Assembly: GCF_023169885.1 (NCBI RefSeq)
Contig: NZ_AP025516.1
Location: forward strand, 3,575,501 to 3,639,500
Length of the DNA stretch: 64,000 nucleotides
Source of the DNA: Desulfofustis limnaeus
GTDB taxonomy: Bacteria; Desulfobacterota; Desulfobulbia; Desulfobulbales; Desulfocapsaceae
Reading direction: 5' to 3'
Below the pieces are notes generated by a model. That model searched no databases. It had not been told where the DNA came from and saw nothing but the letters and a program-made list of their open reading frames with translations. How positions within the stretch are numbered: position 1 is the stretch's first letter; every line of letters starts with the position of its first letter. The translations under genes were made by a program, and so were the position numbers. Positions 1 to 64,000 of this stretch are shown here, piece after piece.

Positions 1-2
1 CG

Positions 3-452
3 ATGATCAATCCAATTGAAAAAAGAAAGTATCATGCAATGCTTGCTAGCAGGTCTGGCGTTCAAGGGCCATCAGAAGCAGAAGAAGTGAGCGAACCGGA
101 AGTTGCAAAATCAATATACAAACTTTGGTCAAATTACCTAAGGTCTGTTGCTCGGGATTCAAAACGTTTCAATCTGCTTTTTGAGGAAAACATCAACTAC
201 GGATTCAGGCGGAACTTGCTTGGATTGCGGCCGTTTTGTATCCTCTCTGGATTGATTGGGGTTGTGGGGTGCGGCTGGGATGTATACGGCAACTATCGTA
301 TAGGAGGATCAATTGATTCAGTGGATAAGATACTGATCTTTTCTGCAGAGATCATTTATATCGGAGTCGTGTTGTTTGTAATAAAGCAAAATTGGGTGAG
401 GGTACCAGCTGAGGCGTATGCGATGCGATTGATTGAGACGCTAGATGGCTGA
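3..452 (+). CDS. Small two-TM membrane protein, unknown function
   Basis: A 149-residue protein that I cannot assign to a family. It has a charged soluble N-terminal part (about residues 1-70), then two hydrophobic segments at about 75-95 (FCILSGLIGVVGCGWDVYG) and 112-128 (ILIFSAEIIYIGVVLFVI). It ends in a short cytoplasmic or periplasmic tail containing AEAYAMRLIETLDG. The ATG lies two bases inside the window, so the true start could be further upstream and out of view. Base composition is clearly AT-richer than the GC-rich core of the window, and the gene sits beside an insertion sequence. It therefore looks like accessory DNA. Function unknown. Confidence 0.6.
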   Translation: MINPIEKRKYHAMLASRSGVQGPSEAEEVSEPEVAKSIYKLWSNYLRSVARDSKRFNLLFEENINYGFRRNLLGLRPFCILSGLIGVVGCGWDVYGNYRIGGSIDSVDKILIFSAEIIYIGVVLFVIKQNWVRVPAEAYAMRLIETLDG

Positions 453-502
453 CGTGTAAAAGACAAGTAGTGTTACTGATAGATATGAAATACATGTACT
501 CT

Positions 503-524
503 TAATTAGTGTCCGTCCGGAAAG
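503..524. repeat. Left terminal inverted repeat of the IS
   Basis: Matches the reverse complement of 2191-2212 at about 19 of 22 positions; the shared core is GTCCGGAAA preceded by TAATTAGT. It lies about 180 bp beyond the transposase stop. Confidence 0.8.
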
Positions 525-701
525 GGCGATATTTTGTTAAACATCAAGGGACAAAACGGCGCTGCCTTGAAAGAGACGGCGATTTTCAACGCGCAGGCGG
601 GCATGACACCCATTCCTAACACCATCAAGCCGCCGATTTTTCGATCTGCAGACGCACCTCGGCTGTTTCGTCCCGGTACCTTCTTTTTTCTCGCTGCTCT
701 C

Positions 702-2066
702 TCAGGCCGTGGCCAGCTGAATACGGGCCAGCACCGTGAGGTTGTAGGCAACAATCGCACTCCAGATATATGCCTTGAAGCCTTCCCAACCCGACCAGTT
801 GCAACGCTTCAGCCCATAGCTTCGTTTCAACGTCGAAATGTTCGCCTCGATCCCGGCTCGAAAATTGCGCAACCGCCGATAAACCCACGTGCTCTTGGCC
901 ATGTCCACGATCGACAGACCGCGCTTCTTGGCAAAGACCACATCCTTGACGTCTGCTGCCTTGGCTCCCGCCAGGTTCGCCTGCGAAGCAAAGCCGCCAT
1001 CCGCCGTGCTCTGCCGGGGCGGGCGTCCATACCGCTCGATATGCCGCTTCAACAACGGCAGAAACCGCTCGGCATCGGCCGGGTTGCCTCGTTCCACCAG
1101 GCAGTCAAGAATCAGGTTCGACGCACCGCCGGTCAGGAACACCTTGTGCCCAAACTCCGTCTCACGCCGTCCTTTGACCAGGATGTCGGTGTGCGTCTCA
1201 AACAGCGACACGATCTTCTCCGACGCCGGTACCTGTTCACCTTTGAACACCCGTCGCTCGGTCTGGTCCATCACCCGCCGCAGCAGGTCAATGGCACGGG
1301 ACAGTTTCTCGGCCAGCGCCCGGGCGTGAGTGTAGTCTTCAATCGAGTCTCCGCCGAAGTCGGCAAGCTCGGGGATCGCCTGCTCCGCATAAGCGATCAC
1401 GCGACCGGCATAGTGCAGCATATCCCGGTAGGCCGTCTGGCGTGTCTCCTGCTTGGTAGCGTTCTGGATGGACAGCAACCGCTTCTTCACCACCCGCCGA
1501 TGATCGCTGCACCCATAGCCGGGACAGGGGCTGAGTTCCTTGCCCTCAAACAGCCAGCGGGTGATGACCCGGATCCCGTCCCAGAGCAACGTCGCATCGG
1601 TCGGCCGGTGGATATCCGTTTGGACGGCGGTGGAGTCGAGTCGGATCTTCCGGCCGTTCTCGATCTTAGCCTGCTGGGCGTAGGCGAGCAGAAACTGGTG
1701 AATCGCCAGCCAGGCCTCTTCGCTCAGGGCCTTGATATTTTCCTGCAGGGTCGATTTGGCCGGAAAGTGTCCCGGTTCAAGGCGGACGAAGCTGCGAAAC
1801 GAATGGGAGTCGGCCAGATAATAGGCCAGATCATCGTAGCTGAGTTCGCGGAACTGTTTGAGGAGCGTGCAGCGGACTACCTGTTCGGCAGTCATGCCCT
1901 GGCGGCCGGTATCGGAGCGGCTTTTCTTGAGCAGATCGGCATAGGCCTGGTCAAGCAGATGGTGGTCGGTTGCCAGGATGGCGTCCATCTGTTCCAGCTC
2001 ACGAGGTCCGGGATGTTTGCCAAGAACCTCGAAGATCGTGGTTTGTGGATTGCGTTTTCTGCGCAT
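702..2066 (-). CDS. ISNCY-family transposase
   Basis: A 454-residue DDE-type transposase; it catalyses excision and insertion of the surrounding element. The N-terminus (IFEVLGKHPGPRELEQMDAI) and a DUF772-like region around residues 60-120 (VVRCTLLKQFRELSYDDLAYYL) are characteristic of the long ISNCY transposases. Candidate catalytic acids are in RLDSTAVQTD, STADGGFAS and RAGIEANIS, in the D...D...E order expected for the family. Length is typical and no frameshift is visible. A long plus-strand reading frame (534-2189) is only its antisense shadow. Confidence 0.9.
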   Translation of the reverse strand: MRRKRNPQTTIFEVLGKHPGPRELEQMDAILATDHHLLDQAYADLLKKSRSDTGRQGMTAEQVVRCTLLKQFRELSYDDLAYYLADSHSFRSFVRLEPGHFPAKSTLQENIKALSEEAWLAIHQFLLAYAQQAKIENGRKIRLDSTAVQTDIHRPTDATLLWDGIRVITRWLFEGKELSPCPGYGCSDHRRVVKKRLLSIQNATKQETRQTAYRDMLHYAGRVIAYAEQAIPELADFGGDSIEDYTHARALAEKLSRAIDLLRRVMDQTERRVFKGEQVPASEKIVSLFETHTDILVKGRRETEFGHKVFLTGGASNLILDCLVERGNPADAERFLPLLKRHIERYGRPPRQSTADGGFASQANLAGAKAADVKDVVFAKKRGLSIVDMAKSTWVYRRLRNFRAGIEANISTLKRSYGLKRCNWSGWEGFKAYIWSAIVAYNLTVLARIQLATA

Positions 2067-2190
2067 GGACTCACCGATCAGATGGTAAATATCGAAACAT
2101 ATCGGTTGGTTGTCTCGCTCAGTGTAACAGATCGGCAGAAAAAATGCAGCCTGTTTTGTCAGGATTGTGAAACATTTTCAAACCGTTAGG

Positions 2191-2212
2191 GTTTCCGGAC
2201 AGAAACTAATTA
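2191..2212. repeat. Right terminal inverted repeat of the IS
   Basis: Inverted copy of 503-524; lies about 125 bp upstream of the transposase start on its coding strand, so it probably overlaps the transposase promoter region. Confidence 0.8.
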
Positions 2213-2584
2213 TTTACTATATCAGTGCAGGTTATCAAAAACATTTTGTATGTTACCGTGATATTTCATAATCAATCATCCTTTTTTAAATCAGTTTTTC
2301 TATAAGCTCAGCGAATATTCCAATGTTCCTTCGAACGCCTGCCGAATCCTGACTCAAAACTTTCCCGTCAAACACTGCTCTCCCTCAAATCGACTACAGA
2401 TTGTTGCTCCAGGGAAGAAACGAAAACCTCCACCTTTGGTTCCGAGATACATAAATTTTGTTTTTTACGTAAACGACAGATGCCAGGTTGCTCTCACTCC
2501 CGTTTGGAGTTAGAGTGCCGAGCTTGTAGACCTTGACCGGAGTTTACGGGCGGGGGTTGAGACGATTGGGATGGAAAAGGAAAC
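2213..2584. other. Intergenic region upstream of exporter operon
   Basis: 372 bp without a gene. The first two thirds are AT-rich and featureless to me. The last 100 bp hold the dyad at 2491-2515, described separately, and a purine-rich ribosome-binding stretch (GGAAAAGGAAAC) directly before the ATG at 2585. Confidence 0.6.
2488..2515 (+). promoter_or_regulatory. Dyad resembling a MerR-family operator/promoter
   Basis: CTCTCACTCC (2491-2500), 5-bp spacer, GGAGTTAGAG (2506-2515): 9 of 10 positions pair. A possible -35 TTGCTC begins at 2488, directly abutting the dyad. MerR-family regulators typically bind such dyads in over-long promoter spacers. No MerR gene lies nearby and the -10 is poor, so this is a suggestion only. 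It would control the exporter operon starting at 2585. Confidence 0.35.
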
Positions 2585-4036
2585 ATGATTCGTTGGTTAG
2601 TCTATCCGGTTGTTGTGCTGGCGGCGACTACGCTGTGGGTGATCGGTATGGTGGCCTGCGCTGCAGCTGCTGAAACAGATGCAGGAGAGATTGGTCTTGC
2701 ATCTGCCTGGCAGCAGGTGCTTGCCGATAATGACGGGCTGCAGGCCATGAAGGAGGAAGTTCGGGAAGCCGGATTTCGCCGGGATGCAGCGGCAGACCTG
2801 TACTGGCCCGAGATCGGGTTATCGCTGGACTACCTCTACGCAGACAGCGATGTCACGCTGTCACCTTCGGAATTATTGGAGAGCATGGCCGGCGGTGCGC
2901 AGCTGGTGCCGTACGTATCATCACTTGCGGCCGCGAACGGCATGACCGTGGCCCAGCTCGATCGGGCCCTGACCTCACGAATCGCCGATCGGCAGCAGAT
3001 CTCATCGAGTCTTCGCGGATTCTGGCCCCTGTATACCGGCGGCCGCATCGAAGCCGCGCAGGAAGCAGCCCAGGGCCGGATGCAGGAGGCGGACAAGCGG
3101 CTGAAAAACGGTGAGCGCGAGCAGTTCGAAACCCTGGTCCGCCATTATTTCGGTGTGGTGCTCGCAAAAACGGTGCTGGACACTCGCCAGGAAACCGAAG
3201 CGGGGCTCAGACAGCACCGGGAGCATGCGCTCCTGCTCGAACAGCATGGCCAGATCCCGCACGTGGAGCGAATGCAGTCCGAGGCGGCCTTGGACAAGGC
3301 GGTGGTGGAGCGGAAGAAAGCGCTGCGCGACCTGGAAATAGCCGAAGCAGCCTTGTCGACAATGCTCAAGAGCGAGGGTGCCGTGTCCCCTGCGGACGCC
3401 CTGTTTCTCAACGATACCCTGCCGCCGATGCAGGAGTTTCTCGATCTGGCCGTGAACAACCACCCGGGGATCCTGCTGCTGGCAGCCAAGCGTGAACAGG
3501 CGCAGGCCGCGGAGAAAGCGGAGAAGGGCCGGTATCATCCGACCATCGGGATGTTTGGCAGCTACCAGGTCTACGAGCAGGATGACCTGGCCGCTGAACT
3601 GCTGCCCGACTGGCTGGTCGGCATCAGTCTGCAGGTGCCGCTCGTGGAGCGATCGGGACGTTCGGGGCTGCTCAATGCGGCGCGGTCGGCGATCAGGCGC
3701 ATCGACCTGTTGACAGCGCAGCTGAAGAACGACCTGTCGGTGCTCGTGGAACGGAGCTACCGCCAGACCGAACAGGCCGTTGAAGAGTACCGGGGGCTCG
3801 GGTCGAGCCTGGCGCTGGCCGAGGAAACGGTGCGGCTGCGCAACACATCGTTCGACCAGGGGATGTCCACCTCGCTCGACGTGGTCGATGCCGAGTTGTT
3901 TCTCGCCGGGGTCAAGACGCAGCGTGCGCTAGCTCTCTATCACTACGTGAACGCGCTTGCCGGGCTGTGCGGGACGACCGGCACGCCGGAGCGCTTTTTT
4001 TCTTATCAGAAAACTCAGAGCAACGAGGTTCGTTGA
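2585..4036 (+). CDS. TolC-family outer membrane efflux protein
   Basis: A 483-residue outer-membrane channel component that would form the exit duct of a tripartite exporter. The N-terminus has a hydrophobic signal peptide (about residues 1-29, ending AACAAAAE). The mature part shows the two pseudo-repeated OEP regions rich in long Ala/Glu/Leu helices (residues about 40-260 and 270-470), typical of TolC homologues, and the usual length. It is the first gene of a four-gene operon. Its TGA overlaps the ATG of the downstream membrane-fusion gene (ATGA), so expression is translationally coupled. Substrate cannot be inferred. Confidence 0.88.
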   Translation: MIRWLVYPVVVLAATTLWVIGMVACAAAAETDAGEIGLASAWQQVLADNDGLQAMKEEVREAGFRRDAAADLYWPEIGLSLDYLYADSDVTLSPSELLESMAGGAQLVPYVSSLAAANGMTVAQLDRALTSRIADRQQISSSLRGFWPLYTGGRIEAAQEAAQGRMQEADKRLKNGEREQFETLVRHYFGVVLAKTVLDTRQETEAGLRQHREHALLLEQHGQIPHVERMQSEAALDKAVVERKKALRDLEIAEAALSTMLKSEGAVSPADALFLNDTLPPMQEFLDLAVNNHPGILLLAAKREQAQAAEKAEKGRYHPTIGMFGSYQVYEQDDLAAELLPDWLVGISLQVPLVERSGRSGLLNAARSAIRRIDLLTAQLKNDLSVLVERSYRQTEQAVEEYRGLGSSLALAEETVRLRNTSFDQGMSTSLDVVDAELFLAGVKTQRALALYHYVNALAGLCGTTGTPERFFSYQKTQSNEVR

Positions 4037-5016
4037 TGCGTGCGGTTCGGACCATTGTCGCCGTGGTGGCGATCGTTTGTGCGGTTGGCTGGCTCGGCTA
4101 CAGCTTCTGGCGTGCCTATCAACCGAAACCCGAGCAATTGCAGGGCCAGATCGAGGCGCAGGAGTACCATATCAGTTCCAAGATTGGCGGGCGCATCGAC
4201 CGGGTCCTGGTGAAGAAAGGGGACCAGGTCACCCGTGGGCAGCTCGTTTTCACGATGCTCAGCCCCGAGATCGATGCCCGGATGTCGCAGGCGCTGGCCG
4301 GCCAGGAAGCGGCCGAGGCCCTGGCCGATGAAGCACGCAACGGAACCCGGGAACAACAGATCGCAGCGGCGCACGAGACCTGGCAGCAGGCGCAGACCGC
4401 CGTGGCATTGCTGGAAAAGACCTATGCACGCATCGATGCCCTGTTCACCGAGGGCGTGGTTGCCGAGCAGAAACGCGATGAAGTCTTCAGTCAACTGAGC
4501 GCAGCGAGACACGCCGCCGGCGCCGCGCAGCAGATGTACCTGCTGGCCCGGGAAGGGGCCCGGCAGGAAGATATCCGGGCCGCTGAAGGAAAGGCGAAAG
4601 TCGCAGCCGGGGCCGTCGCCGAGGTGCAGGCCTATGCCAAGGACACCACCATTACCAGTTGGCATGACGGCGAGGTGACGCAGATCCTGCTGCACGGCGG
4701 AGAGTTGGCGGCGCAGGGGTTCCCGGTGGTAACGATCATGGACACGGAGGATGTCTGGGCCGTGTTCCAGGTTCGTGAAGACCGGTTGCAGCACTTTGCC
4801 AAGGGCACCGAGTTCGAGTGCACGATCCCGGCGCTTGGCTCGGCACCCTATCGGTTCAGAGTGAGCCATGTGGCGGTCATGGGTGACTTCGCCACCTGGC
4901 GGGCGACCCGCAGTGATCAAGGCTTCGACATGAGAACCTTTGAGATCGAGGCCCGCCCGGTGCAGCCGGTTGCCGGATTGCGGGCCGGCATGAGCGTGCT
5001 GACCAGGCTGCCATGA
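4036..5016 (+). CDS. HlyD-family periplasmic adaptor (membrane fusion protein)
   Basis: A 326-residue adaptor linking an inner-membrane exporter to the TolC-like channel. Residues 5-27 form one N-terminal membrane anchor. They are followed by a biotinyl-lipoyl-like half motif (EYHISSKIGGRIDRVLVKKG, about 37-56), a coiled-coil hairpin (about 75-190) and the second barrel-sandwich and beta-barrel part. I chose the ATG at 4036 because it overlaps the upstream stop (ATGA) and directly precedes the anchor; an in-frame start 69 bp upstream would lie inside the TolC gene. Closest in style to the E. coli YhiI-type adaptors that partner ABC-2 permeases. Confidence 0.88.
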   Translation: MRAVRTIVAVVAIVCAVGWLGYSFWRAYQPKPEQLQGQIEAQEYHISSKIGGRIDRVLVKKGDQVTRGQLVFTMLSPEIDARMSQALAGQEAAEALADEARNGTREQQIAAAHETWQQAQTAVALLEKTYARIDALFTEGVVAEQKRDEVFSQLSAARHAAGAAQQMYLLAREGARQEDIRAAEGKAKVAAGAVAEVQAYAKDTTITSWHDGEVTQILLHGGELAAQGFPVVTIMDTEDVWAVFQVREDRLQHFAKGTEFECTIPALGSAPYRFRVSHVAVMGDFATWRATRSDQGFDMRTFEIEARPVQPVAGLRAGMSVLTRLP

Positions 5017-6170
5017 AGCAGTCCCTCACCCGCCACACCATACAGCAGTGGCAGGCGCTCTACCGCGACCCCTGGCTGCTCTCCCTGGTCAGCTGGGTGC
5101 CGCTTCTCCTCTTTGTCACCCTCTGGTCGGTGTTTTCCTCGAACGTCGCCCGAGACCTGCCGGTGGGCGTGGTGGATCTCGACCAGAGCCGACTGTCCCG
5201 GTCGCTGATCAGGCAGTACGACGCCAGCCCGACGCTTCTGCTCGAGCAGCGCTTTGGCGATGTTGCGCATGGCACCGAGGCCTTGCGCCGGGGAGCCATC
5301 TATGGACTGATCATCATCCCCCCGGATTTTGAAAAGGATGCCGTTGCCGGGCGGGCGCCGACGGTCTCCGCCATGGTCACGGGCCAGTACCTGCTCGTGG
5401 GCAGGAACGTCAATTCGGCGTTGAGCCAGGCCCATGCCACCTTTACCGCGGGGATCGAGACCGTCCGCAACCTGTCGACTCTCAGCCCGCTTGCGGCCCA
5501 GGCGTTGGCTGCTGCCGTTCCCATCGCCACCCAGGTCACCCCGCTGTTCAACAGCAACACCAATTATGCGCAGTTCCTCGTCTCAGCCATGCTGCCGGCG
5601 ATGTGGCAGATCCTGATGGTCGCCACGACGATCATGGTGCTGGCCGATGGTCGTCGACGAGACCCGCTCTCCTGGCCGGGTGACGAGCCGGTGAAGCGGT
5701 TTGCGGGTATGGTTTTGGCGCTGGTGCCGCTGTTTCTGCTGCACGGCGTCTGGTACCTGAGCTGGCTCTACGTTATCATGGGCTGGCCGATGCACGGCAG
5801 CTGGCCGGTACTGCTCCTGGCTCAGCTGCTGACGGTTGTCGGCAGCATCGGCATTGGCGCACTGTTCTTTCTGTGTACGCTGGATGCGGCCCGCGCCCTG
5901 AGCATCGCCGCATTCTATGCCGCCTCCGGCTTGGCCTTCATGGGGGTGACCTTCCCGGTCACCGACATGGTGCTGCCGGCCCGGATCTGGCGGAGCCTGG
6001 TGCCCATCTGCCATTATATCGAGATTCAGATCGCCCAGGTCGACTATGGCGCACCGCTGTCCTACCAGGCCGGCCAGCTGCTGTGGCTCGGCGGGTTCTG
6101 CGCCACCCTGTTGTTCGGGATTGTCCGTATCCGCCGGCTCGGGGCAGCACGGAAGGAGGCAGGTGCATGA
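5013..6170 (+). CDS. ABC-2 type transporter permease (first of pair)
   Basis: A 385-residue inner-membrane permease. It has an N-terminal TM helix (about 23-43), a large extracytoplasmic domain of about 130 residues containing VGVVDLDQSRLSRSLIRQYD, and a C-terminal bundle of five to six TM helices (about 185-375). This is the ABC2_membrane_3 / YhhJ-like architecture. There is no Walker A or B motif, so it needs a separate ATPase, and none is encoded in the operon. Start overlaps the adaptor stop by 4 bp. Confidence 0.85.
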   Translation: MKQSLTRHTIQQWQALYRDPWLLSLVSWVPLLLFVTLWSVFSSNVARDLPVGVVDLDQSRLSRSLIRQYDASPTLLLEQRFGDVAHGTEALRRGAIYGLIIIPPDFEKDAVAGRAPTVSAMVTGQYLLVGRNVNSALSQAHATFTAGIETVRNLSTLSPLAAQALAAAVPIATQVTPLFNSNTNYAQFLVSAMLPAMWQILMVATTIMVLADGRRRDPLSWPGDEPVKRFAGMVLALVPLFLLHGVWYLSWLYVIMGWPMHGSWPVLLLAQLLTVVGSIGIGALFFLCTLDAARALSIAAFYAASGLAFMGVTFPVTDMVLPARIWRSLVPICHYIEIQIAQVDYGAPLSYQAGQLLWLGGFCATLLFGIVRIRRLGAARKEAGA

Positions 6171-7294
6171 GTCTGCGGCAGTTGCTCACCGATGAGATCC
6201 GGTCGATATTCTCCGACACGACCGTTATGCTGACCGTCTTCCTCGGTGTTTTCCTCTATTCCTTTCTCTATCCGCTCCCCTACCTGAAACAGCTCCCGCG
6301 GGAACAGCAGGTGGTCGTCGTGAACCTGGACGGCTCGCAGCTGAGCCGGCAGCTCGAGCGGATGGTCGATGCCACGTCGCAGATCCGTATCAGCGAACAG
6401 GTGCCCAGCCTTGGGGCCGCCCGGGAGCGGTTGCTGGCCCGAACAGCCGCCGGCATCCTGGTCATTCCTGCCCATTTTAACCGGGATCTGCGTCTGGGGC
6501 TACGGCCGACGCTGGGCATCGCCGGTGATGCCAGCATGCTTCTGGTCTACGGCACCGTTCTGGAAGGCATGTCCACCGCCGCGGGAACCCTGGCCGCCCA
6601 GGTGGCGGTACAGCAGCTGATGGTGGACGGGCAGCCGCCGCGGCTCGCACAGGAACAGTTTCGCGGGGCCTGGCTCAATCTGCGCACCGTATTCAACCCG
6701 ACCATGGGGTATGTGAGCTATGTCATCCCGGCGGTCTTTGTCCTCATCCTCCATCAAACCCTGGTGATCGGCATCGGCTTGCTGAGCTGTGCCCGGCGGG
6801 AAACCGTGAGCCGGTCGCCGGGGGCGGTGGTTCTCGTCCGCTGCGGTTTGTTTCTGGCCGTTTATCTGCTGCTCTGCCTCTATTATTTCGGGTTCTGCTA
6901 CGATCTCTACGGCATTCCGCGACAGGCCGAGCTGTGGACGCTGGCGGCGATCATGGTGCCGTTTCTCGCCGCGGCGTCGTTCCTCGGCATGACCCTTGGC
7001 CTCGTGCTGCCGCGCAGAGAGCTGGTCACGCTGGTGGTGCTGCTCTCCTCGATGCCGTTGATCTTCTCGTCCGGCTTCATCTGGCCGGAGTCGGCGCTTC
7101 CTCGGCCGCTGGTCCTGGTGCTGCAGCTGATCCCGGTTCAGCCGGCAATCAAGGCCCTGCTGAGCGCCAACCAGATGGGCGCGGGGTACGCCGCTGTTGT
7201 TCCCCAGCTTGTCCAGCTCTGGCTGTGTGCCGGGTTTTACGGGGCACTCGCCTGGTACCTGGCCGGAAAACGGCTCTCTGTACGTTTATCTTAG
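6167..7294 (+). CDS. ABC-2 type transporter permease (second of pair)
   Basis: A 375-residue paralogue of the preceding permease with the same layout: N-terminal TM (about 18-38), extracytoplasmic domain containing VVVNLDGSQLSRQLERMVDA, then a C-terminal TM bundle ending at about residue 370. The two probably heterodimerise. I placed the start at the ATG at 6167 because it overlaps the upstream stop (ATGA) and follows GGAAGGAGG; a longer frame to 5873 is inside the first permease. It is the last gene of the operon. No nucleotide-binding subunit follows. Confidence 0.85.
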   Translation: MSLRQLLTDEIRSIFSDTTVMLTVFLGVFLYSFLYPLPYLKQLPREQQVVVVNLDGSQLSRQLERMVDATSQIRISEQVPSLGAARERLLARTAAGILVIPAHFNRDLRLGLRPTLGIAGDASMLLVYGTVLEGMSTAAGTLAAQVAVQQLMVDGQPPRLAQEQFRGAWLNLRTVFNPTMGYVSYVIPAVFVLILHQTLVIGIGLLSCARRETVSRSPGAVVLVRCGLFLAVYLLLCLYYFGFCYDLYGIPRQAELWTLAAIMVPFLAAASFLGMTLGLVLPRRELVTLVVLLSSMPLIFSSGFIWPESALPRPLVLVLQLIPVQPAIKALLSANQMGAGYAAVVPQLVQLWLCAGFYGALAWYLAGKRLSVRLS

Positions 7295-7363
7295 TCTTCT
7301 AGCAACCGGGAAGCGGCACAAGCAGGTGCTGGGGGGTTGTTATCTGAGCGTCACGCGTAACTC

Positions 7364-7421
7364 TTTTTCACGAAATGTCGTTTTCAGGACCGTTTTTCAC
7401 GGTAAAAAATCGTTTTTCACG
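7364..7421. repeat. Short T-rich direct repeats downstream of the exporter operon
   Basis: The 9-mer TTTTTCACG occurs three times in 58 bp. Two copies, extended to CGTTTTTCACG (7391-7401 and 7411-7421), are spaced exactly 20 bp apart. The stretch lies between convergent genes (exporter and fic). Its role is unknown; it is not a convincing intrinsic terminator. Confidence 0.45.
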
Positions 7422-7513
7422 TCTTTCCCAGCCCAGAGAACCCGCTTACCAAATCCCGACTCAGACCGTTCACGACACACACCGAGCATGGTCGTAATCT
7501 CGTTCGGATGGCT

Positions 7514-9049
7514 TCACCCTTTGCTTGTCATCCCCTTTTGAACCAGTTTCGCGAGAAACCCTGCAAAAGGTTCAATGTTTCTGCGAACGCTTGCCTCCTC
7601 TAAAGCCGCCATATACTCAGTACGAGTTTCAAACGGTATGACCGTCCAGGGATAACCGCCACTGGCGAGCATGGCATTCATGAGAAATCTCCCCATGCGA
7701 CCATTCCCATCGATATACGGATGGATAAAGACAAAGAAGAAATGGCCAAGCACGGCTCTTACGGCTGGTTCCGCTTCCTCGTGCAGAAGGGTGAAATAGG
7801 CAGGCATGAGGTCACGGACTGCTTCAGAGCGAGGGGGGACATGCCTTGATTTCCGAATATACACAGGCTGGTTACGATACCCGGCAAGATCAGTTGCTGC
7901 GGTAATGCCCGCACTCACACTCGGGGCAAACAGTTCCCTATACCACCGAGCGTGAGCATCCCTCACGACCTGACCTGCAGCATGACCATGGAGAATTTTG
8001 TCAACACTCTCCTTTACCGCTTGAAAGGCTTGCCAATAGCCTCGGGCGGCCAGAGCATCTGCGTATTCCCTATCCTTGCGATTATGCTCAGGGTCCCATC
8101 CCCCCGAACGAACCCGCTCAATGAGTTCTTCACTGACACGATATCCTTCAATAGAAAGTGAATGATAGGCGTCTGTCAGATAGATCTCATCCACCTGTTG
8201 CAAATACGCATCGATGTTTTGGGACCATGAGGAAGGCGGCGGAAAGGTCTCCAAGACAACCGTGCGCATAGCTGCCCAACTCATCCGCATCCTGTTCACC
8301 CAGGGGGAAAGCTCGCGGTCGCCAAAGACGATGACTGCTTCTTTTGCAAAAGGATCGGCCTCTGTAACGCTGTATCCGGCGGCCTTCATGGCAGCAACAA
8401 TGTCATCTGCTATGACCGATCTGCCTATGTTGCGAAATGCACCAGCAAGCCGCCCGGCGATGGTGCTATGCCCGCCTTGCAGAAGATGGGGCAGTATCTC
8501 CGAGGCATGAGAAATCATCGACAGCACCGATCTCGCATCAGCCTCATGATTGCTATAAAATCCGGGAGAACAGGTGAGCAAGGCAGCAGGCACCGTCATA
8601 ATCCGGAGGTTGTCTTTGCTTTCTCTGTCCTTTTTGTCCGGCAGCTGTAACCTGACATCAATTATCGACGTATCATGGAGCAGTGCTAGTGGCTTGTTAC
8701 CACCTTTGGGTGTGCGTACCAGGAGTTGCTCCGGCACGTTCCAGTTGCCGCTCTGAATGCATAAGGATTGCTCCGGGGAAAGACACCACTCGTTGCCAAA
8801 CTTCGCATTGAGGTAATCGGCGCAAAATCCCCAAAATGCCGCATACCAGGCTGTGCTTTCTCCCGCAGGCTCTTCAGGACGAGAAGAGATATACCACCCC
8901 TTCATGACTTCCTTGATAAAGCCATTGCGCAGTAATCGCTCTCGATGGGTGCGAGTCATATCGCTGCTCTTGATTGCCACCACACCCTTATCTTGAAGCT
9001 TCTTTAAAACCGCTAAAGACTGTGCCAGCCTGTTTTGTGGTGTTGGCAT
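7514..9049 (-). CDS. Fic-domain protein with AbiEi-like winged-helix N-terminus
   Basis: A 511-residue protein. The C-terminal Fic core carries HPYIDGNGRMGR at about 443-454, a full match to the HxFx[D/E]GNGRxxR active site that transfers AMP (or a related group) to protein hydroxyls. The self-inhibitory motif [S/T]xxxE[G/N] is present as SLSIEG at 297-302, upstream of the core, making this a class II Fic. Residues about 5-60 (LKKLQDKGVVAIKSSD...GWYIS) resemble the antitoxin-type winged helix of AbiEi, so the protein probably binds DNA. Lower GC than its neighbours suggests transfer. The promoter side holds four 24-bp repeats. Confidence 0.85.
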   Translation of the reverse strand: MPTPQNRLAQSLAVLKKLQDKGVVAIKSSDMTRTHRERLLRNGFIKEVMKGWYISSRPEEPAGESTAWYAAFWGFCADYLNAKFGNEWCLSPEQSLCIQSGNWNVPEQLLVRTPKGGNKPLALLHDTSIIDVRLQLPDKKDRESKDNLRIMTVPAALLTCSPGFYSNHEADARSVLSMISHASEILPHLLQGGHSTIAGRLAGAFRNIGRSVIADDIVAAMKAAGYSVTEADPFAKEAVIVFGDRELSPWVNRMRMSWAAMRTVVLETFPPPSSWSQNIDAYLQQVDEIYLTDAYHSLSIEGYRVSEELIERVRSGGWDPEHNRKDREYADALAARGYWQAFQAVKESVDKILHGHAAGQVVRDAHARWYRELFAPSVSAGITAATDLAGYRNQPVYIRKSRHVPPRSEAVRDLMPAYFTLLHEEAEPAVRAVLGHFFFVFIHPYIDGNGRMGRFLMNAMLASGGYPWTVIPFETRTEYMAALEEASVRRNIEPFAGFLAKLVQKGMTSKG

Positions 9050-9085
9050 TTATTCACCTATTATTAAACAGATAAAGTATTTTCG

Positions 9086-9181
9086 TTTCTCGGTTATTCA
9101 GTGTAGCTATTTTTAGGTTATTGTGTCAAATCATTTTTAGGTTATTGTGTTGTGCTGTTTTTCGGTTTTCGTGTCGTTTTC
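9086..9181 (-). repeat. Four tandem 24-bp direct repeats in the fic promoter region
   Basis: Units start at exactly 9086, 9110, 9134 and 9158. Their first 18 bases are TTTCTCGGTTATTCAGTG, TTTTTAGGTTATTGTGTC, TTTTTAGGTTATTGTGTT and TTTTTCGGTTTTCGTGTC, with variable 6-bp tails. The two inner copies are nearly identical and the outer ones diverge. The array ends about 37 bp before the fic start codon, so it would overlap the fic promoter. The likely role is an operator array, possibly bound by the protein's own winged helix. Confidence 0.75.
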
Positions 9182-9320
9182 CCATTTCCTGAAGGGTTTT
9201 CACACCTTACTTCACGGTCGCAACGTACAATCCGAGCGAGTTTGGACAGCATGAAAAACAGCTACGGTCGCGCGGGCGTCTCCTGAGCCGTTCAGCTTTT
9301 TCTCAAAGAGCACACATCAC

Positions 9321-9358
9321 TTGACGCGTGCTCTTGGATCGATTAGTTGTATGTACAA
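9321..9358 (+). promoter_or_regulatory. marR promoter with palindromic operator
   Basis: A possible -35 TTGACG lies at 9321-9326. The palindrome TTGTATGTACAA (9347-9358) sits at the expected -10/+1 region, 13 bp before the marR ATG. The same sequence with one change recurs at 9829-9840 before the flavin reductase gene. This fits autorepression by the encoded MarR protein. Confidence 0.6.
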
Positions 9359-9371
9359 ACAAGGTGATGCC

Positions 9372-9806
9372 ATGCCAGACACGACGACCAACCCGCTTGA
9401 GTGTTGTCTTTTCTTTACCGCCAACTCGCTTGCCCGGGATGTGACACGAATGGGAGAAGAAGCGTTTGCCGGTATCGGCATGACGCCGTCCTATGCCTTC
9501 CTGCTCATGCTCGCCGCCGAATCTCCGGGCATTTCGCAAAAGGAGCTTGCGCAGCGGATGAACATGGCGCCGTCCACCGTTTCCCGCTTCATCGACGCCC
9601 TCGTCAAGAGACAGCTGTTGCGCAAGGAAGGCCAGGGGCGGTTGACCCTGATCCATCCCACCGAAAAAGGCCTGCAGCTCCAGGAACACCTACAGGCGGC
9701 CTGGAAAAGCCTCTACGAACGATACAGCAACGTGCTGGGCAGAAAAAACGGCGACGCGTTGACCCGTCTCTGTCTTGAAGCCAGCAAGAAATTGCAGCAG
9801 GAGTAA
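9372..9806 (+). CDS. MarR-family transcriptional regulator
   Basis: A 144-residue winged-helix repressor. The helix-turn-helix is at about 56-80 (SQKELAQRMNMAPSTVSRFIDALV), followed by the beta wing (LLRKEGQGRLTLIHPTEKG) and a C-terminal dimerisation helix. Length and layout are standard for MarR. I use the ATG at 9372 because it begins the conserved fold and follows AAGGTGATG; an in-frame ATG at 9351 would place the start inside the operator palindrome. It likely controls itself and the next gene through the shared TTGTATG[T/C]ACAA site. Ligand unknown; redox-active or aromatic compounds are common for the family. Confidence 0.88.
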   Translation: MPDTTTNPLECCLFFTANSLARDVTRMGEEAFAGIGMTPSYAFLLMLAAESPGISQKELAQRMNMAPSTVSRFIDALVKRQLLRKEGQGRLTLIHPTEKGLQLQEHLQAAWKSLYERYSNVLGRKNGDALTRLCLEASKKLQQE

Positions 9807-9828
9807 TCGCGGTTCTCGTCAGTGTTAT

Positions 9829-9840
9829 TTGTATGCACAA
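9829..9840 (+). promoter_or_regulatory. Second MarR-type operator, before the flavin reductase gene
   Basis: TTGTATGCACAA differs from the marR-proximal palindrome by one base. It lies 23 bp before the ATG at 9864 and just after the marR stop, so the reductase gene probably has its own regulated promoter. Confidence 0.6.
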
Positions 9841-9863
9841 CTAATTTAAAAAAGGAGACACCC

Positions 9864-10439
9864 ATGAAACGAAAAGCCCTCGGCCAGAAAAACGCTCTGT
9901 ACCCCTCGCTCACGACCATTGTCGGCGCGGATGTTGATGGAAAACCGAACTGGCTCACCATTGCCCACGTCGGTATCATGAATCACGCCTATGGCGAGGT
10001 ACCCCAATATCTCTCCATCGGCCTTCACGTATCGCATCATACGAACAAGGGCATTCGCCAACATCAGGAGTTCAGCATCAACATTCCGTCCCAGGCGATG
10101 CTCACCACCACCGATTACGTGGGCCTGGTCTCCGGCGAGAAGGTCGACAAAAGCACCCTGTTTGCCGTTGAACGAGGGAGCCTTGCGCATGCGCCGCTCA
10201 TAGCCGATTGTCCGGTCTCCATGGAGTTGAAGCTCTACCAGACGGTCACGATCGGCCTGCACGAAATCTTCATCGGCGAACTGGTGAACACCTATATCGA
10301 CGAAACCTGCCTGACAGAAGGCAAGCCGGATTTGACCAAAATCGACCCGATCCTCTTCGATTTCATGATGGTTGACTACTGGTCGCTTGGTCAGCGCACG
10401 GGAAAACCGTGGCGGGACGGGAAGACGTTGAAGAAATGA
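9864..10439 (+). CDS. Flavin reductase-like (flavoredoxin) FMN-binding protein
   Basis: A 191-residue flavin reductase-like domain protein. The N-terminal YPSLTTIVGADVDGKPNWLTIAHV matches the split-barrel FMN-binding fold of flavoredoxin-type proteins, in which the isoalloxazine ring is held by the TIA...G region. The mid-part FSINIPSQAMLTTTDYVGLVSG is the conserved second FMN contact. It would move electrons between a reduced donor and FMN-dependent partners. The start at 9864 follows AAAGGAGACA, a strong ribosome-binding site; the upstream in-frame ATG at 9822 overlaps the operator. Confidence 0.85.
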   Translation: MKRKALGQKNALYPSLTTIVGADVDGKPNWLTIAHVGIMNHAYGEVPQYLSIGLHVSHHTNKGIRQHQEFSINIPSQAMLTTTDYVGLVSGEKVDKSTLFAVERGSLAHAPLIADCPVSMELKLYQTVTIGLHEIFIGELVNTYIDETCLTEGKPDLTKIDPILFDFMMVDYWSLGQRTGKPWRDGKTLKK

Positions 10440-10563
10440 TGCTGTGAAGAAAACTGGGGCGGTGATCCGTTTCGGCAGGGTATGATGAAGGAGCATGGCG
10501 TCTGTTTCACGGATTGAATAACGGGTGGCAACACATCACTGGCGCAAGAGGTGCAAACGATCC

Positions 10564-12060
10564 ATGACACGCACGGATGAACCGATCCTGGTTTTGGGGG
10601 CCACCGGCTATGTGGGCGGGCGGCTCGTGCCGCTGCTGCTCGAGCGGGGGTGGCGGGTGCGCGCGGTGGGGCGTTCGGACCGCAAGATCGCCGCACGGTC
10701 CTGGGGCACTCACCCGAACCTGGAGATCGTGGCGGCGGATGCGCTCGATACGGCCGCCCTGGCCGCGGCCATGCAGGGATGCCGGATCGCGTTTTATCTG
10801 ATTCACTCGATCCGACCCGGCCAGGAGGATTACGCCACGCTGGATCGGCGCATCGCCTACTCCACGGTCCGGGCGGCTCGAGAGGCCGGGGTGGAGTGGA
10901 TCATCCACTTCACCGGGCTGGGCAATCCGGCGCACCTTTCCCGGCAGCTGCAGGCCCGCTACGAAGTCGGCGAGATCCTTGGGCTGGGCGGCGCCACGGT
11001 GACCCAGCTGCGCGCCCCGCTGGTGCTCGGGGCGGGCGGGGCGTCGTTTGAGATGATTCGCGCCTTCTGCGGCTACCTGCGGGTCATGTTCGCGCCGCGC
11101 TGGATGGATACCCGCTGCCAGCCGATCGCCATCACCAACGTCATCCAATACCTGGCCGGCTGCCTCGATCATCCGGAGACCCGTGGGGAGGTTTACGAGA
11201 TCGGCGGACCCGATATATTGACCTGGCGGGAGCTGTTTCATCTCTACGCCGACGAGGCGGGCCTGCCGCGCCGCCTCGTGCTGGTGCTGCCGTTGCGCAT
11301 CCACCGCCTCTCCATCTGGTGGATGAACCTGGTCACCCCGGTCTCCGTCGCCCTCATCCGGCCGCTCATCGAGCGGATGCGCAACGAGGTGCTGTGCCGC
11401 GACACGCGCATCCGCGAGATCATGCCCCAGTACCTGCTCACCTGCCGGGAGGCCCTGGTCGCCGCGCTGCAGGAGGTGTATCGCAAGCAGGTGGTGTCGA
11501 GCTGCTACGATGCCGGCTCAACCCAACTGCCCGGTTGGGCCGACGGCTCGGCGCAAGCGGAGACGCCGGTGTACCGCGACATCTTCTCCGTCAATCTGGA
11601 TGGCAGCCCGGAACTTGCCTGGAACGTGGTCAAGCGGATCGGCGGCGACAACGGCTGGTACTTCGGCACCTTCCTCTGGCAGATGCGCGGCTTCGTCGAC
11701 GAGATTCTCGGCGGGCCCGGCCTGTCGCGCGGACGCCGCCACGTGGATACGATCTCCCTGGGGGATCACCTCGACTTCTGGCGGGTGGTCGGAGTCGAGG
11801 AACCGCACAGCCTGCTGCTGAAAGCGGAGATGCTGGCCCCCGGTGAGGCCTATCTGGAGTTCCGGATCGAGGCACGGCCGGACGGCTCCACCGATCTGCG
11901 TATGATCCCCAGCTTCCTGCCGCGCGGGTTCTGGGGCAAGCTGTACTGGTCGCTCATCGCCCCGTCGCACGTGCTGCTGTTCCGCTCCATGCTGCAGCAG
12001 ATGGCCAAGGCCGCCAAGGCCCGCATCATCAGTGGACCATCCCGGATTGCCGTCGGCTGA
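10564..12060 (+). CDS. SDR-family NAD(P)-binding protein with C-terminal DUF2867
   Basis: A 498-residue two-domain protein. Residues about 8-300 form an atypical short-chain dehydrogenase with the nucleotide-binding GATGYVGGRLV near the N-terminus. The active-site Tyr-x3-Lys is not obvious, so it may be a non-catalytic NmrA-like fold. Residues about 330-480 match DUF2867 (NGWYFGTFLWQMRGFVDEI, followed by a Gly- and Arg-rich stretch), a steroidogenic acute regulatory-like fold. The fusion is a recurrent one. Start chosen at 10564, right before the Rossmann strand and after AAGAGGTG; an in-frame ATG at 10525 is possible. Stop is followed by a strong bidirectional terminator hairpin. Confidence 0.8.
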   Translation: MTRTDEPILVLGATGYVGGRLVPLLLERGWRVRAVGRSDRKIAARSWGTHPNLEIVAADALDTAALAAAMQGCRIAFYLIHSIRPGQEDYATLDRRIAYSTVRAAREAGVEWIIHFTGLGNPAHLSRQLQARYEVGEILGLGGATVTQLRAPLVLGAGGASFEMIRAFCGYLRVMFAPRWMDTRCQPIAITNVIQYLAGCLDHPETRGEVYEIGGPDILTWRELFHLYADEAGLPRRLVLVLPLRIHRLSIWWMNLVTPVSVALIRPLIERMRNEVLCRDTRIREIMPQYLLTCREALVAALQEVYRKQVVSSCYDAGSTQLPGWADGSAQAETPVYRDIFSVNLDGSPELAWNVVKRIGGDNGWYFGTFLWQMRGFVDEILGGPGLSRGRRHVDTISLGDHLDFWRVVGVEEPHSLLLKAEMLAPGEAYLEFRIEARPDGSTDLRMIPSFLPRGFWGKLYWSLIAPSHVLLFRSMLQQMAKAAKARIISGPSRIAVG

Positions 12061-12087
12061 GGATAGGCGGCAAGACTACCCACACGG

Positions 12088-12119
12088 CCCGCCGGGGCGG
12101 CGGTGGCCCCGCCGGCGGG
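12088..12119. terminator. GC-rich hairpin between convergent genes
   Basis: CCCGCCGG (12088-12095) pairs perfectly with CCGGCGGG (12112-12119), with two further inner G-C pairs after a bulge. It is placed 27 bp after the SDR stop and 20 bp before the YeeE stop on the other strand. There is no T run, so termination strength is uncertain. Confidence 0.6.
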
Positions 12120-12139
12120 AGAGATCACCGGTGCCGCAT

Positions 12140-12667
12140 CTACAAACCTGTCTTTTCGAGCCAGCGAAACAAGAGAGAGGCTCCAGCTACAAAGACAGGA
12201 ATGATCAGCCAATGGTTTATGCCGAGCACCTGGGGAATCGTGATCTTGCCGAAATCGCCCCAGGTGTAGACGGTCTTCAGCAAGAAAGGATAGGCCTCGG
12301 CAAACAGGGCGGCACCGGCGATCATACCGACGATACCGAACAGGGCGTCGAGGCGGCCTTCGCCGACGGCCCCCATCGATGTCCCCGGGCAGTAACCGAG
12401 CAGCCCCCAGCCGATGCCAAAGATGAGACCGCCCAGCACCACCGGGCCGACGATGGTTGCCTTGACGGACAACTTCACCAACCCCAGGTCGTGCAGTGCG
12501 TAGATGCCGATCATACCGACGATGACACTGGACAGCATGAACTTGACGATGGTCATGTCTTCCAGACGCAAGGCGCCGAGCTGTTTGTCATAGCGCAACA
12601 CCCGCCCCTTTTGCAGCAGAAAACCGAAGAGCAGGCCGGTTATCAGACCATAGATCAACTGGATCAT
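12140..12667 (-). CDS. YeeE/YedE transporter, C-terminal half (DUF6691 type)
   Basis: A 175-residue membrane protein with four to five TM helices. It carries the GYCPGTS motif (about residues 90-96), the conserved Cys-containing motif of the second half of YeeE/YedE (TsuA) proteins. Those proteins conduct thiosulfate or related sulfur compounds through the membrane by relayed Cys contacts. The ATG at 12667 overlaps the stop of the upstream half (ATGA) and follows GGAGGGCGAAG; a longer frame to 12886 runs inside the partner gene. The protein is split from its N-terminal half, which is usual for this subgroup. Confidence 0.85.
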   Translation of the reverse strand: MIQLIYGLITGLLFGFLLQKGRVLRYDKQLGALRLEDMTIVKFMLSSVIVGMIGIYALHDLGLVKLSVKATIVGPVVLGGLIFGIGWGLLGYCPGTSMGAVGEGRLDALFGIVGMIAGAALFAEAYPFLLKTVYTWGDFGKITIPQVLGINHWLIIPVFVAGASLLFRWLEKTGL

Positions 12668-13182
12668 CTTCGCCCTCCGTAAACGATGCGTGCGGTAATG
12701 ACACCGCCGATGAAAAAACAGACCAGAGCAATAAAACCGCTGACAGCCAGTTGGAGCGAACCGCTCAACCCGTGTCCGCTCGGTCAGCCGTCGGCCAGGC
12801 GGGCGCCGAACATGGCAACCACGCCACCGATAAACGCCACCACGGCTCGAAGGCCAATGCTGTTCGTCCCGAAGCGCGCGGCCCACATATCCGGCAGCAT
12901 CTGAAGTTTAAACGACCCTGATGTCCTGGCCGCAACGAACGCCCCAATGAGGATGCCGACCACAAACATCCATTGCCAATCGATTTTCGGGGCAACCTTG
13001 ACGAAATAGTCCATCTGGGCCAACCGTTCCGGCCCGAACAACTGTTCAATGAGTCCCGCAGTACGGACAAAGCTGGTGGATGCACCAAAATACTGGCCGG
13101 CAATCAAGACCGAAAAAACGCCGACCAGCCCGGCGAGCCCTCCAGCCAGGTAGGGGCTCCATGCGGTGGAGTCTCTGTTCAT
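12664..13182 (-). CDS. YeeE/YedE transporter, N-terminal half; probable selenoprotein
   Basis: Conventional reading stops at TGA 12786-12784 after 132 residues (...GARLADG). Reading through, the frame continues without another stop for 39 codons: PSGHGLSGSLQLAVSGFIAL, then VCFFIGGVITARIVYGGRR. It ends at a TGA that overlaps the ATG of the C-terminal half. YeeE-family proteins have Cys in the motif GCxSGHGxSG, and the TGA is exactly at that Cys. The continuation supplies the rest of the motif and the last TM helix, so residue 133 is probably selenocysteine. A SECIS-like hairpin begins 14 nt after the TGA. Total length 172 aa. Known TsuA structures use such cysteines to contact thiosulfate. The alternative is a Cys-to-stop mutation, which is less likely given the perfect continuation and start/stop coupling. 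Confidence 0.85.
12750..12769 (-). promoter_or_regulatory. Candidate bacterial SECIS element
   Basis: On the coding strand, starting 14 nt after the in-frame TGA, GTTGAGC pairs with GCTCCAAC: seven pairs with one bulged C, closed by the loop GGTTC. A second short helix outside it can form between GACA and TGTC. Bacterial SECIS hairpins lie just 3-prime of UGA and present a G-U (often GGU) in the apical loop for SelB, as in E. coli fdhF. Position, stem and loop fit. Folding was done by eye. Confidence 0.7.
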
Positions 13183-13257
13183 TGTCTTATCTCCCGTTTT
13201 TACGCTGCGGGGCAGGCAGCCGCCGACGGCCTGACCTGCCCTTTTGCCGTATGCCGA

Positions 13258-13641
13258 TCAGTCGTGAACGTACAGCTCATCGATCTCATCCCAGGTTTCT
13301 GAATCTCCATTGCGGAGCAGGATGAGCTTTTTGTAGTAGAAGATCTGTACGGAAATGAACTGGATCCGCAAGTCCTGGCATTTCAACGGCTCGTTCGGCG
13401 CAAGGGCACAGGCTTCCTGATCGGGAAGGGCGAGAATCCGTTCGATCTCTTCGAGCAGCGCCTTCTTGGTCAGCCGCAGGAAACGGGCCTGGGGAATGAT
13501 GACCGGGGGTGCGTAATTGAGTCCTTCCAGCCGGGCAGCGGTTTCTTCGACGACCGAAGGGGCCGCGTCCGGGGGGAAAGCGTGAACTTCGTTTTTCAGT
13601 GCAGCAACCTGCTCTTCAAATGGTGGGGTTGGGGATGCCAT
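13258..13641 (-). CDS. Conserved-looking soluble protein of unknown function
   Basis: A 127-residue protein without signal peptide or TM helix. It is rich in helix-forming residues and contains LRLTKKALLEEIERILALPDQ in the middle. I do not recognise a family. Start at 13641 follows AAGGAGAAG; a 20-codon N-terminal extension in frame is unlikely. It lies 75 bp upstream of the split YeeE pair on the same strand and is probably co-transcribed with it, downstream of the perfect palindrome at 13705-13732. It may therefore take part in handling the same sulfur substrate, but this is only guilt by association. Confidence 0.65.
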   Translation of the reverse strand: MASPTPPFEEQVAALKNEVHAFPPDAAPSVVEETAARLEGLNYAPPVIIPQARFLRLTKKALLEEIERILALPDQEACALAPNEPLKCQDLRIQFISVQIFYYKKLILLRNGDSETWDEIDELYVHD

Positions 13642-13704
13642 GATCTTCTCCTTTTGCTGAGGCTGAATTTTCGGACGGTTGGATGCCGCCACGAAAAACA
13701 ATCA

Positions 13705-13732
13705 ACTACCATTCGGCATACCAAATGGTAGT
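13705..13732. promoter_or_regulatory. Perfect 9-bp inverted repeat, candidate operator
   Basis: ACTACCATT (13705-13713), 10-bp spacer, AATGGTAGT (13724-13732). It lies 64 bp before the start of the unknown gene of the YeeE operon (minus strand), in an AT-rich promoter-like stretch. The regulator is unknown. Confidence 0.55.
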
Positions 13733-13893
13733 GAAAGTAATAACTACTGTCAAATAATAATAATATATAGCTACTTCGTGGCAGCCCCTAGAAATGAAAG
13801 GTGCAGCTCCTATTCCGCAGCGCCGGCGCCTATTTGATCATGCCAAACCCTCCCCCTTGTGAGCGTGTTGTTTTTCCTGTTTGAAATGAGCCT

Positions 13894-14448
13894 CTACACC
13901 AGGTATGTCTCCTTCAATTGTCCGAGCATAGCGTGAAATTCCTCATGTTTCCCAAATCCGATCTGTTCTCGCTCCAATTCCTCGAACTCCTCAATAAGCC
14001 GGTTATCCTCAGCCTCGCTGATGCGCCCTTCAGCCATGGGGAAAAGAATCCCGTTTTCCTTGTCGATGTGTTGGCGGAGCAGACGCACATACTGCTTCGC
14101 TGCCGTAGTTATCTCATCCACTGCGGATTTCCGGCTCAGCCCATATGCGGCAAACGCATCTGCCAGTCGAGCAATGATCTCCCGGCCTTGATCGTGCTCT
14201 GCGAGCATGACGCCTATGGGGCCTTCCTCCCGCGGCACGCCGAGCTGTTCCAGGACGGGAAACAGAAAATTTTCCTCTTTTCCGTGGTGACACTTATCCG
14301 CGAAGATTGAGAGAAACTCCACGATGCCTTCAAGGTCTTTTTGCGGAACGGCACCGCCTTGCTCGATTCTCCTGGCGACAGCGGTGAGAATATCGAGCAT
14401 CAGTTTGATACCTTCGTGCTCCTTCATGAGTTCTTCGGTTGCGCGCAT
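13894..14448 (-). CDS. Hemerythrin HHE-domain protein
   Basis: A 184-residue four-helix di-iron protein. Candidate iron ligands are seen in order: H10 region (MKEHEGIK), CHHGKEENFLFP, AEHDQGREI and HIDKENGILFPMAE. These fit two HHE half-motifs binding an oxo-bridged di-iron site. HHE proteins bind O2 or NO, or repair iron-sulfur clusters after nitrosative stress (as YtfE/RIC does). Its place beside the NO reductase and NorR points to NO defence or sensing. Strong ribosome-binding site AAAGGAGG precedes the start. Confidence 0.87.
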   Translation of the reverse strand: MRATEELMKEHEGIKLMLDILTAVARRIEQGGAVPQKDLEGIVEFLSIFADKCHHGKEENFLFPVLEQLGVPREEGPIGVMLAEHDQGREIIARLADAFAAYGLSRKSAVDEITTAAKQYVRLLRQHIDKENGILFPMAEGRISEAEDNRLIEEFEELEREQIGFGKHEEFHAMLGQLKETYLV

Positions 14449-14507
14449 ACAAACCTCCTTTAGACGTTTTTTGGGCTCATCCGTATTAGGCGTGCTTGTT
14501 TGTTCCC

Positions 14508-14828
14508 TCAGATCGGCGGTGCTATCGTGACCAGAATCCGCATGTTCGTACGGGCTCGAACCCCGTGCGGCTCACGGATCTGCGAAATGAGGATGTCTCC
14601 CTGAGAAGCAGGGATTTCGTGGTCTTTTTCTCCGAGGAAAAATCCGTCGCCCTCCACCACCTGGATGGAGAGTTCGCCGTCAAGATCGTGGGAATGGACC
14701 GGAAAGGTCACCCCGGCGTCGAGATTGAAGTTGATGATTTTGAAGTTTTCCGAATCCTCCACCAGGAAGAAGCGCTTCATTGCTCCCGGCGTATAGTCAT
14801 TGGTTTCTGTTAGTTTCAGTACTTTCAT
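14508..14828 (-). CDS. Small cupin-domain protein
   Basis: A 106-residue single cupin barrel. Motif 1 is visible as FPVHSHDLDGELSIQVVEG (two His and a Glu able to bind a metal) and motif 2 as GDILISQIREPHGVRA. Such proteins are metal-dependent enzymes or ligand sensors; the substrate is not inferable. I chose the ATG at 14828, which follows AAGGGAGATATC; the frame extends 31 codons further but without conserved features. Located between hemerythrin and NO reductase genes, same strand. Confidence 0.8.
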   Translation of the reverse strand: MKVLKLTETNDYTPGAMKRFFLVEDSENFKIINFNLDAGVTFPVHSHDLDGELSIQVVEGDGFFLGEKDHEIPASQGDILISQIREPHGVRARTNMRILVTIAPPI

Positions 14829-15021
14829 GATATCTCCCTTGTTTCTTTTAGGTCCGTTACGGATGTAAGGGAACCTTGAAAAATTGCCATTTCGCCCAAT
14901 CTCATCGTTGCGCAATGACATTTTATCCTCGGAATATCATGTATATGCCTGCGGGAAAATGATCTTGCGCGCCTCGATCTTGAACGAAATTTCGAATTTT
15001 TCAAGCTCCCCGTAAGTGGTT

Positions 15022-15046
15022 CCCTGCCGGCCGAAGACCGGCAGGG
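15022..15046. terminator. Hairpin downstream of NO reductase gene
   Basis: CCCTGCCGG (15022-15030) and CCGGCAGGG (15038-15046) form a perfect 9-bp stem with a 7-nt loop, 19 bp after the norB stop. It has no clear U tract, so it could be a terminator, a 3-prime stabiliser or a processing point before the cupin gene. Confidence 0.6.
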
Positions 15047-15065
15047 TGTTCGTGCTGCCTTTATG

Positions 15066-17342
15066 TTAACGGGTTGCCGCCAGCAGACGGGCCAGCTTCA
15101 GCCGACGGGGCTCCCAACCGGTGACCAGGCTGCCGACAAACCAAGCCAGCATGAAGACACCGAAGATGAAGATGGTATCGCCGATCATCCGCAGCCAGCG
15201 CAGCACCTCGATAACCGGTGTCTGGAGGAACTCGGCGCTGCGGGCAAACCACAGGCCGTGCTCGATGCTCGCCCAGGTCTGGGCTAGCCCGATGGGCAAC
15301 AGGCTCAGAGCTATCATCAGGGCCAGCCCGCCGTTCATCGACCAGAAGGCGATGGCCAGGGGTCGGTCGTTCCAGGCCTTCTCCGGATAGAGGCGGCGGA
15401 ACACCAGCAACACCAATCCCAAAGACAGCAGGCCGTAGACACCGAACAGGGCGGCATGGGCATGCACCGGGGTGGTATTGAGACCCTGCATGTAGTAGAG
15501 GGCGATGGGCGGATTGATCAGGAAGCCGAAGACACCGGCGCCCACCAGGTTCCAGAAGGCCACGCCCATGAAGAAGCGGATCGGCCAGCGGTATTTCTCC
15601 ATCCAGGGGCGGGCCGTGGCCTTTTTCGACGTCTCCCAGGCCTCATAGCCGATGAGGGCCAGGGGAACCACTTCCAGCGCCGAAAAGGTGGCACCGATTG
15701 CAGTAATCGACAACGGTGTGCCGCTGAAGTAGAGGTGATGGAAGGTCCCGGGAATACCGCCGAACAGGTAGATGGCCGACGACATGAGGACCGCCCGGGT
15801 GGCACTTACCGCCTTGATCAACCCCAGTTGAGTGAAGATGAAGGCCAGGGCGACGGTGGCAAAAACCTCGAAGAATCCTTCAACCCAGAGGTGAACCACC
15901 CACCACCGCCAGTATTCCATGACCGTCAAGTGGGTCTTGGCGCTGTAGAAGAAACCGGCCCCGTAGAACAGGCCGATCGCCCCGGAGGCGCCGGCAAAGA
16001 GCAGCACCAGCTGTCGCCGGTGGCCACGCTCCTGCAGGGCCGGCCACAACGCCCGAAGCATCAGAGTAAGCCAGAGCACCAGACCGACGAAGAGCAGGAT
16101 CTGCCAGAACCGGCCGAGTTCGATATACTCGTACCCCTGATGGCCGAACCAGAAGCCATGGTCGAGGCTGAAGACCTGCTTGACCGACAGCCATTCACCC
16201 GCCAGCGAACCGACCACCACCAGCAGCAGGGCGCCAAAGAGCAGATCGACGCCCAGTTTCTGAAATTTCGGCTCGCGCCCGCCGACAGCCGGGCCGAGGA
16301 ACAGACCGGCCGCCAGAAACGCCGTGGCGATCCAGAATACCGCCAGTTGGATATGCCAGGTCCGGGCCACCGCATAGGGGATAATCTCGGACAACGGCAC
16401 ACCGTAGAAGGAATTGCCTTCCACGGTATAGTGGGCAAGCAACCCGCCGAGCAGGGTCTGAGCCACGAACAGCAGGATAACGGTCACGCCGTATTTGCCC
16501 ACGGCCCGCATGGACGGGGTGACCTGCAGCTGATCGAGCGGGTCGGAGGGTGCTGGAACGGGCTCGCCCTCCTCCCGATCGGTGAAGACCTTATACCAGA
16601 CAAGTGCGCCGATGCCGGCGAGCAGAACGACAATCGAGATGATCGACCAGACCAGGTTGGCAGTCGTCGGTTGATTGTCGATCAGCGGCTCGTGAGGCCA
16701 GTTATTGGTATAGGTATACGGCTGACCGGGACGTTCGGTGGAAGCCGCCCAGGAGGTCCAGAAGAAAAAGGCGGTCATCGCCTGGCGTCGCTCCAGATCG
16801 GGAATAGCCGATACCTGCAGCGCATAGGCTTCGCGCAGGTCATCAAATTGCGCAGCGTCGCCAAACAGGCCGAGATAGTGCTCCGCCGTCCGATTGATGG
16901 CGTCGGCCCGCTCCGGTGCCAGGGTTACGGTCTCGGTGGCCGGGTCGTAGGTATTGGTGCGCATCAGTTGCTTGACCCGGGCATCGATGCCCGCCTGATC
17001 CACCGGATCAAGAGCCGCATAGGGGGCCTGATAGACGTTCTGGCTGACGATGTCCTGCAGGGCGACGATCTCACGGTGCAGCCAGTCTGCCGACCAGTCC
17101 GGCGCCTGGTAGGCTCCGTGCCCCCAGATCGAACCGACCTGCTGGCCGCCGATGGACTGCCAGACCTGCTGACCACGCAGGATCGTGTCCTTGTCCATCA
17201 ACACGGTACCGTCGGTGGTCTGCACCACCTGCGGAATAGGCGGCACGCTGCGGTAGAGTTCCTTCCCGAACCAGCCGAGAATGAACATGGTGCTGAAAAT
17301 AACTGCCCCCAACAGTATCCAGAGTTTTTTGGTGGTATCCAT
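15066..17342 (-). CDS. norB: Quinol-dependent nitric oxide reductase (qNOR)
   Basis: A 758-residue single-subunit enzyme reducing 2 NO to N2O with electrons from quinol. It has an N-terminal TM helix (about 5-27) and a periplasmic cytochrome c-like domain without heme-binding CxxCH (about 40-220). The NorB-type 12-13 TM core follows. Conserved His-bearing helices are seen as RTWHIQLAVFWIATAF, VVHLWVEGFFEVFATV, GTFHHLYFSGTPL and HAHAALFGVYG. These ligate heme b, heme b3 and the non-heme iron. Start at 17342 follows TAAGGAGG. A sigma-54 promoter and two NorR sites precede it, so it is induced by NO. Confidence 0.95.
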   Translation of the reverse strand: MDTTKKLWILLGAVIFSTMFILGWFGKELYRSVPPIPQVVQTTDGTVLMDKDTILRGQQVWQSIGGQQVGSIWGHGAYQAPDWSADWLHREIVALQDIVSQNVYQAPYAALDPVDQAGIDARVKQLMRTNTYDPATETVTLAPERADAINRTAEHYLGLFGDAAQFDDLREAYALQVSAIPDLERRQAMTAFFFWTSWAASTERPGQPYTYTNNWPHEPLIDNQPTTANLVWSIISIVVLLAGIGALVWYKVFTDREEGEPVPAPSDPLDQLQVTPSMRAVGKYGVTVILLFVAQTLLGGLLAHYTVEGNSFYGVPLSEIIPYAVARTWHIQLAVFWIATAFLAAGLFLGPAVGGREPKFQKLGVDLLFGALLLVVVGSLAGEWLSVKQVFSLDHGFWFGHQGYEYIELGRFWQILLFVGLVLWLTLMLRALWPALQERGHRRQLVLLFAGASGAIGLFYGAGFFYSAKTHLTVMEYWRWWVVHLWVEGFFEVFATVALAFIFTQLGLIKAVSATRAVLMSSAIYLFGGIPGTFHHLYFSGTPLSITAIGATFSALEVVPLALIGYEAWETSKKATARPWMEKYRWPIRFFMGVAFWNLVGAGVFGFLINPPIALYYMQGLNTTPVHAHAALFGVYGLLSLGLVLLVFRRLYPEKAWNDRPLAIAFWSMNGGLALMIALSLLPIGLAQTWASIEHGLWFARSAEFLQTPVIEVLRWLRMIGDTIFIFGVFMLAWFVGSLVTGWEPRRLKLARLLAATR

Positions 17343-17396
17343 GATGGCCTCCTTAAGAGAATAGCGGTGGCTGACTTCGCCCCTCACCCATCATGA

Positions 17397-17412
17397 AGCA
17401 ATCAGCATGCCA
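17397..17412 (-). promoter_or_regulatory. Sigma-54 (-24/-12) promoter of norB
   Basis: On the minus strand TGGCATG-CTGA-TTGCT, an essentially perfect match to TGGCAY[R]N4TTGCW with the required 10 bp between GG and GC. It lies 55 bp before the norB start codon, with two NorR sites 40-100 bp upstream. Confidence 0.88.
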
Positions 17413-17449
17413 TAAATAATATCTTGATTATAAGGCACTTATCAAAGAA

Positions 17450-17466
17450 GTTGTTATATTGACAAC
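17450..17466. promoter_or_regulatory. NorR enhancer site 1
   Basis: GTTGT-TATATTG-ACAAC: a perfect inverted repeat around the GT-N7-AC core bound by NorR in E. coli. About 40 bp upstream of the norB -24 element. Confidence 0.8.
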
Positions 17467-17494
17467 AAACATGTGTTTCTTTTTTCACAACAAC

Positions 17495-17511
17495 GTTGTA
17501 AATTACACAAC
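17495..17511. promoter_or_regulatory. NorR enhancer site 2, abutting the norR start codon
   Basis: GTTGT-AAATTAC-ACAAC, same architecture as site 1 and 45 bp from it. It ends 1 bp before the norR ATG, so bound NorR would probably repress its own gene. Confidence 0.8.
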
Positions 17512-17512
17512 C

Positions 17513-19114
17513 ATGGATATCCTCACTACGCTAGCCGCCATCGCCATCGACCTGACGGCCGACATGAAGGCCGAAGATCGGTACGACCGGTTGTTGACCG
17601 CGCTCCATCGAGCCATTCCCTATGATGCCGCCACCCTGTTGCAGGTGGAACAGGACCGCCTGGTCCCCATCGCCGCCCGGGGCTTGACCCCGGATGCCAT
17701 GGGGCGCACCTACCGGCGCCAGGAACACCCACGCCTCGATGTCATCTGCAGCGCCGAAGAGCCGGTCCTTTTTTCCCGGGACAGCCCCCTGCCCGACCCC
17801 TTCGACGGCATGCTGGCCGACGATCCGGGTGGTCTGCATCCCATCCACGCCTGTCTTGGCTGCCCGTTATACCTCAACGATCGGCTGATCGGCATCCTCA
17901 CCGCCGATGCACTCGATGCCGGAGCCTTCGACCACCTTCCCCAGCACTACCTGAAGACCGTCAGCGCCATCGCGGCAGCGCAGATGCACCTGGCGTCGCT
18001 GCTCACCGCGCTGGAAGAGAAGGCCGAGCGGCAGGGCTTGATCGTCTCCGACCTGATGCAGGACCGCTCACTCCAGTCCGGGTCGGAAATCATCGGCCGC
18101 AGCGAGGCGATTGCCCATCTGCGCCGGGAGATCGAACTCTGCGCCAAATCGGACTTCACCATTCTCATCCAGGGCGAGACCGGGGTGGGCAAGGAACTGG
18201 TGGCCCGGGCCATCCACCTCCATTCCCGACGACGCGACCAGGCCATGCTTTACCTGAACTGCGCGGCCCTGCCGGAGTCCTTGGCGGAGAGCGAGTTGTT
18301 CGGCCATGTGAAGGGTGCCTTCACCGGGGCGACGCAAGACCGCTCCGGCAAATTTGAACTTGCTCACGAAGGGACGCTGTTTCTCGACGAGATCGGGGAA
18401 TTGTCACTGCCGGTGCAGGCGAAAATCCTGCGGACGATCCAGAACGGGGAAGTCCAGCGGATCGGCTCGGCCAAAACCAGCCGCGTCGATGTCCGCCTGT
18501 TGGCCGCCACCAATCGGGATCTGGCGGCAGAGGTGGGGGCCGGACGGTTTCGCCTCGACCTCTACCACCGGCTCAACGTCTACCCGGTCCGGGTGCCGCC
18601 CCTGCGCGAGCGCAAGGAAGATATCCCCCTGCTGGCCGGACATTTCATCGACCGGGCGCGGAGAAAACTCGGCCTCGGGGAGGTGCGCATCACCCCTGAG
18701 GCCCTGCGCCTCCTGACCCGATACAGCTGGCCGGGCAACGTTCGCGAACTGGAGAACATCATCGCCCGGGCCGTGCTCAAGGCCTCGCAGCGTGACGCCA
18801 GATCGCAGCACCTGGTGCAGATCGCTCCGGCGCATCTGGCCGGCGACATCGGTTCGGCCATGTATGTCCAACCTGCCGAGCTGCCGTCGACAAAACGGTC
18901 CGGGACCAGTCAGCTTTCCCTGCGCGAAGAGGTCAGGCTCTACCAGATCAAGCTCATCGAGGACGCCCTGACCAGACACAACGGCAACTGGGCTGCCGCG
19001 GCCCGTGACCTGCAGATGAACCGCAGCAACCTGCATCACCTGGCAACCCGGCTGGGTATTCGGCACAAACAGCTTACGGGTGTTGCCGCTGATACGCTTC
19101 AGCCGGAAAGCTGA
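17513..19114 (+). CDS. norR: NO-responsive sigma-54 activator NorR
   Basis: A 533-residue enhancer-binding protein. The N-terminal GAF domain (about 1-165) keeps the residues proposed to bind the NO-sensing iron in E. coli NorR. The candidates here are R74 (EHPRLD), D95 and D98 (DPFDG), H112 and C114 (IHACLG) and D132. The AAA+ domain has Walker A GETGVGK at 221-227, GAFTGA at 268-273 and Walker B FLDEIGE. A Fis-type HTH ends the protein. NO binding releases GAF inhibition and drives norB from its sigma-54 promoter. Start at 17513 immediately follows a NorR site and lacks a visible Shine-Dalgarno, so the mRNA may be nearly leaderless; an in-frame ATG at 17471 exists. Confidence 0.93.
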   Translation: MDILTTLAAIAIDLTADMKAEDRYDRLLTALHRAIPYDAATLLQVEQDRLVPIAARGLTPDAMGRTYRRQEHPRLDVICSAEEPVLFSRDSPLPDPFDGMLADDPGGLHPIHACLGCPLYLNDRLIGILTADALDAGAFDHLPQHYLKTVSAIAAAQMHLASLLTALEEKAERQGLIVSDLMQDRSLQSGSEIIGRSEAIAHLRREIELCAKSDFTILIQGETGVGKELVARAIHLHSRRRDQAMLYLNCAALPESLAESELFGHVKGAFTGATQDRSGKFELAHEGTLFLDEIGELSLPVQAKILRTIQNGEVQRIGSAKTSRVDVRLLAATNRDLAAEVGAGRFRLDLYHRLNVYPVRVPPLRERKEDIPLLAGHFIDRARRKLGLGEVRITPEALRLLTRYSWPGNVRELENIIARAVLKASQRDARSQHLVQIAPAHLAGDIGSAMYVQPAELPSTKRSGTSQLSLREEVRLYQIKLIEDALTRHNGNWAAAARDLQMNRSNLHHLATRLGIRHKQLTGVAADTLQPES

Positions 19115-19370
19115 TCGGCACCCCCTCATAAGGAGTCATTCTGGTGGTACGTCGTACCTGCGCTTCCCGCAAGCTCCTGAGCATATCGATACTGTTCTGC
19201 ATGCCCTTTGAATAATGGGCGACTTTGGTGCAAAGGCCGGCGATCTGGACAAGGGCGCTGACAAGGACCCTATCAAATCGTTTCCGTCTTGTCAAAATAC
19301 GCTGAGAAAGAAATGCGCGGATAAGCTATCATGGGAAAAGCGCAAACACCAAAACGGAAAGAGGACTGCC

Positions 19371-22016
19371 ATGGCAACGCATGCTTCCGTCAGCACCGGC
19401 TGGAAAAGCCTCGATCTGATCATCGATCACCTGCGTCGCGGGGATAATGTCGTCTGGCAGGTGGACGCCATCGACGACTATCAACGGCTGGTCACCTCGT
19501 TCGTCAACAACGCCCTGGTCGACAACGAGCGGGTGGTCTATCTCCGTTTCGCCCGCCACCTCCCCTTGGTTGAAGGGCGCATTGACCGGATCACCATCCA
19601 CAAGCTCGACGTGGAGCAGGGGTTTGAATCGTTTTCATCGCAGGTCCATACCATCATTACCAATGAGGGCAGGGACGCCTTCTACGTGTTCGACTCGTTG
19701 TCCGATTTGCTGCACGTCTGGGCCACCGACCTGATGATCGGCGATTTCTTTTCCATCACCTGCCCGTACCTGTACGAGCTGAACACCATCGCCTACTTCG
19801 CCATTCTCCGGGATCGCCACTCGTTCAAGGCCATCGCCCGCATCCGCGAAATCACCCAGGTCCTCATCGACGTCTACAACTACCGGGGCCGCATCTGCAT
19901 CCATCCCATCAAGGTCCTGCATCGTTATTCCCCCACCATGTTTTTTCCGCATATCAAGCGGAAAGACAGCCTGCAACCGGTGATCAACAGCGTCGACGCG
20001 TCGGCGATTTTCACCCATCTCTCCCGCCACAAGACCCGGGTCGCCCACCGGCATCTGGACTATTGGGATCACCTCTTCATCAGGGCCAGAAACCTCAATG
20101 AGTCGAATGCCCCGGAAGAGGAAAAGCGGGACATGGTGGAGCAGCTCAGCCGGGTGTTGATGACGCGCAACAAGAAAATCCTGGCGCTGATCCGGGAACA
20201 TATGACGCTGGACGACTTCCTGCAGATCAAGGTGCGGTTGATCGGTACCGGGTTCATCGGCGGCAAATCCGTAGGCATGCTGCTGGCCCGCAAGATCCTT
20301 GCCGAAGACCAGAGCCGCCGCTGGCAGGATATCCTCGAGCATCATGATTCCTTCTACATCGGCTCCGACGTCTTTTACAGCTACATCGTCCAGAATGGCT
20401 GGTGGAAGCTGTTCATGGCCCACAAGACTCGGGAGGGATATTTCGACCGGGCGGCTGAACTCAAAGAACGGTTGTTGGAAGGACGCTTCCCCGAGGGAAT
20501 CACCGAGCAGTTCCAGCTCATGCTCGAATACTTCGGCCAGTCGCCAATTATCGTCCGTTCCTCCAGCCTGCTCGAGGACGCTTTCGGCAGTGCCTTCGCC
20601 GGCAAGTACGACAGCTGTTTCTGCGTCAACCAGGGACCGCCGGAACAACGGTACGAAGCGTTTGAACAGGCGGTCCGCCAGATTTTTGCCAGCACCATGA
20701 ATGAGGACGCCCTCGCCTATCGACGGCAGCGGGGCCTCGACCGGATGGACGAACAGATGGCCCTGCTGGTGCAACGGGTATCCGGCGCGTACCGCAAGTA
20801 TTATTACTTTCCGGAAATGGCCGGCGTGGGTCTGTCCCACAATCCGTTCGTCTGGAAAAAAGGGATGGATCCGAAGGCGGGCATGATCCGCCTGGTCCAT
20901 GGCCTGGGGACACGGGCGGTGGATAGGGTGGAAAACGATTATCCGCGGATCATCGCCCTGGACGACCCGCTCGTCAAACCCCTTTCCGGTATGAAGGATA
21001 TCCGGCGCTTTTCCCAGCACTTCGTCGATGTGCTGAACCTCCAGGAAAATCGTATCGAGAGCGAGCCGTTTGAGAACATGCTCGACCGTGGCGTCACCGC
21101 CACGGTCGAGCTGTTGACCGTCCGCGACACCGAGGCCATGGATGCCTTGCGGGACCTGGGTCTGCCGGCGAAAGATCAACGGGTCCTGACCTTCGATCCA
21201 TTTCTGACGACAACCCCGTTCATCGAAGTGATGCGCTCACTGCTGGGGCGTCTCAAAGAGGTTTATCGTCACCCGGTGGACGTTGAATTCACGATCAACT
21301 TCAACAAGGCGGGCGATTTCCAGATCAACCTGCTGCAATGCCGGCCGTTTCAAACTATCGGCTTGGGAGACGGCAGCCCCCTGCCCGCCTCGCTTCCCGA
21401 AGCGTCCCTCCTGCTTCGTATGGAAGGCCGCTTCATGGGGGGCAGTATCCTTCAGCCAATCGATCTGGTGATCTTTGTCGACCCCGAGCGATACACCCGG
21501 CTGACCCTTTCGGAGAAATACGGGGTGGCCCGCCTGATCGGTAAGCTGAACCGCAGCATCGTCAACAAAGAAACGGCTCCAACCTTGCTGCTCGGGCCGG
21601 GCCGCTGGGGTACACACACCCCGGCGATGGGAGTGCCCGTCCACTTCGCCGAGATCAATCATATCTCCGCCCTGGCCGAGATCAGCTATCGGGACGGCAG
21701 CCTCATCCCCGACCTGTCGTTCGGCACCCACTTTTTCCACGACCTCATCGAGACCGGCATCTTTTACCTGGCCATCTATCCGGAACAGGCGGATGTTCTG
21801 TTTAACCGCCGCTGGTTTCTCGACCAGCCCAACCTGTTGTCGACGCTCAGCCCCACCGACAGCCCTCTGGCTGAGGTCGTGCACGTTCTGGATGTGCGGG
21901 ATGCCGGCCTGGTGATCCACTCCGATGTGGCATCACAGCAAGTCGTATGCTATCTGTCCGGAGCCGCCACGGCCAGCGCCAACGAGCCGCAGCCCGATCC
22001 CGCAAGCAGCCCGTGA
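19371..22016 (+). CDS. PEP/pyruvate-binding (PPDK_N) domain protein with degenerate KaiC-like N-terminus
   Basis: An 881-residue cytosolic protein. Residues about 1-230 resemble a RecA/KaiC module. The P-loop position reads RRGDNVVWQVDAIDD (22-36) instead of GxxGxGK[T/S], while a Walker B-like FYVFDSLSD (104-112) remains; it is probably not an ATPase. Residues about 285-720 match the ATP-grasp PEP/pyruvate-binding domain of PPDK and PEP synthase: GTGFIGGKSVGMLL, IIVRSSSLLEDAFGSAFAGK, and NLLQCRPFQT at its end. The phospho-His swivelling domain and PEP-utilising barrel are absent, so it cannot perform the full PEP synthase reaction. It may be a kinase or a regulator. Start at 19371 follows GAGG; the frame is open further upstream. 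Monocistronic. Confidence 0.75.
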   Translation: MATHASVSTGWKSLDLIIDHLRRGDNVVWQVDAIDDYQRLVTSFVNNALVDNERVVYLRFARHLPLVEGRIDRITIHKLDVEQGFESFSSQVHTIITNEGRDAFYVFDSLSDLLHVWATDLMIGDFFSITCPYLYELNTIAYFAILRDRHSFKAIARIREITQVLIDVYNYRGRICIHPIKVLHRYSPTMFFPHIKRKDSLQPVINSVDASAIFTHLSRHKTRVAHRHLDYWDHLFIRARNLNESNAPEEEKRDMVEQLSRVLMTRNKKILALIREHMTLDDFLQIKVRLIGTGFIGGKSVGMLLARKILAEDQSRRWQDILEHHDSFYIGSDVFYSYIVQNGWWKLFMAHKTREGYFDRAAELKERLLEGRFPEGITEQFQLMLEYFGQSPIIVRSSSLLEDAFGSAFAGKYDSCFCVNQGPPEQRYEAFEQAVRQIFASTMNEDALAYRRQRGLDRMDEQMALLVQRVSGAYRKYYYFPEMAGVGLSHNPFVWKKGMDPKAGMIRLVHGLGTRAVDRVENDYPRIIALDDPLVKPLSGMKDIRRFSQHFVDVLNLQENRIESEPFENMLDRGVTATVELLTVRDTEAMDALRDLGLPAKDQRVLTFDPFLTTTPFIEVMRSLLGRLKEVYRHPVDVEFTINFNKAGDFQINLLQCRPFQTIGLGDGSPLPASLPEASLLLRMEGRFMGGSILQPIDLVIFVDPERYTRLTLSEKYGVARLIGKLNRSIVNKETAPTLLLGPGRWGTHTPAMGVPVHFAEINHISALAEISYRDGSLIPDLSFGTHFFHDLIETGIFYLAIYPEQADVLFNRRWFLDQPNLLSTLSPTDSPLAEVVHVLDVRDAGLVIHSDVASQQVVCYLSGAATASANEPQPDPASSP

Positions 22017-22139
22017 ACCAGATACAAAAGGGGCAGATTCCGGTGGGTTCGACCGGTACACGCTGCACCGGCCCCCACGCCCCGGGACCAACCCCTTTCT
22101 GTCAGAAAATGCGACTCGGCGGCTGTTCGGGCCAGACGG

Positions 22140-24115
<1,976 letters not shown>

Positions 24116-24148
24116 GAGAGACCTCCTTGGGTTGAATCAGCCGACCAA

Positions 24149-24162
24149 GCGGAACCTGTGCC
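24149..24162 (-). promoter_or_regulatory. Possible sigma-54 promoter
   Basis: On the minus strand GGCAC-AGGTTCC-GC: a perfect -24 GGCAC and exactly 10 bp between GG and GC, but the -12 reads CCGCTT instead of TTGC[A/T]. A transcription start about 12 bp on would give a leader of roughly 20-25 nt before the ATG at 24115, with AAGGAGG inside it. Confidence 0.4.
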
Positions 24163-24370
24163 GCTTCGTTCACCCGCGTCCAAGCAAGGGTCGTACCTGA
24201 ATGTCAGGAAGTGGCCGTTTTTTTCAACGGGTGAGGGGAGGATGGCTTCGGTGAGCCCCGGGGTGCGTTTAACCGGGGGCAAGAGCTGTCACATCAGAAC
24301 CGTTCGTTGTGGATTGGGCGGGTTTGAACGGGTGACGGACGGGGAAAGGTGCGTACGAATGTATGCATTC

Positions 24371-24397
24371 TGCACAGCAGCATGGACCTACTGTGCA
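24371..24397. promoter_or_regulatory. Inverted repeat, candidate enhancer site
   Basis: TGCACAG (24371-24377), 13-bp spacer, CTGTGCA (24391-24397). It lies about 210 bp upstream of the possible sigma-54 promoter and 55 bp after the stop of the NtrC-type gene. This is a typical distance for an enhancer bound by such a regulator. Confidence 0.4.
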
Positions 24398-24452
24398 AAA
24401 AATGAACAGGGGCACTGGATGCTGACACGGGCCCGGAAACCGAGGATGACCC

Positions 24453-25892
24453 TTACCGCTCCTGGATCTTCCTCAAACGCTGGCGCAGCGTGTTTCTGCT
24501 GATGCCGAGCAGCTTCGAGGCTCGGACCTGATTGCCCTCGCTCTGCTGCAGCGCTGCTTCCAGCAGCACCTCGTCAACCGCTTCGATGATCCGGTCACGC
24601 ATATCCGGCTCGGCCAGGCGGAGCAGTTCCGGGGCGATACGCTCCAACCCATAGCGCAGCCGTTCCAGGAGCTGATCGCGGCCCTGAATCCGGGAACCGG
24701 GTTCAGCATCGGTTGCCGGGAGCGGCAACTCCTTCTCGTCGATGACCGGCCCGGCCGACAACAGGACTCCCCGCCGGACCCAGTTTTCCAGCTCACGGAC
24801 ATTGCCCGGCCAGGAATAGCTGAGCAGCTTGTGCAGCGTCCCTTCCCCGAGGAAACATCTGCTGCGCTGATACTCCCGACAGAAGCGGTCGAGAAAGTAA
24901 TCGATCAGGGCGGGAATGTCTTCGGATCGTTCCCGCAACGGCGGGAGATGCAGGGAAATGACCTTGAGCCGCCAATAGAGGTCTTCGCGAAAACGGCCTT
25001 CCTCCACCTCTCTGTCGATATCACGGTTGGTGGCGGCGAGGATTCGCACGTCCACCGGGATCGACCGGTTGCCGCCGACCCGTTCGATCTCCCGCTCTTG
25101 GATCACGCGTAACAGCTTGGCCTGGAGCGGCAGTGACAGTTCGGCTATTTCGTCGAGAAACAGCGTGCCGCCGTCACACCGCTCGATCTTGCCGATGACG
25201 GTTCGATCCGCACCGGTAAAGGCGCCGCGCTCATGCCCGAAGAGTTCGCTTTCGAACAATCCCTCCGGCACCGCCGCACAATTGACGGCGATAAACGGTT
25301 TGTCGGTTCGTCGGCTATGGTGGTAGATGGCCCGAGCCGCCAACTCCTTGCCCGTGCCGCTTTCGCCGGTAATGAAAACCGCCACATCCTTTTCCGCCAC
25401 CTGCCCGATCAGCTTGAAGATTTCCTGCATCTTCCGGCTGTTGCCGATAATCTGCAGAGGCGTCCGGCCGGCGGCGGGTGACAACTGAGCCGCATCGACG
25501 GCCGGCAGGCCGACCACCTCCTTCATTTGCCGGTTGACCGTCAACGCTTCCCCGACGATTCTGGTCAGATCCTTTTGATCGAACGGTTTGACCAGATAGT
25601 CATAAGCGCCGCGTTTCATCGCTTCGATGGCAAGATCCATGGTGCCGTAGGCGGTCATCAGGATGACCGGGGTCTTGCGCTCTATCTCCTTGATCTGCAC
25701 CAGCGCGTCCAGTCCGTTGATCTCCGGCATCTTGTAATCGAGCATGATCAGGTCGAAGGTCTCGCGGGAAATGGCTTCGACAGCCTCGCGCGCGTTTCTG
25801 CAGGCGGTGACGGTAAAATGCTTGCGCTGGAAAAACCTGCTGAGAAAGTGCAGCAGGCCGTCATCGTCATCGATTACTACAACTTTTTCCAT
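24453..25892 (-). CDS. Sigma-54-dependent response regulator, NtrC family
   Basis: A 479-residue regulator. Receiver domain at 1-120 has the acidic pocket VIDDDD and the phospho-acceptor D52 (LIMLDYKMPEI). The AAA+ domain (about 155-385) has Walker A GESGTGKE, an intact GAFTGA sigma-54 contact loop and FLDEIAE. The C-terminal Fis-type HTH (GNQVRASKLLGISRNTLRQRL) binds DNA. The start at 25892 lies 5 bp after the sensor kinase stop, so the pair is one operon. A 23-codon upstream in-frame extension overlaps the kinase. Likely targets include the neighbouring sigma-54-like promoter before the gdhA unit. Confidence 0.93.
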   Translation of the reverse strand: MEKVVVIDDDDGLLHFLSRFFQRKHFTVTACRNAREAVEAISRETFDLIMLDYKMPEINGLDALVQIKEIERKTPVILMTAYGTMDLAIEAMKRGAYDYLVKPFDQKDLTRIVGEALTVNRQMKEVVGLPAVDAAQLSPAAGRTPLQIIGNSRKMQEIFKLIGQVAEKDVAVFITGESGTGKELAARAIYHHSRRTDKPFIAVNCAAVPEGLFESELFGHERGAFTGADRTVIGKIERCDGGTLFLDEIAELSLPLQAKLLRVIQEREIERVGGNRSIPVDVRILAATNRDIDREVEEGRFREDLYWRLKVISLHLPPLRERSEDIPALIDYFLDRFCREYQRSRCFLGEGTLHKLLSYSWPGNVRELENWVRRGVLLSAGPVIDEKELPLPATDAEPGSRIQGRDQLLERLRYGLERIAPELLRLAEPDMRDRIIEAVDEVLLEAALQQSEGNQVRASKLLGISRNTLRQRLRKIQER

Positions 25893-25897
25893 TATGC

Positions 25898-27796
25898 TCA
25901 CGTCCCGGAGCGGGTTTCCGTATCCGGGAGATACAGTGAAAAAACCGTGCCTTGTCCGCACGTGCTGGCCACCCGGATATCACCGCCGTGGTTGCGGACC
26001 GTGTTCAACACTAACGGCAGCCCCAGTCCGGTCCCGGTCGGCTTGGTGGTGAAAAACGGTTCGAAGATCCTGGACAGCTGATCGTCACTGATGCCCTGCC
26101 CGGTATCACCGATGTCGATCCTGACGCAGGCAACATCCCGGCCATCGACAACAAACCGATCCGCCGCTGCCGAGACGGATAAGGTTCCATGCGCCGGCAT
26201 GGCATCCAGGGCGTTGACCAGCAGGTTGATCAGTGCCTCGGCCAGCAAGCGTCGATCGCCCACGATCAGCGGCAGCCGTTCTTCAAGAGAACGGTGCAAG
26301 ACGCACTCCTGGCGATTGATCTGGGGCCGGACCATGGCCAAAAGATCGGCCAGCAAAGCGTTCACATCAATATCGGAAAACACCAGATCCTGCGGTTTGG
26401 AAAAATCGAGAAAGCGGTTGATCGTCGCCTCGATCCGACCGATCTGGTTCATGGCAATGGTGAAATCTTCCTCGAATTCAGCAGAAATGGCAAGATCCGA
26501 CTGAACCGATTCGAGAAAGAGCTTAATGGAGGTCAACGGGGTGCGGATCTCGTGGGCGATGGCCGCTCCCATTCGGCCCATGGCCGCATACTTCTCCGAT
26601 CGCTGCGCCAGCAGACGAGTCTCACGCAGCATCAAATCGGTCTCTTTCAACTCGGCTTCCCGCTTCCCGACTTGTTCTTCGAGCACCTGATGGCGCTCCT
26701 TCAGCCTGGTTGCCATATCGGTCACCGCTTGGTAGAGCGTTCCGATCTCATCGCTGCGACCGCTGGCCACAACCGGTTCGTCGAACCGGGAGTCGACAAT
26801 CCGTTCCGCGTAGCGGCTCAGTTTTCTGATCGGGGCAACGATATGGGAGCTGATCACCACGGTAAGCGCCAGCGCGCTGAGGATGCAGACCAACACGGCC
26901 AGGAAGAGCAGCCCCTTGAGTTTGTCGACCGCGGCAAACGCCTCGGCCCGATCCAGCTCCACCACGATATACCAATCCGTATCACCCACCTTGAGCGCCG
27001 TTCCCAGGACTTCCACGCCGCGATAATCGAGATAGGCGCCGGTCCGGTCGGCCTGGGCGAAGATGTTTTGGAAGCTTGCCGATTGGGAGATATTTTCCGC
27101 AAGAATCCGGTGCGGCTCGCGATGGGCCAGAAACCGACCTTCCCCATCTACCAGATAACATTCCCCGGTATTGCCAAGGGAGACCGAAAGAATGGAGTGG
27201 ATGATCTTCTCGGTGCCCACCCGCCCATACACCATCCCGGCCACCGTACTGTCGGGACCCGGTACGGGAACTCCAATGAGAAACGATGATTCCCCTGCAT
27301 CAGGCACATGGGTGATGTCTGACATGAACAATCCCTCTCGTGACCCATGGGGGATGCCAAACGCCGGTGACGGTGCCGCGGTCAGGGCGGGACTGGCGGC
27401 AACGATCGCCCCGTCCGCAGAGACCACAACCAATTCCTGGTAGACGGTAAATTTGTTTCTGATCAGATCCAGATAGGGTTCGATCTCAGCAGGCATCAGG
27501 GAGCGGACCAGGGAGGTTTCCGCCACCATTGACATGTCGGTGCGCCGCTCCTCGAGCCAACCGGAAAGAAGCGACGCCTTGTCTTTCGCCACCTGATCGA
27601 GTTGGCGCTCCACCAACTGCACCAGGATCTGCTCGGAATAGAGGTGGGCCAGATAGCCGAAAATCAGCAGCGGTACCAGGGTAAGCGCCAGAAACAGCAG
27701 GGACAACTTCGGTCGTAGCGAACTGTTCCACACTTTTTTCCGGCGTTCGTTCATCAGGCCCCGATCGATCAGCTCACGAAACTGTTCCCCACGCAT
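25898..27796 (-). CDS. Membrane sensor histidine kinase (dCache-HAMP-HisKA-HATPase)
   Basis: A 632-residue sensor. TM1 is at about 30-52 and TM2 at about 290-312. They bracket a periplasmic sensing domain of about 235 residues with dCache_1 character (ELVVVSADGAIVAASP; GNTGECYLVDGEGRFLAHR). HAMP follows (IVAPIRKLSRYAERIVD), then HisKA with phospho-acceptor His in AAIAHEIRTPLTSIKLFLE. The HATPase has LLVNALDAMP, DTGQGI and GTGLGLPLV. It phosphorylates the NtrC-type regulator encoded immediately downstream. Small-molecule ligand (amino acid or carboxylate are common for dCache) unknown. An alternative ATG lies 14 codons in. Confidence 0.92.
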   Translation of the reverse strand: MRGEQFRELIDRGLMNERRKKVWNSSLRPKLSLLFLALTLVPLLIFGYLAHLYSEQILVQLVERQLDQVAKDKASLLSGWLEERRTDMSMVAETSLVRSLMPAEIEPYLDLIRNKFTVYQELVVVSADGAIVAASPALTAAPSPAFGIPHGSREGLFMSDITHVPDAGESSFLIGVPVPGPDSTVAGMVYGRVGTEKIIHSILSVSLGNTGECYLVDGEGRFLAHREPHRILAENISQSASFQNIFAQADRTGAYLDYRGVEVLGTALKVGDTDWYIVVELDRAEAFAAVDKLKGLLFLAVLVCILSALALTVVISSHIVAPIRKLSRYAERIVDSRFDEPVVASGRSDEIGTLYQAVTDMATRLKERHQVLEEQVGKREAELKETDLMLRETRLLAQRSEKYAAMGRMGAAIAHEIRTPLTSIKLFLESVQSDLAISAEFEEDFTIAMNQIGRIEATINRFLDFSKPQDLVFSDIDVNALLADLLAMVRPQINRQECVLHRSLEERLPLIVGDRRLLAEALINLLVNALDAMPAHGTLSVSAAADRFVVDGRDVACVRIDIGDTGQGISDDQLSRIFEPFFTTKPTGTGLGLPLVLNTVRNHGGDIRVASTCGQGTVFSLYLPDTETRSGT

Positions 27797-27888
27797 CGCC
27801 TGGCAGGGCTCAACAAGGTTCCCATAACAGCTGCAAAGTCAACGACAAAACTCTCCGCACCGGTGCCTATCGTAGTCCCCGCACATCC

Positions 27889-30582
27889 TCAATGCGAAAC
27901 GCTATCCAAGGCTTCCCGGATTTTGATGGAGAGATCCGTTACCGAAAACGGTTTTTGTATAAAATTAATTCCTTCGTCAATAATGCCATGATGGGCAATG
28001 ACATTAGAGGTGTACCCAGACATAAAAAGACATATAATGTCCGGGTAGAGTGATTGAATGTTACGAGCAAGATCACGCCCATTCATTTCCGGCATGATTA
28101 CGTCCGTCACGAGGAGATGGATCTCACCGGAATTTTCTCGAGCCAGTGCGATAGCTTCACCTGGGGAACTGGCTGCCAAAACGATATATCCGAGACTTTC
28201 GAGCACTCTTCTCGAAAATTTTAGGATCATCGGTTCATCTTCCACAAGAAGAACGGTTTCACCCCCCAGCAATTTTTGACTCTTTATGACGCTCTCTTCG
28301 ACTCCAGTTGACTTGTCCTGATGTGCCGGTAGATAGATGTTGCACGTGGTGCCAGCACCGAGTTCGCTATAAATTTTAATATAGCCGTTATTCTGCTGAA
28401 CAATGCCGTAAACGGTTGCCAAGCCTAAGCCGGTACCTTTTCCGGGATCTTTTGTGGTAAAAAATGGCTCGAACACTTGGGAGAGTGTTTTTTCAGACAT
28501 GCCACAACCATTATCACTCACTGTCAACAATACATAGTCTCCCGGCACAGCACCAGAGTGCTCAACGCAATAGGGGTGGTCAAGCGTCGTCTTCTTTGTG
28601 TGAATTTTTATCCATCCAACGTTATCTATTGCATCCCTGGCGTTCACGCATAAATTAATCAAGATCTGATCAATCTGAGACGGGTCCATTCTCACGTGAG
28701 GTATATCTTCATCCAATATGAAGCTGATTTCTATGTTTTCACCAATCAACCGCGGAACCATACTGAGTGATTGCTGTATGGTTTGATTAACATCGAGTAT
28801 GCGAGGAGCAATGGTCTGTTTCCTGGCAAAGGCTAAGAGCTGTCGGGTAATTTCTTTTGAACGGTCTCCAGCATTGAGGATTTCGGTCAAATAGTCATAT
28901 ATTTCATCTTCCGGATTGACTTTTTGCAACAGCAATTCCACGTTACCGAGTATGACACTCAACATATTGTTAAAATCATGCGCGACTCCTCCTGCTAAAC
29001 GGCCAATCGATTCCATTTTTTGTGATTGTTGAAACTTCTCTTCAAGCAGAAGCCGTTCGGTCACGTCCAAGTTGACAACTATTGCGCCATCCACATTCCC
29101 AGATTCGTCCAGGATAGGCGCAGTATAGTTCAGAATTTTCTTTCTTTGCCCGGTAAAAGTCTCTATTTCCAATAATTCATCAATAACAATGACTCCCTCA
29201 CGAATGGTTTTAGTCAAGGCCCAGTCATCCGGACCTACCGGTTCATATGATGGGATTCGCCACGCCTTGAATAGTCCGTACTCCTCCATCGGTACCTGAG
29301 GCTCTCCTCCCCAGATCTTGATTCCCTTAGGATTGCCCCGGAGGATTTTGCCATCCTTATCAACAAACCACAAACCTATCGGTAAAATTTCAAATATTTG
29401 CTGCAACAGGTTGCCACGTCGACGCGACTCTTCTTCAGCCTTCTTTCGATCAGTGATGTCAACGGTATAGCCGGCTAAAAAATTTGTCCCTCCGATTTCG
29501 AGAGGAAACTTATAGGTTGTGTAGTAACGACCATTGAATTCCTCGTCCAGACAAAGGTTTTTCCCATTTGTGATAACCGACCAGTCATCTGCGGTCATTT
29601 TATCCGCAAACTCAGCGGGAAAAAGTTCCTGCATTGTCTTTCCGATCATTTCTTCTGCTGAAATTCCGATCATGTCTCGGTAATTTTCGCTGGCCACCAG
29701 AGTTCTGCTTGCGGATGAATCAACTTCCTTAATAAAGGCATAGATTGGAGAATGTTTAATAAACAAAGACAACAATTGATTGGTCGATTTAAGTTCATTT
29801 TTGGTCTTGCTGTGCGCAGTGATGTTCTGTCCAATCCCACAAATTACCGATTTGCCACGCAGCTCAATCGGAAACAAACTCAAGAGAATAATCTTCGAGT
29901 TTCCATTAATAAAATACTGTGTTTCAGTAGTCGTTGGTTTGACTGTATTGATTTCTAAATTTGGAATTTCATCTAACGATTTTCTCCTTGAAAATGAGCA
30001 CAAATTCTTCTTGATAAGCTCATCTGAAGTGCACTCAAAAAAATCCAGTGTCGATCGATTTGCATTAAGAAATCTCCCATTTTCGTCTGTTATGAAAATA
30101 GGATTGCTTGATTCTTCAAAAATGAATCGGTAGATCTTTTCTCTTTCTTTCACTTCATTTTCGGTTTTGCGAATTTGCGTTACATCTTGCAGAAGACAAT
30201 GGGTACGTAACAAATTCCCTTGTGAGTCATGGACAGTATTTCCTTGTCCTCTAACGATCAGCTCTTTCCCATTTTTACTGATCACTGGGAATTCTTCACC
30301 TAATATCTCGATTAGGGATTTTCGCTCCGAGAATGTAGCTCGAAAACGCTCTTCCAAAATGGGCGATAAAAGCTCCCCAAAGTTTTTCCCCAAAGCCTCC
30401 TCTCTCGAATAGCCAAATAGGTCTGTCCAAGCACGATTTATTTCAATCAGGCAACCATTCTTATCAAGCGACTGATAACTCAATGGAAGACATTGGTATA
30501 GTTCTCTAAGGATTTGGTTTTCTACAAGAATATCTTCGTTACTTTTGCCCAAGAGAGTCCAGCTTTCCATTTGACCGCCCAT
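27889..30582 (-). CDS. Soluble multi-PAS hybrid histidine kinase with receiver domain
   Basis: An 897-residue cytosolic kinase without TM helices. About four PAS domains precede the kinase: about 25-140 (DKNGCLIEINRAWTDLFGYS), 150-260 (DENGRFLNANRSTLDFFECT), 268-385 and 395-520. HisKA has VAHDFNNMLSVILGNVELLL and HATPase has NLCVNARDAID, DNGCGM and GTGLGLATV. A C-terminal receiver (about 780-895) holds VLLVEDEPMI and the phospho-Asp in LLVTDVIMPEMNG. The partner is unknown and no output gene adjoins. Its base composition is distinctly AT-richer than both neighbours, suggesting horizontal gain. A second ATG four codons in (MESWTLL) could be the real start. Confidence 0.9.
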   Translation of the reverse strand: MGGQMESWTLLGKSNEDILVENQILRELYQCLPLSYQSLDKNGCLIEINRAWTDLFGYSREEALGKNFGELLSPILEERFRATFSERKSLIEILGEEFPVISKNGKELIVRGQGNTVHDSQGNLLRTHCLLQDVTQIRKTENEVKEREKIYRFIFEESSNPIFITDENGRFLNANRSTLDFFECTSDELIKKNLCSFSRRKSLDEIPNLEINTVKPTTTETQYFINGNSKIILLSLFPIELRGKSVICGIGQNITAHSKTKNELKSTNQLLSLFIKHSPIYAFIKEVDSSASRTLVASENYRDMIGISAEEMIGKTMQELFPAEFADKMTADDWSVITNGKNLCLDEEFNGRYYTTYKFPLEIGGTNFLAGYTVDITDRKKAEEESRRRGNLLQQIFEILPIGLWFVDKDGKILRGNPKGIKIWGGEPQVPMEEYGLFKAWRIPSYEPVGPDDWALTKTIREGVIVIDELLEIETFTGQRKKILNYTAPILDESGNVDGAIVVNLDVTERLLLEEKFQQSQKMESIGRLAGGVAHDFNNMLSVILGNVELLLQKVNPEDEIYDYLTEILNAGDRSKEITRQLLAFARKQTIAPRILDVNQTIQQSLSMVPRLIGENIEISFILDEDIPHVRMDPSQIDQILINLCVNARDAIDNVGWIKIHTKKTTLDHPYCVEHSGAVPGDYVLLTVSDNGCGMSEKTLSQVFEPFFTTKDPGKGTGLGLATVYGIVQQNNGYIKIYSELGAGTTCNIYLPAHQDKSTGVEESVIKSQKLLGGETVLLVEDEPMILKFSRRVLESLGYIVLAASSPGEAIALARENSGEIHLLVTDVIMPEMNGRDLARNIQSLYPDIICLFMSGYTSNVIAHHGIIDEGINFIQKPFSVTDLSIKIREALDSVSH

Positions 30583-30618
30583 TTGTACTGATATATTTGT
30601 AAAAAAAGGAGTTACGAC

Positions 30619-30636
30619 AAGTGAGTGTACTCACTT
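30619..30636. promoter_or_regulatory. Perfect palindrome upstream of hybrid kinase
   Basis: AAGTGAGT-GT-ACTCACTT: two perfect 8-bp arms around a 2-bp centre, 37 bp before the kinase start on its strand. It has the shape of a homodimeric repressor site; the regulator is unknown. Confidence 0.5.
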
Positions 30637-30747
30637 AATATGGAAGAAAGAGAAGTTCTCAATATTCAGACTGATGGATATTTACCGAGTGAATTTTTGT
30701 CTCATTTTTCGGAGCATCTTTCAAGATAAAAAATGGGTTCATCCGGT

Positions 30748-30819
30748 CTGAGCATGCTTTTTAGCAGTGCGGGCAAAGGACCCGGCGAAGGACACTCTTA
30801 TCCTCCCGCATAGGCTCAG
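30748..30819 (-). other. Nested inverted repeats 3-prime of the ACP operon
   Basis: Outer arms CTGAGC (30748-30753) and GCTCAG (30814-30819) enclose inner arms TGCGGG (30768-30773) and CCCGCA (30805-30810), with a further AGGA/TCCT pair possible inside. As minus-strand RNA it would lie 135 nt after the ACP stop and be followed by a T-rich run (about 30730-30736). It could be an operon 3-prime structure or a small structured RNA. Confidence 0.35.
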
Positions 30820-30954
30820 CCTCGGGCAACCTGATTGATACGCTCAGTCCCGGCTGTCGTGCCCATGCGACACACAAGGTTGGGCGGTTGGGCGGTACCC
30901 GAAGCAAAGGTTTTTCATGATACCTCTACATTTGGCGATAGCGGTCCTAACACC

Positions 30955-31200
30955 TTATTCCAGACGTGCGGAGAGGTAGCGAAGCATCTCCGCCATAGTT
31001 GTCAACTTTCCGTAATCCGCCTCGGGAACGTCGACACCCACCTCTTGATGAAGATGGATGAAGAAATTCAGGGCATCAAACGAATCGATGTCGAGGGCGC
31101 GTTGGATGTTTTCGTCAGGCCTCAGCCTCTCTGGCTCCGCTTCGGGGGCAATCCGCTTGAGGATCGTGAAGAGGACCTGTTTCAGCTCGTCTTCTTTCAT
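30955..31200 (-). CDS. Acyl carrier protein
   Basis: An 81-residue ACP. The phosphopantetheine attachment serine is S40 in [12 protein letters not shown] (canonical D-S-[LF]). The four-helix acidic fold and length are normal. The start overlaps the E2 stop by 4 bp, so it is the coupled last gene of the acyl-CoA synthetase/2-oxo acid dehydrogenase operon. An ACP in this position is unusual. It may accept the acyl group made by the complex or belong to lipoyl (octanoyl) supply. Not the housekeeping acpP context, since no fab genes are near. Confidence 0.88.
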
Positions 31201-32405
31201 AACGACTCCGGTTGCTGCAGGTACCGGTTCAGGGCATCGAGAAACTGCGCCCCGCGATGACCGTCCGTGGCCCGGTGGTCTGCGGCCAGCGTTGCCGTCA
31301 GGACCGGACGGACGGCGAGCATGCCGTGTTCCGCCCAGGGCTGTTCGGTGGTCTTGCCGAAGCCGACCAGGGCTACCTGGGGCGGATAGATAACGCCGTA
31401 CACCGCTTCCACGCCGAGATCGCCAAGACTGGTCACGGTAACGGTGGCACCGGTGATTTCAGAACTGCGCAAGGTACCGGCCCGGGTACGGGTGATCAGG
31501 TCACGCAGTGATTCCATCAGTTCGTCGATACTCTTCAGGTCGGCGTTCAGCAGAGCCGGAGTGATCAGGCCGCCCCGGCGCAGCGCGATGGCAAACCCGA
31601 TATTGATGGCCTCCTGCGGCTGGTGTCGGTCCTCCAGCCAGTAGCCGTTCAACTCGGGCACATCGGCCAGGGCCCGAGCCACCGCCTTGATCAACGCCAC
31701 AACCGGCAGAATCCGTTCCCGAACCTGACGTTTCAGGTTCTGTTCCGCGAGCCAGCACTGGGTCCTGCTCATATCGATGCGGGTCTGCAGGTAATAATGG
31801 GGAATCTCCCGGTTGGAACGGGCCATGGCAGCCGCGATGGCCCGCCGCATGCCGGTCTGGAAATCCTTTGCCGGCGATGGTTCCACCGCTTCGACAGCAG
31901 GTCGGACCGCAGCGCGGGCCGCCGGACCGGCCCGCTCGACATCGGCGGCGGTGATCGCCCCACCCGGCCCCGTCCCGTCCAGGCCGACCAACGCGACGCT
32001 CCGCTCAGCAGCCAGGCGCCGCGCATACGGTGAGGCCTTGACCCGGCCGACCACGGCCGGTGTCGGCTCCTTCCGCCTGGCTGTCGCGGGGGCAGCAACG
32101 GTGACCTCCTCTGGGCGGTACTGCTCGGCAACATCAGGTTTCTGGCCGACGGGCGGCGCCTTGGGCTCCGCCTCACTGCGGATGATCGCCAATACCGTGC
32201 CCACTGGGACCGTCTGCCCCGGCTCGATCAGGAGGCGCTCGACAATCCCGTCTTCGTAAATCTCGACTTCGATGGCCGCCTTTTCGGTTTCGACCACGGC
32301 CACCACGTCCCGGCGACGGACCCGGTCACCCGGCTTCACCAGCCATTGAACCAGGGTCCCTTCCTCCATGTCCGAGCCCAGGCTGGGCATGCGAAATTCA
32401 GCCAT
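31197..32405 (-). CDS. 2-oxo acid dehydrogenase E2 (dihydrolipoyl acyltransferase)
   Basis: A 402-residue E2 core. The single lipoyl domain (1-80) has the lipoylation site K42 in [11 protein letters not shown]. The peripheral subunit-binding domain is at about 130-170 ([21 protein letters not shown]). The catalytic domain ends with the active-site [15 protein letters not shown] (H377, D381). It transfers the acyl group from lipoamide to CoA. I place the start at 32405, where it overlaps the E1-beta stop by 8 bp and begins the lipoyl fold. Acyl specificity (acetyl likely) is inferred from the E1 partner. Confidence 0.9.
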
Positions 32406-33402
32406 GGCCGGCCACCATCCGTCGTGCCTGCGCAACAATCGTGCTCACCTGCGGCAAGGCCGCATCCTCCAGGTGTTTGGCGTATGGAATCGGGACTTCG
32501 GCGCTGCACAGCCGCTGCACCGGTGCGTCCAACTCGTAGAAGGCCTCCTCCATGATCCGGGCGCTCACCTCGGCGGCGAGACTGCCGGAACGCCACCCCT
32601 CGTCGACGACCAGAGCCCGGTGCGTCCGGGCCACCGATTCCAGAAAGGTCGGGGCATCGAGGGGACGCAACGAGCGCAGGTCGATTACTTCTGCCTCGAC
32701 CTCCTCCTTCGCCAGAATCTCCGCGGCCTCCAACGACTTGAACAGGCTCGCGGAATAAGTGATGATGGTGATATCGCGTCCCGGCCGCCGTATCCGGGCC
32801 CGATCGATGTCCACTGGACCGGCATCGACGGGGATCTCTCCTTCACGGTTGTACAACCCGTTGTTTTCAAAGATGAGCACCGGGTCCGGATCTTCCAGCG
32901 CTGTCCAGAGCATGCCGCGGGCGTCCTCCACGGTGGCCGGGCTGAGCACCCTGATGCCCGGCACATGCGCATACCAGCCTTCCAGCGAATGGGAATGTTG
33001 GGCCGCCAGCTGGCGGCCGGCCCCCGTTGCCGAACGGATGACCAGGGGGACATTGAACAGGCCACCGGACATATGCAGGTAGGTGGCGGCGTTGTTGACG
33101 ATCTGATCGGCGGCCAGCAGACTGAAGTTGACCGTCATGATCTCGACGATGGGTCGCATGCCGCCTAAAGCAGCACCGATGCCGGCGCCGACAAACCCTG
33201 ATTCGGACAGCGGCGTATCGCGGATCCGCTCCGGCCCGAACTCGTCCAACAGCCCCTTGCTCACGGCAAAACAGCCACCGTAGCGCCCCACATCCTCGCC
33301 CATGAGGAAGACCTGATGATCCTTCTGCAACGCTTCGCAGATCGCCTCACGCACCGCCTCACGATAGGTGATGGTGCGCATCTTCACGATGCCGTCGGTC
33401 AT
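32398..33402 (-). CDS. pdhB: 2-oxo acid dehydrogenase E1 component, beta subunit
   Basis: A 334-residue transketolase-like subunit with the PdhB hallmark regions: [15 protein letters not shown] at the N-terminus, [41 protein letters not shown], and the C-terminal [23 protein letters not shown]. With E1-alpha it forms the thiamine diphosphate site decarboxylating pyruvate (or acetoin) and acylating lipoamide on E2. Start at 33402 overlaps the E1-alpha stop (ATGA) and follows CGGAGGACG. Specificity between pyruvate and acetoin dehydrogenase cannot be settled from sequence alone. Confidence 0.9.
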
Positions 33403-34406
33403 GGCGTCCTCCGTTCCGAATAGACGAAGCGGGCCAGATCTTCCACCGGCTCCCACGAGCCGGCCTCGGCAAAGGCTACCGCCTCCTGAATCTCCTGCTC
33501 CACGTCCTGTTCCACGGCGGCGATATCCGCTTCGGTCACCACGCCGTTCTCTTTGATCTGCCGGGTGAAGGTCTTGATCGGGCAGCGCTCCTTCCAGCTC
33601 TCCACCTCATCCTTGGTCCGGTAGAGTTCGGCATCGTACATGGAATGAGCCCGGAAACGATAGGTGCGGCATTCAAGAAAATAGGGCCCTGCGCCGGCGC
33701 GCACCGCTTTGGCCGCCTTCCTGGCCGCCGATACGACGGCGAGCACATCCATGCCGTCCACGGCCACGGCCGGAATGTTGTAGCTCTGTGCCTTTTTCGT
33801 CAGGTCTTGGAGCGCTTGGGTATAGCGAAGGGCGGTACCCATGGCGTAGAGATTGTTCTCACAGACAAACAGCACCGGCAGTTGCCAGAGGGCGGCCAGG
33901 TTGAGACTCTCGTGGAATTCGCCTTCAGCGACGGCTCCGTCGCCGAAAAAGCAGCAGGTGACACGCGACCGCTGCTGCATCTTATCCGCCAGGGCCAGCC
34001 CCACAGCCACCGGCAGGCCGCCGCCGACGATGGCATTGCCTCCGTAAAACCTGGTCTCGTCGTCAAAGAGGTGCATGGAACCTCCCCGACCGCGGCTGCA
34101 CCCTTCCTGCTTGCCGTACATCTCGGCCAGGATGGCGCCCATGGCAACGCCCCGGATCAACGCATGACCGTGCTCGCGATAGGTGGCAACCACCGCGTCG
34201 TCAGGAGTCAGCGCCTCCATCACCCCGACCGCCACCGCCTCCTCGCCGTCGTAAAGATGGAGAAAGCCCCGTATCTTGGAGGCGGTGTAGAGTTCGGCAC
34301 AGGTTTCCTCCAGCCGGCGAATGCGCAGCATGGCGCGCAACAGGTGCACGGCTTGTTCGCGCTGCAACGGCACGAGCCGTTTCTTTCCGCTCTTCGTCGC
34401 TTTCAT
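33399..34406 (-). CDS. pdhA: 2-oxo acid dehydrogenase E1 component, alpha subunit
   Basis: A 335-residue thiamine diphosphate-binding subunit. The cofactor motif GDG-x(n)-NN is [20 protein letters not shown] ending in [10 protein letters not shown]. The phosphorylation-loop region [10 protein letters not shown] and the substrate-side [11 protein letters not shown] are also present. The NNLYAMGT version is typical of pyruvate/acetoin dehydrogenase E1 rather than branched-chain E1. It is translationally coupled to the upstream acyl-CoA synthetase (ATGA at 34403-34406) and to E1-beta downstream. Confidence 0.9.
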
Positions 34407-36163
34407 GAGCTGTCCTCCAGAGTTGACAGGTCACCTTCGGGCAGCCCCAGTTCACGGGCCCTGAGCAGCCGCCGCATGATTTTGCCGGCCTTGTTCTTCG
34501 GCAGGTTCTGGTGAAACTCGATCTCCTTGGGCGCCACAGCCGAGCCCAGCCGCTTACGAGCGAAGCCGATCAGTTCCAGGCGCATCTCATCGCTCGGTTG
34601 CCGCCCAGGTTTGAGTGACACGAAGGCCTTGACCAGCTCACCGATGAGCGGGTCGGGCTTGCCGATCACGCCCGCCTCGGCCACCGCCGGGTGCTCCATC
34701 AAGGTGGACTCGACCTCGAAGGGGCCAACCATGTGGCCGGATGTTTTGATGATGTCGTCGGCCCGGCCGACGAACCAGAAGTAGCCGTCACCATCGCGTC
34801 TGGCCAGATCTCCGGTCAGATACCAACCGCCGACGAAACACTTCCGGTACCGCTCTTCATCGTGCAGGTAGCCGCGGAACATGGACGGCCAGCCCGGTTT
34901 CAAGGCAAGATCCCCCTGCAGGTCCAGCTCCTCGATGACTTCGACAAATCCTTGGTCAGTACGCCGGACGATAGCAGCCTCGATGCCGGGTAAGGGGCGC
35001 CCCATCGAACCGGGCTTAATATCCATGCCCGGATAATTGGCGATCATGATGCCGCCCGTCTCCGTCTGCCACCAGTTGTCGTGGATCGGCAGTCCCAGTG
35101 CTTCCTGCCCCCAGACGACCGCTTCCGGATTGAGCGGTTCGCCGACGCTGTGAATGACGCGCAGGCGGGACAGATCGTAATCCTTGGCGGGAGCGATGCC
35201 GAGGCGCATCAGCCGACGAATGGCGGTGGGCGCCGTGTACCAGACGCTCACCTTCTGATTCTGCAGGTTCTCACACCAGCGCACCGCATCGAAATCAGCC
35301 TCGTCCACAATATTGGTAATGCCGTGCAGCAACGGGGCGATGATGCCGTACGAGGTGCCGGTTACCCAGCCGGGATCCGCCGTGCACCAGAAGACGTCGC
35401 CCGGGTGAAAGTCCAGCACGTAGGCGCCGGTGACGTAATGGACCAACAGGGCGTTGTGCACGTGGATCGCCCCCTTGGGCATGCCGGTAGTACCGCTGGT
35501 GAAGTGCAGGACGGCCACGTCTTCGGGGCTGGTGGGCGGGATGGAGAACGTGGTTGAGCTTTCGGCCATGAGCCGGGGCAAGGACAACAGGTCGTCTGCC
35601 AGATGGTCACCCACGTCGACCAGCAGCACCACCTGCAGTTTCGGCAGCAACGTCCGTAAACTGCTCACTTTCTGGCGATACTGGCGTTCGGTAGTCACCA
35701 GAAGTCGGGCATCACCCCGCAACAGCCGCTGAAAAACCGGTTCCGGGCCGAAAGCGGCAAACAGCGGGCAGAAAACGCTGGTATTTTTGAATGTCCCCAG
35801 AGCGGCGATATAGATGTCGGGAATTCGATCGGCCAGCACGGCAACCGTATCCCCTTTGCCGATCCCCAGGTTCGCCAGGAGATTGGCAAAACGGTTGCTC
35901 TGCTCCCTCAGATTATCGTAGGTAAAATCACGACTCGTCCCGTCACGACCGAGCCAGCGCAGGGCCAGAGAGCTGCCCATCGGTCCGGTGGCATGCCGAT
36001 CCACCGCCTCATGAGCGATGTTCAACCCCTTGCCGCCGGGCAGCCCGGCGCAGTGGCGACGCACATCGTCCCAGGAGAAGCTGGCAACGGTTTGCTGATA
36101 ATTCAGCAGATTCGGACGGGTTGTCCACCATTCGGCCTTCTTTCGAATCGGCGCCCAGTGCAT
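34403..36163 (-). CDS. AMP-forming acetyl/acyl-CoA synthetase
   Basis: A 586-residue ANL-superfamily ligase (acetate or short acid + ATP + CoA to acyl-CoA + AMP + PPi). Visible motifs are the P-loop [16 protein letters not shown], the substrate-pocket/adenine motif [10 protein letters not shown], the hinge region [25 protein letters not shown], and the C-terminal [13 protein letters not shown] with the catalytic, acetylatable Lys. The WWQTETGG signature is that of acetyl-CoA synthetases. The protein is about 60 aa shorter than E. coli Acs, matching the AcsA type. First gene of the E1/E2/ACP operon. Confidence 0.9.
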
Positions 36164-36511
36164 GGTACACCTCCCGGCACATCCCCAGGAAAAGACCCCG
36201 TTTCACCACCGACACATAGCTCGGAATAATGAAGAACGGAAGAGTACCGCGCCGACTCCAAGTCTTTGCCGGGCGGCTGAACGCGCTGGCCCTTCACCAT
36301 TAGCCTAGCAAAGAATAGGGAAATAAGCAAATGATCGACCGGTGATACCGGCAGCGGAACAAGAAACGAGAGCGGGGTCGCCCAGCCCCCCGATCGTCGG
36401 ATTTAAAGCTGGGAAAACCTTTCCATGATCACCTGCCACCGTCCCCTGCCTGTTGCGAGCTGCGCTTGATACTTGCACCACAAGAGACACTTCAGACCAG
36501 GTTTCACCCCG
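36164..36511. other. Intergenic region between pyruvate kinase and the synthetase operon
   Basis: 348 bp without a gene. It contains a candidate sigma-70 promoter for the synthetase operon at 36302-36330. No operator or riboswitch was recognised in the rest. Confidence 0.5.
36302..36330 (-). promoter_or_regulatory. Candidate sigma-70 promoter of the synthetase/PDH operon
   Basis: On the minus strand -35 TTGCTT, 17-bp spacer, -10 TAGGCT, about 140 bp before the start codon at 36163. The consensus match is modest. Confidence 0.3.
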
Positions 36512-37951
36512 TCAGCGACGCTCCGTAACCCGCCGGAGGTCGCATGAACTCCGCAGCTTCTCAGCCGTGGCAATCTCGATGTAAGAGGCCCCATGATCGG
36601 CACCGAAGCTGCCGGCAAGCACGATGATCAGGTCCTCGTCGGAGAAGTTGCGGTCATTGACCAACCGGCAGATGGAGCGGGACAACGCCTCCTCGGAATC
36701 GGCGCCATTCTCCACATAATCGGCGTAGACCCCATAGGACAGGGCGAGTTGTCGTGCCACCCGACGGTCGTACACCTGGGCGAATATGGGATTGATGCCC
36801 CGATACGCCGCCAGGGCCAGAATCGATTTACCGCTGACCGAATCGGCCACAATCGCTTTGCTGTCAAGGCGCACGGCCGCCTTTACCGCTGCCTTGGCGA
36901 GATAGGCGACCACCCGGTGCTCATGGCTGTACGGCACATCGAAAAAGGAGCGGTCCTTGCCCTCGACCTCCTTGATGATCTTAGCCATGGTTCTGACCGC
37001 CAGTTCCGGGTACCGGCCGTTGGCGGTCTCCCCCGAGAGCATCAGCGCGTCGGCACGATCGATGCAGGCGTTGGCCACATCCGACACCTCGGCCCGGGTC
37101 GGCCGAGGCGATTCGATCATCGAATGCAGCATCTGGGTGGCGACAATCACCGGCCGTCGCCGTTCGATGCAGGTTCTGATGATCTTCTTTTGGATGAGCG
37201 GGATCTGTTCGGTGGGAATTTCCACCGCCAGGTCGCCGCGAGCGATCATCACCCCATGGGCATGGTCGAGGATCTCCTCGAGATTCAGCACTCCCTGAAA
37301 ATTTTCGATCTTGGCGATGATCTTGGCGCCGGAATGGTGCTCATCGAGAATTTCCTGGACGGCAAGCACGTCCTCTTTGCTGCGCACAAACGAATGGGCG
37401 ATGAAATCGAGGTCGTGGTCGGCGGCAAAGCGGATGAACCCCTTGTCTTTTTCACTCAACGCCGGCAACCGGACATGTACCGCCGGGATGTTGATGCTCT
37501 TGCGGCCTTTGATCACCCCGTCGTTCTCGACGCTGCAGATCAGACACTCGCTGTCCTTGTCCATGACCGCCAGCGCGATATGCCCGTCGTCGATCATGAT
37601 GGAACTGCCCACCGGCACGTCCCTGACAAAATCCGCATAGGAGACGCAGAGCAGGTCCCCTGTCGACCGCTGTCCGGGGGAACCCTTGACCCGAAGCATG
37701 TCGCCGCTCTTCACCGGCAACGGGCTATCCATATCGCAAGTCCTGATTTCCGGGCCTTTGGTGTCAAGCAGCAGGGCGATCTTGTCCGATACCGAGCGCA
37801 CGGCCCGAATCACCTCGAGCGCGTCCTCATGCGACATATGTGCCGTGTTCAGCCGAACGACGTTGATCCCCGCCCGGTACAGTCCTTCGATGAAGGATGG
37901 GGAGCACTGCAGATTGGAAATGGTGGCGACGATTTTGGTTCTTCTCAGCAT
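36512..37951 (-). CDS. pyk: Pyruvate kinase
   Basis: A 479-residue glycolytic enzyme (PEP + ADP to pyruvate + ATP). Catalytic barrel motifs are RTKIVATISN, INVVRLNTAH, LLDTKGPEIRT, the active-site IIAKIENFQGV and MIARGDLAVEIP. The C-terminal allosteric domain follows from about 350 (VVAYLAKAAVKAAVRLDSKAIVADS). I chose the ATG at 37951 at the conserved N-terminus (MLRRTKIVATI), with AAAAGG upstream; a GTG 12 codons earlier is possible. It follows the Tad operon by 75 bp on the same strand and may be read from it or from its own promoter. Confidence 0.93.
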   Translation of the reverse strand: MLRRTKIVATISNLQCSPSFIEGLYRAGINVVRLNTAHMSHEDALEVIRAVRSVSDKIALLLDTKGPEIRTCDMDSPLPVKSGDMLRVKGSPGQRSTGDLLCVSYADFVRDVPVGSSIMIDDGHIALAVMDKDSECLICSVENDGVIKGRKSINIPAVHVRLPALSEKDKGFIRFAADHDLDFIAHSFVRSKEDVLAVQEILDEHHSGAKIIAKIENFQGVLNLEEILDHAHGVMIARGDLAVEIPTEQIPLIQKKIIRTCIERRRPVIVATQMLHSMIESPRPTRAEVSDVANACIDRADALMLSGETANGRYPELAVRTMAKIIKEVEGKDRSFFDVPYSHEHRVVAYLAKAAVKAAVRLDSKAIVADSVSGKSILALAAYRGINPIFAQVYDRRVARQLALSYGVYADYVENGADSEEALSRSICRLVNDRNFSDEDLIIVLAGSFGADHGASYIEIATAEKLRSSCDLRRVTERR

Positions 37952-38026
37952 GATACGTTTACCTTTTGGCGAGTCGGTACCCGACACCGGATTTTCTCAA
38001 GCAAACCACACAAGAATTTTGCAGAG

Positions 38027-38752
38027 CTAATAGGACTGCAACGAGTTCTCCCAATAGCCGTCCGATTCGCGGGCCGGCGTCTGCATCCGCAGCGCCGCCA
38101 CGGCGGTCAACGGGATATGCGGCTTATCAAGACCACAGACCGGGTCACCCGACCAGCGGCAGTCGTCTTCTTCGTCACAGCAGATAAAAGAGGCGATCAT
38201 TTTGTTAATCAGCGGAACAGGGAGCGGATACCAATAGGTAACCCGCAATTGCAAGAGATTCGCATCCTGGATGGACATACCGGCGGCCGGTCCGTAGGAA
38301 GAGCTACGGTAGAGCAGGTTGTCGTTGGGTATTTCGCCCGCCGGTGCATAGTGACGGAAGGCCGCCGGGGTTGGTGTCAGCCGTTCGATCCGAACCAGTC
38401 CACTCTGGTCGTCAAACAGGTCTAAAACCGCTTCCCGGGCGGCGTGGAAGGCGGCCACCTGATCACCGTCCTCACCGGGATAACTGTACAGCGGTGCCAA
38501 GCCGCGCGCAAACCCCTCTTTGACCTCGTCGAAATCGGCCCCGTCCAGGCTTCCGGCACGAACTGCTTCAAAAATCGCATAATTGAGTGTGATCTTGGCG
38601 TGAAAGATCAAGGCGAACTGGATGGCGCCAAGCATCAACATCAGCATGACCGGAAGCACCACCAGGAACTCAACCATACTCTGGCCGGCCTGGGCGCCTG
38701 GCAACCGCTTAGGTGTCCTTGGCAACGCCCGGCTAACGCTCCATGATCGCAT
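38027..38752 (-). CDS. tadE: TadE-like minor pseudopilin
   Basis: A 241-residue Tad pilus pseudopilin. The N-terminal prepilin-like motif is AQAGQSMVEFLVVLPVMLML: cleavage is expected after the Gly, with the Glu at +5 followed by Phe, then a hydrophobic helix to about residue 55. The remaining 185 residues would be extracytoplasmic and include a Cys-rich part near the end (FICCDEEDDCRWSGDPVCG) able to form disulfides. The start overlaps the upstream TPR lipoprotein by 20 bp. Last pilus gene of the operon. Confidence 0.82.
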   Translation of the reverse strand: MRSWSVSRALPRTPKRLPGAQAGQSMVEFLVVLPVMLMLMLGAIQFALIFHAKITLNYAIFEAVRAGSLDGADFDEVKEGFARGLAPLYSYPGEDGDQVAAFHAAREAVLDLFDDQSGLVRIERLTPTPAAFRHYAPAGEIPNDNLLYRSSSYGPAAGMSIQDANLLQLRVTYWYPLPVPLINKMIASFICCDEEDDCRWSGDPVCGLDKPHIPLTAVAALRMQTPARESDGYWENSLQSY

Positions 38753-39188
38753 CGGTATCCAGGACCTCGATAAGCTTTTGCCGTTTGCTCTTCAGCAGCT
38801 GCTGCAACGGGTCGTCCGGTTGCATATGTTGTGCTGCCTCCAGATAGACCTGCAGCGCCATCTGCAGATGAATCTCGGCCAGATTATGCCACGCCTTGGC
38901 CTGGTCGGGGTTGCGCAGGAGTGCGTTACGATAGGCGGCAACCGCCGCTTCCGGCTGCCCGAGCCGGGCATAGGCGTTGGCCAGCCGAAACCACAATTGA
39001 TCATCTTGGGGAGCCTGCTCTACCAGGCGCTCATAGCCCTGCACCGCGCCACGATAATCGCCCTCGGCATACAATTGTTGAACCGTAGCCAGATCGGCGA
39101 CCGGCTCATAGTTTTTCATCGAGCAGGAGGCCGCCAACAGCACCATGGCCGGGATGATGATCAGTTTCAGAGCGATTCCCATACCCAT
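38733..39188 (-). CDS. tadD: TadD-like TPR lipoprotein
   Basis: A 151-residue lipoprotein with a lipobox at MVLLAASC (Cys about 22), followed by two to three tetratricopeptide repeats (LYAEGDYRGAVQGYERLVEQ; LWFRLANAYARLGQPEAAVA; AWHNLAEIHLQMALQVYLEA). This matches the TadD pilotin role in secretin assembly, though it is shorter than classical TadD. The ATG at 39188 follows AGGGGAGC and lies within the last 22 bp of the DUF192 gene; a longer open frame to 39377 has no signal-like sequence. Confidence 0.8.
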   Translation of the reverse strand: MGMGIALKLIIIPAMVLLAASCSMKNYEPVADLATVQQLYAEGDYRGAVQGYERLVEQAPQDDQLWFRLANAYARLGQPEAAVAAYRNALLRNPDQAKAWHNLAEIHLQMALQVYLEAAQHMQPDDPLQQLLKSKRQKLIEVLDTDAIMER

Positions 39189-39520
39189 TGCTCCCCTTTC
39201 ATCAGGCCGAGGCGGGCTATCTCGCCGGCCCTGAGTTCCACGGTGGCTGCCGCCTGCCGATGCCAGGAAAAACGAAACGGCGCCAGGGCGGGCGTCAGCC
39301 CGACAACCCGCTCCTGCCTGTCGAGAAAGACTAGATCGATGACATACCGCATCCCGATGGTATGGATCGCACCGCAACGCCGCAGCAACAATCCTTCTCC
39401 AGGGGCGGGCGCCGGGCGGCCCAACAGGCCGCGGGTCCGTTCAATCAGGCTGTCGGCCCGATCAACCAGCGGCAAAACCACCTCTCCCGTTGTTTTTCTG
39501 GTAAACCGGCCGCGCGTCAC
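39167..39520 (-). CDS. DUF192 family protein
   Basis: A 117-residue protein with the full DUF192 pattern: RADSLIERTRGLLGRPAP, GLLLRRCGAIHTIGMRYVIDLVFLD, then RVVGLTPALAPFRFSW and the final ATVELRAGEIARLGLMKGE. The family has a small beta-rich fold of unknown function. It uses a GTG start overlapping the TadC stop (GTGA), so it is coupled to the pilus genes. DUF192 genes occur repeatedly in Tad loci, suggesting an accessory role there. Confidence 0.85.
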   Translation of the reverse strand: MTRGRFTRKTTGEVVLPLVDRADSLIERTRGLLGRPAPAPGEGLLLRRCGAIHTIGMRYVIDLVFLDRQERVVGLTPALAPFRFSWHRQAAATVELRAGEIARLGLMKGEQWVWESL

Positions 39521-40389
39521 AGTAGGCCTTCGCTGAGAAATTTCATGACAATAGGAAATGCCAACACGATAAAAGTGGTGGGAAAGACGAACAACACCAG
39601 TGGCCCGATCAATTTGACCGGGGCCTCCATCGCCTTTTTCTCCGCCCGCTGAAACCGCTCCTGACGGCGCTGCTCGGCCTGTATCTTCAAGGTCTGGGCA
39701 AGACTTGAACCCATTTTCTCCGCCTGCACCACCGCGTTGACAAAGCTGGAGAGCTCCGGGATGTCGAGGCGCTCGGCCAGCCGCTTGAGCGCATTGGCGC
39801 GGCCGATCCCGGCTCGGAGGTCACGCAGCACCACCCCGAATTCGTTGGACAACGGTCCCGGCGGCGCCTTTTTCCGCGCCAGCTCGAGGGCACCGGAAAA
39901 GTTGAGCCCGGCCTCCACCGCCATGGAAATGAAATCGAGATATGACGGCAGGGTACGTAGCACGCCGTCGATTTGCCGTTTGCGCAGATCACGCAACCAG
40001 ATATCAGGATAGAAGTAACCTCCCACCAACAACACCGGGAAAAAAAGCGGCAGCCACTCACCGACACCCACCAGCAGCAGGTAGCCGATGACGAGAAAAC
40101 ATAAGGAAGACACCAGGCGCAGGGCAATAAATTCTTCCGCAATCATCAGGTAGGCGACGCCGTGACGGCGCAGCCGTACTTCGACCCGGTTGAGGTAGGC
40201 AAACGGCAGCCGGGCACAGAAATAAAAAGCGACGATACGAACCAGGGGCCAGATGGGTCGTAACAGCCGCGGCAGAGGATCCTTGAATTCGCGATCCTCT
40301 TCCGGAACCAAAACGAAGAGCCGATGCAACCAGAAGATACTGAACAGCACGGCAAGTGCCGCACAGAGGGCAATCGATGTCGCTGTCAT
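39517..40389 (-). CDS. tadC: Tad pilus inner-membrane platform protein TadC
   Basis: A 290-residue type II secretion F-domain protein. TM helices lie at about 5-22, 90-107, 112-130 and 265-285. The cytoplasmic F domain (about 150-260) includes LPSYLDFISMAVEAGLNFSGAL, EFGVVLRDLRAGIGRANALK and the ELSSFVNAVVQAEKMGSSLA signature. With TadB it forms the platform on which the TadA ATPase polymerises Flp pilin. The ATG overlaps the TadB stop by 4 bp. Confidence 0.9.
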   Translation of the reverse strand: MTATSIALCAALAVLFSIFWLHRLFVLVPEEDREFKDPLPRLLRPIWPLVRIVAFYFCARLPFAYLNRVEVRLRRHGVAYLMIAEEFIALRLVSSLCFLVIGYLLLVGVGEWLPLFFPVLLVGGYFYPDIWLRDLRKRQIDGVLRTLPSYLDFISMAVEAGLNFSGALELARKKAPPGPLSNEFGVVLRDLRAGIGRANALKRLAERLDIPELSSFVNAVVQAEKMGSSLAQTLKIQAEQRRQERFQRAEKKAMEAPVKLIGPLVLFVFPTTFIVLAFPIVMKFLSEGLL

Positions 40390-41237
40390 ATATCAATCTC
40401 GGTAATTTTGCGAATGGCCAGAAACCCCAGTACCTGCATGGCCACAATGACCAGCAGGACCATCCAACCCAGCTTGGTGGTAAACAGCATGCTCATGGCC
40501 GCCGGTTCCAACTTCATCAAGACAACGATCAACAACAGCGGCAGCAGGCTCATAACGATTCCCTGCAGACGTCCCTGCGCCGTGAGACTGTTGATCTTCC
40601 CCTCCATGACCAGCTTGCTGCGCAGCGTTGCGGCGATCTTGTCCAGGGTTTCGGCCAGGTTGCCTCCCACTTCCCGGGAAATACGAATAGCCGACAAGAA
40701 CAAACGGAAATCCTCGAGGGGAATGCGTTGCTCCATGTGGTCCAGGGCGGTATCCATGTCGACCCCGAGCCTGATCTCCCTAAGCAGCAGACTGAACTCC
40801 TGGGATATGGGCGGACCGCTCTCCTGAATCAGGGTATCAAGGGCGGTGGTGAAACTGGCGCCGGCCCGCAGTGAGGCGGAGAGCATGGTCATCGCATCGG
40901 GCAACTGTTTCTCTATAGCTTTGAGTCGCCGCTGGTAGAAGACCGACAGCAGCAGATATGGCGCAACCAATGACACGCCGAACACAACCACCCCGAGCCA
41001 TAGCTCGCGGGTCACGATCCAGACGGCCGGCGGCACTACCATGACCCCGGAGAGGTAGACGTTGAACCACCGTCCCACATCGACGAAGACAAACATCTCG
41101 GCAAAACGGCTTTCCGTGGTGCTCGCCAGATGCTTGCGATAAGCCAGCACCCGTGCGGCAACCCGCCGTAATAACAACCAGGCGAACAGGCCACCGCTGA
41201 CGGCGGCCAGACCGGCAATGAGGACCATCTCGATCAT
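40386..41237 (-). CDS. tadB: Tad pilus inner-membrane platform protein TadB
   Basis: A 283-residue F-domain protein paralogous to TadC. N-terminal TM at about 2-22, central TM pair at about 75-115, and C-terminal TM pair at about 225-275. The F domain has MTMLSASLRAGASFTTALDTL, LREIRLGVDMDTALDHM and SREVGGNLAETLDKIA. The start overlaps the TadA stop by 4 bp. Confidence 0.9.
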   Translation of the reverse strand: MIEMVLIAGLAAVSGGLFAWLLLRRVAARVLAYRKHLASTTESRFAEMFVFVDVGRWFNVYLSGVMVVPPAVWIVTRELWLGVVVFGVSLVAPYLLLSVFYQRRLKAIEKQLPDAMTMLSASLRAGASFTTALDTLIQESGPPISQEFSLLLREIRLGVDMDTALDHMEQRIPLEDFRLFLSAIRISREVGGNLAETLDKIAATLRSKLVMEGKINSLTAQGRLQGIVMSLLPLLLIVVLMKLEPAAMSMLFTTKLGWMVLLVIVAMQVLGFLAIRKITEIDI

Positions 41238-42952
41238 GGCGTGGCGAAGATGCTCATATCAATCTGCAAGCCCCGCTGCCTGAGTCCCTCGTAAAACTCG
41301 GGAATCCTGCCGGTGGCACGAAAATCGCCGATGACCCGGCCGTCCGGATCGATCCCCTGTTGGTTATAGGTGAAAATCTCCTGCATCTGCACGATATCCC
41401 CCTCCAGTCCGGTGATCTCGGCCACATGGGTCACCTTGCGTGAACCGTCGGAAAACCGGGAGAGTTGAACGATCACATCGACAGCGGAAACGACCTGTTC
41501 CCGGATAGCTCGTTCGGGAAGATCCATTCCGGCCATCATTACCATCACCTCCAGCCTGCTGATCAGGTCGCGCGGGCTGTTGGCATGGATCGTGGTGAGC
41601 GACCCTTCGTGTCCGGTATTCATGGCCTGCAGCATGTCCAAGGCCTCACCACCCCGGCATTCGCCGACGACGATTCGGTCCGGACGCATGCGCAGGCAGT
41701 TGCGGACCAGGTCACGAATGGTGACCAGGCCCGCTCCCTCGATATTGGCAGGCCGTGCCTCGAGGCTGACCACGTGCGGCTGCCCAAGCCGCAGTTCGGC
41801 CGAGTCCTCGACGGTGATGATCCGCTCCCGATGCGAGACGAAGTTGGAAAGGACGTTGAGAAAAGTTGTCTTGCCGGTACCGGTGCCGCCGGAAATAATG
41901 ATGTTTTTCCGGTTCAGCACGGCTGTCCTGAGAAACTCCACCATGTTCTCATCCATGGAGCGGTTGGCAATCAGGTCATCGGCCGTCAGGTGATGCCGGG
42001 AAAATTTGCGGATCGTCAGACATGGTCCTTTGATGGCCAGCGGCGGGATTATGGCATTTATCCGGGAGCCGTCGCTCAGACGACCGTCAACCATCGGCGA
42101 GCTTTCGTCGATGCGCCGGCCGAGCGGCGAGACGATGCGCTCGATAACCGAGCGCACGGCATCGTCGCTGCTGAAGGTGATCGGACTCTTCTCGAGCCTG
42201 CCGTTTCGCTCGATGTAGATGTCGTTATAACAATTGACCATGATCTCGCTTACCTGCTCGTCGGCCAGAAAATCCTCGAGCGGACCCAAGCCGACCGCTT
42301 CGTTCAACACCTCGCGCCCAAGCCGTTCGCGATCGACCTCCGAGGGCAATTCCCGATCGAGCTCAGCGATGATCTGGGTGATCATCCCCCTGATGGTTGC
42401 CGTCAACTGCTCGTTATCCATCGACTCCACATCAGTGCGCCGCAGGTCCATGGCCTGCATCAGTTTGTGGTGTACCAGGTTATGGAAACGGAATCGTTCG
42501 TTCCCGGACGGCCGGATAGTTTCGGACGATCGGACCCCATAGGATCCGTGCAGATCGGCGCCCTCCGGGCTGGCTGCTGGGCCGGCGGCCGTCTGCGACG
42601 GCGTCACCTCGCGTGGCATCGCCATCGGCGCCGGAGCAGCCGGCATTTCCGCCGTGACGCCGTCAGCCACCACGGTCAAGCGATAACTGCTCAGCCCGAC
42701 GACATCGGCCGGGGTCAACGGTCCGTAGGTGGAAGCCGGTCGCCCGTTGACCTGGAGACCACCGCCACCGCTGATATCGGTAACGAAGACACCGTTGTCA
42801 GCGCGCTCGAACCGGGCATGGCTGGTCCCGATGCGCCACCCGTTGAGGACCACCAGGTTGCGCGACGACCGTCCGGCGGTACAACTCTTCTCCCGGCACC
42901 GGTACCGTCCGGTTTCCTTCCCGCTACTATCGTGAACGATGATCTCGAACAT
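41234..42952 (-). CDS. tadA: Tad pilus ATPase TadA/CpaF with N-terminal FHA domain
   Basis: A 572-residue fusion. Residues about 1-95 are a forkhead-associated domain (AGRSSRNLVVLNGWRIGTSHARF; DISGGGGLQVNG), which binds phosphothreonine peptides. A Pro/Ala linker follows (about 100-145). The secretion ATPase has Walker A SGGTGTGKT at 354-362, Asp/Glu box TVEDSAELRLGQPHV, Walker B RIVVGECRGGEA and the His box TGHEGSLTTIHAN. It powers Flp assembly. The start at 42952 lies 4 bp after the secretin stop; a 41-codon in-frame extension lies inside that gene. The FHA fusion suggests control by a Ser/Thr kinase. Confidence 0.92.
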   Translation of the reverse strand: MFEIIVHDSSGKETGRYRCREKSCTAGRSSRNLVVLNGWRIGTSHARFERADNGVFVTDISGGGGLQVNGRPASTYGPLTPADVVGLSSYRLTVVADGVTAEMPAAPAPMAMPREVTPSQTAAGPAASPEGADLHGSYGVRSSETIRPSGNERFRFHNLVHHKLMQAMDLRRTDVESMDNEQLTATIRGMITQIIAELDRELPSEVDRERLGREVLNEAVGLGPLEDFLADEQVSEIMVNCYNDIYIERNGRLEKSPITFSSDDAVRSVIERIVSPLGRRIDESSPMVDGRLSDGSRINAIIPPLAIKGPCLTIRKFSRHHLTADDLIANRSMDENMVEFLRTAVLNRKNIIISGGTGTGKTTFLNVLSNFVSHRERIITVEDSAELRLGQPHVVSLEARPANIEGAGLVTIRDLVRNCLRMRPDRIVVGECRGGEALDMLQAMNTGHEGSLTTIHANSPRDLISRLEVMVMMAGMDLPERAIREQVVSAVDVIVQLSRFSDGSRKVTHVAEITGLEGDIVQMQEIFTYNQQGIDPDGRVIGDFRATGRIPEFYEGLRQRGLQIDMSIFATP

Positions 42953-42956
42953 GACC

Positions 42957-44438
42957 CTACTCCAGTAATCCGCCGCCTTTGACGATTTCCTGATAACGCT
43001 GGCGCATGGTCTCAGCCGCTTCCGTTCTTTCCCGGTTGAGCGGCGACGATGCATCGTAAACCTGGGGAGTAACAAAGATCACCAGTTCCGATTGTTCACT
43101 CTTAAAGTCTTTGCTGCGAAAGAGCGGCCCGAGAATCGGCAAGTGGCCGAGCCATTTCACATTGTCGAAACTGTTTTGTGCCGTCTCGTTGAGCAAACCG
43201 GCGATCACCAGGGTCTCGTTGGCGCGCATACTGATATCGGTGCTGGTCTTGCGGCTGAACAGACCGGGAATGCCCTGCACGGCAACCGCCGTATCGGGCA
43301 TGCTCACCTCGGTCTCGATATGGGCGAGGATCGTGCCGCGATCGTCGACGATCGGTTCGATATCAAGGGCGATTCCGTATTTCTTGAACTCGACGGTGGT
43401 CTGTCCCATACTCGAGATGAGCGGCATGGGGATCTCCCCGCCGGCGAGAAACGACGCCTTGCCGCCGGACCGGGTACTGAGGCGGGGCTCGGCCAGCACC
43501 ACCGAGTCACCGCTGGCCTCGAGCAGATTGATGACACTGGTCAGACCGGTGGCGATGCCGAAATAGCCGGCACTGGTGGTCAGGTCCTTGGCGCCAGATT
43601 TTTTCAACACCTCGGAGGCACCGTCGCTGTTTAAGATGGTGGCGCCGCCGCGGGCGCTTTCGACGCCGAACTCGAAACTCGGGCCGACCAGCGCCTTGCT
43701 CCAGTTGATCCCGAGCTTTTCCTGGGCGCTCTTCTTCATTTCCATGATCCGCACCTGCATATGGATCATTTTGCCGGCCACCGCCTCCTGGATGCGCGTC
43801 AAGTTGAGCAGGTCCGGGTAGGTTCCCTGAACGATTTTAATCAGATCGTCATACTCTTTGCTTATTTCACCGCTGATCACCGTATGGTTTCCCACCTGCC
43901 TGATGGTCGCTCCAGGGACGGAAGACAGCAAGATTTCAATCTCTTCGTAGCGGCTCTTGGGACTGGTCAGATTGAGCACCCCGGGGAATTGGTTGACAAT
44001 CGTCTCGAACCGTTCGGCATCGGTGGAAAGGACCTGCCCCTTGACGACGATCTGTTCGCCGACCCGGCTGACACTCACCCCAGGGACCTCCTTGAGCAGC
44101 ACGACAAGGTCGTCATAGCTGCTTTGCTGCAGGTGATCGCGTACCACTACGTCGAACTCCATCTCCTGGTTGCCATCGAGCCAGATATGCATGGTCGTCG
44201 CCCCGGAACTGTCCCCCATCAGAATCAGCTGACCGTTGGGCAGGATCGTATTGCTCGCAACTTTCGGGTTACCAATAGCCACCCGGTCGACTTTCCCGAC
44301 TTTCATCACCCGTATCTCGCCGACATAGAGATCAATCGTGTCCCGGGCCGCAGACGCCCCGACGGGGTACAATATCGCCGTCGCCAGCACCAGCATCACG
44401 GTCACAAGAAGATTGCATCTCAAAAAAGGGGCTCGCAT
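42957..44438 (-). CDS. rcpA: Tad pilus outer-membrane secretin RcpA/CpaC
   Basis: A 493-residue secretin with a signal peptide (about 1-30, ending GASA). An N-terminal pilus-specific N0-like domain (TIDLYVGEIRVMKVGKVDRVAIGNP) is followed by two BON-like repeats (about 105-215). The secretin domain is at about 235-455, with GEIPMPLISSMGQTTVEFKKYG and VSMPDTAVAVQGIPGLFSRK; the C-terminal LVIFVTPQV is the usual beta-strand ending. It forms the ring through which the Flp pilus leaves the cell. Confidence 0.92.
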   Translation of the reverse strand: MRAPFLRCNLLVTVMLVLATAILYPVGASAARDTIDLYVGEIRVMKVGKVDRVAIGNPKVASNTILPNGQLILMGDSSGATTMHIWLDGNQEMEFDVVVRDHLQQSSYDDLVVLLKEVPGVSVSRVGEQIVVKGQVLSTDAERFETIVNQFPGVLNLTSPKSRYEEIEILLSSVPGATIRQVGNHTVISGEISKEYDDLIKIVQGTYPDLLNLTRIQEAVAGKMIHMQVRIMEMKKSAQEKLGINWSKALVGPSFEFGVESARGGATILNSDGASEVLKKSGAKDLTTSAGYFGIATGLTSVINLLEASGDSVVLAEPRLSTRSGGKASFLAGGEIPMPLISSMGQTTVEFKKYGIALDIEPIVDDRGTILAHIETEVSMPDTAVAVQGIPGLFSRKTSTDISMRANETLVIAGLLNETAQNSFDNVKWLGHLPILGPLFRSKDFKSEQSELVIFVTPQVYDASSPLNRERTEAAETMRQRYQEIVKGGGLLE

Positions 44439-44499
44439 AGTTTCTTTCCGTTGCAGAGGTTCACTTGGTATCGATCAAACGGCATCCGGTTTCCGCCCA

Positions 44500-46128
44500 T
44501 CAGTCGCTGATTTTCACCATGAAGGTTCGTGCCGCGCCGTCACCGGCACCACCGACGATATACTCGACCTGATAGAGAACCGAGTCCGCCATCTGCCCTG
44601 GCGTCCTGGTGCCGGTCCCGGTCAAGGCGGCAATCAGCTCCGGCGCCTTGGTCGCGGTAACTCCGCTCAGGGTGCGACTGATTGCCACCGGCAGCCGTTT
44701 GCCGTCGGCATCGACCACGTTGCCGTCCGCATCCAGGTGGGCACCGGCGATGATCGTCCCGTCAGGACGACGCACCGTACCGTCCTGATCGACGGTGACC
44801 CGCTCGCCGGCCGATGCCGCCGAACCGTCCGGCCCGGGCGTGACCAGGTGGACCGTGCCATCCGGATCAATGGACAGGTCACTGGCCGCCAACACCTGAC
44901 CGTCATCGGTTTGTACCGTACCGTCACTAGCCAGGTGGACACCGTTCAAGACGTGACCGTCCGGCGTCAGGACCCGGCCATCCCGGTCGACCAGAAAACC
45001 ACCCTTCGTCGTCTGATAGCCGTTTCCGGCGACCACCGTACCATGGGCATCAACCAGACTGCCGTCTTTCCCGGCCACCAGGCTGGCGGTATCAATCGGG
45101 TTGCCTTTAGCGTCACGAATGTGGCCGGCCGAATCAACGGTCAGCCCCCGGCCGTTCAAGACCGTGCCATTCTTGGTGACCAACAGGCCGTCGTCGGTGA
45201 GCGTGACGTTGGGATCGGTAATCACCACCCCGTCCCTGGTCACCAGCCGGCCGGAGGCATCTCGGTGGACTCCGTCCACGGCCCGGTTATGCACCTTATT
45301 CTCAGCGTCCTGCCGCAATTTACTTGCATGGGCGAACAAATCAGTCATGGCGAGGCGGGAGAAGTCCGGAGCACTGTTGTCCTCGCTGTTTTTCAAAGTG
45401 GCGATAATCGTCCCGCGCGCCTCTGCCAGACTGAGTATGGCCGCATCCTTCGGACTCACTTCCAAGGTCAGCGTCGTATAGGTGTAGCGGGGAGCCTCGG
45501 TGGCAAGCCGCCGAAACTCATCCTCGTTCGGCCGTAACCCGGTTTTGCCGGTAGCCAGAACCAGGACATCCTCCAACACCGGGATAACCATCAACCCGCC
45601 TGGACCGCTGCTGGCAGTGGCGGGATCAATCGCCTCCGGCAAGCGCGAATAAAGATCGATCCGGTTACCGGGACGGATCAGCTCCGCCATGGAATTGATC
45701 TCGTCGACCTGGATGGTAATGGCGCGGAACCCTTCGCGCACGGTGCCGGCGAAATCCCGGGGAATCTTCAGATCAATCACTTCTTCGGTGAGCATTTTGC
45801 CCTTGGCCAGCTTCTTGGTGAGCACGGCACCCGCAACCGCACTGAAGGTAGTCGGCAGAACCACATCGTCACCAACATACTCACTGGGCACCGAGCGCAC
45901 CGCCATGGTATCGTTATCGACTTTGGCCCCCGGCTCCAGATCCTGGTTGGCGACCACCACCTCGGTCATTTCCTTCGGTTTCGGGGTCAACTCCCGGCGC
46001 AGCCGTTTCTCCTCCACATGCAAAAACAACAACGTGCCGACACCGGCAAGCACGGCAAACAGTGCTGCCACCACAAAAAGCCCCCAGGGGCGAATCCGTC
46101 GTTCCTGCTCCCTTGTCTGTTCACCCAT
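44500..46128 (-). CDS. cpaB: Tad pilus protein CpaB/RcpC with D/G-rich repeat extension
   Basis: A 542-residue periplasmic protein. N-terminal TM at about 14-37, SAF domain at about 55-118 (VVVANQDLEPGAKVDNDTM) and RcpC domain to about 250, as in ordinary CpaB (about 250-330 aa). Residues about 285-480 are extra: some nine degenerate repeats of 19-26 residues with the pattern [LV]xDxxGxV[LV]...DG (for example LVDRDGRVLTPDGHVL and GTVQTDDGQVLAASDLSID). This looks like a beta-roll or solenoid and may be a species-specific adhesive or spacer part. I start at 46128; the 18-codon extension overlaps the upstream gene. Confidence 0.85.
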   Translation of the reverse strand: MGEQTREQERRIRPWGLFVVAALFAVLAGVGTLLFLHVEEKRLRRELTPKPKEMTEVVVANQDLEPGAKVDNDTMAVRSVPSEYVGDDVVLPTTFSAVAGAVLTKKLAKGKMLTEEVIDLKIPRDFAGTVREGFRAITIQVDEINSMAELIRPGNRIDLYSRLPEAIDPATASSGPGGLMVIPVLEDVLVLATGKTGLRPNEDEFRRLATEAPRYTYTTLTLEVSPKDAAILSLAEARGTIIATLKNSEDNSAPDFSRLAMTDLFAHASKLRQDAENKVHNRAVDGVHRDASGRLVTRDGVVITDPNVTLTDDGLLVTKNGTVLNGRGLTVDSAGHIRDAKGNPIDTASLVAGKDGSLVDAHGTVVAGNGYQTTKGGFLVDRDGRVLTPDGHVLNGVHLASDGTVQTDDGQVLAASDLSIDPDGTVHLVTPGPDGSAASAGERVTVDQDGTVRRPDGTIIAGAHLDADGNVVDADGKRLPVAISRTLSGVTATKAPELIAALTGTGTRTPGQMADSVLYQVEYIVGGAGDGAARTFMVKISD

Positions 46129-46178
46129 GTTTCTTCCTATTGCCGTCTGTAGTATCGAGGGTACCTTTTCAAGCTCCC

Positions 46179-46556
46179 TCACAGTTCATGCAGCAGATGT
46201 TCAAAATCCTCGATAACCTTTTTCCCCGGCCAGTCCGGTACTCCGGGCTCCGGCCAGGAAGGGTGTTCGATAAACTGCTCCAGATCGTGCAGCGCGGTCA
46301 TCACCTTTTTAACCTTATCGGCATCCTCCTCAACCTCCCGGTCGAAGGCGCTGCTCGGCGGATCGGAGATGGCCACCCCAAACGAATAGCTCCGATACTT
46401 ATCGAACATCATGGTCCGCACCATAGAGAAAAGCGACGGAGCGGCAATCAGCGACGTCACCAGTACCCCGACGACCACCAGGTATTCGACCGCCGATTGT
46501 CCTTTCTGGTTCGACCACGACAACAAACCGGTTATGCGAGTGGTGCGCGTTGCCAT
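46179..46556 (-). CDS. TadE/Flp-like minor pseudopilin
   Basis: A 125-residue protein with a class III prepilin-like N-terminus: NQKGQSAVEYLVVVGVLVTS, cleavage expected after Gly, Glu at +5 followed by Tyr as in Flp pilins. The hydrophobic helix spans about 22-45 and the rest is soluble and acidic. It is longer than Flp (under 80 aa mature), so it is probably a minor pilin. The start at 46556 lies 1 bp after the stop of the upstream periplasmic protein gene. Confidence 0.75.
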   Translation of the reverse strand: MATRTTRITGLLSWSNQKGQSAVEYLVVVGVLVTSLIAAPSLFSMVRTMMFDKYRSYSFGVAISDPPSSAFDREVEEDADKVKKVMTALHDLEQFIEHPSWPEPGVPDWPGKKVIEDFEHLLHEL

Positions 46557-46557
46557 C

Positions 46558-47235
46558 TCAATCGACCAGGTTGATAACAACGGAGGTCGTGGTGTCTTGC
46601 CGTGTGATCACCACATGCGCTTCCGCCCGACCCTTGTGGAAGACCAGGACGCCTCGGTCGTCGCCGACCTCGGCAACCTGAGGCTGCCAATTCCGGTCCA
46701 TGAAGTACGTGCGATAGAAGCTGCCGTTGCTGGCCACCGAATAGCCATTACGCACCTGCAGCACCCGCCCCTGCTTGCCCGGGTCGCTCGTCGACAACTC
46801 ATGCACGACCCGGCTCCCCTGCATAACCGGAATATCGGAACCAGGCGGACGACGGTTCGCGGCGAAGTCGCTGACCGCCAGATAGCCCGTCGCGCCCAGG
46901 CCGTCGTCTCTGACTTGGACATACTCCAGATGCCGGCCGTCAAAGCGTGACAGCACCTGCCACGGTGGAAGTACGGCCAGTCGGCACCGTTCGTCCCCGG
47001 CTCCGCACTGCCAGAGATCACGGTAATAGTCAAGCACCACTGCCGCCGGACGCTGGCTGGCCAGATGCTGAGCACCCGCTGAAAAGCCGCTGATTATCAT
47101 GGCCTCGCTGACCGGCCTGATCTCCAGCCACGATGGCGGCTGGACAGGCTGCGCCGCTTGCGCATGGCAACAGAGAAGCGTCAAACACACCACCCAGGCG
47201 ATAAGTGTTGCCCTCAGGACCGTGCTATTCGGCAT
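46558..47235 (-). CDS. Exported protein of unknown function in Tad operon
   Basis: A 225-residue protein with a clear Sec signal peptide (about 1-27, LIAWVVCLTLLCCHAQAAQ). The mature part has no family I recognise. Two Cys (WQCGAGDERCRLAV) could form a disulfide. The start overlaps the preceding pseudopilin gene by 11 bp and the stop abuts the next pilin-like gene, so it is firmly inside the pilus operon and probably acts in the periplasm during assembly. Confidence 0.7.
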   Translation of the reverse strand: MPNSTVLRATLIAWVVCLTLLCCHAQAAQPVQPPSWLEIRPVSEAMIISGFSAGAQHLASQRPAAVVLDYYRDLWQCGAGDERCRLAVLPPWQVLSRFDGRHLEYVQVRDDGLGATGYLAVSDFAANRRPPGSDIPVMQGSRVVHELSTSDPGKQGRVLQVRNGYSVASNGSFYRTYFMDRNWQPQVAEVGDDRGVLVFHKGRAEAHVVITRQDTTTSVVINLVD

Positions 47236-48202
47236 AATAGAACAGTCCTTCGTGGCTTTTAGCGGTCCGTCGATCTCCCTGCAGATGCTCGTACGGGATC
47301 AGATCATCTTCCACATGGCCGAATTGCGGGCCATGGGGCAACGTCATCGATATCGGCAGAACATGCGATGCACGATTAACCCCTCGCTGCAACAGATCTA
47401 CGGCACCGTTGAAGAATTTGGAGACCGGTTCAAGCAGCGCGGTCACCACCAACCCCTTGGATTCCGAGGAAGCATTGGCCGTCGATCCTGCATTCCAGCC
47501 CCGGGCAAGCACCGAGGCCCTGGCCTGAATCGTGATCGGCTGGTCGTCGACATTCGGCCGGTTCATGTCAGGAACGACCTGATAACTGTTTCGCACTTTG
47601 ACGTTAAAGGAACTGAGAAAATAGCCTTCGGTATTCAGGGCATCGAACTGGGCATCGCTCCAAAGAAAGTGCAGAAGCTTGCCAAACAGCGTGGTTACCC
47701 AGTTGATCAAGGACAACAAATCGTTCACCAGCCCGCGATCCAGCAGACCCGATGTGGGGTCGGGGCTGTTGCGCTGACGAAATTCCCCATCGGCGAAGTG
47801 CGACGGCCCGCCGGTGAACAGGGTATCGCCGCGATGATCAACCCAGAGAGGATTAAACGCTCGCAGCGGTACCGAATCCGGACTGGTGTAAGCGGCGGCG
47901 GCAGGATCGCTGAAGAACAGGTTGTTACCGCGCACCCGCGTCTCGCTGAAATCCCGCCGGCCGGTACGCTGGTCGCTTGATATACCGCTCAGCAGCACTT
48001 CGGCATGATCAAACCAGGCCGTATACTCCCAGGCCTCGAAACGGGCCTGCTGGATGGCCGCCTGTTTGATATCGATATACTTCCCCAGAAGCGGGATCAA
48101 CAGAAAGAGCGGAACAAGCACCAGGGAGGCGATAATGACGCATTCGGTGGCAGCCTGCCCCCGCTGCGCGCCGGCACGCTTTTGTGGCCGGTCTCTGCTC
48201 AC
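47225..48202 (-). CDS. TadG/TadE-like pseudopilin, GTG start
   Basis: A 325-residue protein with the prepilin-like stretch RGQAATECVIIASLVLVPLF (cleavage after Gly, Glu at +5), a single N-terminal TM helix (about 22-45) and a large extracytoplasmic domain with no recognised family. The GTG start overlaps the upstream TadG-like stop by 4 bp. Probably a minor component of the pilus or its periplasmic platform. Confidence 0.72.
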   Translation of the reverse strand: MSRDRPQKRAGAQRGQAATECVIIASLVLVPLFLLIPLLGKYIDIKQAAIQQARFEAWEYTAWFDHAEVLLSGISSDQRTGRRDFSETRVRGNNLFFSDPAAAAYTSPDSVPLRAFNPLWVDHRGDTLFTGGPSHFADGEFRQRNSPDPTSGLLDRGLVNDLLSLINWVTTLFGKLLHFLWSDAQFDALNTEGYFLSSFNVKVRNSYQVVPDMNRPNVDDQPITIQARASVLARGWNAGSTANASSESKGLVVTALLEPVSKFFNGAVDLLQRGVNRASHVLPISMTLPHGPQFGHVEDDLIPYEHLQGDRRTAKSHEGLFYYAE

Positions 48203-49893
48203 AGCAGTTTCTCCAACAGTTCGTGCAGCTTCTTGAGCACTTTATCAAGACCCGGCACCGTGGCGGTGTCCTGCTGCCTGAGCCAGATAATCTTCTGCTG
48301 CAGTGCCAGGCCAAGAAAACGATCCAGGTCGCTGGTCTTGGCAAGTCGAGCCTGCCAGAACGGGCTGAACAGGTTGTCCCGTTCCGTTTTTCCGTCTGCC
48401 CGCTGGAAGTAGCGTAGATCATCGGGCCGACAGTGATAGATCTCGGCCTTGGCGACAGCAGCCAACGTACCGTCCAGCTCGGCAGCGCGCTCTAGATCGA
48501 AGGGCCCGGCAACCGTCGGCCCCTGTTTTTCGATATCGTCCATCGGTCTGACGACACCAACCAGGAAAAAAGGACTGACGAACGCCAAAGGCTCGCTGTC
48601 CTCCTTGCCCGGCACCACATCACGATAGCCGCGCAGGTTGGCGTAGGGTTTGTTCGGTACTTCATTCTCGAGGATCTTGGCGCCGGACTCGAGCCAGCTG
48701 ACGGTATGCTCGGCGGCACCGCCATAAGCGGAGGGCTGGCCGTACCGTTTGAGGCTCGTCGGCATGTCGGCGACAGACAGCCGCTGCGTGCCGCCATTGG
48801 CCTGATAGGCGCCACCACCCATCGGCAGTCCCGGCAATTTGATGTGATAGGTGTGTTTTTTCGGTACCTTGACTTGGATGGTGATTTCTTCAACCCAATC
48901 TGCTGTATCGACGGCAGACCAGACATAGGCGGTATCCTTGTAACGGACTTCCGATCCGCCTTTGCTCTCAAAACCGAAAGAGAGGCTGGCTTTGGCAAGC
49001 AGCGCATTGACGCTGAAATGCCCCTTGAGGTCCCAGCCCCGGTCCTTACGAATGCCGTGGACCGGCGTGGTGTCGCCGCTGGTGAACTGGTCTCGCCCCA
49101 CCCGCAGCGTTGCCGCCAACCGGCCCATGCCGGCCGACTGATCTGGTTCATTGGCGCCCTGATGCAGCGCGTAGCGCTTACTGAAACCGGAGTAATAGGA
49201 CGGAATATGGCCAGCCAAGGCGATCACGCCCAACGGCGACAGCCGGGCCCCTTGTGCACCGGGGCTGATCAATCGTTCAACGACGTTGCCGCCGGGTGTT
49301 CCCGGCACATTGTTTTCCAGGCTTTGAAAGACCGCATTGGCAGCCAGCAGCAGGGTGGTCAGGTGATAGACCTCCTGGCTGACCGAGTAGACTTGATTGA
49401 TGGTCGAAATCCCTTTGATGGCAACCGGCGCCACCGACAGCAGGGCACCGGTCATCGTCTCTCCGGCATCGATCAGCCCCGCTCCGAGCACATTCAGGGC
49501 GGCGCCGGCCTCAGCCAGAAGCACCGTGGCGTCCAGCACGCCACCGATGATTTCAAACGTTTCGCCGATGGCAGTCACTTCGTCGGCCCAGCTGAGCAAG
49601 CCGACCATCTGACCGATCGCCACCTCGTTGGCGACCATCGCCCGGTTGGTGTAGGCAGCAAAATTCATGGCCCGGGCCTCAAACAGAGAAGCGGAATAGG
49701 CGGCACTATCCGCCCCGTTCTGCAGCTGCATTTTCTCGGTGACCAGCCGGCCGGACTTGAAGAGAAAGACCAGAGACAGCAGGATGATGCCGACAATAGC
49801 CAGAAAGAGAACGGTTGCCTGCCCGCGCTGATTGGTCCGCAGAAACTGATCCGCTCGGCGTCTGCGAACGGTCTCTACCTGGTGGCCAACCAC
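48199..49893 (-). CDS. tadG: TadG-like Flp pilus assembly protein
   Basis: A 564-residue protein. The N-terminal TadG-type motif is NQRGQATVLFLAIVGIILLS, with a TM helix at about 27-48, followed by LQNGADSAAYSASLFEARAMN, typical of the Tad_N (TadG N-terminal) domain. The large remaining part is exported and contains Gly/Ser-rich stretches; no von Willebrand A motif (DxSxS) is visible, so it differs from classical TadG. It lies 9 bp downstream of the flp gene. Confidence 0.78.
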   Translation of the reverse strand: MVGHQVETVRRRRADQFLRTNQRGQATVLFLAIVGIILLSLVFLFKSGRLVTEKMQLQNGADSAAYSASLFEARAMNFAAYTNRAMVANEVAIGQMVGLLSWADEVTAIGETFEIIGGVLDATVLLAEAGAALNVLGAGLIDAGETMTGALLSVAPVAIKGISTINQVYSVSQEVYHLTTLLLAANAVFQSLENNVPGTPGGNVVERLISPGAQGARLSPLGVIALAGHIPSYYSGFSKRYALHQGANEPDQSAGMGRLAATLRVGRDQFTSGDTTPVHGIRKDRGWDLKGHFSVNALLAKASLSFGFESKGGSEVRYKDTAYVWSAVDTADWVEEITIQVKVPKKHTYHIKLPGLPMGGGAYQANGGTQRLSVADMPTSLKRYGQPSAYGGAAEHTVSWLESGAKILENEVPNKPYANLRGYRDVVPGKEDSEPLAFVSPFFLVGVVRPMDDIEKQGPTVAGPFDLERAAELDGTLAAVAKAEIYHCRPDDLRYFQRADGKTERDNLFSPFWQARLAKTSDLDRFLGLALQQKIIWLRQQDTATVPGLDKVLKKLHELLEKLL

Positions 49894-49902
49894 AAAAACC
49901 GA

Positions 49903-50166
49903 TTATTTCGCCGGCTCGACGTAGTTCTTTAAATCTTTTTCGGACGTTGCCTCGCCAAGCGCCTTTCCAGCAGCACCTTGGGCGGCGTCGACTGCTTGGC
50001 CCGCCCCGTCTTTGTCTCCTGCAATGGATTCACTCATGGCGGCAGTCTGACTTCTGATCGTTTGTCCGAAGTAGGCAAAAGCGGCAATAGCGGCAACGGC
50101 TATCAGGGCCACAATAATGATATACTCCGTCATGCCCTGTCCGCGCTTGTTACGCAACAATCTCAT
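49903..50166 (-). CDS. flp: Flp-family major pilin precursor
   Basis: An 87-residue type IVb pilin. The leader MRLLRNKRG is followed by QGMTEYIIIVALIAVAAIAAF, the Flp motif (cleavage after Gly, Glu at +5, Tyr at +6). The mature tail is short, Ala/Gly/Asp-rich and ends in EPAK. It is the polymerised subunit of the tight-adherence pilus and heads the operon. The processing peptidase (TadV) is not in this window. Ribosome-binding site AAAGGAGCC. Confidence 0.93.
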   Translation of the reverse strand: MRLLRNKRGQGMTEYIIIVALIAVAAIAAFAYFGQTIRSQTAAMSESIAGDKDGAGQAVDAAQGAAGKALGEATSEKDLKNYVEPAK

Positions 50167-50505
50167 AGCTGGCTCCTTTCCATCGTTCTATCCGCTTCGT
50201 GAAGAACACGGCCCTGTGAGAGTTCTCTCCAGACTGTGGCCACTGATCTTTGAGACAGAGCCTCCCCCTGAAGTCGCCCTCATTGCGCTGTTTAAAAACT
50301 ACATCAGCCTATCACTATCGATTCGGGATTATCAAGCGTTTTTATGCAGATCAGGGACGTTGGCACCAGGTCTCTGACGCTGCCCAGCCTGCGTACCGGA
50401 GTGATCAAGCAGCCTGCCATCGAGATTTCAGGCGCCAATCTACGTGATGAGCGCAGCGGATTATCGGCATTGAAGCAGGAGACGTTTTACCACCATTTCT
50501 GTAAT
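50167..50505. other. Tad operon promoter region
   Basis: 339 bp without a gene, between flp (reading away) and the stop of the DUF1566 gene. It holds a candidate sigma-70 promoter at 50306-50335 and a long leader of about 130 nt with no recognised riboswitch. Confidence 0.5.
50306..50335 (-). promoter_or_regulatory. Candidate sigma-70 promoter of the Tad operon
   Basis: Minus strand -35 TTGATA, 18-bp spacer, -10 TAGGCT, about 140 bp before the flp start. The hexamer TAGGCT also appears as the candidate -10 of the synthetase operon. Weak match. Confidence 0.3.
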
Positions 50506-51411
50506 CTACTCAGACTTAACCGGCCAGACGGAAAAGCCCTTGGTCTGTTTGTGGCCGACGCCGACCGCTCCTTTGGTGAGGTAGAGGGCGAAGGCCCAGT
50601 CGCCGTCGAACCCGCTGGTCGTTGCCGACCAGTAGGTGTCACGAACATCGGTGAACGGATGTGCGGCCGGCAGCGCCGGGCTGTGTTGGGAGGCGTCCAC
50701 CAAACTTTCCAGCTCACGGATGGTCGGCAGCCGCCACGGTTGGCCGGTCCGCTCGGCCAGCTCGGCAACCACGGCCATGGCCATCGCCCAATCGCAGGGT
50801 GCACCGTCGAGGGCTGCCCGCTGCTGCCACCTCAATCCGGTCAGCACATCGAGCACCCCAGTGCGCTGCCGCCTGAAACGCGGCTCCGGCCACGGCCGCC
50901 CCCGCTGCAGGTCGCCGTCCTGACCGGTGGCAGTACAGTCAATTTCGGCGCCCTGCTCATCAAAGCACTGGTTCTGACCGGTTCGCACAACGGTATCGCT
51001 GTCGCCGCAGACCGGCCAAAGCCAGAAGAAATCGCGTTTGTTGCCGTAGAACATGCGGGCGCCCTCCAGGTGGATATACCAGGCATAGGTGGGGGCGATG
51101 ACGGCGGAGGTAGAGGTCCAATACCAGCCCAAAAATAGATTGCAAAACGGATGACCAGGCGGCAGGGCCGGTCTCTTTTCAGCGTGGTCGAGCAGACTGC
51201 GCAGTTCATTGCGGTTGGGCATACGCCAGTCGCTGCGGCCGAAACGGCACTGACGGTTCATCTCGGCCACCGCGGCCAAGCTCTCCAGCCAGCCGAGCGG
51301 AAACTCGAACAGGCCGGCATCACGGGCCCAGATGAGGCCGGTGGCGCGGTCCCGGATGAGATCCTCGGATTCCATCTGAAAACGGTGATCAGCAGGTATG
51401 GTCAAGAGCAC
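50506..51411 (-). CDS. DUF1566 (Lcl C-terminal-like) double-domain protein
   Basis: A 301-residue protein with two copies of the DUF1566 fold. The first is at about 20-140 (IRDRATGLIWARDAG, WRMPNRNELRSLLDH, YWTSTS, FFWLWPVCGD); the second is at about 185-300 (VLDVLTGLRWQQRAA, WRLPTIRELESLVDA, YWSATTSGFDGDWAF, FSVWPVKSE). The WRLPT-RELxSL and YWS[AT][TS] elements are diagnostic. The family resembles C-type lectin-like folds; function unknown. No signal peptide, unlike many members. It is 26 bp downstream of the UbiB-family gene on the same strand. Confidence 0.85.
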   Translation of the reverse strand: MLLTIPADHRFQMESEDLIRDRATGLIWARDAGLFEFPLGWLESLAAVAEMNRQCRFGRSDWRMPNRNELRSLLDHAEKRPALPPGHPFCNLFLGWYWTSTSAVIAPTYAWYIHLEGARMFYGNKRDFFWLWPVCGDSDTVVRTGQNQCFDEQGAEIDCTATGQDGDLQRGRPWPEPRFRRQRTGVLDVLTGLRWQQRAALDGAPCDWAMAMAVVAELAERTGQPWRLPTIRELESLVDASQHSPALPAAHPFTDVRDTYWSATTSGFDGDWAFALYLTKGAVGVGHKQTKGFSVWPVKSE

Positions 51412-51437
51412 AGCGACGTCCTTGAGACGGTTCCGCG

Positions 51438-53090
51438 TCAGTAGTTTTTATTCCGAAAGATGGTGACCACCAAATAGAGCCCCAACACTACCGAAAGCAA
51501 ATAGCCGATGACACCAAGCGCCGGAAAGCCGAAGAGCAGCGGGCCGACCCCGGTGGTGATGATCATCGATGAGCCGATGATGATGGCACCGGCGACGATA
51601 CCGACGGTCAACCGGTTGGAGGCATTCTCCAGCGACCCGACCAGTTCCTCGAGCTTGTCCAGGTGGAAGACGAAGCTCAGCTCGCCCTGCTCCATCTTGG
51701 CGATGATCCGTTGCAGCCGCCGCGGGAGATCACGCGATCCACCGCGAAACGCCGCCAGCGCTGATCGTATTTCGCGCCACCAGTGACGCGGGTGGTAACG
51801 CTTGCGGGCCAGACGATGTACCTGGCCGCGGACCTCGGTGACCACATCGAGCTCCGGGTAGACCAGTCGCGCCGAGCCCTCGGCGGTGATCATCGCCTTG
51901 ATCATGATCACCAGGTAGTTCGGCAATTGCAGCCGGTGGCGGCGAAGCAGGCTGAGCAGGCGGGCAAGCAGCTGGCCAAGATGAACGTCCTTGATCGGAA
52001 CGGCGTAATAGGTGTCGAGGATCTCCAGTAATTCCCGTTCCAGCTCAAGCGGCTCAACCGGTTCGTGACGGCTGCTGCAGACGGCCAGCAGCGCATCGGC
52101 CAGAGCGGCGCTGTCTTTGTCGACCACCGCCTGCAGCAGATCGATCAACCCGGAACGATCCCGTTCGGTGAGCCGGCCCACCATGCCCCAATCGATCAGG
52201 GCGATGGTGCCGTCGCCGCCCACCAACAGATTTCCCGGATGGGGATCGGCATGAAAAAAGCCAAGCTCGAGGATTTGTACGACGGCGGCCCGGAGTCCGC
52301 GCCGGGCCAGTTCCTGCCGATCGAGACCGGGCAGTCGATCCAGGTCGCGAAAGGTCACCCCTTCGACAAAATCCATGACCAACACCCGTTCCGAGCTGTA
52401 TGCTTCATAGGGAACCGGGACGTACAGGCCGATCTCCTTGGCGGCGGACCGGGCAATGGTCATGTTGTCCAGCTCTTCGGAAAAATCCAGTTCCTTGAGC
52501 AGATGGCGCCGTACCGTTGCCGCCAGCTTCGGCAGGTCGTAGGAACGAAGGTCCTCGAATTGTTCATGGAGCAACCGGCAAAACGCCTCGAGGATTCGCA
52601 GATCGGCCTCGATATCTTCACGGATGGCCGGACGTTGCACCTTCACGGCGACCGTCTTCGCACCGTTGTGCAACACGGCCCGGTAGACCTGCGACAACGA
52701 CGCGGCCGCCACCGGTTGGTCGGGAAAGTGGGCGAACACCGAAGCAAGCGGGGCTCCGATCGCCTCCTCGACCAGCGGCAGCACCGCCTCGGTGGGAGCC
52801 GGCTCAACCTTGTCCTGCAGCGTGGTCAGCTCCTTGAGCAGGGGTTCGGGCAACAGGTCCGGACGCAGGGACATGATCTGTCCGAACTTGACGAAGGTCG
52901 GCCCCAGCTCCTCGATAACCAGCCGGAGGCGCTGATAGATCGTCAGATCCCGCATTGCCGGCCGAATCTCCCGGAGCAGGCCGGCACCGGGCATATCCAG
53001 CCGATCGACCACCTCGTCAAAACCGTGAGCGGCCAGGGTGGTGACGATATCCTTGAATCGTTTCAGATTTTTCAGGTCTTGCAGGTTCAT
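51438..53090 (-). CDS. ubiB: UbiB/AarF (ABC1) family atypical kinase
   Basis: A 550-residue membrane-associated protein kinase-like protein. It has the UbiB KxGQ motif (KFGQIMSLRPDLLP), the atypical Ala-rich nucleotide loop (AAASLSQVYRAVL), the catalytic Lys in VAVKVQRP, the FFHADPHPGNLLV catalytic loop and the metal-binding IDWGMVG. Two C-terminal TM helices (about 500-545) anchor it. UbiB proteins support ubiquinone (here perhaps menaquinone) or lipid trafficking. Middle gene of a three-gene minus-strand group. Confidence 0.9.
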   Translation of the reverse strand: MNLQDLKNLKRFKDIVTTLAAHGFDEVVDRLDMPGAGLLREIRPAMRDLTIYQRLRLVIEELGPTFVKFGQIMSLRPDLLPEPLLKELTTLQDKVEPAPTEAVLPLVEEAIGAPLASVFAHFPDQPVAAASLSQVYRAVLHNGAKTVAVKVQRPAIREDIEADLRILEAFCRLLHEQFEDLRSYDLPKLAATVRRHLLKELDFSEELDNMTIARSAAKEIGLYVPVPYEAYSSERVLVMDFVEGVTFRDLDRLPGLDRQELARRGLRAAVVQILELGFFHADPHPGNLLVGGDGTIALIDWGMVGRLTERDRSGLIDLLQAVVDKDSAALADALLAVCSSRHEPVEPLELERELLEILDTYYAVPIKDVHLGQLLARLLSLLRRHRLQLPNYLVIMIKAMITAEGSARLVYPELDVVTEVRGQVHRLARKRYHPRHWWREIRSALAAFRGGSRDLPRRLQRIIAKMEQGELSFVFHLDKLEELVGSLENASNRLTVGIVAGAIIIGSSMIITTGVGPLLFGFPALGVIGYLLSVVLGLYLVVTIFRNKNY

Positions 53091-53137
53091 GCTGACTCCC
53101 TCCGGTCAGACAGTGGACGCACGCCCGGTTCGACGGA

Positions 53138-54679
53138 TCACGAGCGCCGGCGCCAGCTGAGCTCGTAGAGGTCGGTGCGCCGGCTCTCGATATTGCGGAC
53201 ACTACCAAGGGCACGAAGCTCCTTGATCATATCCAGGTCAAGATCGGTCACCAGGGTGGTTTCGATGCCCGGCGTCGCTTCGGCGGCGATGGCGTCGTGG
53301 GGGAAAGAAAAGTCCGACGGGGTGAAAACGGCGGACTGGGAATACTGGATGCCCATCGTCTCCACCTTGGGGATGTTGCCGACACTGCCGGAAATCGCCA
53401 CGAAACACTCGTTCTCGATGGCCCGGGCCTGGGCACAGCGCCGGACCCGGAGGTAGCCGGTCTTGGTGTCGGTCCAGAACGGCACCAACAGCAGTTTCAT
53501 GCCCTTCAGGGTCTGCAACCGTGCCAGTTCTGGAAATTCCACATCGTAGCAGATAAGAATACCGATCTTGCCCACATCGGTGTCGAAAACCTTCAGGTCG
53601 TCGCCTCCGGCAAAGCGCCAGTGGGCATCCTCTTCCGGGGTGATATGGAGCTTGGCCTGGCTGTCCCAGGTGCCGTCACGCCGGCAGAGATAACTGACGT
53701 TGCGCAGGGTGCCGCTCTCATCGAGGGCGGGAACGCTGCCGGCAACGATATTGATATTGTAGGCCAGGGCCATGTCGATCATGGCCTGGCGCACATCGTC
53801 GGTGTACTCGGCCAGCTTGCGCATCGCCTCGGCCGGATTGTTGCCCTCGTAAGTGTGGATGAGCGGGGCGTTGAGCAACTCGGGAAAAAGCACGATATCG
53901 GCCTGATAATCGCTCACCGTATCGACAAAGAACTCCACCTGCTGCATGAAATCGTCAAACGAATCGAAACGCCGCATCTGCCATTGGACGACACCGAGGC
54001 GGGCCACCGATTTGGCGCCGCCGATCAACCGGGTCTTCTTCTCGTAATAGATATTGAGCCATTCCAGCAACACCGCATGGCCGCGCGAAGGGTGATCCTT
54101 CGGCCAGTAATCGGGCAGGATGTTATGTACGTGGAAATCGTTGGACAACTGGAAGGTCAGCACCGGGTCATGCAGCTCCCGGTTTTTCACCTTGAGGATA
54201 TATTGCTGCGGCGACATCTCCGTGGCATGGGCGTGATAGCCCGGGATCCGGCCGCCAAGCAGAATCCCCTTGAGATTCAGATTCTCCGCCAGCTCCTTGC
54301 GCGTATCGTAGAGTCGCCGGCCAAGCCGCATCCCCTGATAATCGGGATCGACGAAGACTTCGATGCCATAGAGATAATCGCCTTCCGGATCATGGGTACG
54401 AAAGGTGCCGTTGCCGGTTATCTGGTGATAGGTGTGACGGCTGCCGAAGAGGCTGAAATCGATGATCAGCGACAGGGCGATGGCCACCGGAACCCCGTTG
54501 TCCTCGATGCAGATCTGCCCCTCCGGGAAGCGCCCGATCAGGGCAGCCACCTCGTCGCGGGCCCACGGCGTGCCGACCCCGTGGTAGACGCGATCGTTGA
54601 TTTCCCGCAACGCTTCATAGTCGCCAACCTGCAGGTGTCTCGTCGTCAGTTTGTGCTGTGCTTCCTCGGCCATAGGCAT
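53138..54679 (-). CDS. Bifunctional GNAT acetyltransferase / carbon-nitrogen hydrolase
   Basis: A 513-residue fusion. Residues about 15-200 form a GNAT fold with the acetyl-CoA pyrophosphate loop DYQGMRLGRRLYD. Residues about 230-500 form a nitrilase-superfamily amidase with the Glu-Lys-Cys triad in LFPELLNAPL, SQAKLHITPEED and GILICYDVEFPEL. This GNAT-nitrilase architecture recurs in bacteria with unassigned substrates. I start at the ATG at 54679 after GGAGAGTT; an ATG two codons in is equally possible. It is 47 bp upstream of ubiB. Confidence 0.88.
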   Translation of the reverse strand: MPMAEEAQHKLTTRHLQVGDYEALREINDRVYHGVGTPWARDEVAALIGRFPEGQICIEDNGVPVAIALSLIIDFSLFGSRHTYHQITGNGTFRTHDPEGDYLYGIEVFVDPDYQGMRLGRRLYDTRKELAENLNLKGILLGGRIPGYHAHATEMSPQQYILKVKNRELHDPVLTFQLSNDFHVHNILPDYWPKDHPSRGHAVLLEWLNIYYEKKTRLIGGAKSVARLGVVQWQMRRFDSFDDFMQQVEFFVDTVSDYQADIVLFPELLNAPLIHTYEGNNPAEAMRKLAEYTDDVRQAMIDMALAYNINIVAGSVPALDESGTLRNVSYLCRRDGTWDSQAKLHITPEEDAHWRFAGGDDLKVFDTDVGKIGILICYDVEFPELARLQTLKGMKLLLVPFWTDTKTGYLRVRRCAQARAIENECFVAISGSVGNIPKVETMGIQYSQSAVFTPSDFSFPHDAIAAEATPGIETTLVTDLDLDMIKELRALGSVRNIESRRTDLYELSWRRRS

Positions 54680-54915
54680 AACTCTCCGCATACTTGTTCT
54701 GTCACTTCTCCGCTTTTTACCCAGGTACTCTAGAATAAGGTAGTGTACCGTATAGCCGGCGGCATGGCAAACAGGCCAAGATCACGAGGGCGGGCCCGAC
54801 AATACCAGCTTGTGCCCTCCAAGTTACAAGGGTATAACCCTCGTGGACAAGGGGTTCCACACGTTGCGAACCTGAACAGTCCGAAAAAACGTATCGATTG
54901 CACGTGGAGTGCTGC

Positions 54916-55233
54916 ATGTTTCGCCTTTTGGTGGGTATCTTCGCTTTTTTCTGGTTGGGTGTGGTCATCGCCGAGGTCGTCCGCCAGGCTGAGCTGGTAG
55001 CAACGATTGGCTCGCCTTTCCTCTGGGGAGCCATTACTGCCCTGACCTTTGTGGCAACCGAATTGGTGCAGGCTTTTCTCCGCCATCCTGCCAAGGTGGC
55101 CGGGAAAAAGCCGCAACGACTGATTACTGCCTATCACCTTTTTCTCGCTTTCATCTGCCTCGTTTTTCTCTTCACCATCCCCTTTCTCTGGTGGGGCGTT
55201 ATCCAGGAGCTCGCCCGTCTACCCGCACGGTGA
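54916..55233 (+). CDS. Small three-TM membrane protein, unknown function
   Basis: A 105-residue protein with hydrophobic segments at about 2-22 (LLVGIFAFFWLGVVIAEVV), 34-56 (FLWGAITALTFVATELVQAF) and 74-97 (YHLFLAFICLVFLFTIPFLW). I recognise no family. The ATG at 54916 follows GTGGAG and precedes the first TM; six extra codons upstream are in frame. A good intrinsic terminator follows 25 bp after the stop, supporting a real transcription unit. Confidence 0.65.
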   Translation: MFRLLVGIFAFFWLGVVIAEVVRQAELVATIGSPFLWGAITALTFVATELVQAFLRHPAKVAGKKPQRLITAYHLFLAFICLVFLFTIPFLWWGVIQELARLPAR

Positions 55234-55257
55234 CCGAAAAAGAACATGAAGCAGGTT

Positions 55258-55281
55258 AGGCAGCCTTGCCTTTCTTTTTTT
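55258..55281 (+). terminator. Intrinsic terminator
   Basis: AGGCA-GCCT-TGCCT hairpin (5-bp stem, 4-nt loop) followed by TTCTTTTTTT; 25 bp after the small membrane protein stop. Confidence 0.65.
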
Positions 55282-55356
55282 AATCCTGTTATGATTACGC
55301 GGTAACCCCGTTTGGCAGAATCGGCAGCTTTCTCGGCTCACCATGCTTCCATCATC

Positions 55357-57300
55357 ATGAAAAATCCGCCAGCAAACGACAACTCCGCCCGGCGCATCAC
55401 CGACGCCATCAGCCGAGGCAAGCATGAGTGGGAGCAGACCGTCGATGCCATCGACGACATCATCACCATCATGGATGGCGACCTGCGTATTCTCAGAGCC
55501 AACCGTTCGGCGCACCGCCTGTTCGGTTATCGACTTGGAGAACTGGTGGGCAAGCACTGTCATGAAGCCTTTCATGGACGCCAGGACCCGTGCCCTCTGT
55601 GTCCGGCGACGACGGAAAACGGTGGTGACACCCGGCGGCATCTCATCCACAACGAACTCATCGACAGGACGTTTGAAATTTCTGTGTCCAAAATTCTCTC
55701 GGTTGACGGCTCGGTGAGCAGAATCGTCCAGATCGCCCGCGATGTCACCGACGCCCTGCGTCAGGAAGAGGAGCGGCAGCGATTGTCCACCGCCATCGAA
55801 CAGACTTCCGAGGTGGTCGTCATCACCGACGTGTTCGGTACCATCCAGTACATCAACCCGGCCTTTACGACGGTCACCGGTTATACCCGTGGCGAGGCCG
55901 TCGGCCAGAATATGAATCTGGTCAAAAGCAATCGCCAGGACCACACCTTTTACCGACACCTCTGGGAAACCATCCTGGCCGGCACGGTCTGGCGCGGCAG
56001 ATTGATCAATCGCCGAAAAGACGGGACACTCTACTCAGAGATGACCACCATCTCCCCGATTATCGATGCCGACGGCACCATCTCCGCCTTCGTTGCCGTC
56101 AAGCGAGACATCAGCCGTGAAGAACAGCTGGAGAAACAACTGCAGCAGGCCGCCAAGCTCGAGGCCCTCGGCACACTGGCCGGCGGCATCGCCCATGATT
56201 TCAACAATATCCTGTCGGCCATCCTCGGTTATGCCCAGATCGCCAGAAACCAGATCGACAAGAACCATCCGCTCGCCTACCCGCTGCAACACATCCAGGC
56301 CGCCGGGGAACGCGCCGCCGACCTGGTTGATCAGATTCTCACTTTCAGCCGCCAGGACCAGGGCCGGCAGCCTCTGCGTCCACTTCGAGTCCAGCCGATC
56401 ATCAAGGAAGCGCTGAGGCTGCTCCGTTCCTCCATTCCCTCGACCATCAAGCTGATTCAGCACATCGACACCGCCGCCTTGTCGATCATGGCCGATCCGG
56501 TCCAGATTCACCAAGTCATCATGAACCTCTGCACCAACGCCCGCCAGGCTATCGACAGCGAACACGGCGAGATTCGGGTCAGCTTGCGGGACGTCACCCT
56601 CGAGCCCACCGCCAGCCGGCCCGCAGGTCCGGAGCTGCCGACTGGACGCTACCTGGAATTGTGCGTCACCGACAGCGGTTGCGGTATGGACGAGCAGACC
56701 ATGCAACGCATCTTCGATCCTTTTTTCACCACGAAACCAAAGGACCGCGGCACCGGCCTCGGCCTGGCCGTGGTGCATGGTATCGTCAAGACCCATCAGG
56801 GTCATATCGAGGTCTCCAGCCTGCCTGGTCAGGGAACGACGTTTACCGTGCTGCTGCCGGCCATCGAAGATCGGCGATCGGCCGAGGTGAACGTGAGTCC
56901 CCCGGTCCGCGGCGGCAGCGAGAACATCTTGCTGGTGGACGATGAACACCAGTTGACCGATATGCTGACCCGGGTCCTCGAGCGACTCGGCTACCGGGTT
57001 ACGGCCTTCAACGACAGCCTCGACGCCGCTCGCTGTTTTCGCGACAACAGCGGAGACTTCGACCTGGTGATCACCGACATGACCATGCCCAACATGACCG
57101 GGGCGGAACTGGCCAGCGAAATGCTGGCCCTTCGTTCCACCTTGCCGGTTATCCTGGTTACCGGCTACAACGAACGCATCAACCGGGAAACGGCCCTGCA
57201 CCTAGGTGTCCGGGAATTTCTCAGCAAGCCGCTCCGCAAAGACGACCTGGCCCGAACCATCCGGGAGATACTTGATCATGGCGGACATCCTGATCATTGA
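55357..57300 (+). CDS. Soluble PAS-PAS hybrid histidine kinase with receiver
   Basis: A 647-residue cytosolic kinase. PAS1 (about 25-140) carries the Cys-rich signature GKHCHEAFHGRQDPCPLCPA, seen in many deltaproteobacterial sensors and possibly redox- or metal-linked. PAS2 spans about 145-265 (VFGTIQYINPAFTTVTGYTR). HisKA has GGIAHDFNNILSAILGYAQI; HATPase has NLCTNARQAID, DSGCGM and GTGLGLAVVHG. The C-terminal receiver holds ILLVDDEHQL and the phospho-Asp in LVITDMTMPNMTG. Overlaps the next regulator gene by 23 bp, so they form a pair. Start at 55357; an in-frame TTG 15 codons earlier is possible. Confidence 0.9.
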   Translation: MKNPPANDNSARRITDAISRGKHEWEQTVDAIDDIITIMDGDLRILRANRSAHRLFGYRLGELVGKHCHEAFHGRQDPCPLCPATTENGGDTRRHLIHNELIDRTFEISVSKILSVDGSVSRIVQIARDVTDALRQEEERQRLSTAIEQTSEVVVITDVFGTIQYINPAFTTVTGYTRGEAVGQNMNLVKSNRQDHTFYRHLWETILAGTVWRGRLINRRKDGTLYSEMTTISPIIDADGTISAFVAVKRDISREEQLEKQLQQAAKLEALGTLAGGIAHDFNNILSAILGYAQIARNQIDKNHPLAYPLQHIQAAGERAADLVDQILTFSRQDQGRQPLRPLRVQPIIKEALRLLRSSIPSTIKLIQHIDTAALSIMADPVQIHQVIMNLCTNARQAIDSEHGEIRVSLRDVTLEPTASRPAGPELPTGRYLELCVTDSGCGMDEQTMQRIFDPFFTTKPKDRGTGLGLAVVHGIVKTHQGHIEVSSLPGQGTTFTVLLPAIEDRRSAEVNVSPPVRGGSENILLVDDEHQLTDMLTRVLERLGYRVTAFNDSLDAARCFRDNSGDFDLVITDMTMPNMTGAELASEMLALRSTLPVILVTGYNERINRETALHLGVREFLSKPLRKDDLARTIREILDHGGHPDH

Positions 57301-58660
57301 CGACGACACCGTGCTCTGCTCGATGCTCTACGAGCAGATTTCGATGGCCGGCCACCAGGCTGCCCAGGCCCATACCCTGGCCGCCGGTTCGTGCCTTGTC
57401 GAGGAGAACGGCTACGACGTCATCCTGCTCGATGTGCAACTACCCGACGGCAGTGGCCTCGAGCACATCGCCGGGTTCAAGCGCAGCCGATCGGAGCCGG
57501 AGGTCATCATCATCACCGGCCAGGGCGAAGCCGACGGCGCCGAACGGGCGATCCTCAGCGGCGCCTGGAGCTATATCGCCAAACCGCATGTCATCCGGGA
57601 ATTGGATCTGCACCTGGCGCGGGCCCTCCAGTATCGACGAGAACGGCAGAAGATCACCGAAATACCGGTAGCGCTTAAGCGCAGCCGCATCGTCGGCAGC
57701 AGCAGCGCCATCAATCGCTGCCTCGACCAGGTGGCCCGGGCCGCCTCCTCGGATGCGTCGGTGTTGATCACCGGGCCGACCGGCACCGGCAAAGAACTCT
57801 TCGCCAAGGCCATCCACGAAAACAGCCGCCGCGCCGAGTCCGCCTTCATTATCGTCGACTGTGCCGCCCTTCCGGAAACCCTCATCGAGAGCACCCTCTT
57901 CGGCCATGTGAAAGGCGCCTTCACCAACGCCGAACGCGACCATGACGGCCTGGTCAAGCATGCTCACAAAGGGACCCTGTTTCTCGACGAGGTCGGCGAG
58001 CTGCCACTCTCCATCCAGAAGACCTTTCTCCGCGTTCTCCAAGAGCATGAGTACCGACCGGTCGGCTCGAGCCGGTCGCACTACAGCGATTTTCGGTTGG
58101 TGGCAGCCACCAACCGCAATCTCGACGCCCTGGTGGCCGACGGGAGGTTTCGGGCAGACCTGCTCTTTCGCCTCAAAGCCTTCACGATCGATCTGCCGCC
58201 GTTGAGCACCCGCACCGAAGACCTGCGCGAGCTGACCACCCATTTCATGAACGACGTCTGCCAGCGCTATGGACTTGAGAGCAAAGGTTTCAGTAGCGAT
58301 TTCCTGGAGACCCTGGCCTCCTACGATTGGCCCGGCAACGTCCGGGAACTGGCTCAGGTTATGGAACAGGTGTTCACCAATCCGCAGCTCGGCCCCACCT
58401 GCTTTTCCATACACCTCCCGGAACAATTCCGGATCAAACAGCTTCGCGCCGGCTTTGAAAAGCGAGCAGCCACCGGCGCCCCTCGATCAAGCACCCTTCC
58501 CCCCTGGCGCGATTTCAAAGACCTCAGCGAAGTCGACTACCTGCATCGGCTTCGCGCCGCTGCCGCCGGTGATATCGCCAAGGCCTGCAGGCTCTCGGGC
58601 CTGTCTCGCTCCCGCCTCTATCAAATGCTCAGTAAACACCAACTGAGCATAACCGGATAA
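57278..58660 (+). CDS. Sigma-54 response regulator with variant GAFTNA loop
   Basis: A 460-residue NtrC-type regulator. Receiver 1-120 with LIIDDD and phospho-acceptor D52 (VILLDVQLPDGSG). The AAA+ domain (about 137-360) has Walker A TGPTGTGKE and Walker B LFLDEVGE, but the sigma-54 contact loop reads GAFTNA (213-218) instead of GAFTGA. The Fis-type HTH (GDIAKACRLSGLSRSRLYQML) ends the protein. It is coupled to the hybrid kinase upstream. A sigma-54-like promoter (58829-58844) and a perfect dyad (58691-58716) lie just downstream, so the chemosensory genes are its probable target. Confidence 0.9.
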   Translation: MADILIIDDDTVLCSMLYEQISMAGHQAAQAHTLAAGSCLVEENGYDVILLDVQLPDGSGLEHIAGFKRSRSEPEVIIITGQGEADGAERAILSGAWSYIAKPHVIRELDLHLARALQYRRERQKITEIPVALKRSRIVGSSSAINRCLDQVARAASSDASVLITGPTGTGKELFAKAIHENSRRAESAFIIVDCAALPETLIESTLFGHVKGAFTNAERDHDGLVKHAHKGTLFLDEVGELPLSIQKTFLRVLQEHEYRPVGSSRSHYSDFRLVAATNRNLDALVADGRFRADLLFRLKAFTIDLPPLSTRTEDLRELTTHFMNDVCQRYGLESKGFSSDFLETLASYDWPGNVRELAQVMEQVFTNPQLGPTCFSIHLPEQFRIKQLRAGFEKRAATGAPRSSTLPPWRDFKDLSEVDYLHRLRAAAAGDIAKACRLSGLSRSRLYQMLSKHQLSITG

Positions 58661-58690
58661 CACCACCTCGCTGCGTTCACCATCCGTGTC

Positions 58691-58725
58691 ACGCTGTCCA
58701 ACAAAGTGGACAGCGTCTTGTTTTT
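58691..58725 (+). terminator. Strong dyad plus T run: terminator and/or enhancer site
   Basis: ACGCTGTCCA (58691-58700), 6-nt loop, TGGACAGCGT (58707-58716): a perfect 10-bp stem followed by CTTGTTTTT, 30 bp after the regulator stop. The T run favours an intrinsic terminator. The same dyad is 113 bp upstream of the sigma-54-type promoter at 58829, the right distance for an enhancer bound by the regulator. Confidence 0.7.
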
Positions 58726-58828
58726 CGGACGCGACCTGCCGGCCAGAGCTTTCCCACTGAACCCGATTTCATTACAAAACACTTAGTAATCATTGACAAT
58801 TCCATCTTATCCACGAAAAGCGACAGAC

Positions 58829-58844
58829 TGGCATGATAGCTGCT
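58829..58844 (+). promoter_or_regulatory. Sigma-54-type promoter of the chemosensory operon
   Basis: TGGCATG-ATAG-CTGCT: -24 element perfect, 10 bp between GG and GC correct, -12 CTGC with one mismatch to TTGC. It is 70 bp before the start codon at 58914. Confidence 0.65.
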
Positions 58845-58913
58845 TTTCATGAGCAGCCGGAAGTCATTCTCAACCAGACTTTCGAAAACGAAGATTGCCC
58901 GAGCCAGGTTGCC

Positions 58914-59354
58914 ATGAACACTTTTTTTTATTCCGCCCGAAGAGCGCTCTGTCCGGCAGACTGCTCTTTTCCCGACTGCGCCGAGCGCTGCCTGTACGTT
59001 CTGCAGCAATTGCCGGCCTTGGCCGGGATACAACCGTTGCCGAACGGCACGCTATTCCCGCTTTCTCCGACAATTCCGTTGCGCAGCGGCGACCTGATCG
59101 TCATCCACGTCGCCACCATAAAGGAGTTGGAAACCCTGGTCGACGCCCATCAGGCTCTGGATCCATACCGTTTGGTTCTGATCGTCAATGACGAAGTCTA
59201 CGACTCGAGCCGCCGTTATCACCTGCTGAACCCACGTTACATCACGACGACAGGGCAAGCCGCTGAACAACTGGATCCGGTTGTCCGGCGGATCATCGGT
59301 CAGCCGGCACCGTATCGCTCAGCGGGATGCCAGGCCGTTTCAACGCCATCATGA
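58914..59354 (+). CDS. Cys-rich receiver-like (pseudo-receiver) small protein
   Basis: A 146-residue soluble protein without a clear family. Residues about 10-30 hold four Cys (ALCPADCSFPDCAERC), suggesting a metal or redox site. The rest alternates strands and helices like a receiver domain (GDLIVIHVATIKELETLVDA; PYRLVLIVNDEVYD; RYITTTGQAAEQLDPVVRRII) but lacks the acidic pocket and phospho-Asp, so it would be a pseudo-receiver. The ATG at 58914 is my choice; the frame is open to 58833. First gene after the sigma-54-type promoter and 11 bp upstream of the triple-CheW gene. Confidence 0.65.
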   Translation: MNTFFYSARRALCPADCSFPDCAERCLYVLQQLPALAGIQPLPNGTLFPLSPTIPLRSGDLIVIHVATIKELETLVDAHQALDPYRLVLIVNDEVYDSSRRYHLLNPRYITTTGQAAEQLDPVVRRIIGQPAPYRSAGCQAVSTPS

Positions 59355-59365
59355 GGTGCCACGTT

Positions 59366-60904
59366 ATGTCTCAGGAACAGCTGTTCGCCTCGTTTGTCTT
59401 GGATCGCAGCCAGGATCTGGAGATCGCGCTCAAAGCGGAACAGGTAGCCGAGGCCACGACCATTCAGGGAACCATCCGTACCCTGCCGGGGGGTGTTGCC
59501 TTTCTCGAAGGTATCATGCACCTGCGCGATGACGTCATCCCCATCATCAACCTGAAACGGCGGCTCGGCCTTGAGCCGTGCGACTACGGAGATGATGCCA
59601 AGGTGGCGGTGGTGTCCCTGCATCATCAACGCTTCGGCCTCCTGTTCGATGACATCAAGGAGGTGTTTCGCGCCGAGGCCGCACTCATTTCCCCGATCAG
59701 CGCCGCGCTGCAGACCAGCGACCGGGTCATCTCCTCGTTGATCAAACTGGAAAACGGCCGACGGATGGTGGAGCTGCTTGATCTGAAGCATCTCTTCGAG
59801 CAGGACCTGGTCGACCTCCAGGATCAGCTCGAAACCTCGCGCCAGACCACTGTATCCGGTCCACCGGTCACCTATGCCCGTTACGTCATCTTCATCTGTG
59901 CCGGTCAGCAATACGGGGTTGCGGTGGAAAACGCCCGGGAGATCACCTTCTGTACCAACATCAACGACTTGTTCCGCACCGGCATGATCGAGGGGGCCAT
60001 CGAGCTGCGCGGCCGCACCATCCCCGTCCTGTCCGCACGCGCCTTGCTGAGCAGCCAGTCTGTCCAGGACGGACGCAGGACCGAAGATGAAAGAATCCTG
60101 GTTCTCTCCGATGACGATTGTGTCATCGGCATCGTCGTCGACCAGGTCGTGGATATCATGTCCGTCGGCTCTGATCGGGTGTTGCCGTTTCCCAGCGGCC
60201 AGGACGACAACGTCACCGGCCTGTTCTCCCGCCCCACCGGCGAGAACGTTATCCTGCTCAACATCCGCAACCTGATCTGCGACCAGATCGACAGCATCAA
60301 GTCCATGGCCAGAATCAACAGTTCGGTTCCCGACGGTGCTGCCAAGAAGAATGAGGCCACCCAACGGCAGCAGCGGACAACCCATCACCTGATCACCGAA
60401 AACTGCTACCTGATCTTTTCCATCGGCAAGCGATTCGCCATCGAGATCAAGGACGTCCGGGAAATTATCGAGGCTACCGGAATCATGCGGATCCCCGGGG
60501 CCGACGGCTTCAGCACCGGAGTCATCAACCTGCGCGGGGAAGTGGTCCCGGTCATCGACCTGCGCTGTTTCCTCCATTACCAGGACCGCGACGACGGCGA
60601 GACCGGCAGACTGATCATCTGCAGCGGACACGGGAAAACCGTGGCCCTGCAGGTGGACCATATCGTCACCATTTACAAGCAGGAGCAGTATCACGCCACG
60701 CCGTCCTTGAACCCGCAGCTGAACGATCGCCGGGACACGCTGGATCGGCTTATCGAGCACTTCGATCTGAACGGCCTGAAGGAACACGTTCTGGTGATCA
60801 ACACACACAACCTGATCCGCCATCACCTCAGCTCCGAACCAGCTGGTGAACCGGTGATACACAGAGAAAACGACCACGATTCGGAACCATTCGAAAACTC
60901 ATAA
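59366..60904 (+). CDS. Triple-CheW-domain scaffold protein
   Basis: A 512-residue protein with three consecutive CheW folds: about 8-150 ([21 protein letters not shown]), 165-325 ([20 protein letters not shown]) and 345-495 ([20 protein letters not shown]). The [NH]LRGxxxPVI[DN]L element is diagnostic. CheW couples chemoreceptors to the CheA kinase. Three fused copies could crosslink receptors into arrays without equal numbers of CheA. No cheA is in view. Start at 59366 follows GAGGTG; the receptor gene follows after 17 bp. Confidence 0.9.
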
Positions 60905-60921
60905 TATCGAGGGGACACACC

Positions 60922-63900
60922 ATGGAAACAGCACAAAAACCCAACGCAGTGGACACTTCCTGTCTGAATCTGGTGAGTATGCCGAGCTTCATCGTCGGCG
61001 ACGACCGAGTCATCTCCTGGGCCAACGACAGCTTCTGGAAGACCTTCAACCTCAAGCCTGCCGAGGTGATCGACAAGATGACCTGTGAAGAGGCCTGCCC
61101 CTCGAATCTATGCGGCACCAAGGATTGCGTGGTGGCCAAAGCGTCCCGCATCAAAAAAGCGGCCGAGGCGGAGGTGATCCGCAAGTCAGGAGACCAGTTC
61201 ACCTTCTATCAGGCCAAAGCGGTGCCGATGAACGGCAAAGGCAGTGGAACCTTCGTCTCTTTGAGCGATATCAGCGAACTGAAGGCCACCCAGGCCTCGC
61301 TGCGCCAGATGCAGACCGATCTCAACGTCATCCCCACGCCGATCATGGAGATCGATACCACCTTCACCATCACCTTCATGAATCCGGCCGGCGCCTCGAT
61401 CGTCGACATGACACCGGACGAGGTGCTCGGGAAGAAATGCTACAACCTGTTCAAGACACCGCATTGCAAGACCGACAAATGCGCCTGCGCCCGCGCCATG
61501 AAGACCGACTCGGTGATCTCCGAGCAGACCATCGCCCGACCCAAGGACGGGATCATCATCCCCATCAAATATACCGGCGCCCCGATCAAGGACGCCAAGG
61601 GCAATATCAAAGGGGCGCTCGAATACATTCTTGATGTCACTGAGGAGATGAAGCAGAAACAGGCCGCCGACGAGAAGATCGAGAACCTCAACACCATCCC
61701 CACCCCGATCATGGCCATCGACACCGGGTTCACCGTCACCTTCATGAACCCGACCGCAGCTGCCGTGGTCGGCTCCACCCCGGATGAAGTGCTCGGCAAG
61801 AAGTGCTACGACCTGTTCAAGACGCCGCATTGCCAGACCGACAAGTGCGCCTGCGCCCGCGCCATGAAGACCGACGCGGTGGTCACCGAGCAGACCATCG
61901 CCCGACCCGCCGACGGTGTCATTATTCCCATCAAGTACACCGGCGCCCCGATCAAGGACGCCAAGGGCAATATCAAAGGAGCGCTCGAATACGTCCTCGA
62001 CGTCACCGAGGAGATGAAGCAGAAGCAGGCCGCCGACGAGAAGATCGAGAACCTCAACACCATCCCCACCCCGATCATGGCCCTTGATACCGAGTTCAGC
62101 ATCACCTACATGAACCCGGCCGCCGCCGCCGTGGTCGGTTCGACACCCGATGAAGTACTCGGCAAGAAGTGCTACGACCTGTTCAAGACGCCGCACTGCA
62201 AGACTGACAAATGCGCCTGCGCCCGGGCCATGAAGACCGACTCGGTGGTCACCGAACAGACCATCGCCCGGCCGGCCGAGGGGGTCATCATCCCCATCAA
62301 GTACACCGGCGCCCCAATCAAGGACGCCAAGGGCAACATCAAGGGAGCGCTCGAATACGTCCTCGACGTCACCGAGGAGATGAAGCAGAAACAAGCGGCC
62401 GACGAGAAGATCGAGAACCTCAACACCATCCCCACCCCGATCATGGCCCTTGATACCGAGTTCAGCATCACCTTCATGAACCCGGCCGCCGCCGCCGTGG
62501 TCGGCTCCACGCCGGACGAGGTGCTCGGCAAGAAGTGCTACGACCTGTTCAAGACGCCGCACTGCCAGACCGACAAATGCGCCTGCGCCCGCGCCATGAA
62601 GACCGACTCGGTAGTCACCGAGCAGACCATCGCCCGGCCGGCCGAGGGGGTCATCATCCCCATCAAGTACACCGGCGCCCCGATTAAGGACGCCAAGGGC
62701 AACATCAAAGGGGCGCTCGAATACGTCCTCGACGTCACCGAAGAGATGAAGCAGAAACAAGCGGCCGACGAGAAGATCGAGAACCTCAACACCATCCCGA
62801 CGCCGATCCTGTCCGTGGATACCGATTTCACCATCACCTTCATCAACCCGGCCGGTGCTGCCGTTGCCGGTATGAGTCCGGATCAGGCCGTCGGCAAGAA
62901 ATGTTACGACCTGTTCCGCACCGATCACTGCCGTACCGACAAATGCGCGTGCGCCCGGGCCATGAAGACCGATTCCGTGGTCAGCGAGCAGACAACGGCC
63001 AACCCAGCCGGTCGGCAGATGCCGATCAAATACACCGGCGCCCCGATCAAGGACGCCAAAGGCAATATCAAAGGCGCTCTGGAATACATCACCGACGTCA
63101 CGGCAGAGAAAGAAGTGGAACGGCTGATTGCCAGCTCGGTTGCCGAGGTGGACACGCTGGTGGGGGCATCACGCCAACAGATGGATGAAGCCAACAGTCA
63201 GGTGGACGAAATGAACGCCATCATCGACGAGGCGGTCCGCCAACTCGACGATTCGATGCAGACCGTCCAGGCGATGCTGAAGAGCTCCAACGAGATGCTT
63301 GGTTTATCGAAGGAATCAAACAAACTGGCCGCCAGCCTGGCCAAGGAGGCGGAAACCGGCAAGAACGCGGGCCGCGATGCCGGCAGGAAACTGGCCGACA
63401 TCAACGCCACCATGCAGAAGAACAACGAGATGGTCGCCGGGTTGGTCGGTCAGTTGGAGAAGATCTCCAGCTTCGTCGACATCATCAAGGAGATCGCCTC
63501 CCAGACCAACCTGCTGGCCTTCAACGCTGCCATTGAAGCGGCCCGTGCCGGCGACGCCGGGCGAGGCTTTGCCGTGGTCGCCGACGAGGTGCGCAAGCTG
63601 GCTGAGAACAGCTCCAAATCAGCCATCGATATCTCGAACATCGTCAAGAACGTGGAAAAAGAGTCGCACCAGACGATCAACGCCATGCAGGAGGGCATGA
63701 AGATGCTCACCGAAGGTGGTCGGGTTATCAATACCGCTCTCGATTCGATGGAGGAGATTTCCAAAGGTATCGGCACTATTACCTCCGCCGTGGATAAGGT
63801 GAGCAGCCAGGCCGAGGGGCTCAACACTGACGGAACGCTGGTCATGAACAAGATTGAAACGGTGGCCTCGTCATCGAAAAAGAACCAGCAGTCAACGGTG

Positions 63901-63993
63901 GCCGTCAATCAGGCCCTTTCCGAGACGGTGGCGGCCATGACGCAGCTGATGGCCTCCAGCAAGGAACTGCAGGAAGCAGTCAACAACCGGTAA
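60922..63993 (+). CDS. Soluble methyl-accepting chemoreceptor with six PAS domains
   Basis: A 1023-residue cytosolic receptor with no TM helices. A divergent N-terminal PAS (about 10-125, with [15 protein letters not shown]) is followed by five near-identical PAS units of 122 residues (about 135-740). Most of these carry [12 protein letters not shown] then a C-x4-C-x-C cluster ([13 protein letters not shown]). The linker ...[15 protein letters not shown] between units is coiled-coil-like. From about 745 the antiparallel signalling hairpin follows, with the conserved tip [20 protein letters not shown] then [19 protein letters not shown]. It probably senses redox state, metal or a diffusible cytoplasmic ligand and signals through the adjacent triple-CheW. 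Strong ribosome-binding site (GAGGGG). Confidence 0.93.
61330..63150 (+). repeat. Five tandem 366-bp PAS-coding repeats
   Basis: The anchor ATCCC[C/G]AC[G/C]CCGATC begins at 61330, 61696, 62062, 62428 and 62794: exactly 366 bp apart each time. Units 2-4 are nearly identical at nucleotide level; units 1 and 5 diverge, the last having ILSVDTDF and a changed Cys segment. This indicates recent amplification or gene conversion in the centre. Confidence 0.92.
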
Positions 63994-64000
63994 TAAAGGG

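Follow-up and report, generated by a model that had tools for sequence, protein, structure and literature searches.

The closest described counterparts of the protein analyzed here are PEP synthase and PPDK, RPH (structures 5hv1, 5hv3 and 5hv6), and the systems HpeHI, CreHI and PpsAB. In the available part of PMC12167813, the canonical motif of the swivel domain is given as [T/S]xxGGxxxH, and HpeHI is an example in which the ATP-grasp half and the swivel half reside on different proteins. As described in the same part of that source, HpeHI, CreHI and PpsAB resemble our protein in possessing an ATP-grasp domain without a PEP barrel and prove that PPDK_N can serve other acceptors, but differ from it in that their swivel domain is canonical and resides on a second protein, and in that their substrates are phenols (PMC12167813). 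RPH shares with our protein the PPDK_N ATP-grasp domain and the order of the domains, with ATP-grasp preceding the His domain, and the RPH His domain ranks near the top when our C-terminal domain is compared by VIA; however, our protein lacks both the rifampin-binding domain and the [T/S]xxGGxxxH motif, and has an additional KaiC-like N-terminus and a linkage to glutamate dehydrogenase (GDH). PEP synthase and PPDK likewise share the ATP-grasp domain, and the whole model of our protein superposes on residues 12-467 of 2ols (Z 23.1, 362 aligned), whereas the PEP/pyruvate barrel and PF00391 are absent from it and its scores are far below the family cut-offs. KaiC/RecA-like ATPases have the same fold as the N-terminal domain (7s65_B), but the family analyzed here lacks Walker A (50 of 50 aligned members) and contains a single such domain fused to a phosphotransferase core. 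The Parabacteroides distasonis protein WP_041525632.1, annotated as 'PEP/pyruvate-binding domain-containing protein', has the same core and C-terminal domain and adjoins gdhA, but its N-terminus is receiver-like rather than KaiC-like.

The gene is located in a 64,000-nucleotide stretch of the Desulfofustis limnaeus genome (contig NZ_AP025516.1, positions 3,575,501 to 3,639,500; hereinafter, the window, within which all coordinates are counted unless another locus is named). It spans positions 19371..22016 of the + strand, from an ATG at 19371 to a stop at 22016, and encodes an 881-aa protein consisting of a P-loop-less KaiC-like domain, a PPDK_N ATP-grasp domain and a C-terminal domain. These are the coordinates and the frame of the preliminary description, and the protein so delimited is conserved in relatives. 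Upstream, the open frame extends to 19215; in most relatives, the start corresponds to the ATG at 19371. The gene follows a regulator gene of the same strand after 256 bp and ends ~0.1 kb before the convergent GDH gene. One scan of genome contigs detected relatives encoded at 73 loci, most of them over the full length, with most loci aligned from residue 1 to ~861 at 41-81% identity; the hosts belong to Desulfobacterota, Spirochaetes, Planctomycetes and Firmicutes, along with a gammaproteobacterium and an actinobacterium. The window protein and 49 of these relatives make up alignment A1 (50 sequences), from which 24 of the 73 loci were omitted as truncated, frameshifted, redundant or containing a stop. 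When PDB sequences were searched by phmmer with the full-length protein, only weak matches to PEP synthases were obtained (best E 0.011), and the AlphaFold model of the whole protein has a pLDDT of 85.9 and a pTM of 0.86. Long antisense frames overlap the gene, yet it is the + strand protein that is conserved at the 73 loci, and the possibilities of a chance ORF and of an antisense artefact were accordingly rejected. A defense protein was rejected as well, with no match to models of known anti-phage defense systems (best PADLOC E 0.043). A scan for promoters and terminators found no more of these than in shuffled sequences.

The core of the family, that is, the PPDK_N ATP-grasp domain followed by the C-terminal domain with one invariant His, is common to four architectures that differ in their N-termini: the KaiC-type, a short form of ~770 aa (L077-L082), a G-type of 914-1067 aa (L083, L066 and L120), and a receiver type of ~990 aa (L075, L117, L118, L123 and L089). 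The Pfam receiver domain was detected within the receiver type alone, above the cut-off in L075 and below it in L118; read by eye, the first receiver-like domain of this type lacks the usual phospho-acceptor Asp. The genome containing the window encodes a receiver-type paralog of 989 aa (L075, contig C1, ~867 kb), 2.6 Mb from the GDH gene. Judged by eye, an arginyltransferase-like frame directly follows this paralog, and a frame resembling it comes after GDH in L089. In a planctomycete locus (L066, 7917-15212), two core genes of different architecture are arranged tail to tail, and GDH adjoins the second.

The KaiC-like domain comprises residues 1-220 of the window protein (19371..20030, + strand) and was delineated by VIA matches to KaiC chains and by tblastn. 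In the AlphaFold model it adopts the KaiC fold (VIA, 7s65_B, Z 21.9, rmsd 2.7, 195 aligned), with Z of ~20-22 against many KaiC chains and Foldseek E of ~1e-9 for the KaiC/RecA fold; tblastn with this domain matches the KaiC-like/XRE/cupin proteins of L045 and L049 at E of ~1e-16. Walker A was found in 0 of the 50 aligned family members. A conserved stretch, GDNVVWQVD (residues 24-32; 19440..19466, + strand), in which D25 is invariant and most of the other residues near-invariant in A1, occupies, in our reading, the position where the P-loop would be expected. The preliminary description had recognized a KaiC-like N-terminus without Walker A and had named a different fold of this region as grounds for revision; the structure model, with the KaiC fold at Z ~21, bears out the former and not the latter.

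Residues 295-663 (20253..21359, + strand) constitute the ATP-grasp domain, which is identified by Pfam (PF01326, PPDK_N; E 4.9e-50, 171 bits against a cut-off of 27), by VIA (5hv6_A, Z 21.5, 281 aligned) and by conservation over the four architectures. Among 25 sequences representing all four, R396, E639, Q656 and R658 are invariant and K299 is near-invariant; these five residues match ATP ligands of PPDK and are putative ATP ligands here. PPDK_N was the only domain matched in Pfam, with no match to the swivelling domain or the PEP/pyruvate barrel, and the protein ends at residue 881 with all its parts assigned, none of them a PEP/pyruvate-binding barrel. The identification as a PEP synthase was rejected, given a best NCBIfam score of 53.7 against a cut-off of 883 and the absence of PF00391 and of the barrel in Pfam. 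Three points of the preliminary description, a conserved ATP-grasp part (which is intact), a missing PEP-utilizing domain and a protein that is no standard PEP synthase, agree with these results.

Another point of that description, a missing phospho-His domain, is supported only in that the canonical PF00391 domain and its motif are absent: their place is taken by the C-terminal domain with its single invariant His. The parts up to about residue 665, where the earlier description ended, had been properly named, but the conserved domain beyond them was overlooked. This domain, residues 672-864 (21384..21962, + strand), has no Pfam match and contains the motif GPGRWG...SxG[TS]HFF; modeled alone, it reaches a pLDDT of 93.1, and it is present in every core sequence aligned to its end. 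Its invariant residues in the 25 sequences are the motif G-x-G-R-W-G, S783, G785, H787 and F788. H787 (codon 21729..21731, + strand) is the only His that is invariant across the core in the 25 sequences of four architectures, a conservation on the basis of which we propose it as the phospho-acceptor. In the model, H787 is the first residue of a helix (787-794) between two strands; the catalytic His of PPDK likewise begins a helix between two strands.

VIA comparisons of the C-terminal domain match it to the phospho-histidine domain of PPDK (5jvj_B 385-510, Z 5.9, rmsd 3.0, 113 aligned), RPH (5fbu 757-867, Z 5.8), enzyme I (2eza, Z 5.6) and the C-terminus of pyruvate kinase (2e28, Z 5.4), with the caveat that Z below 8 can reflect a common arrangement; the top row, a chaperonin apical domain (Z 6.0), is tied with the swivel domains, as are LD-carboxypeptidases. 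Superposition of the whole model extends beyond the ATP-grasp domain, reaching residue 467 of 2ols and, with 404 aligned, residue 866 of 5hv3. At the sequence level, hhalign of the C-terminal domain against PEP-synthase/PPDK and enzyme-I profiles gave probabilities of 0.1-0.2%, a profile search with the domain produced nothing credible (best E 0.51), and the swivel motif [T/S]xxGGxxxH is present in 0 of the 50 aligned family members; Foldseek of the domain alone returned no match below E 0.001. As judged from the structure model, the C-terminal domain may be a far-diverged phospho-histidine swivel domain.

The convergent gene downstream (22140..23495, - strand) encodes a hexameric-type GDH of 451 aa (Pfam PF00208, E 6.9e-86, and PF02812), which we propose as the functional partner of the protein. 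Among the 73 loci and the window taken together, GDH is encoded within 5 kb of the core in 45 cases, and in 29 of the 44 cases with 3 kb or more of sequence in both directions. At KaiC-type loci, it is located convergently downstream in 28 cases, upstream and co-directional in 10, and downstream and co-directional in 7. In genome draws, where distances are those between profile matches rather than gene ends, GDH was found within 5 kb of the core in 20 of 27 genomes of the window's phylum, 6 of 13 of Spirochaetes and 10 of 16 of Planctomycetes; pooled over the three phyla, this amounts to 36 of 56 genomes and 40 of 63 copies (expected, 0.29). The 27 genomes are those, among 71 of the window's phylum with a match, that have long, high-scoring core matches; the other matched genomes encode PEP synthases or KaiC/XRE/cupin proteins, and the partial core copies that were not counted include one of the receiver type beside GDH (G064:C58, L119). 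Three genomes (G000, G118 and G119) had not been drawn at random, and two of these are GDH-linked. As a control, in 20 of these genomes, none of the 78 PF00391 matches listed was as close as 5 kb to GDH, against 19 of 23 core copies.

The linkage extends to the other architectures. GDH directly adjoins the short form in L080 and L082, and is encoded near the G-type in L083 and L120 and near the receiver type in L089, L118 and L123. Two genomes (G167 and G223) contain two core copies each, with a separate GDH near each copy. In Parabacteroides distasonis, the receiver form is divergent beside gdhA, and a second GDH gene lies ~3.5 kb further on; around the receiver-type locus of Prevotella (L117), no GDH was seen by eye. 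Among Spirochaetes, all 13 genomes that have the core also have GDH, against 32 of the 67 that lack the core (Fisher p 2.3e-4, without correction for kinship). In the tree built from 66 GDH sequences, those paired with the short and G forms make up one clade (support 1.0), apart from a single receiver-type exception, and those paired with the KaiC and receiver forms fall outside it; the type of core architecture follows the GDH clade. There is no GDH within 5 kb of the core in 20 of the 56 genomes, and in G119 none was detected in the genome at E 1e-30. The core gene is tied to GDH, with which it forms apparent operons in relatives, and its earlier characterization as stand-alone and of unknown role understated this connection. 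Gene neighborhood alone does not separate regulation from a shared pathway.

The core is also linked to glutamate synthase (PF01645), which was found within 5 kb of it in 4 of the 23 genomes without a close GDH (G184, G119, G085 and G115), at a distance of ~16 bp in G184 and together with a glutamine-synthetase-like frame at the G119 locus; in a further genome (G063), glutamate synthase is 8.3 kb from the core. The other 18 of the 23 have neither GDH nor glutamate synthase within 10 kb, except for G229, with GDH at 9 kb; G186, with GDH at 5.6 kb, was left out of this search. The P-loop-less KaiC-like domain is encountered as well in a protein of ~435 aa, where it is combined with an XRE-type HTH and a cupin (Pfam, L049; the cupin is just below the cut-off). 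This protein is the upstream neighbor in L045 and L049, and in the window genome it is encoded (L076, L090; C1, at 77.8 kb within ~77.1-78.5 kb) beside an FMN-type glutamate synthase. Because a homolog of the latter adjoins the KaiC-like/XRE/cupin gene in 16 of 26 loci, the KaiC-like domain is suggested to sense a signal of glutamate or ammonium supply.

The protein combines this domain make-up and the retained ATP-site residues with linkage to GDH and glutamate synthase. We tentatively propose, with somewhat less than even confidence, that it is an ATP-grasp/phospho-histidine switch controlling GDH and that the family is a widespread, uncharacterized group of ATP-grasp phosphotransferases. 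A signal would act on the exchangeable N-terminal part (the P-loop-less KaiC-like domain here, a degenerate receiver or uncharacterized domains elsewhere), which would serve as the sensor; ATP would be bound by the ATP-grasp domain, which would phosphorylate H787 in the manner of PEP synthase and rifampin phosphotransferase; and GDH would be switched on or off either by the protein phosphorylated at H787 or by phosphate that H787 hands on. The function of H787 as the phospho-acceptor, a regulatory rather than metabolic role, and GDH as the direct target are likewise parts of the proposal that we infer. A broader version, which we consider possible but rather doubtful, is a multi-phylum system for the control of ammonium assimilation, in which switches with catalytically dead input domains modify or gate GDH directly and are paired with transcription factors of the same fold (P-loop-less KaiC-like, XRE and cupin) at glutamate synthase.

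A metabolic role is the rival that survives best, albeit as an unlikely one. The protein would then be a small-molecule dikinase akin to PEP synthase and rifampin phosphotransferase that phosphorylates, via H787, a metabolite of the glutamate/2-oxoglutarate/ammonium node, and the link to GDH would reflect a shared pathway. All characterized PPDK_N dikinases named in the available part of PMC12167813 (PEP synthase, PPDK, RPH, HpeHI, CreHI and PpsAB) phosphorylate small molecules. The conserved ATP site, the glutamate synthase neighbors in some genomes and the purA/asnB/carB-like neighbors seen by eye in L058 and L128 also fit a metabolic enzyme, but no separate substrate-binding domain is apparent, and the variety of N-termini within one linkage (KaiC-like, receiver-like and others) suits input better than catalysis. 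The pseudo-enzyme character of the input domains, namely the KaiC-like domain that lost its P-loop and the receiver-like one that, by eye, lacks the phospho-acceptor Asp, would be in line with a non-catalytic ATP-grasp protein that senses ATP and, as a scaffold or in a chaperone-like role, binds GDH (and glutamate synthase) and tunes their activity or assembly by ATP/ADP, as would the unproven swivel homology of the C-terminal domain. However, (near-)invariance of the residues matching known ATP ligands and of one His is more than binding needs, and we consider such a scaffold improbable. That the protein is only the ATP-grasp half of a two-component system similar to HpeHI or PpsAB, with an ordinary swivel domain on a separate, unlinked acceptor protein, has a precedent in HpeI, a stand-alone PPDK_N subunit whose partner HpeH bears the swivel domain (available part of PMC12167813), and unlinked PF00391 proteins exist in all 20 genomes searched, but it is very improbable, considering that 0 of 23 core copies are within 20 kb of a PF00391 domain among the matches listed and that the C-terminal domain accompanies every core that could be followed to its end. 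The same count disposes of a swivel-domain partner gene nearby, a finding that, according to the preliminary description, would have overturned its interpretation; that interpretation holds for the domains, the lost P-loop and the exclusion of a standard PEP synthase, but is not supported in that form for the phospho-His domain and understates the context of the gene.

The ATP-grasp domain is of a known kind; the literature searched yielded no account of the combination of domains, of the C-terminal domain or of the link to GDH, and no description of the core protein was found there, in a search with most subscription journals outside its coverage. GDH connects carbon metabolism with nitrogen metabolism. 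A conserved protein that uses ATP and whose gene neighbors that of GDH in several phyla would represent a layer of GDH control that we did not find described and, because the gene is next to the GDH gene in many bacteria, the protein may control the uptake of ammonia by the cells. If the broader version outlined above is correct, GDH would be regulated by a histidine-phosphate relay that employs a new swivel-like domain in Desulfobacterota, Spirochaetes, Planctomycetes and Bacteroidota, the carriers including a gut commensal (one Parabacteroides record). For proteins known solely as 'PEP/pyruvate-binding domain-containing protein', the linkage provides a lead to function, and the C-terminal domain may add a new swivel-like member to the phospho-histidine domains.

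Several other genes surround the core gene and GDH. A 192-aa protein encoded at 23537-24115 (- strand), with no credible Pfam match (best DUF6926, E 0.19), adjoins GDH and is conserved at 26 of 74 loci. Next to GDH, a Sigma-54-type response regulator and a sensor kinase were recognized by eye (24453-25961 and 25898-27796, - strand); their relatives occur in the same order in many Desulfobacterota loci, and the pair is perhaps a nitrogen two-component system. Upstream of the core gene, and also identified by eye, are a quinol-type nitric oxide reductase (15066-17387, - strand) and a divergent NorR-like regulator (17459-19114, + strand), preceded by hemerythrin-like and cupin-like frames at 13894-14921.

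Follow-up and report, generated by a model that had tools for sequence, protein, structure and literature searches.

The receptor gene, its neighbours and the PAS array

We analysed a window of 64,000 nucleotides from the genome of Desulfofustis limnaeus, a single contig of 4.23 Mb. Among named relatives, Desulfofustis glycolicus (Desulfocapsaceae) is the closest. At the end of the window lies an open reading frame for a soluble chemoreceptor of 1023 amino acids (60922..63993, + strand) with Pfam matches to PAS_9, PAS_4 and MCPsignal. Its product consists of an N-terminal PAS domain, five PAS units of 122 amino acids and an MCP signalling hairpin; Pfam delimits six PAS stretches (PAS_9, E = 1.4e-88) and one MCPsignal domain (PF00015, E = 3.9e-36) with the canonical conserved tip, and this combination bears out the assignment as a chemoreceptor in the preliminary description of this DNA. 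The hairpin (63127..63990, + strand) starts directly after unit 5 and has about 20 heptads per arm, with 136 and about 148 residues on either side of the tip. No HAMP domain was matched in the receptor, and no consensus methylation site was matched by strict or relaxed patterns, which are not exhaustive. The highest mean hydropathy over 19 residues was only 1.23, so that we expect no membrane segment and predict a cytoplasmic receptor.

The gene is preceded on the same strand by one for a triple-CheW protein (59327..60904; three Pfam CheW stretches), a conserved partner that adjoins the receptor gene in 16 of 16 loci. Beyond the window edge lie genes for a GNAT acetyltransferase (PF13302, Acetyltransf_3; genome 3639548-3640111, equivalent to window 64048-64611; L042:549-1112) and an HDAC-family deacetylase (PF00850, E = 5.1e-91; genome 3640104-3641129; L042:1105-2130), whose reading frames overlap by 8 bases. 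No CheA is encoded in the cassette, and two matches to the CheA dimerisation domain were found elsewhere in the genome. Upstream of the CheW gene, again on the + strand, are a small protein with no Pfam match (58833..59354; present at this place in 7 of 16 loci), a sigma-54 response regulator (57206..58660; a close homologue upstream in 9 of 16 loci) and, adjoining the latter, a hybrid histidine kinase (55312..57300) whose first PAS domain bears a related Cys motif, GKHCHEAFHGRQDPCPLCP. The small conserved protein may be a degenerate receiver domain. Elsewhere in the window, an open reading frame at 44500-46182, beside pilus-assembly-like genes, carries a long run of irregular 'DGxLVxxDGxxV' repeats in the middle of the protein.

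Tandem Repeats Finder reported one array within the receptor gene (61321-63101; period 366, 4.9 copies, 0% indels, score 2513). The five units, all on the + strand, each hold a Cys cluster: unit 1 at 61309..61674 (cluster 61438-61488), unit 2 at 61675..62040 (61804-61854), unit 3 at 62041..62406 (62170-62220), unit 4 at 62407..62772 (62536-62586) and unit 5 at 62773..63138 (62902-62952). Start-to-start spacing was 366 bp all four times, confirming the exact period and the five units described earlier. Near identity had also been described for the centre of the array, and this holds for units 2-4, compared as units of 122 codons (DNA identity 95.1% for 3 vs 4, 92.1% for 2 vs 4 and 90.7% for 2 vs 3), but not for the diverged unit 5, which is only 56-62% identical to all other units. 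Unit 1 shares 82-84% with units 2-4. The score and the lack of indels led us to reject chance similarity, and an assembly artefact was rejected because the genome is a single contig, the copies differ at synonymous sites and the array occurs in orthologues from other finished genomes.

We compared repeat number between species, with one genome per species. Orthologues contained 3 units (L072, a frame of 781 amino acids), 4 (909-918), 5 (about 1024-1048), 6 (1146-1166) or 7 (L045, a frame of 1284), so the suggestion that repeat number varies proved correct at this level. In a tree of units, the central units 2-4 grouped by species (the window genome, D. glycolicus, MAG9, G018 and G022). First units, including unit 1 here, largely joined the first units of other species, and most last units, including unit 5, joined other species' last units. 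In comparison with D. glycolicus, the N-terminal PAS of the window genome has a dS of 0.83, unit 1 of 0.87, unit 5 of 0.50 and the hairpin of 1.0; for central units dS was 0.22-0.38 within the window genome vs 0.46-0.78 between the two genomes. Among the central units of one gene, dN/dS was ~0.03-0.10. Clustering of the central units by species, with orthologous ends, is the pattern of concerted evolution through intragenic recombination of the central units with the ends fixed, in keeping with the recombination proposed at the outset.

Cysteine clusters and the fold of the PAS units

The described motif C-x8-C-x4-C-x-C is present in 5 of 5 units, and the separate cluster C-x3-C-x4-C-x4-C was likewise recovered in the N-terminal PAS (C55, C59, C64 and C69; 61084..61128, + strand), where all four residues are invariant in 8 aligned five-unit orthologues. 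Within that cluster C55, C64 and C69 themselves form C-x8-C-x4-C; one Cys frame is therefore common to all six PAS domains, which differ only in the position of the fourth Cys. The six clusters account for 24 of the receptor's 25 cysteines, and the signalling hairpin has none. C44, C53 and C58 were kept in 197 of 197 distinct full-length units and C60 in 142, a partly dependent test in that the units were located by a profile with no Cys required, within loci retrieved for their resemblance to units that bear Cys. In the repeat units the fourth Cys is dispensable, and C-x8-C-x4-C is the constant core. Across 51 aligned units, which take in Cys-PAS domains from other proteins, only N25, G41, C44, C53, C58 and E105 were invariant.

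In an AlphaFold model of unit 3 (mean pLDDT 95.5), C44 opens a short helix, the loop after it contains C53, and C58 and C60 sit where the next helix begins. This predicted geometry brings C44, C53 and C58/C60 within one local region; the full-length model (pLDDT 44.6) was not used. Three invariant cysteines in one region of a PAS fold fit a metal, iron-sulfur or thiol site, as suggested earlier. The best fold matches of the unit in the PDB were PAS and LOV domains, the closest being LOV, NifL and DosP PAS. In a profile alignment, C44 fell on the Cys of the CRFLQ motif in 6rhg, the residue that points into the pocket in LOV domains. The LOV motif NCRFLQ itself was not found in the units, which read KCYDLF and have the Cys alone in common with it. 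CxxCH was absent from the PAS units, and the conserved heme-ligating His of FixL, DosP and Aer2 had no counterpart, as no His was invariant across the 51 units; the His preceding C53 is substituted in last units and in distant members. We rejected a LOV or heme PAS identity because the defining residues are missing from the units.

Other chemoreceptors of the phylum have the C-x8-C-x4-C core as well, and related three-Cys PAS motifs are found elsewhere in the D. limnaeus genome. Other regulators of this genome (at L002 and L011) carry a C-x8-C-x3-C variant, for example GRYCWEVFRSNMCEGDCAL. The named hosts of the array belong to the Desulfocapsaceae, the Desulfobulbaceae and relatives, which are sulfur-cycling anaerobes. 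Relatives of the receptor were absent from viral contigs and plasmids held only distant PAS/MCP matches (<60% identity), and we therefore rejected a viral or plasmid origin.

The gene cassette and its acetyltransferase-deacetylase pair

The order triple-CheW, receptor, GNAT and HDAC on one strand was kept in all of the 16 loci that we examined, two of which are copies in a single genome (G129; L110 and L111). Both copies are full cassettes, with separate CheW, receptor, GNAT and HDAC genes. Array units, defined by a match of E < 1e-55, were present in 43 of 258 genomes of the order. Both enzymes (HDAC, E <= 1e-85; GNAT, E <= 1e-30) were found in 41 of these 43 vs 0 of the 215 genomes lacking the array (Fisher p about 1e-45, a value that ignores the relatedness of the genomes). 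The two arrays that break this rule are situated at the end of a contig or close to it. Outside the order, four genomes had strong array units, all with both enzymes on the array contig. The GNAT was missing from seven genomes checked that have distant Cys-PAS proteins only. Among the conserved genes of the cassette we saw none for metal resistance or metal transport.

The GNAT and the HDAC-family protein lie side by side at 16 loci as an AcuA/AcuC-like gene pair with intact catalytic HDAC motifs; the catalytic and zinc-ligand motifs PGHHA, D-x-HHG, G[YF]D and GGY are invariant in 11 aligned orthologues. By sequence, the HDAC is nearest to HDAC6-type enzymes and bacterial HDAC-like amidohydrolases, while no NCBIfam match settles the identity of the GNAT, which had no solved-structure match by sequence. 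Acetyltransferase and deacetylase may chemically adjust the receptor system, and their putative targets may be the receptor, CheW, CheY, a metabolic enzyme or a small molecule (e.g. polyamines). CheY reportedly acetylates itself (Barak 2006, cited in PMC11254643).

A lysine-bearing stretch, KDAKGNIK (62320..62343, + strand, in unit 3), stands at the same place in every unit and is near-invariant in array receptors. K97 was kept in 66 of 66 array units and K101 in 63 of 66, and KDAKGNIKG hardly varies, the diverged last units included. Among 19 distant Cys-PAS units, Ile, Val or Leu occupied position 101, and position 97 was most commonly Gln, Glu or Ser. We infer that K97 and K101 are candidate acetylation sites. 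A search of the open literature, which mostly leaves aside subscription papers, returned no relevant study of Cys-PAS arrays or of HDAC with chemotaxis operons.

Proposed mechanism and comparison with known systems

We propose a cytoplasmic chemoreceptor for redox, oxygen or sulfur, with a site of three or four cysteines in each PAS domain that is most likely an iron-sulfur site, and with signalling via the triple-CheW protein to CheA; we give this reading an even chance. The sequences themselves establish the domain anatomy, the conserved Cys positions, the variation in repeat number, the concerted evolution and the conserved gene cassette; we infer the cofactor, the signal, the direction of the response and any benefit of multiple units. 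The receptor would sense redox state, oxygen or reactive sulfur species. Each of the six PAS domains would hold a Cys3 (often Cys4) site beside its pocket, most likely an iron-sulfur cluster labile to oxygen or redox change, and a change at these sites would be relayed from PAS to PAS via helical linkers into the MCP hairpin, which would act on a CheA encoded elsewhere through the neighbouring triple-CheW protein. Central units are duplicated, lost and homogenised by intragenic recombination, while the first unit, adjoining the N-terminal PAS, and the last, adjoining the hairpin, stay fixed.

With only three cysteines invariant, a thiolate metal site or thiol redox chemistry also fits. The cysteines could form disulfides or persulfides on meeting oxidants, sulfide or polysulfide, as a metal-free switch, and both the sulfur-cycling hosts and the presence of three invariant and one optional Cys per domain are consistent with this. 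Three exactly spaced cysteines kept throughout the phylum are, however, more than a two-Cys switch needs, and the constancy of the C-x8-C-x4-C spacing speaks for a site that holds a metal or a cluster; we regard such a switch as unlikely. The same three thiolates are usual in soft-metal sites, and the fourth ligand varies. The site might thus bind an ion of a metal or metalloid, either structural zinc or a soft metal as the ligand, making the protein a zinc-stabilised or a metal chemoreceptor. The conserved cassette genes include none for metal resistance or transport, which argues against this, and we hold it to be improbable.

A further reading concerns the pocket: a classical PAS cofactor, either flavin (as in LOV and Aer) or heme (as in FixL, DosP and Aer2), with the cysteines secondary. 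The closeness of the fold to LOV, NifL and DosP PAS and the place of C44 at the LOV cysteine speak for it, but NCRFLQ is lost beyond the Cys and neither CxxCH nor an invariant His is present, and we consider it highly improbable. Most units might instead be passive spacers, their number a length polymorphism driven by recombination, with the N-terminal PAS or the last unit alone sensing. Free variation between 3 and 7 units and the conservation of the terminal units by position would agree with this; against it, the low dN/dS points to strong purifying selection on the central units and the Cys core is kept in all units, and we put little weight on the spacer reading, about as little as on a metal-ion site.

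The enzyme pair just past the window edge raises the interest of the receptor beyond what had been described before. The cassette could be a chemosensory module that is reversibly acetylated by enzymes of its own, in which the GNAT would add and the HDAC remove acetyl groups on the receptor or CheW, plausibly at K97 and K101 in the DAKGNIKG loop of each unit. Such a module would link a redox receptor to acetyl-CoA or energy state and provide adaptation alongside methylation or instead of it, and the number of repeats would determine how many sites can be modified; we offer this as a doubtful proposal. The strict genomic pairing of the receptor with GNAT and HDAC makes it a testable question whether a chemosensory array has dedicated reversible acetylation. 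Near-identical, recombining sensory domains also form a natural series, from 3 to 7 units, in which the tuning of sensitivity by sensor number could be studied, in a Cys-PAS family that is widespread among sulfate-reducing and sulfur-cycling bacteria.

Among known sensors, the iron-sulfur PAS proteins NreB and AirS do not match the C-x8-C-x4-C(-x-C) spacing of the receptor. In NreB, a histidine kinase of Staphylococcus, the spacing is C-x2-C-x11-C-x2-C. AirS, a known iron-sulfur kinase, has C-x7-C-x-C-x17-C (PMC4601167), and the PAS domain of NreB, with its four cysteines, carries an oxygen-labile [4Fe-4S] cluster (PMC4601167, PMC8534201). The receptor shares with NreB a group of four cysteines in a cytoplasmic PAS and would be alike in working if a cluster is bound, but it has only three invariant Cys, its output is an MCP hairpin rather than a kinase, and it has six domains in series. 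Because the Cys spacing differs, we do not class it with NreB, though it may work like NreB. LOV photoreceptors are alike in the alignment of C44 with the LOV Cys and in the many LOV domains among the nearest folds; the receptor units differ in lacking the flavin-contact residues of NCRFLQ and in having two or three extra cysteines.

Soluble receptors of the Aer2 type resemble this one in being cytoplasmic and in having tandem PAS domains that signal into an MCP hairpin, and the Aer2 model matched the receptor in part (score 122.7 vs a cut-off of 1200). The receptor differs from them in having no HAMP match and no conserved heme-type ligand, and in its near-identical, recombining PAS copies with Cys clusters. 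Cys-PAS proteins of the Desulfobacterota with scattered copies have the same C-x8-C-x4-C core, but these proteins, of about 830-1350 amino acids, contain a single copy or two copies set apart, with no tandem array; the uninterrupted tandem array is the distinguishing trait of this receptor family. For the enzyme pair, the nearest parallel is the Acu system of Bacillus, in which a GNAT (AcuA) and an HDAC-like protein (AcuC) are encoded together (PMC13121692); this pair is known to act on a protein lysine (PMC13121692, PMC11254643). Unlike in the Acu system, the neighbours of the pair in the cassette are a chemoreceptor and a CheW gene, and the GNAT belongs to Acetyltransf_3.
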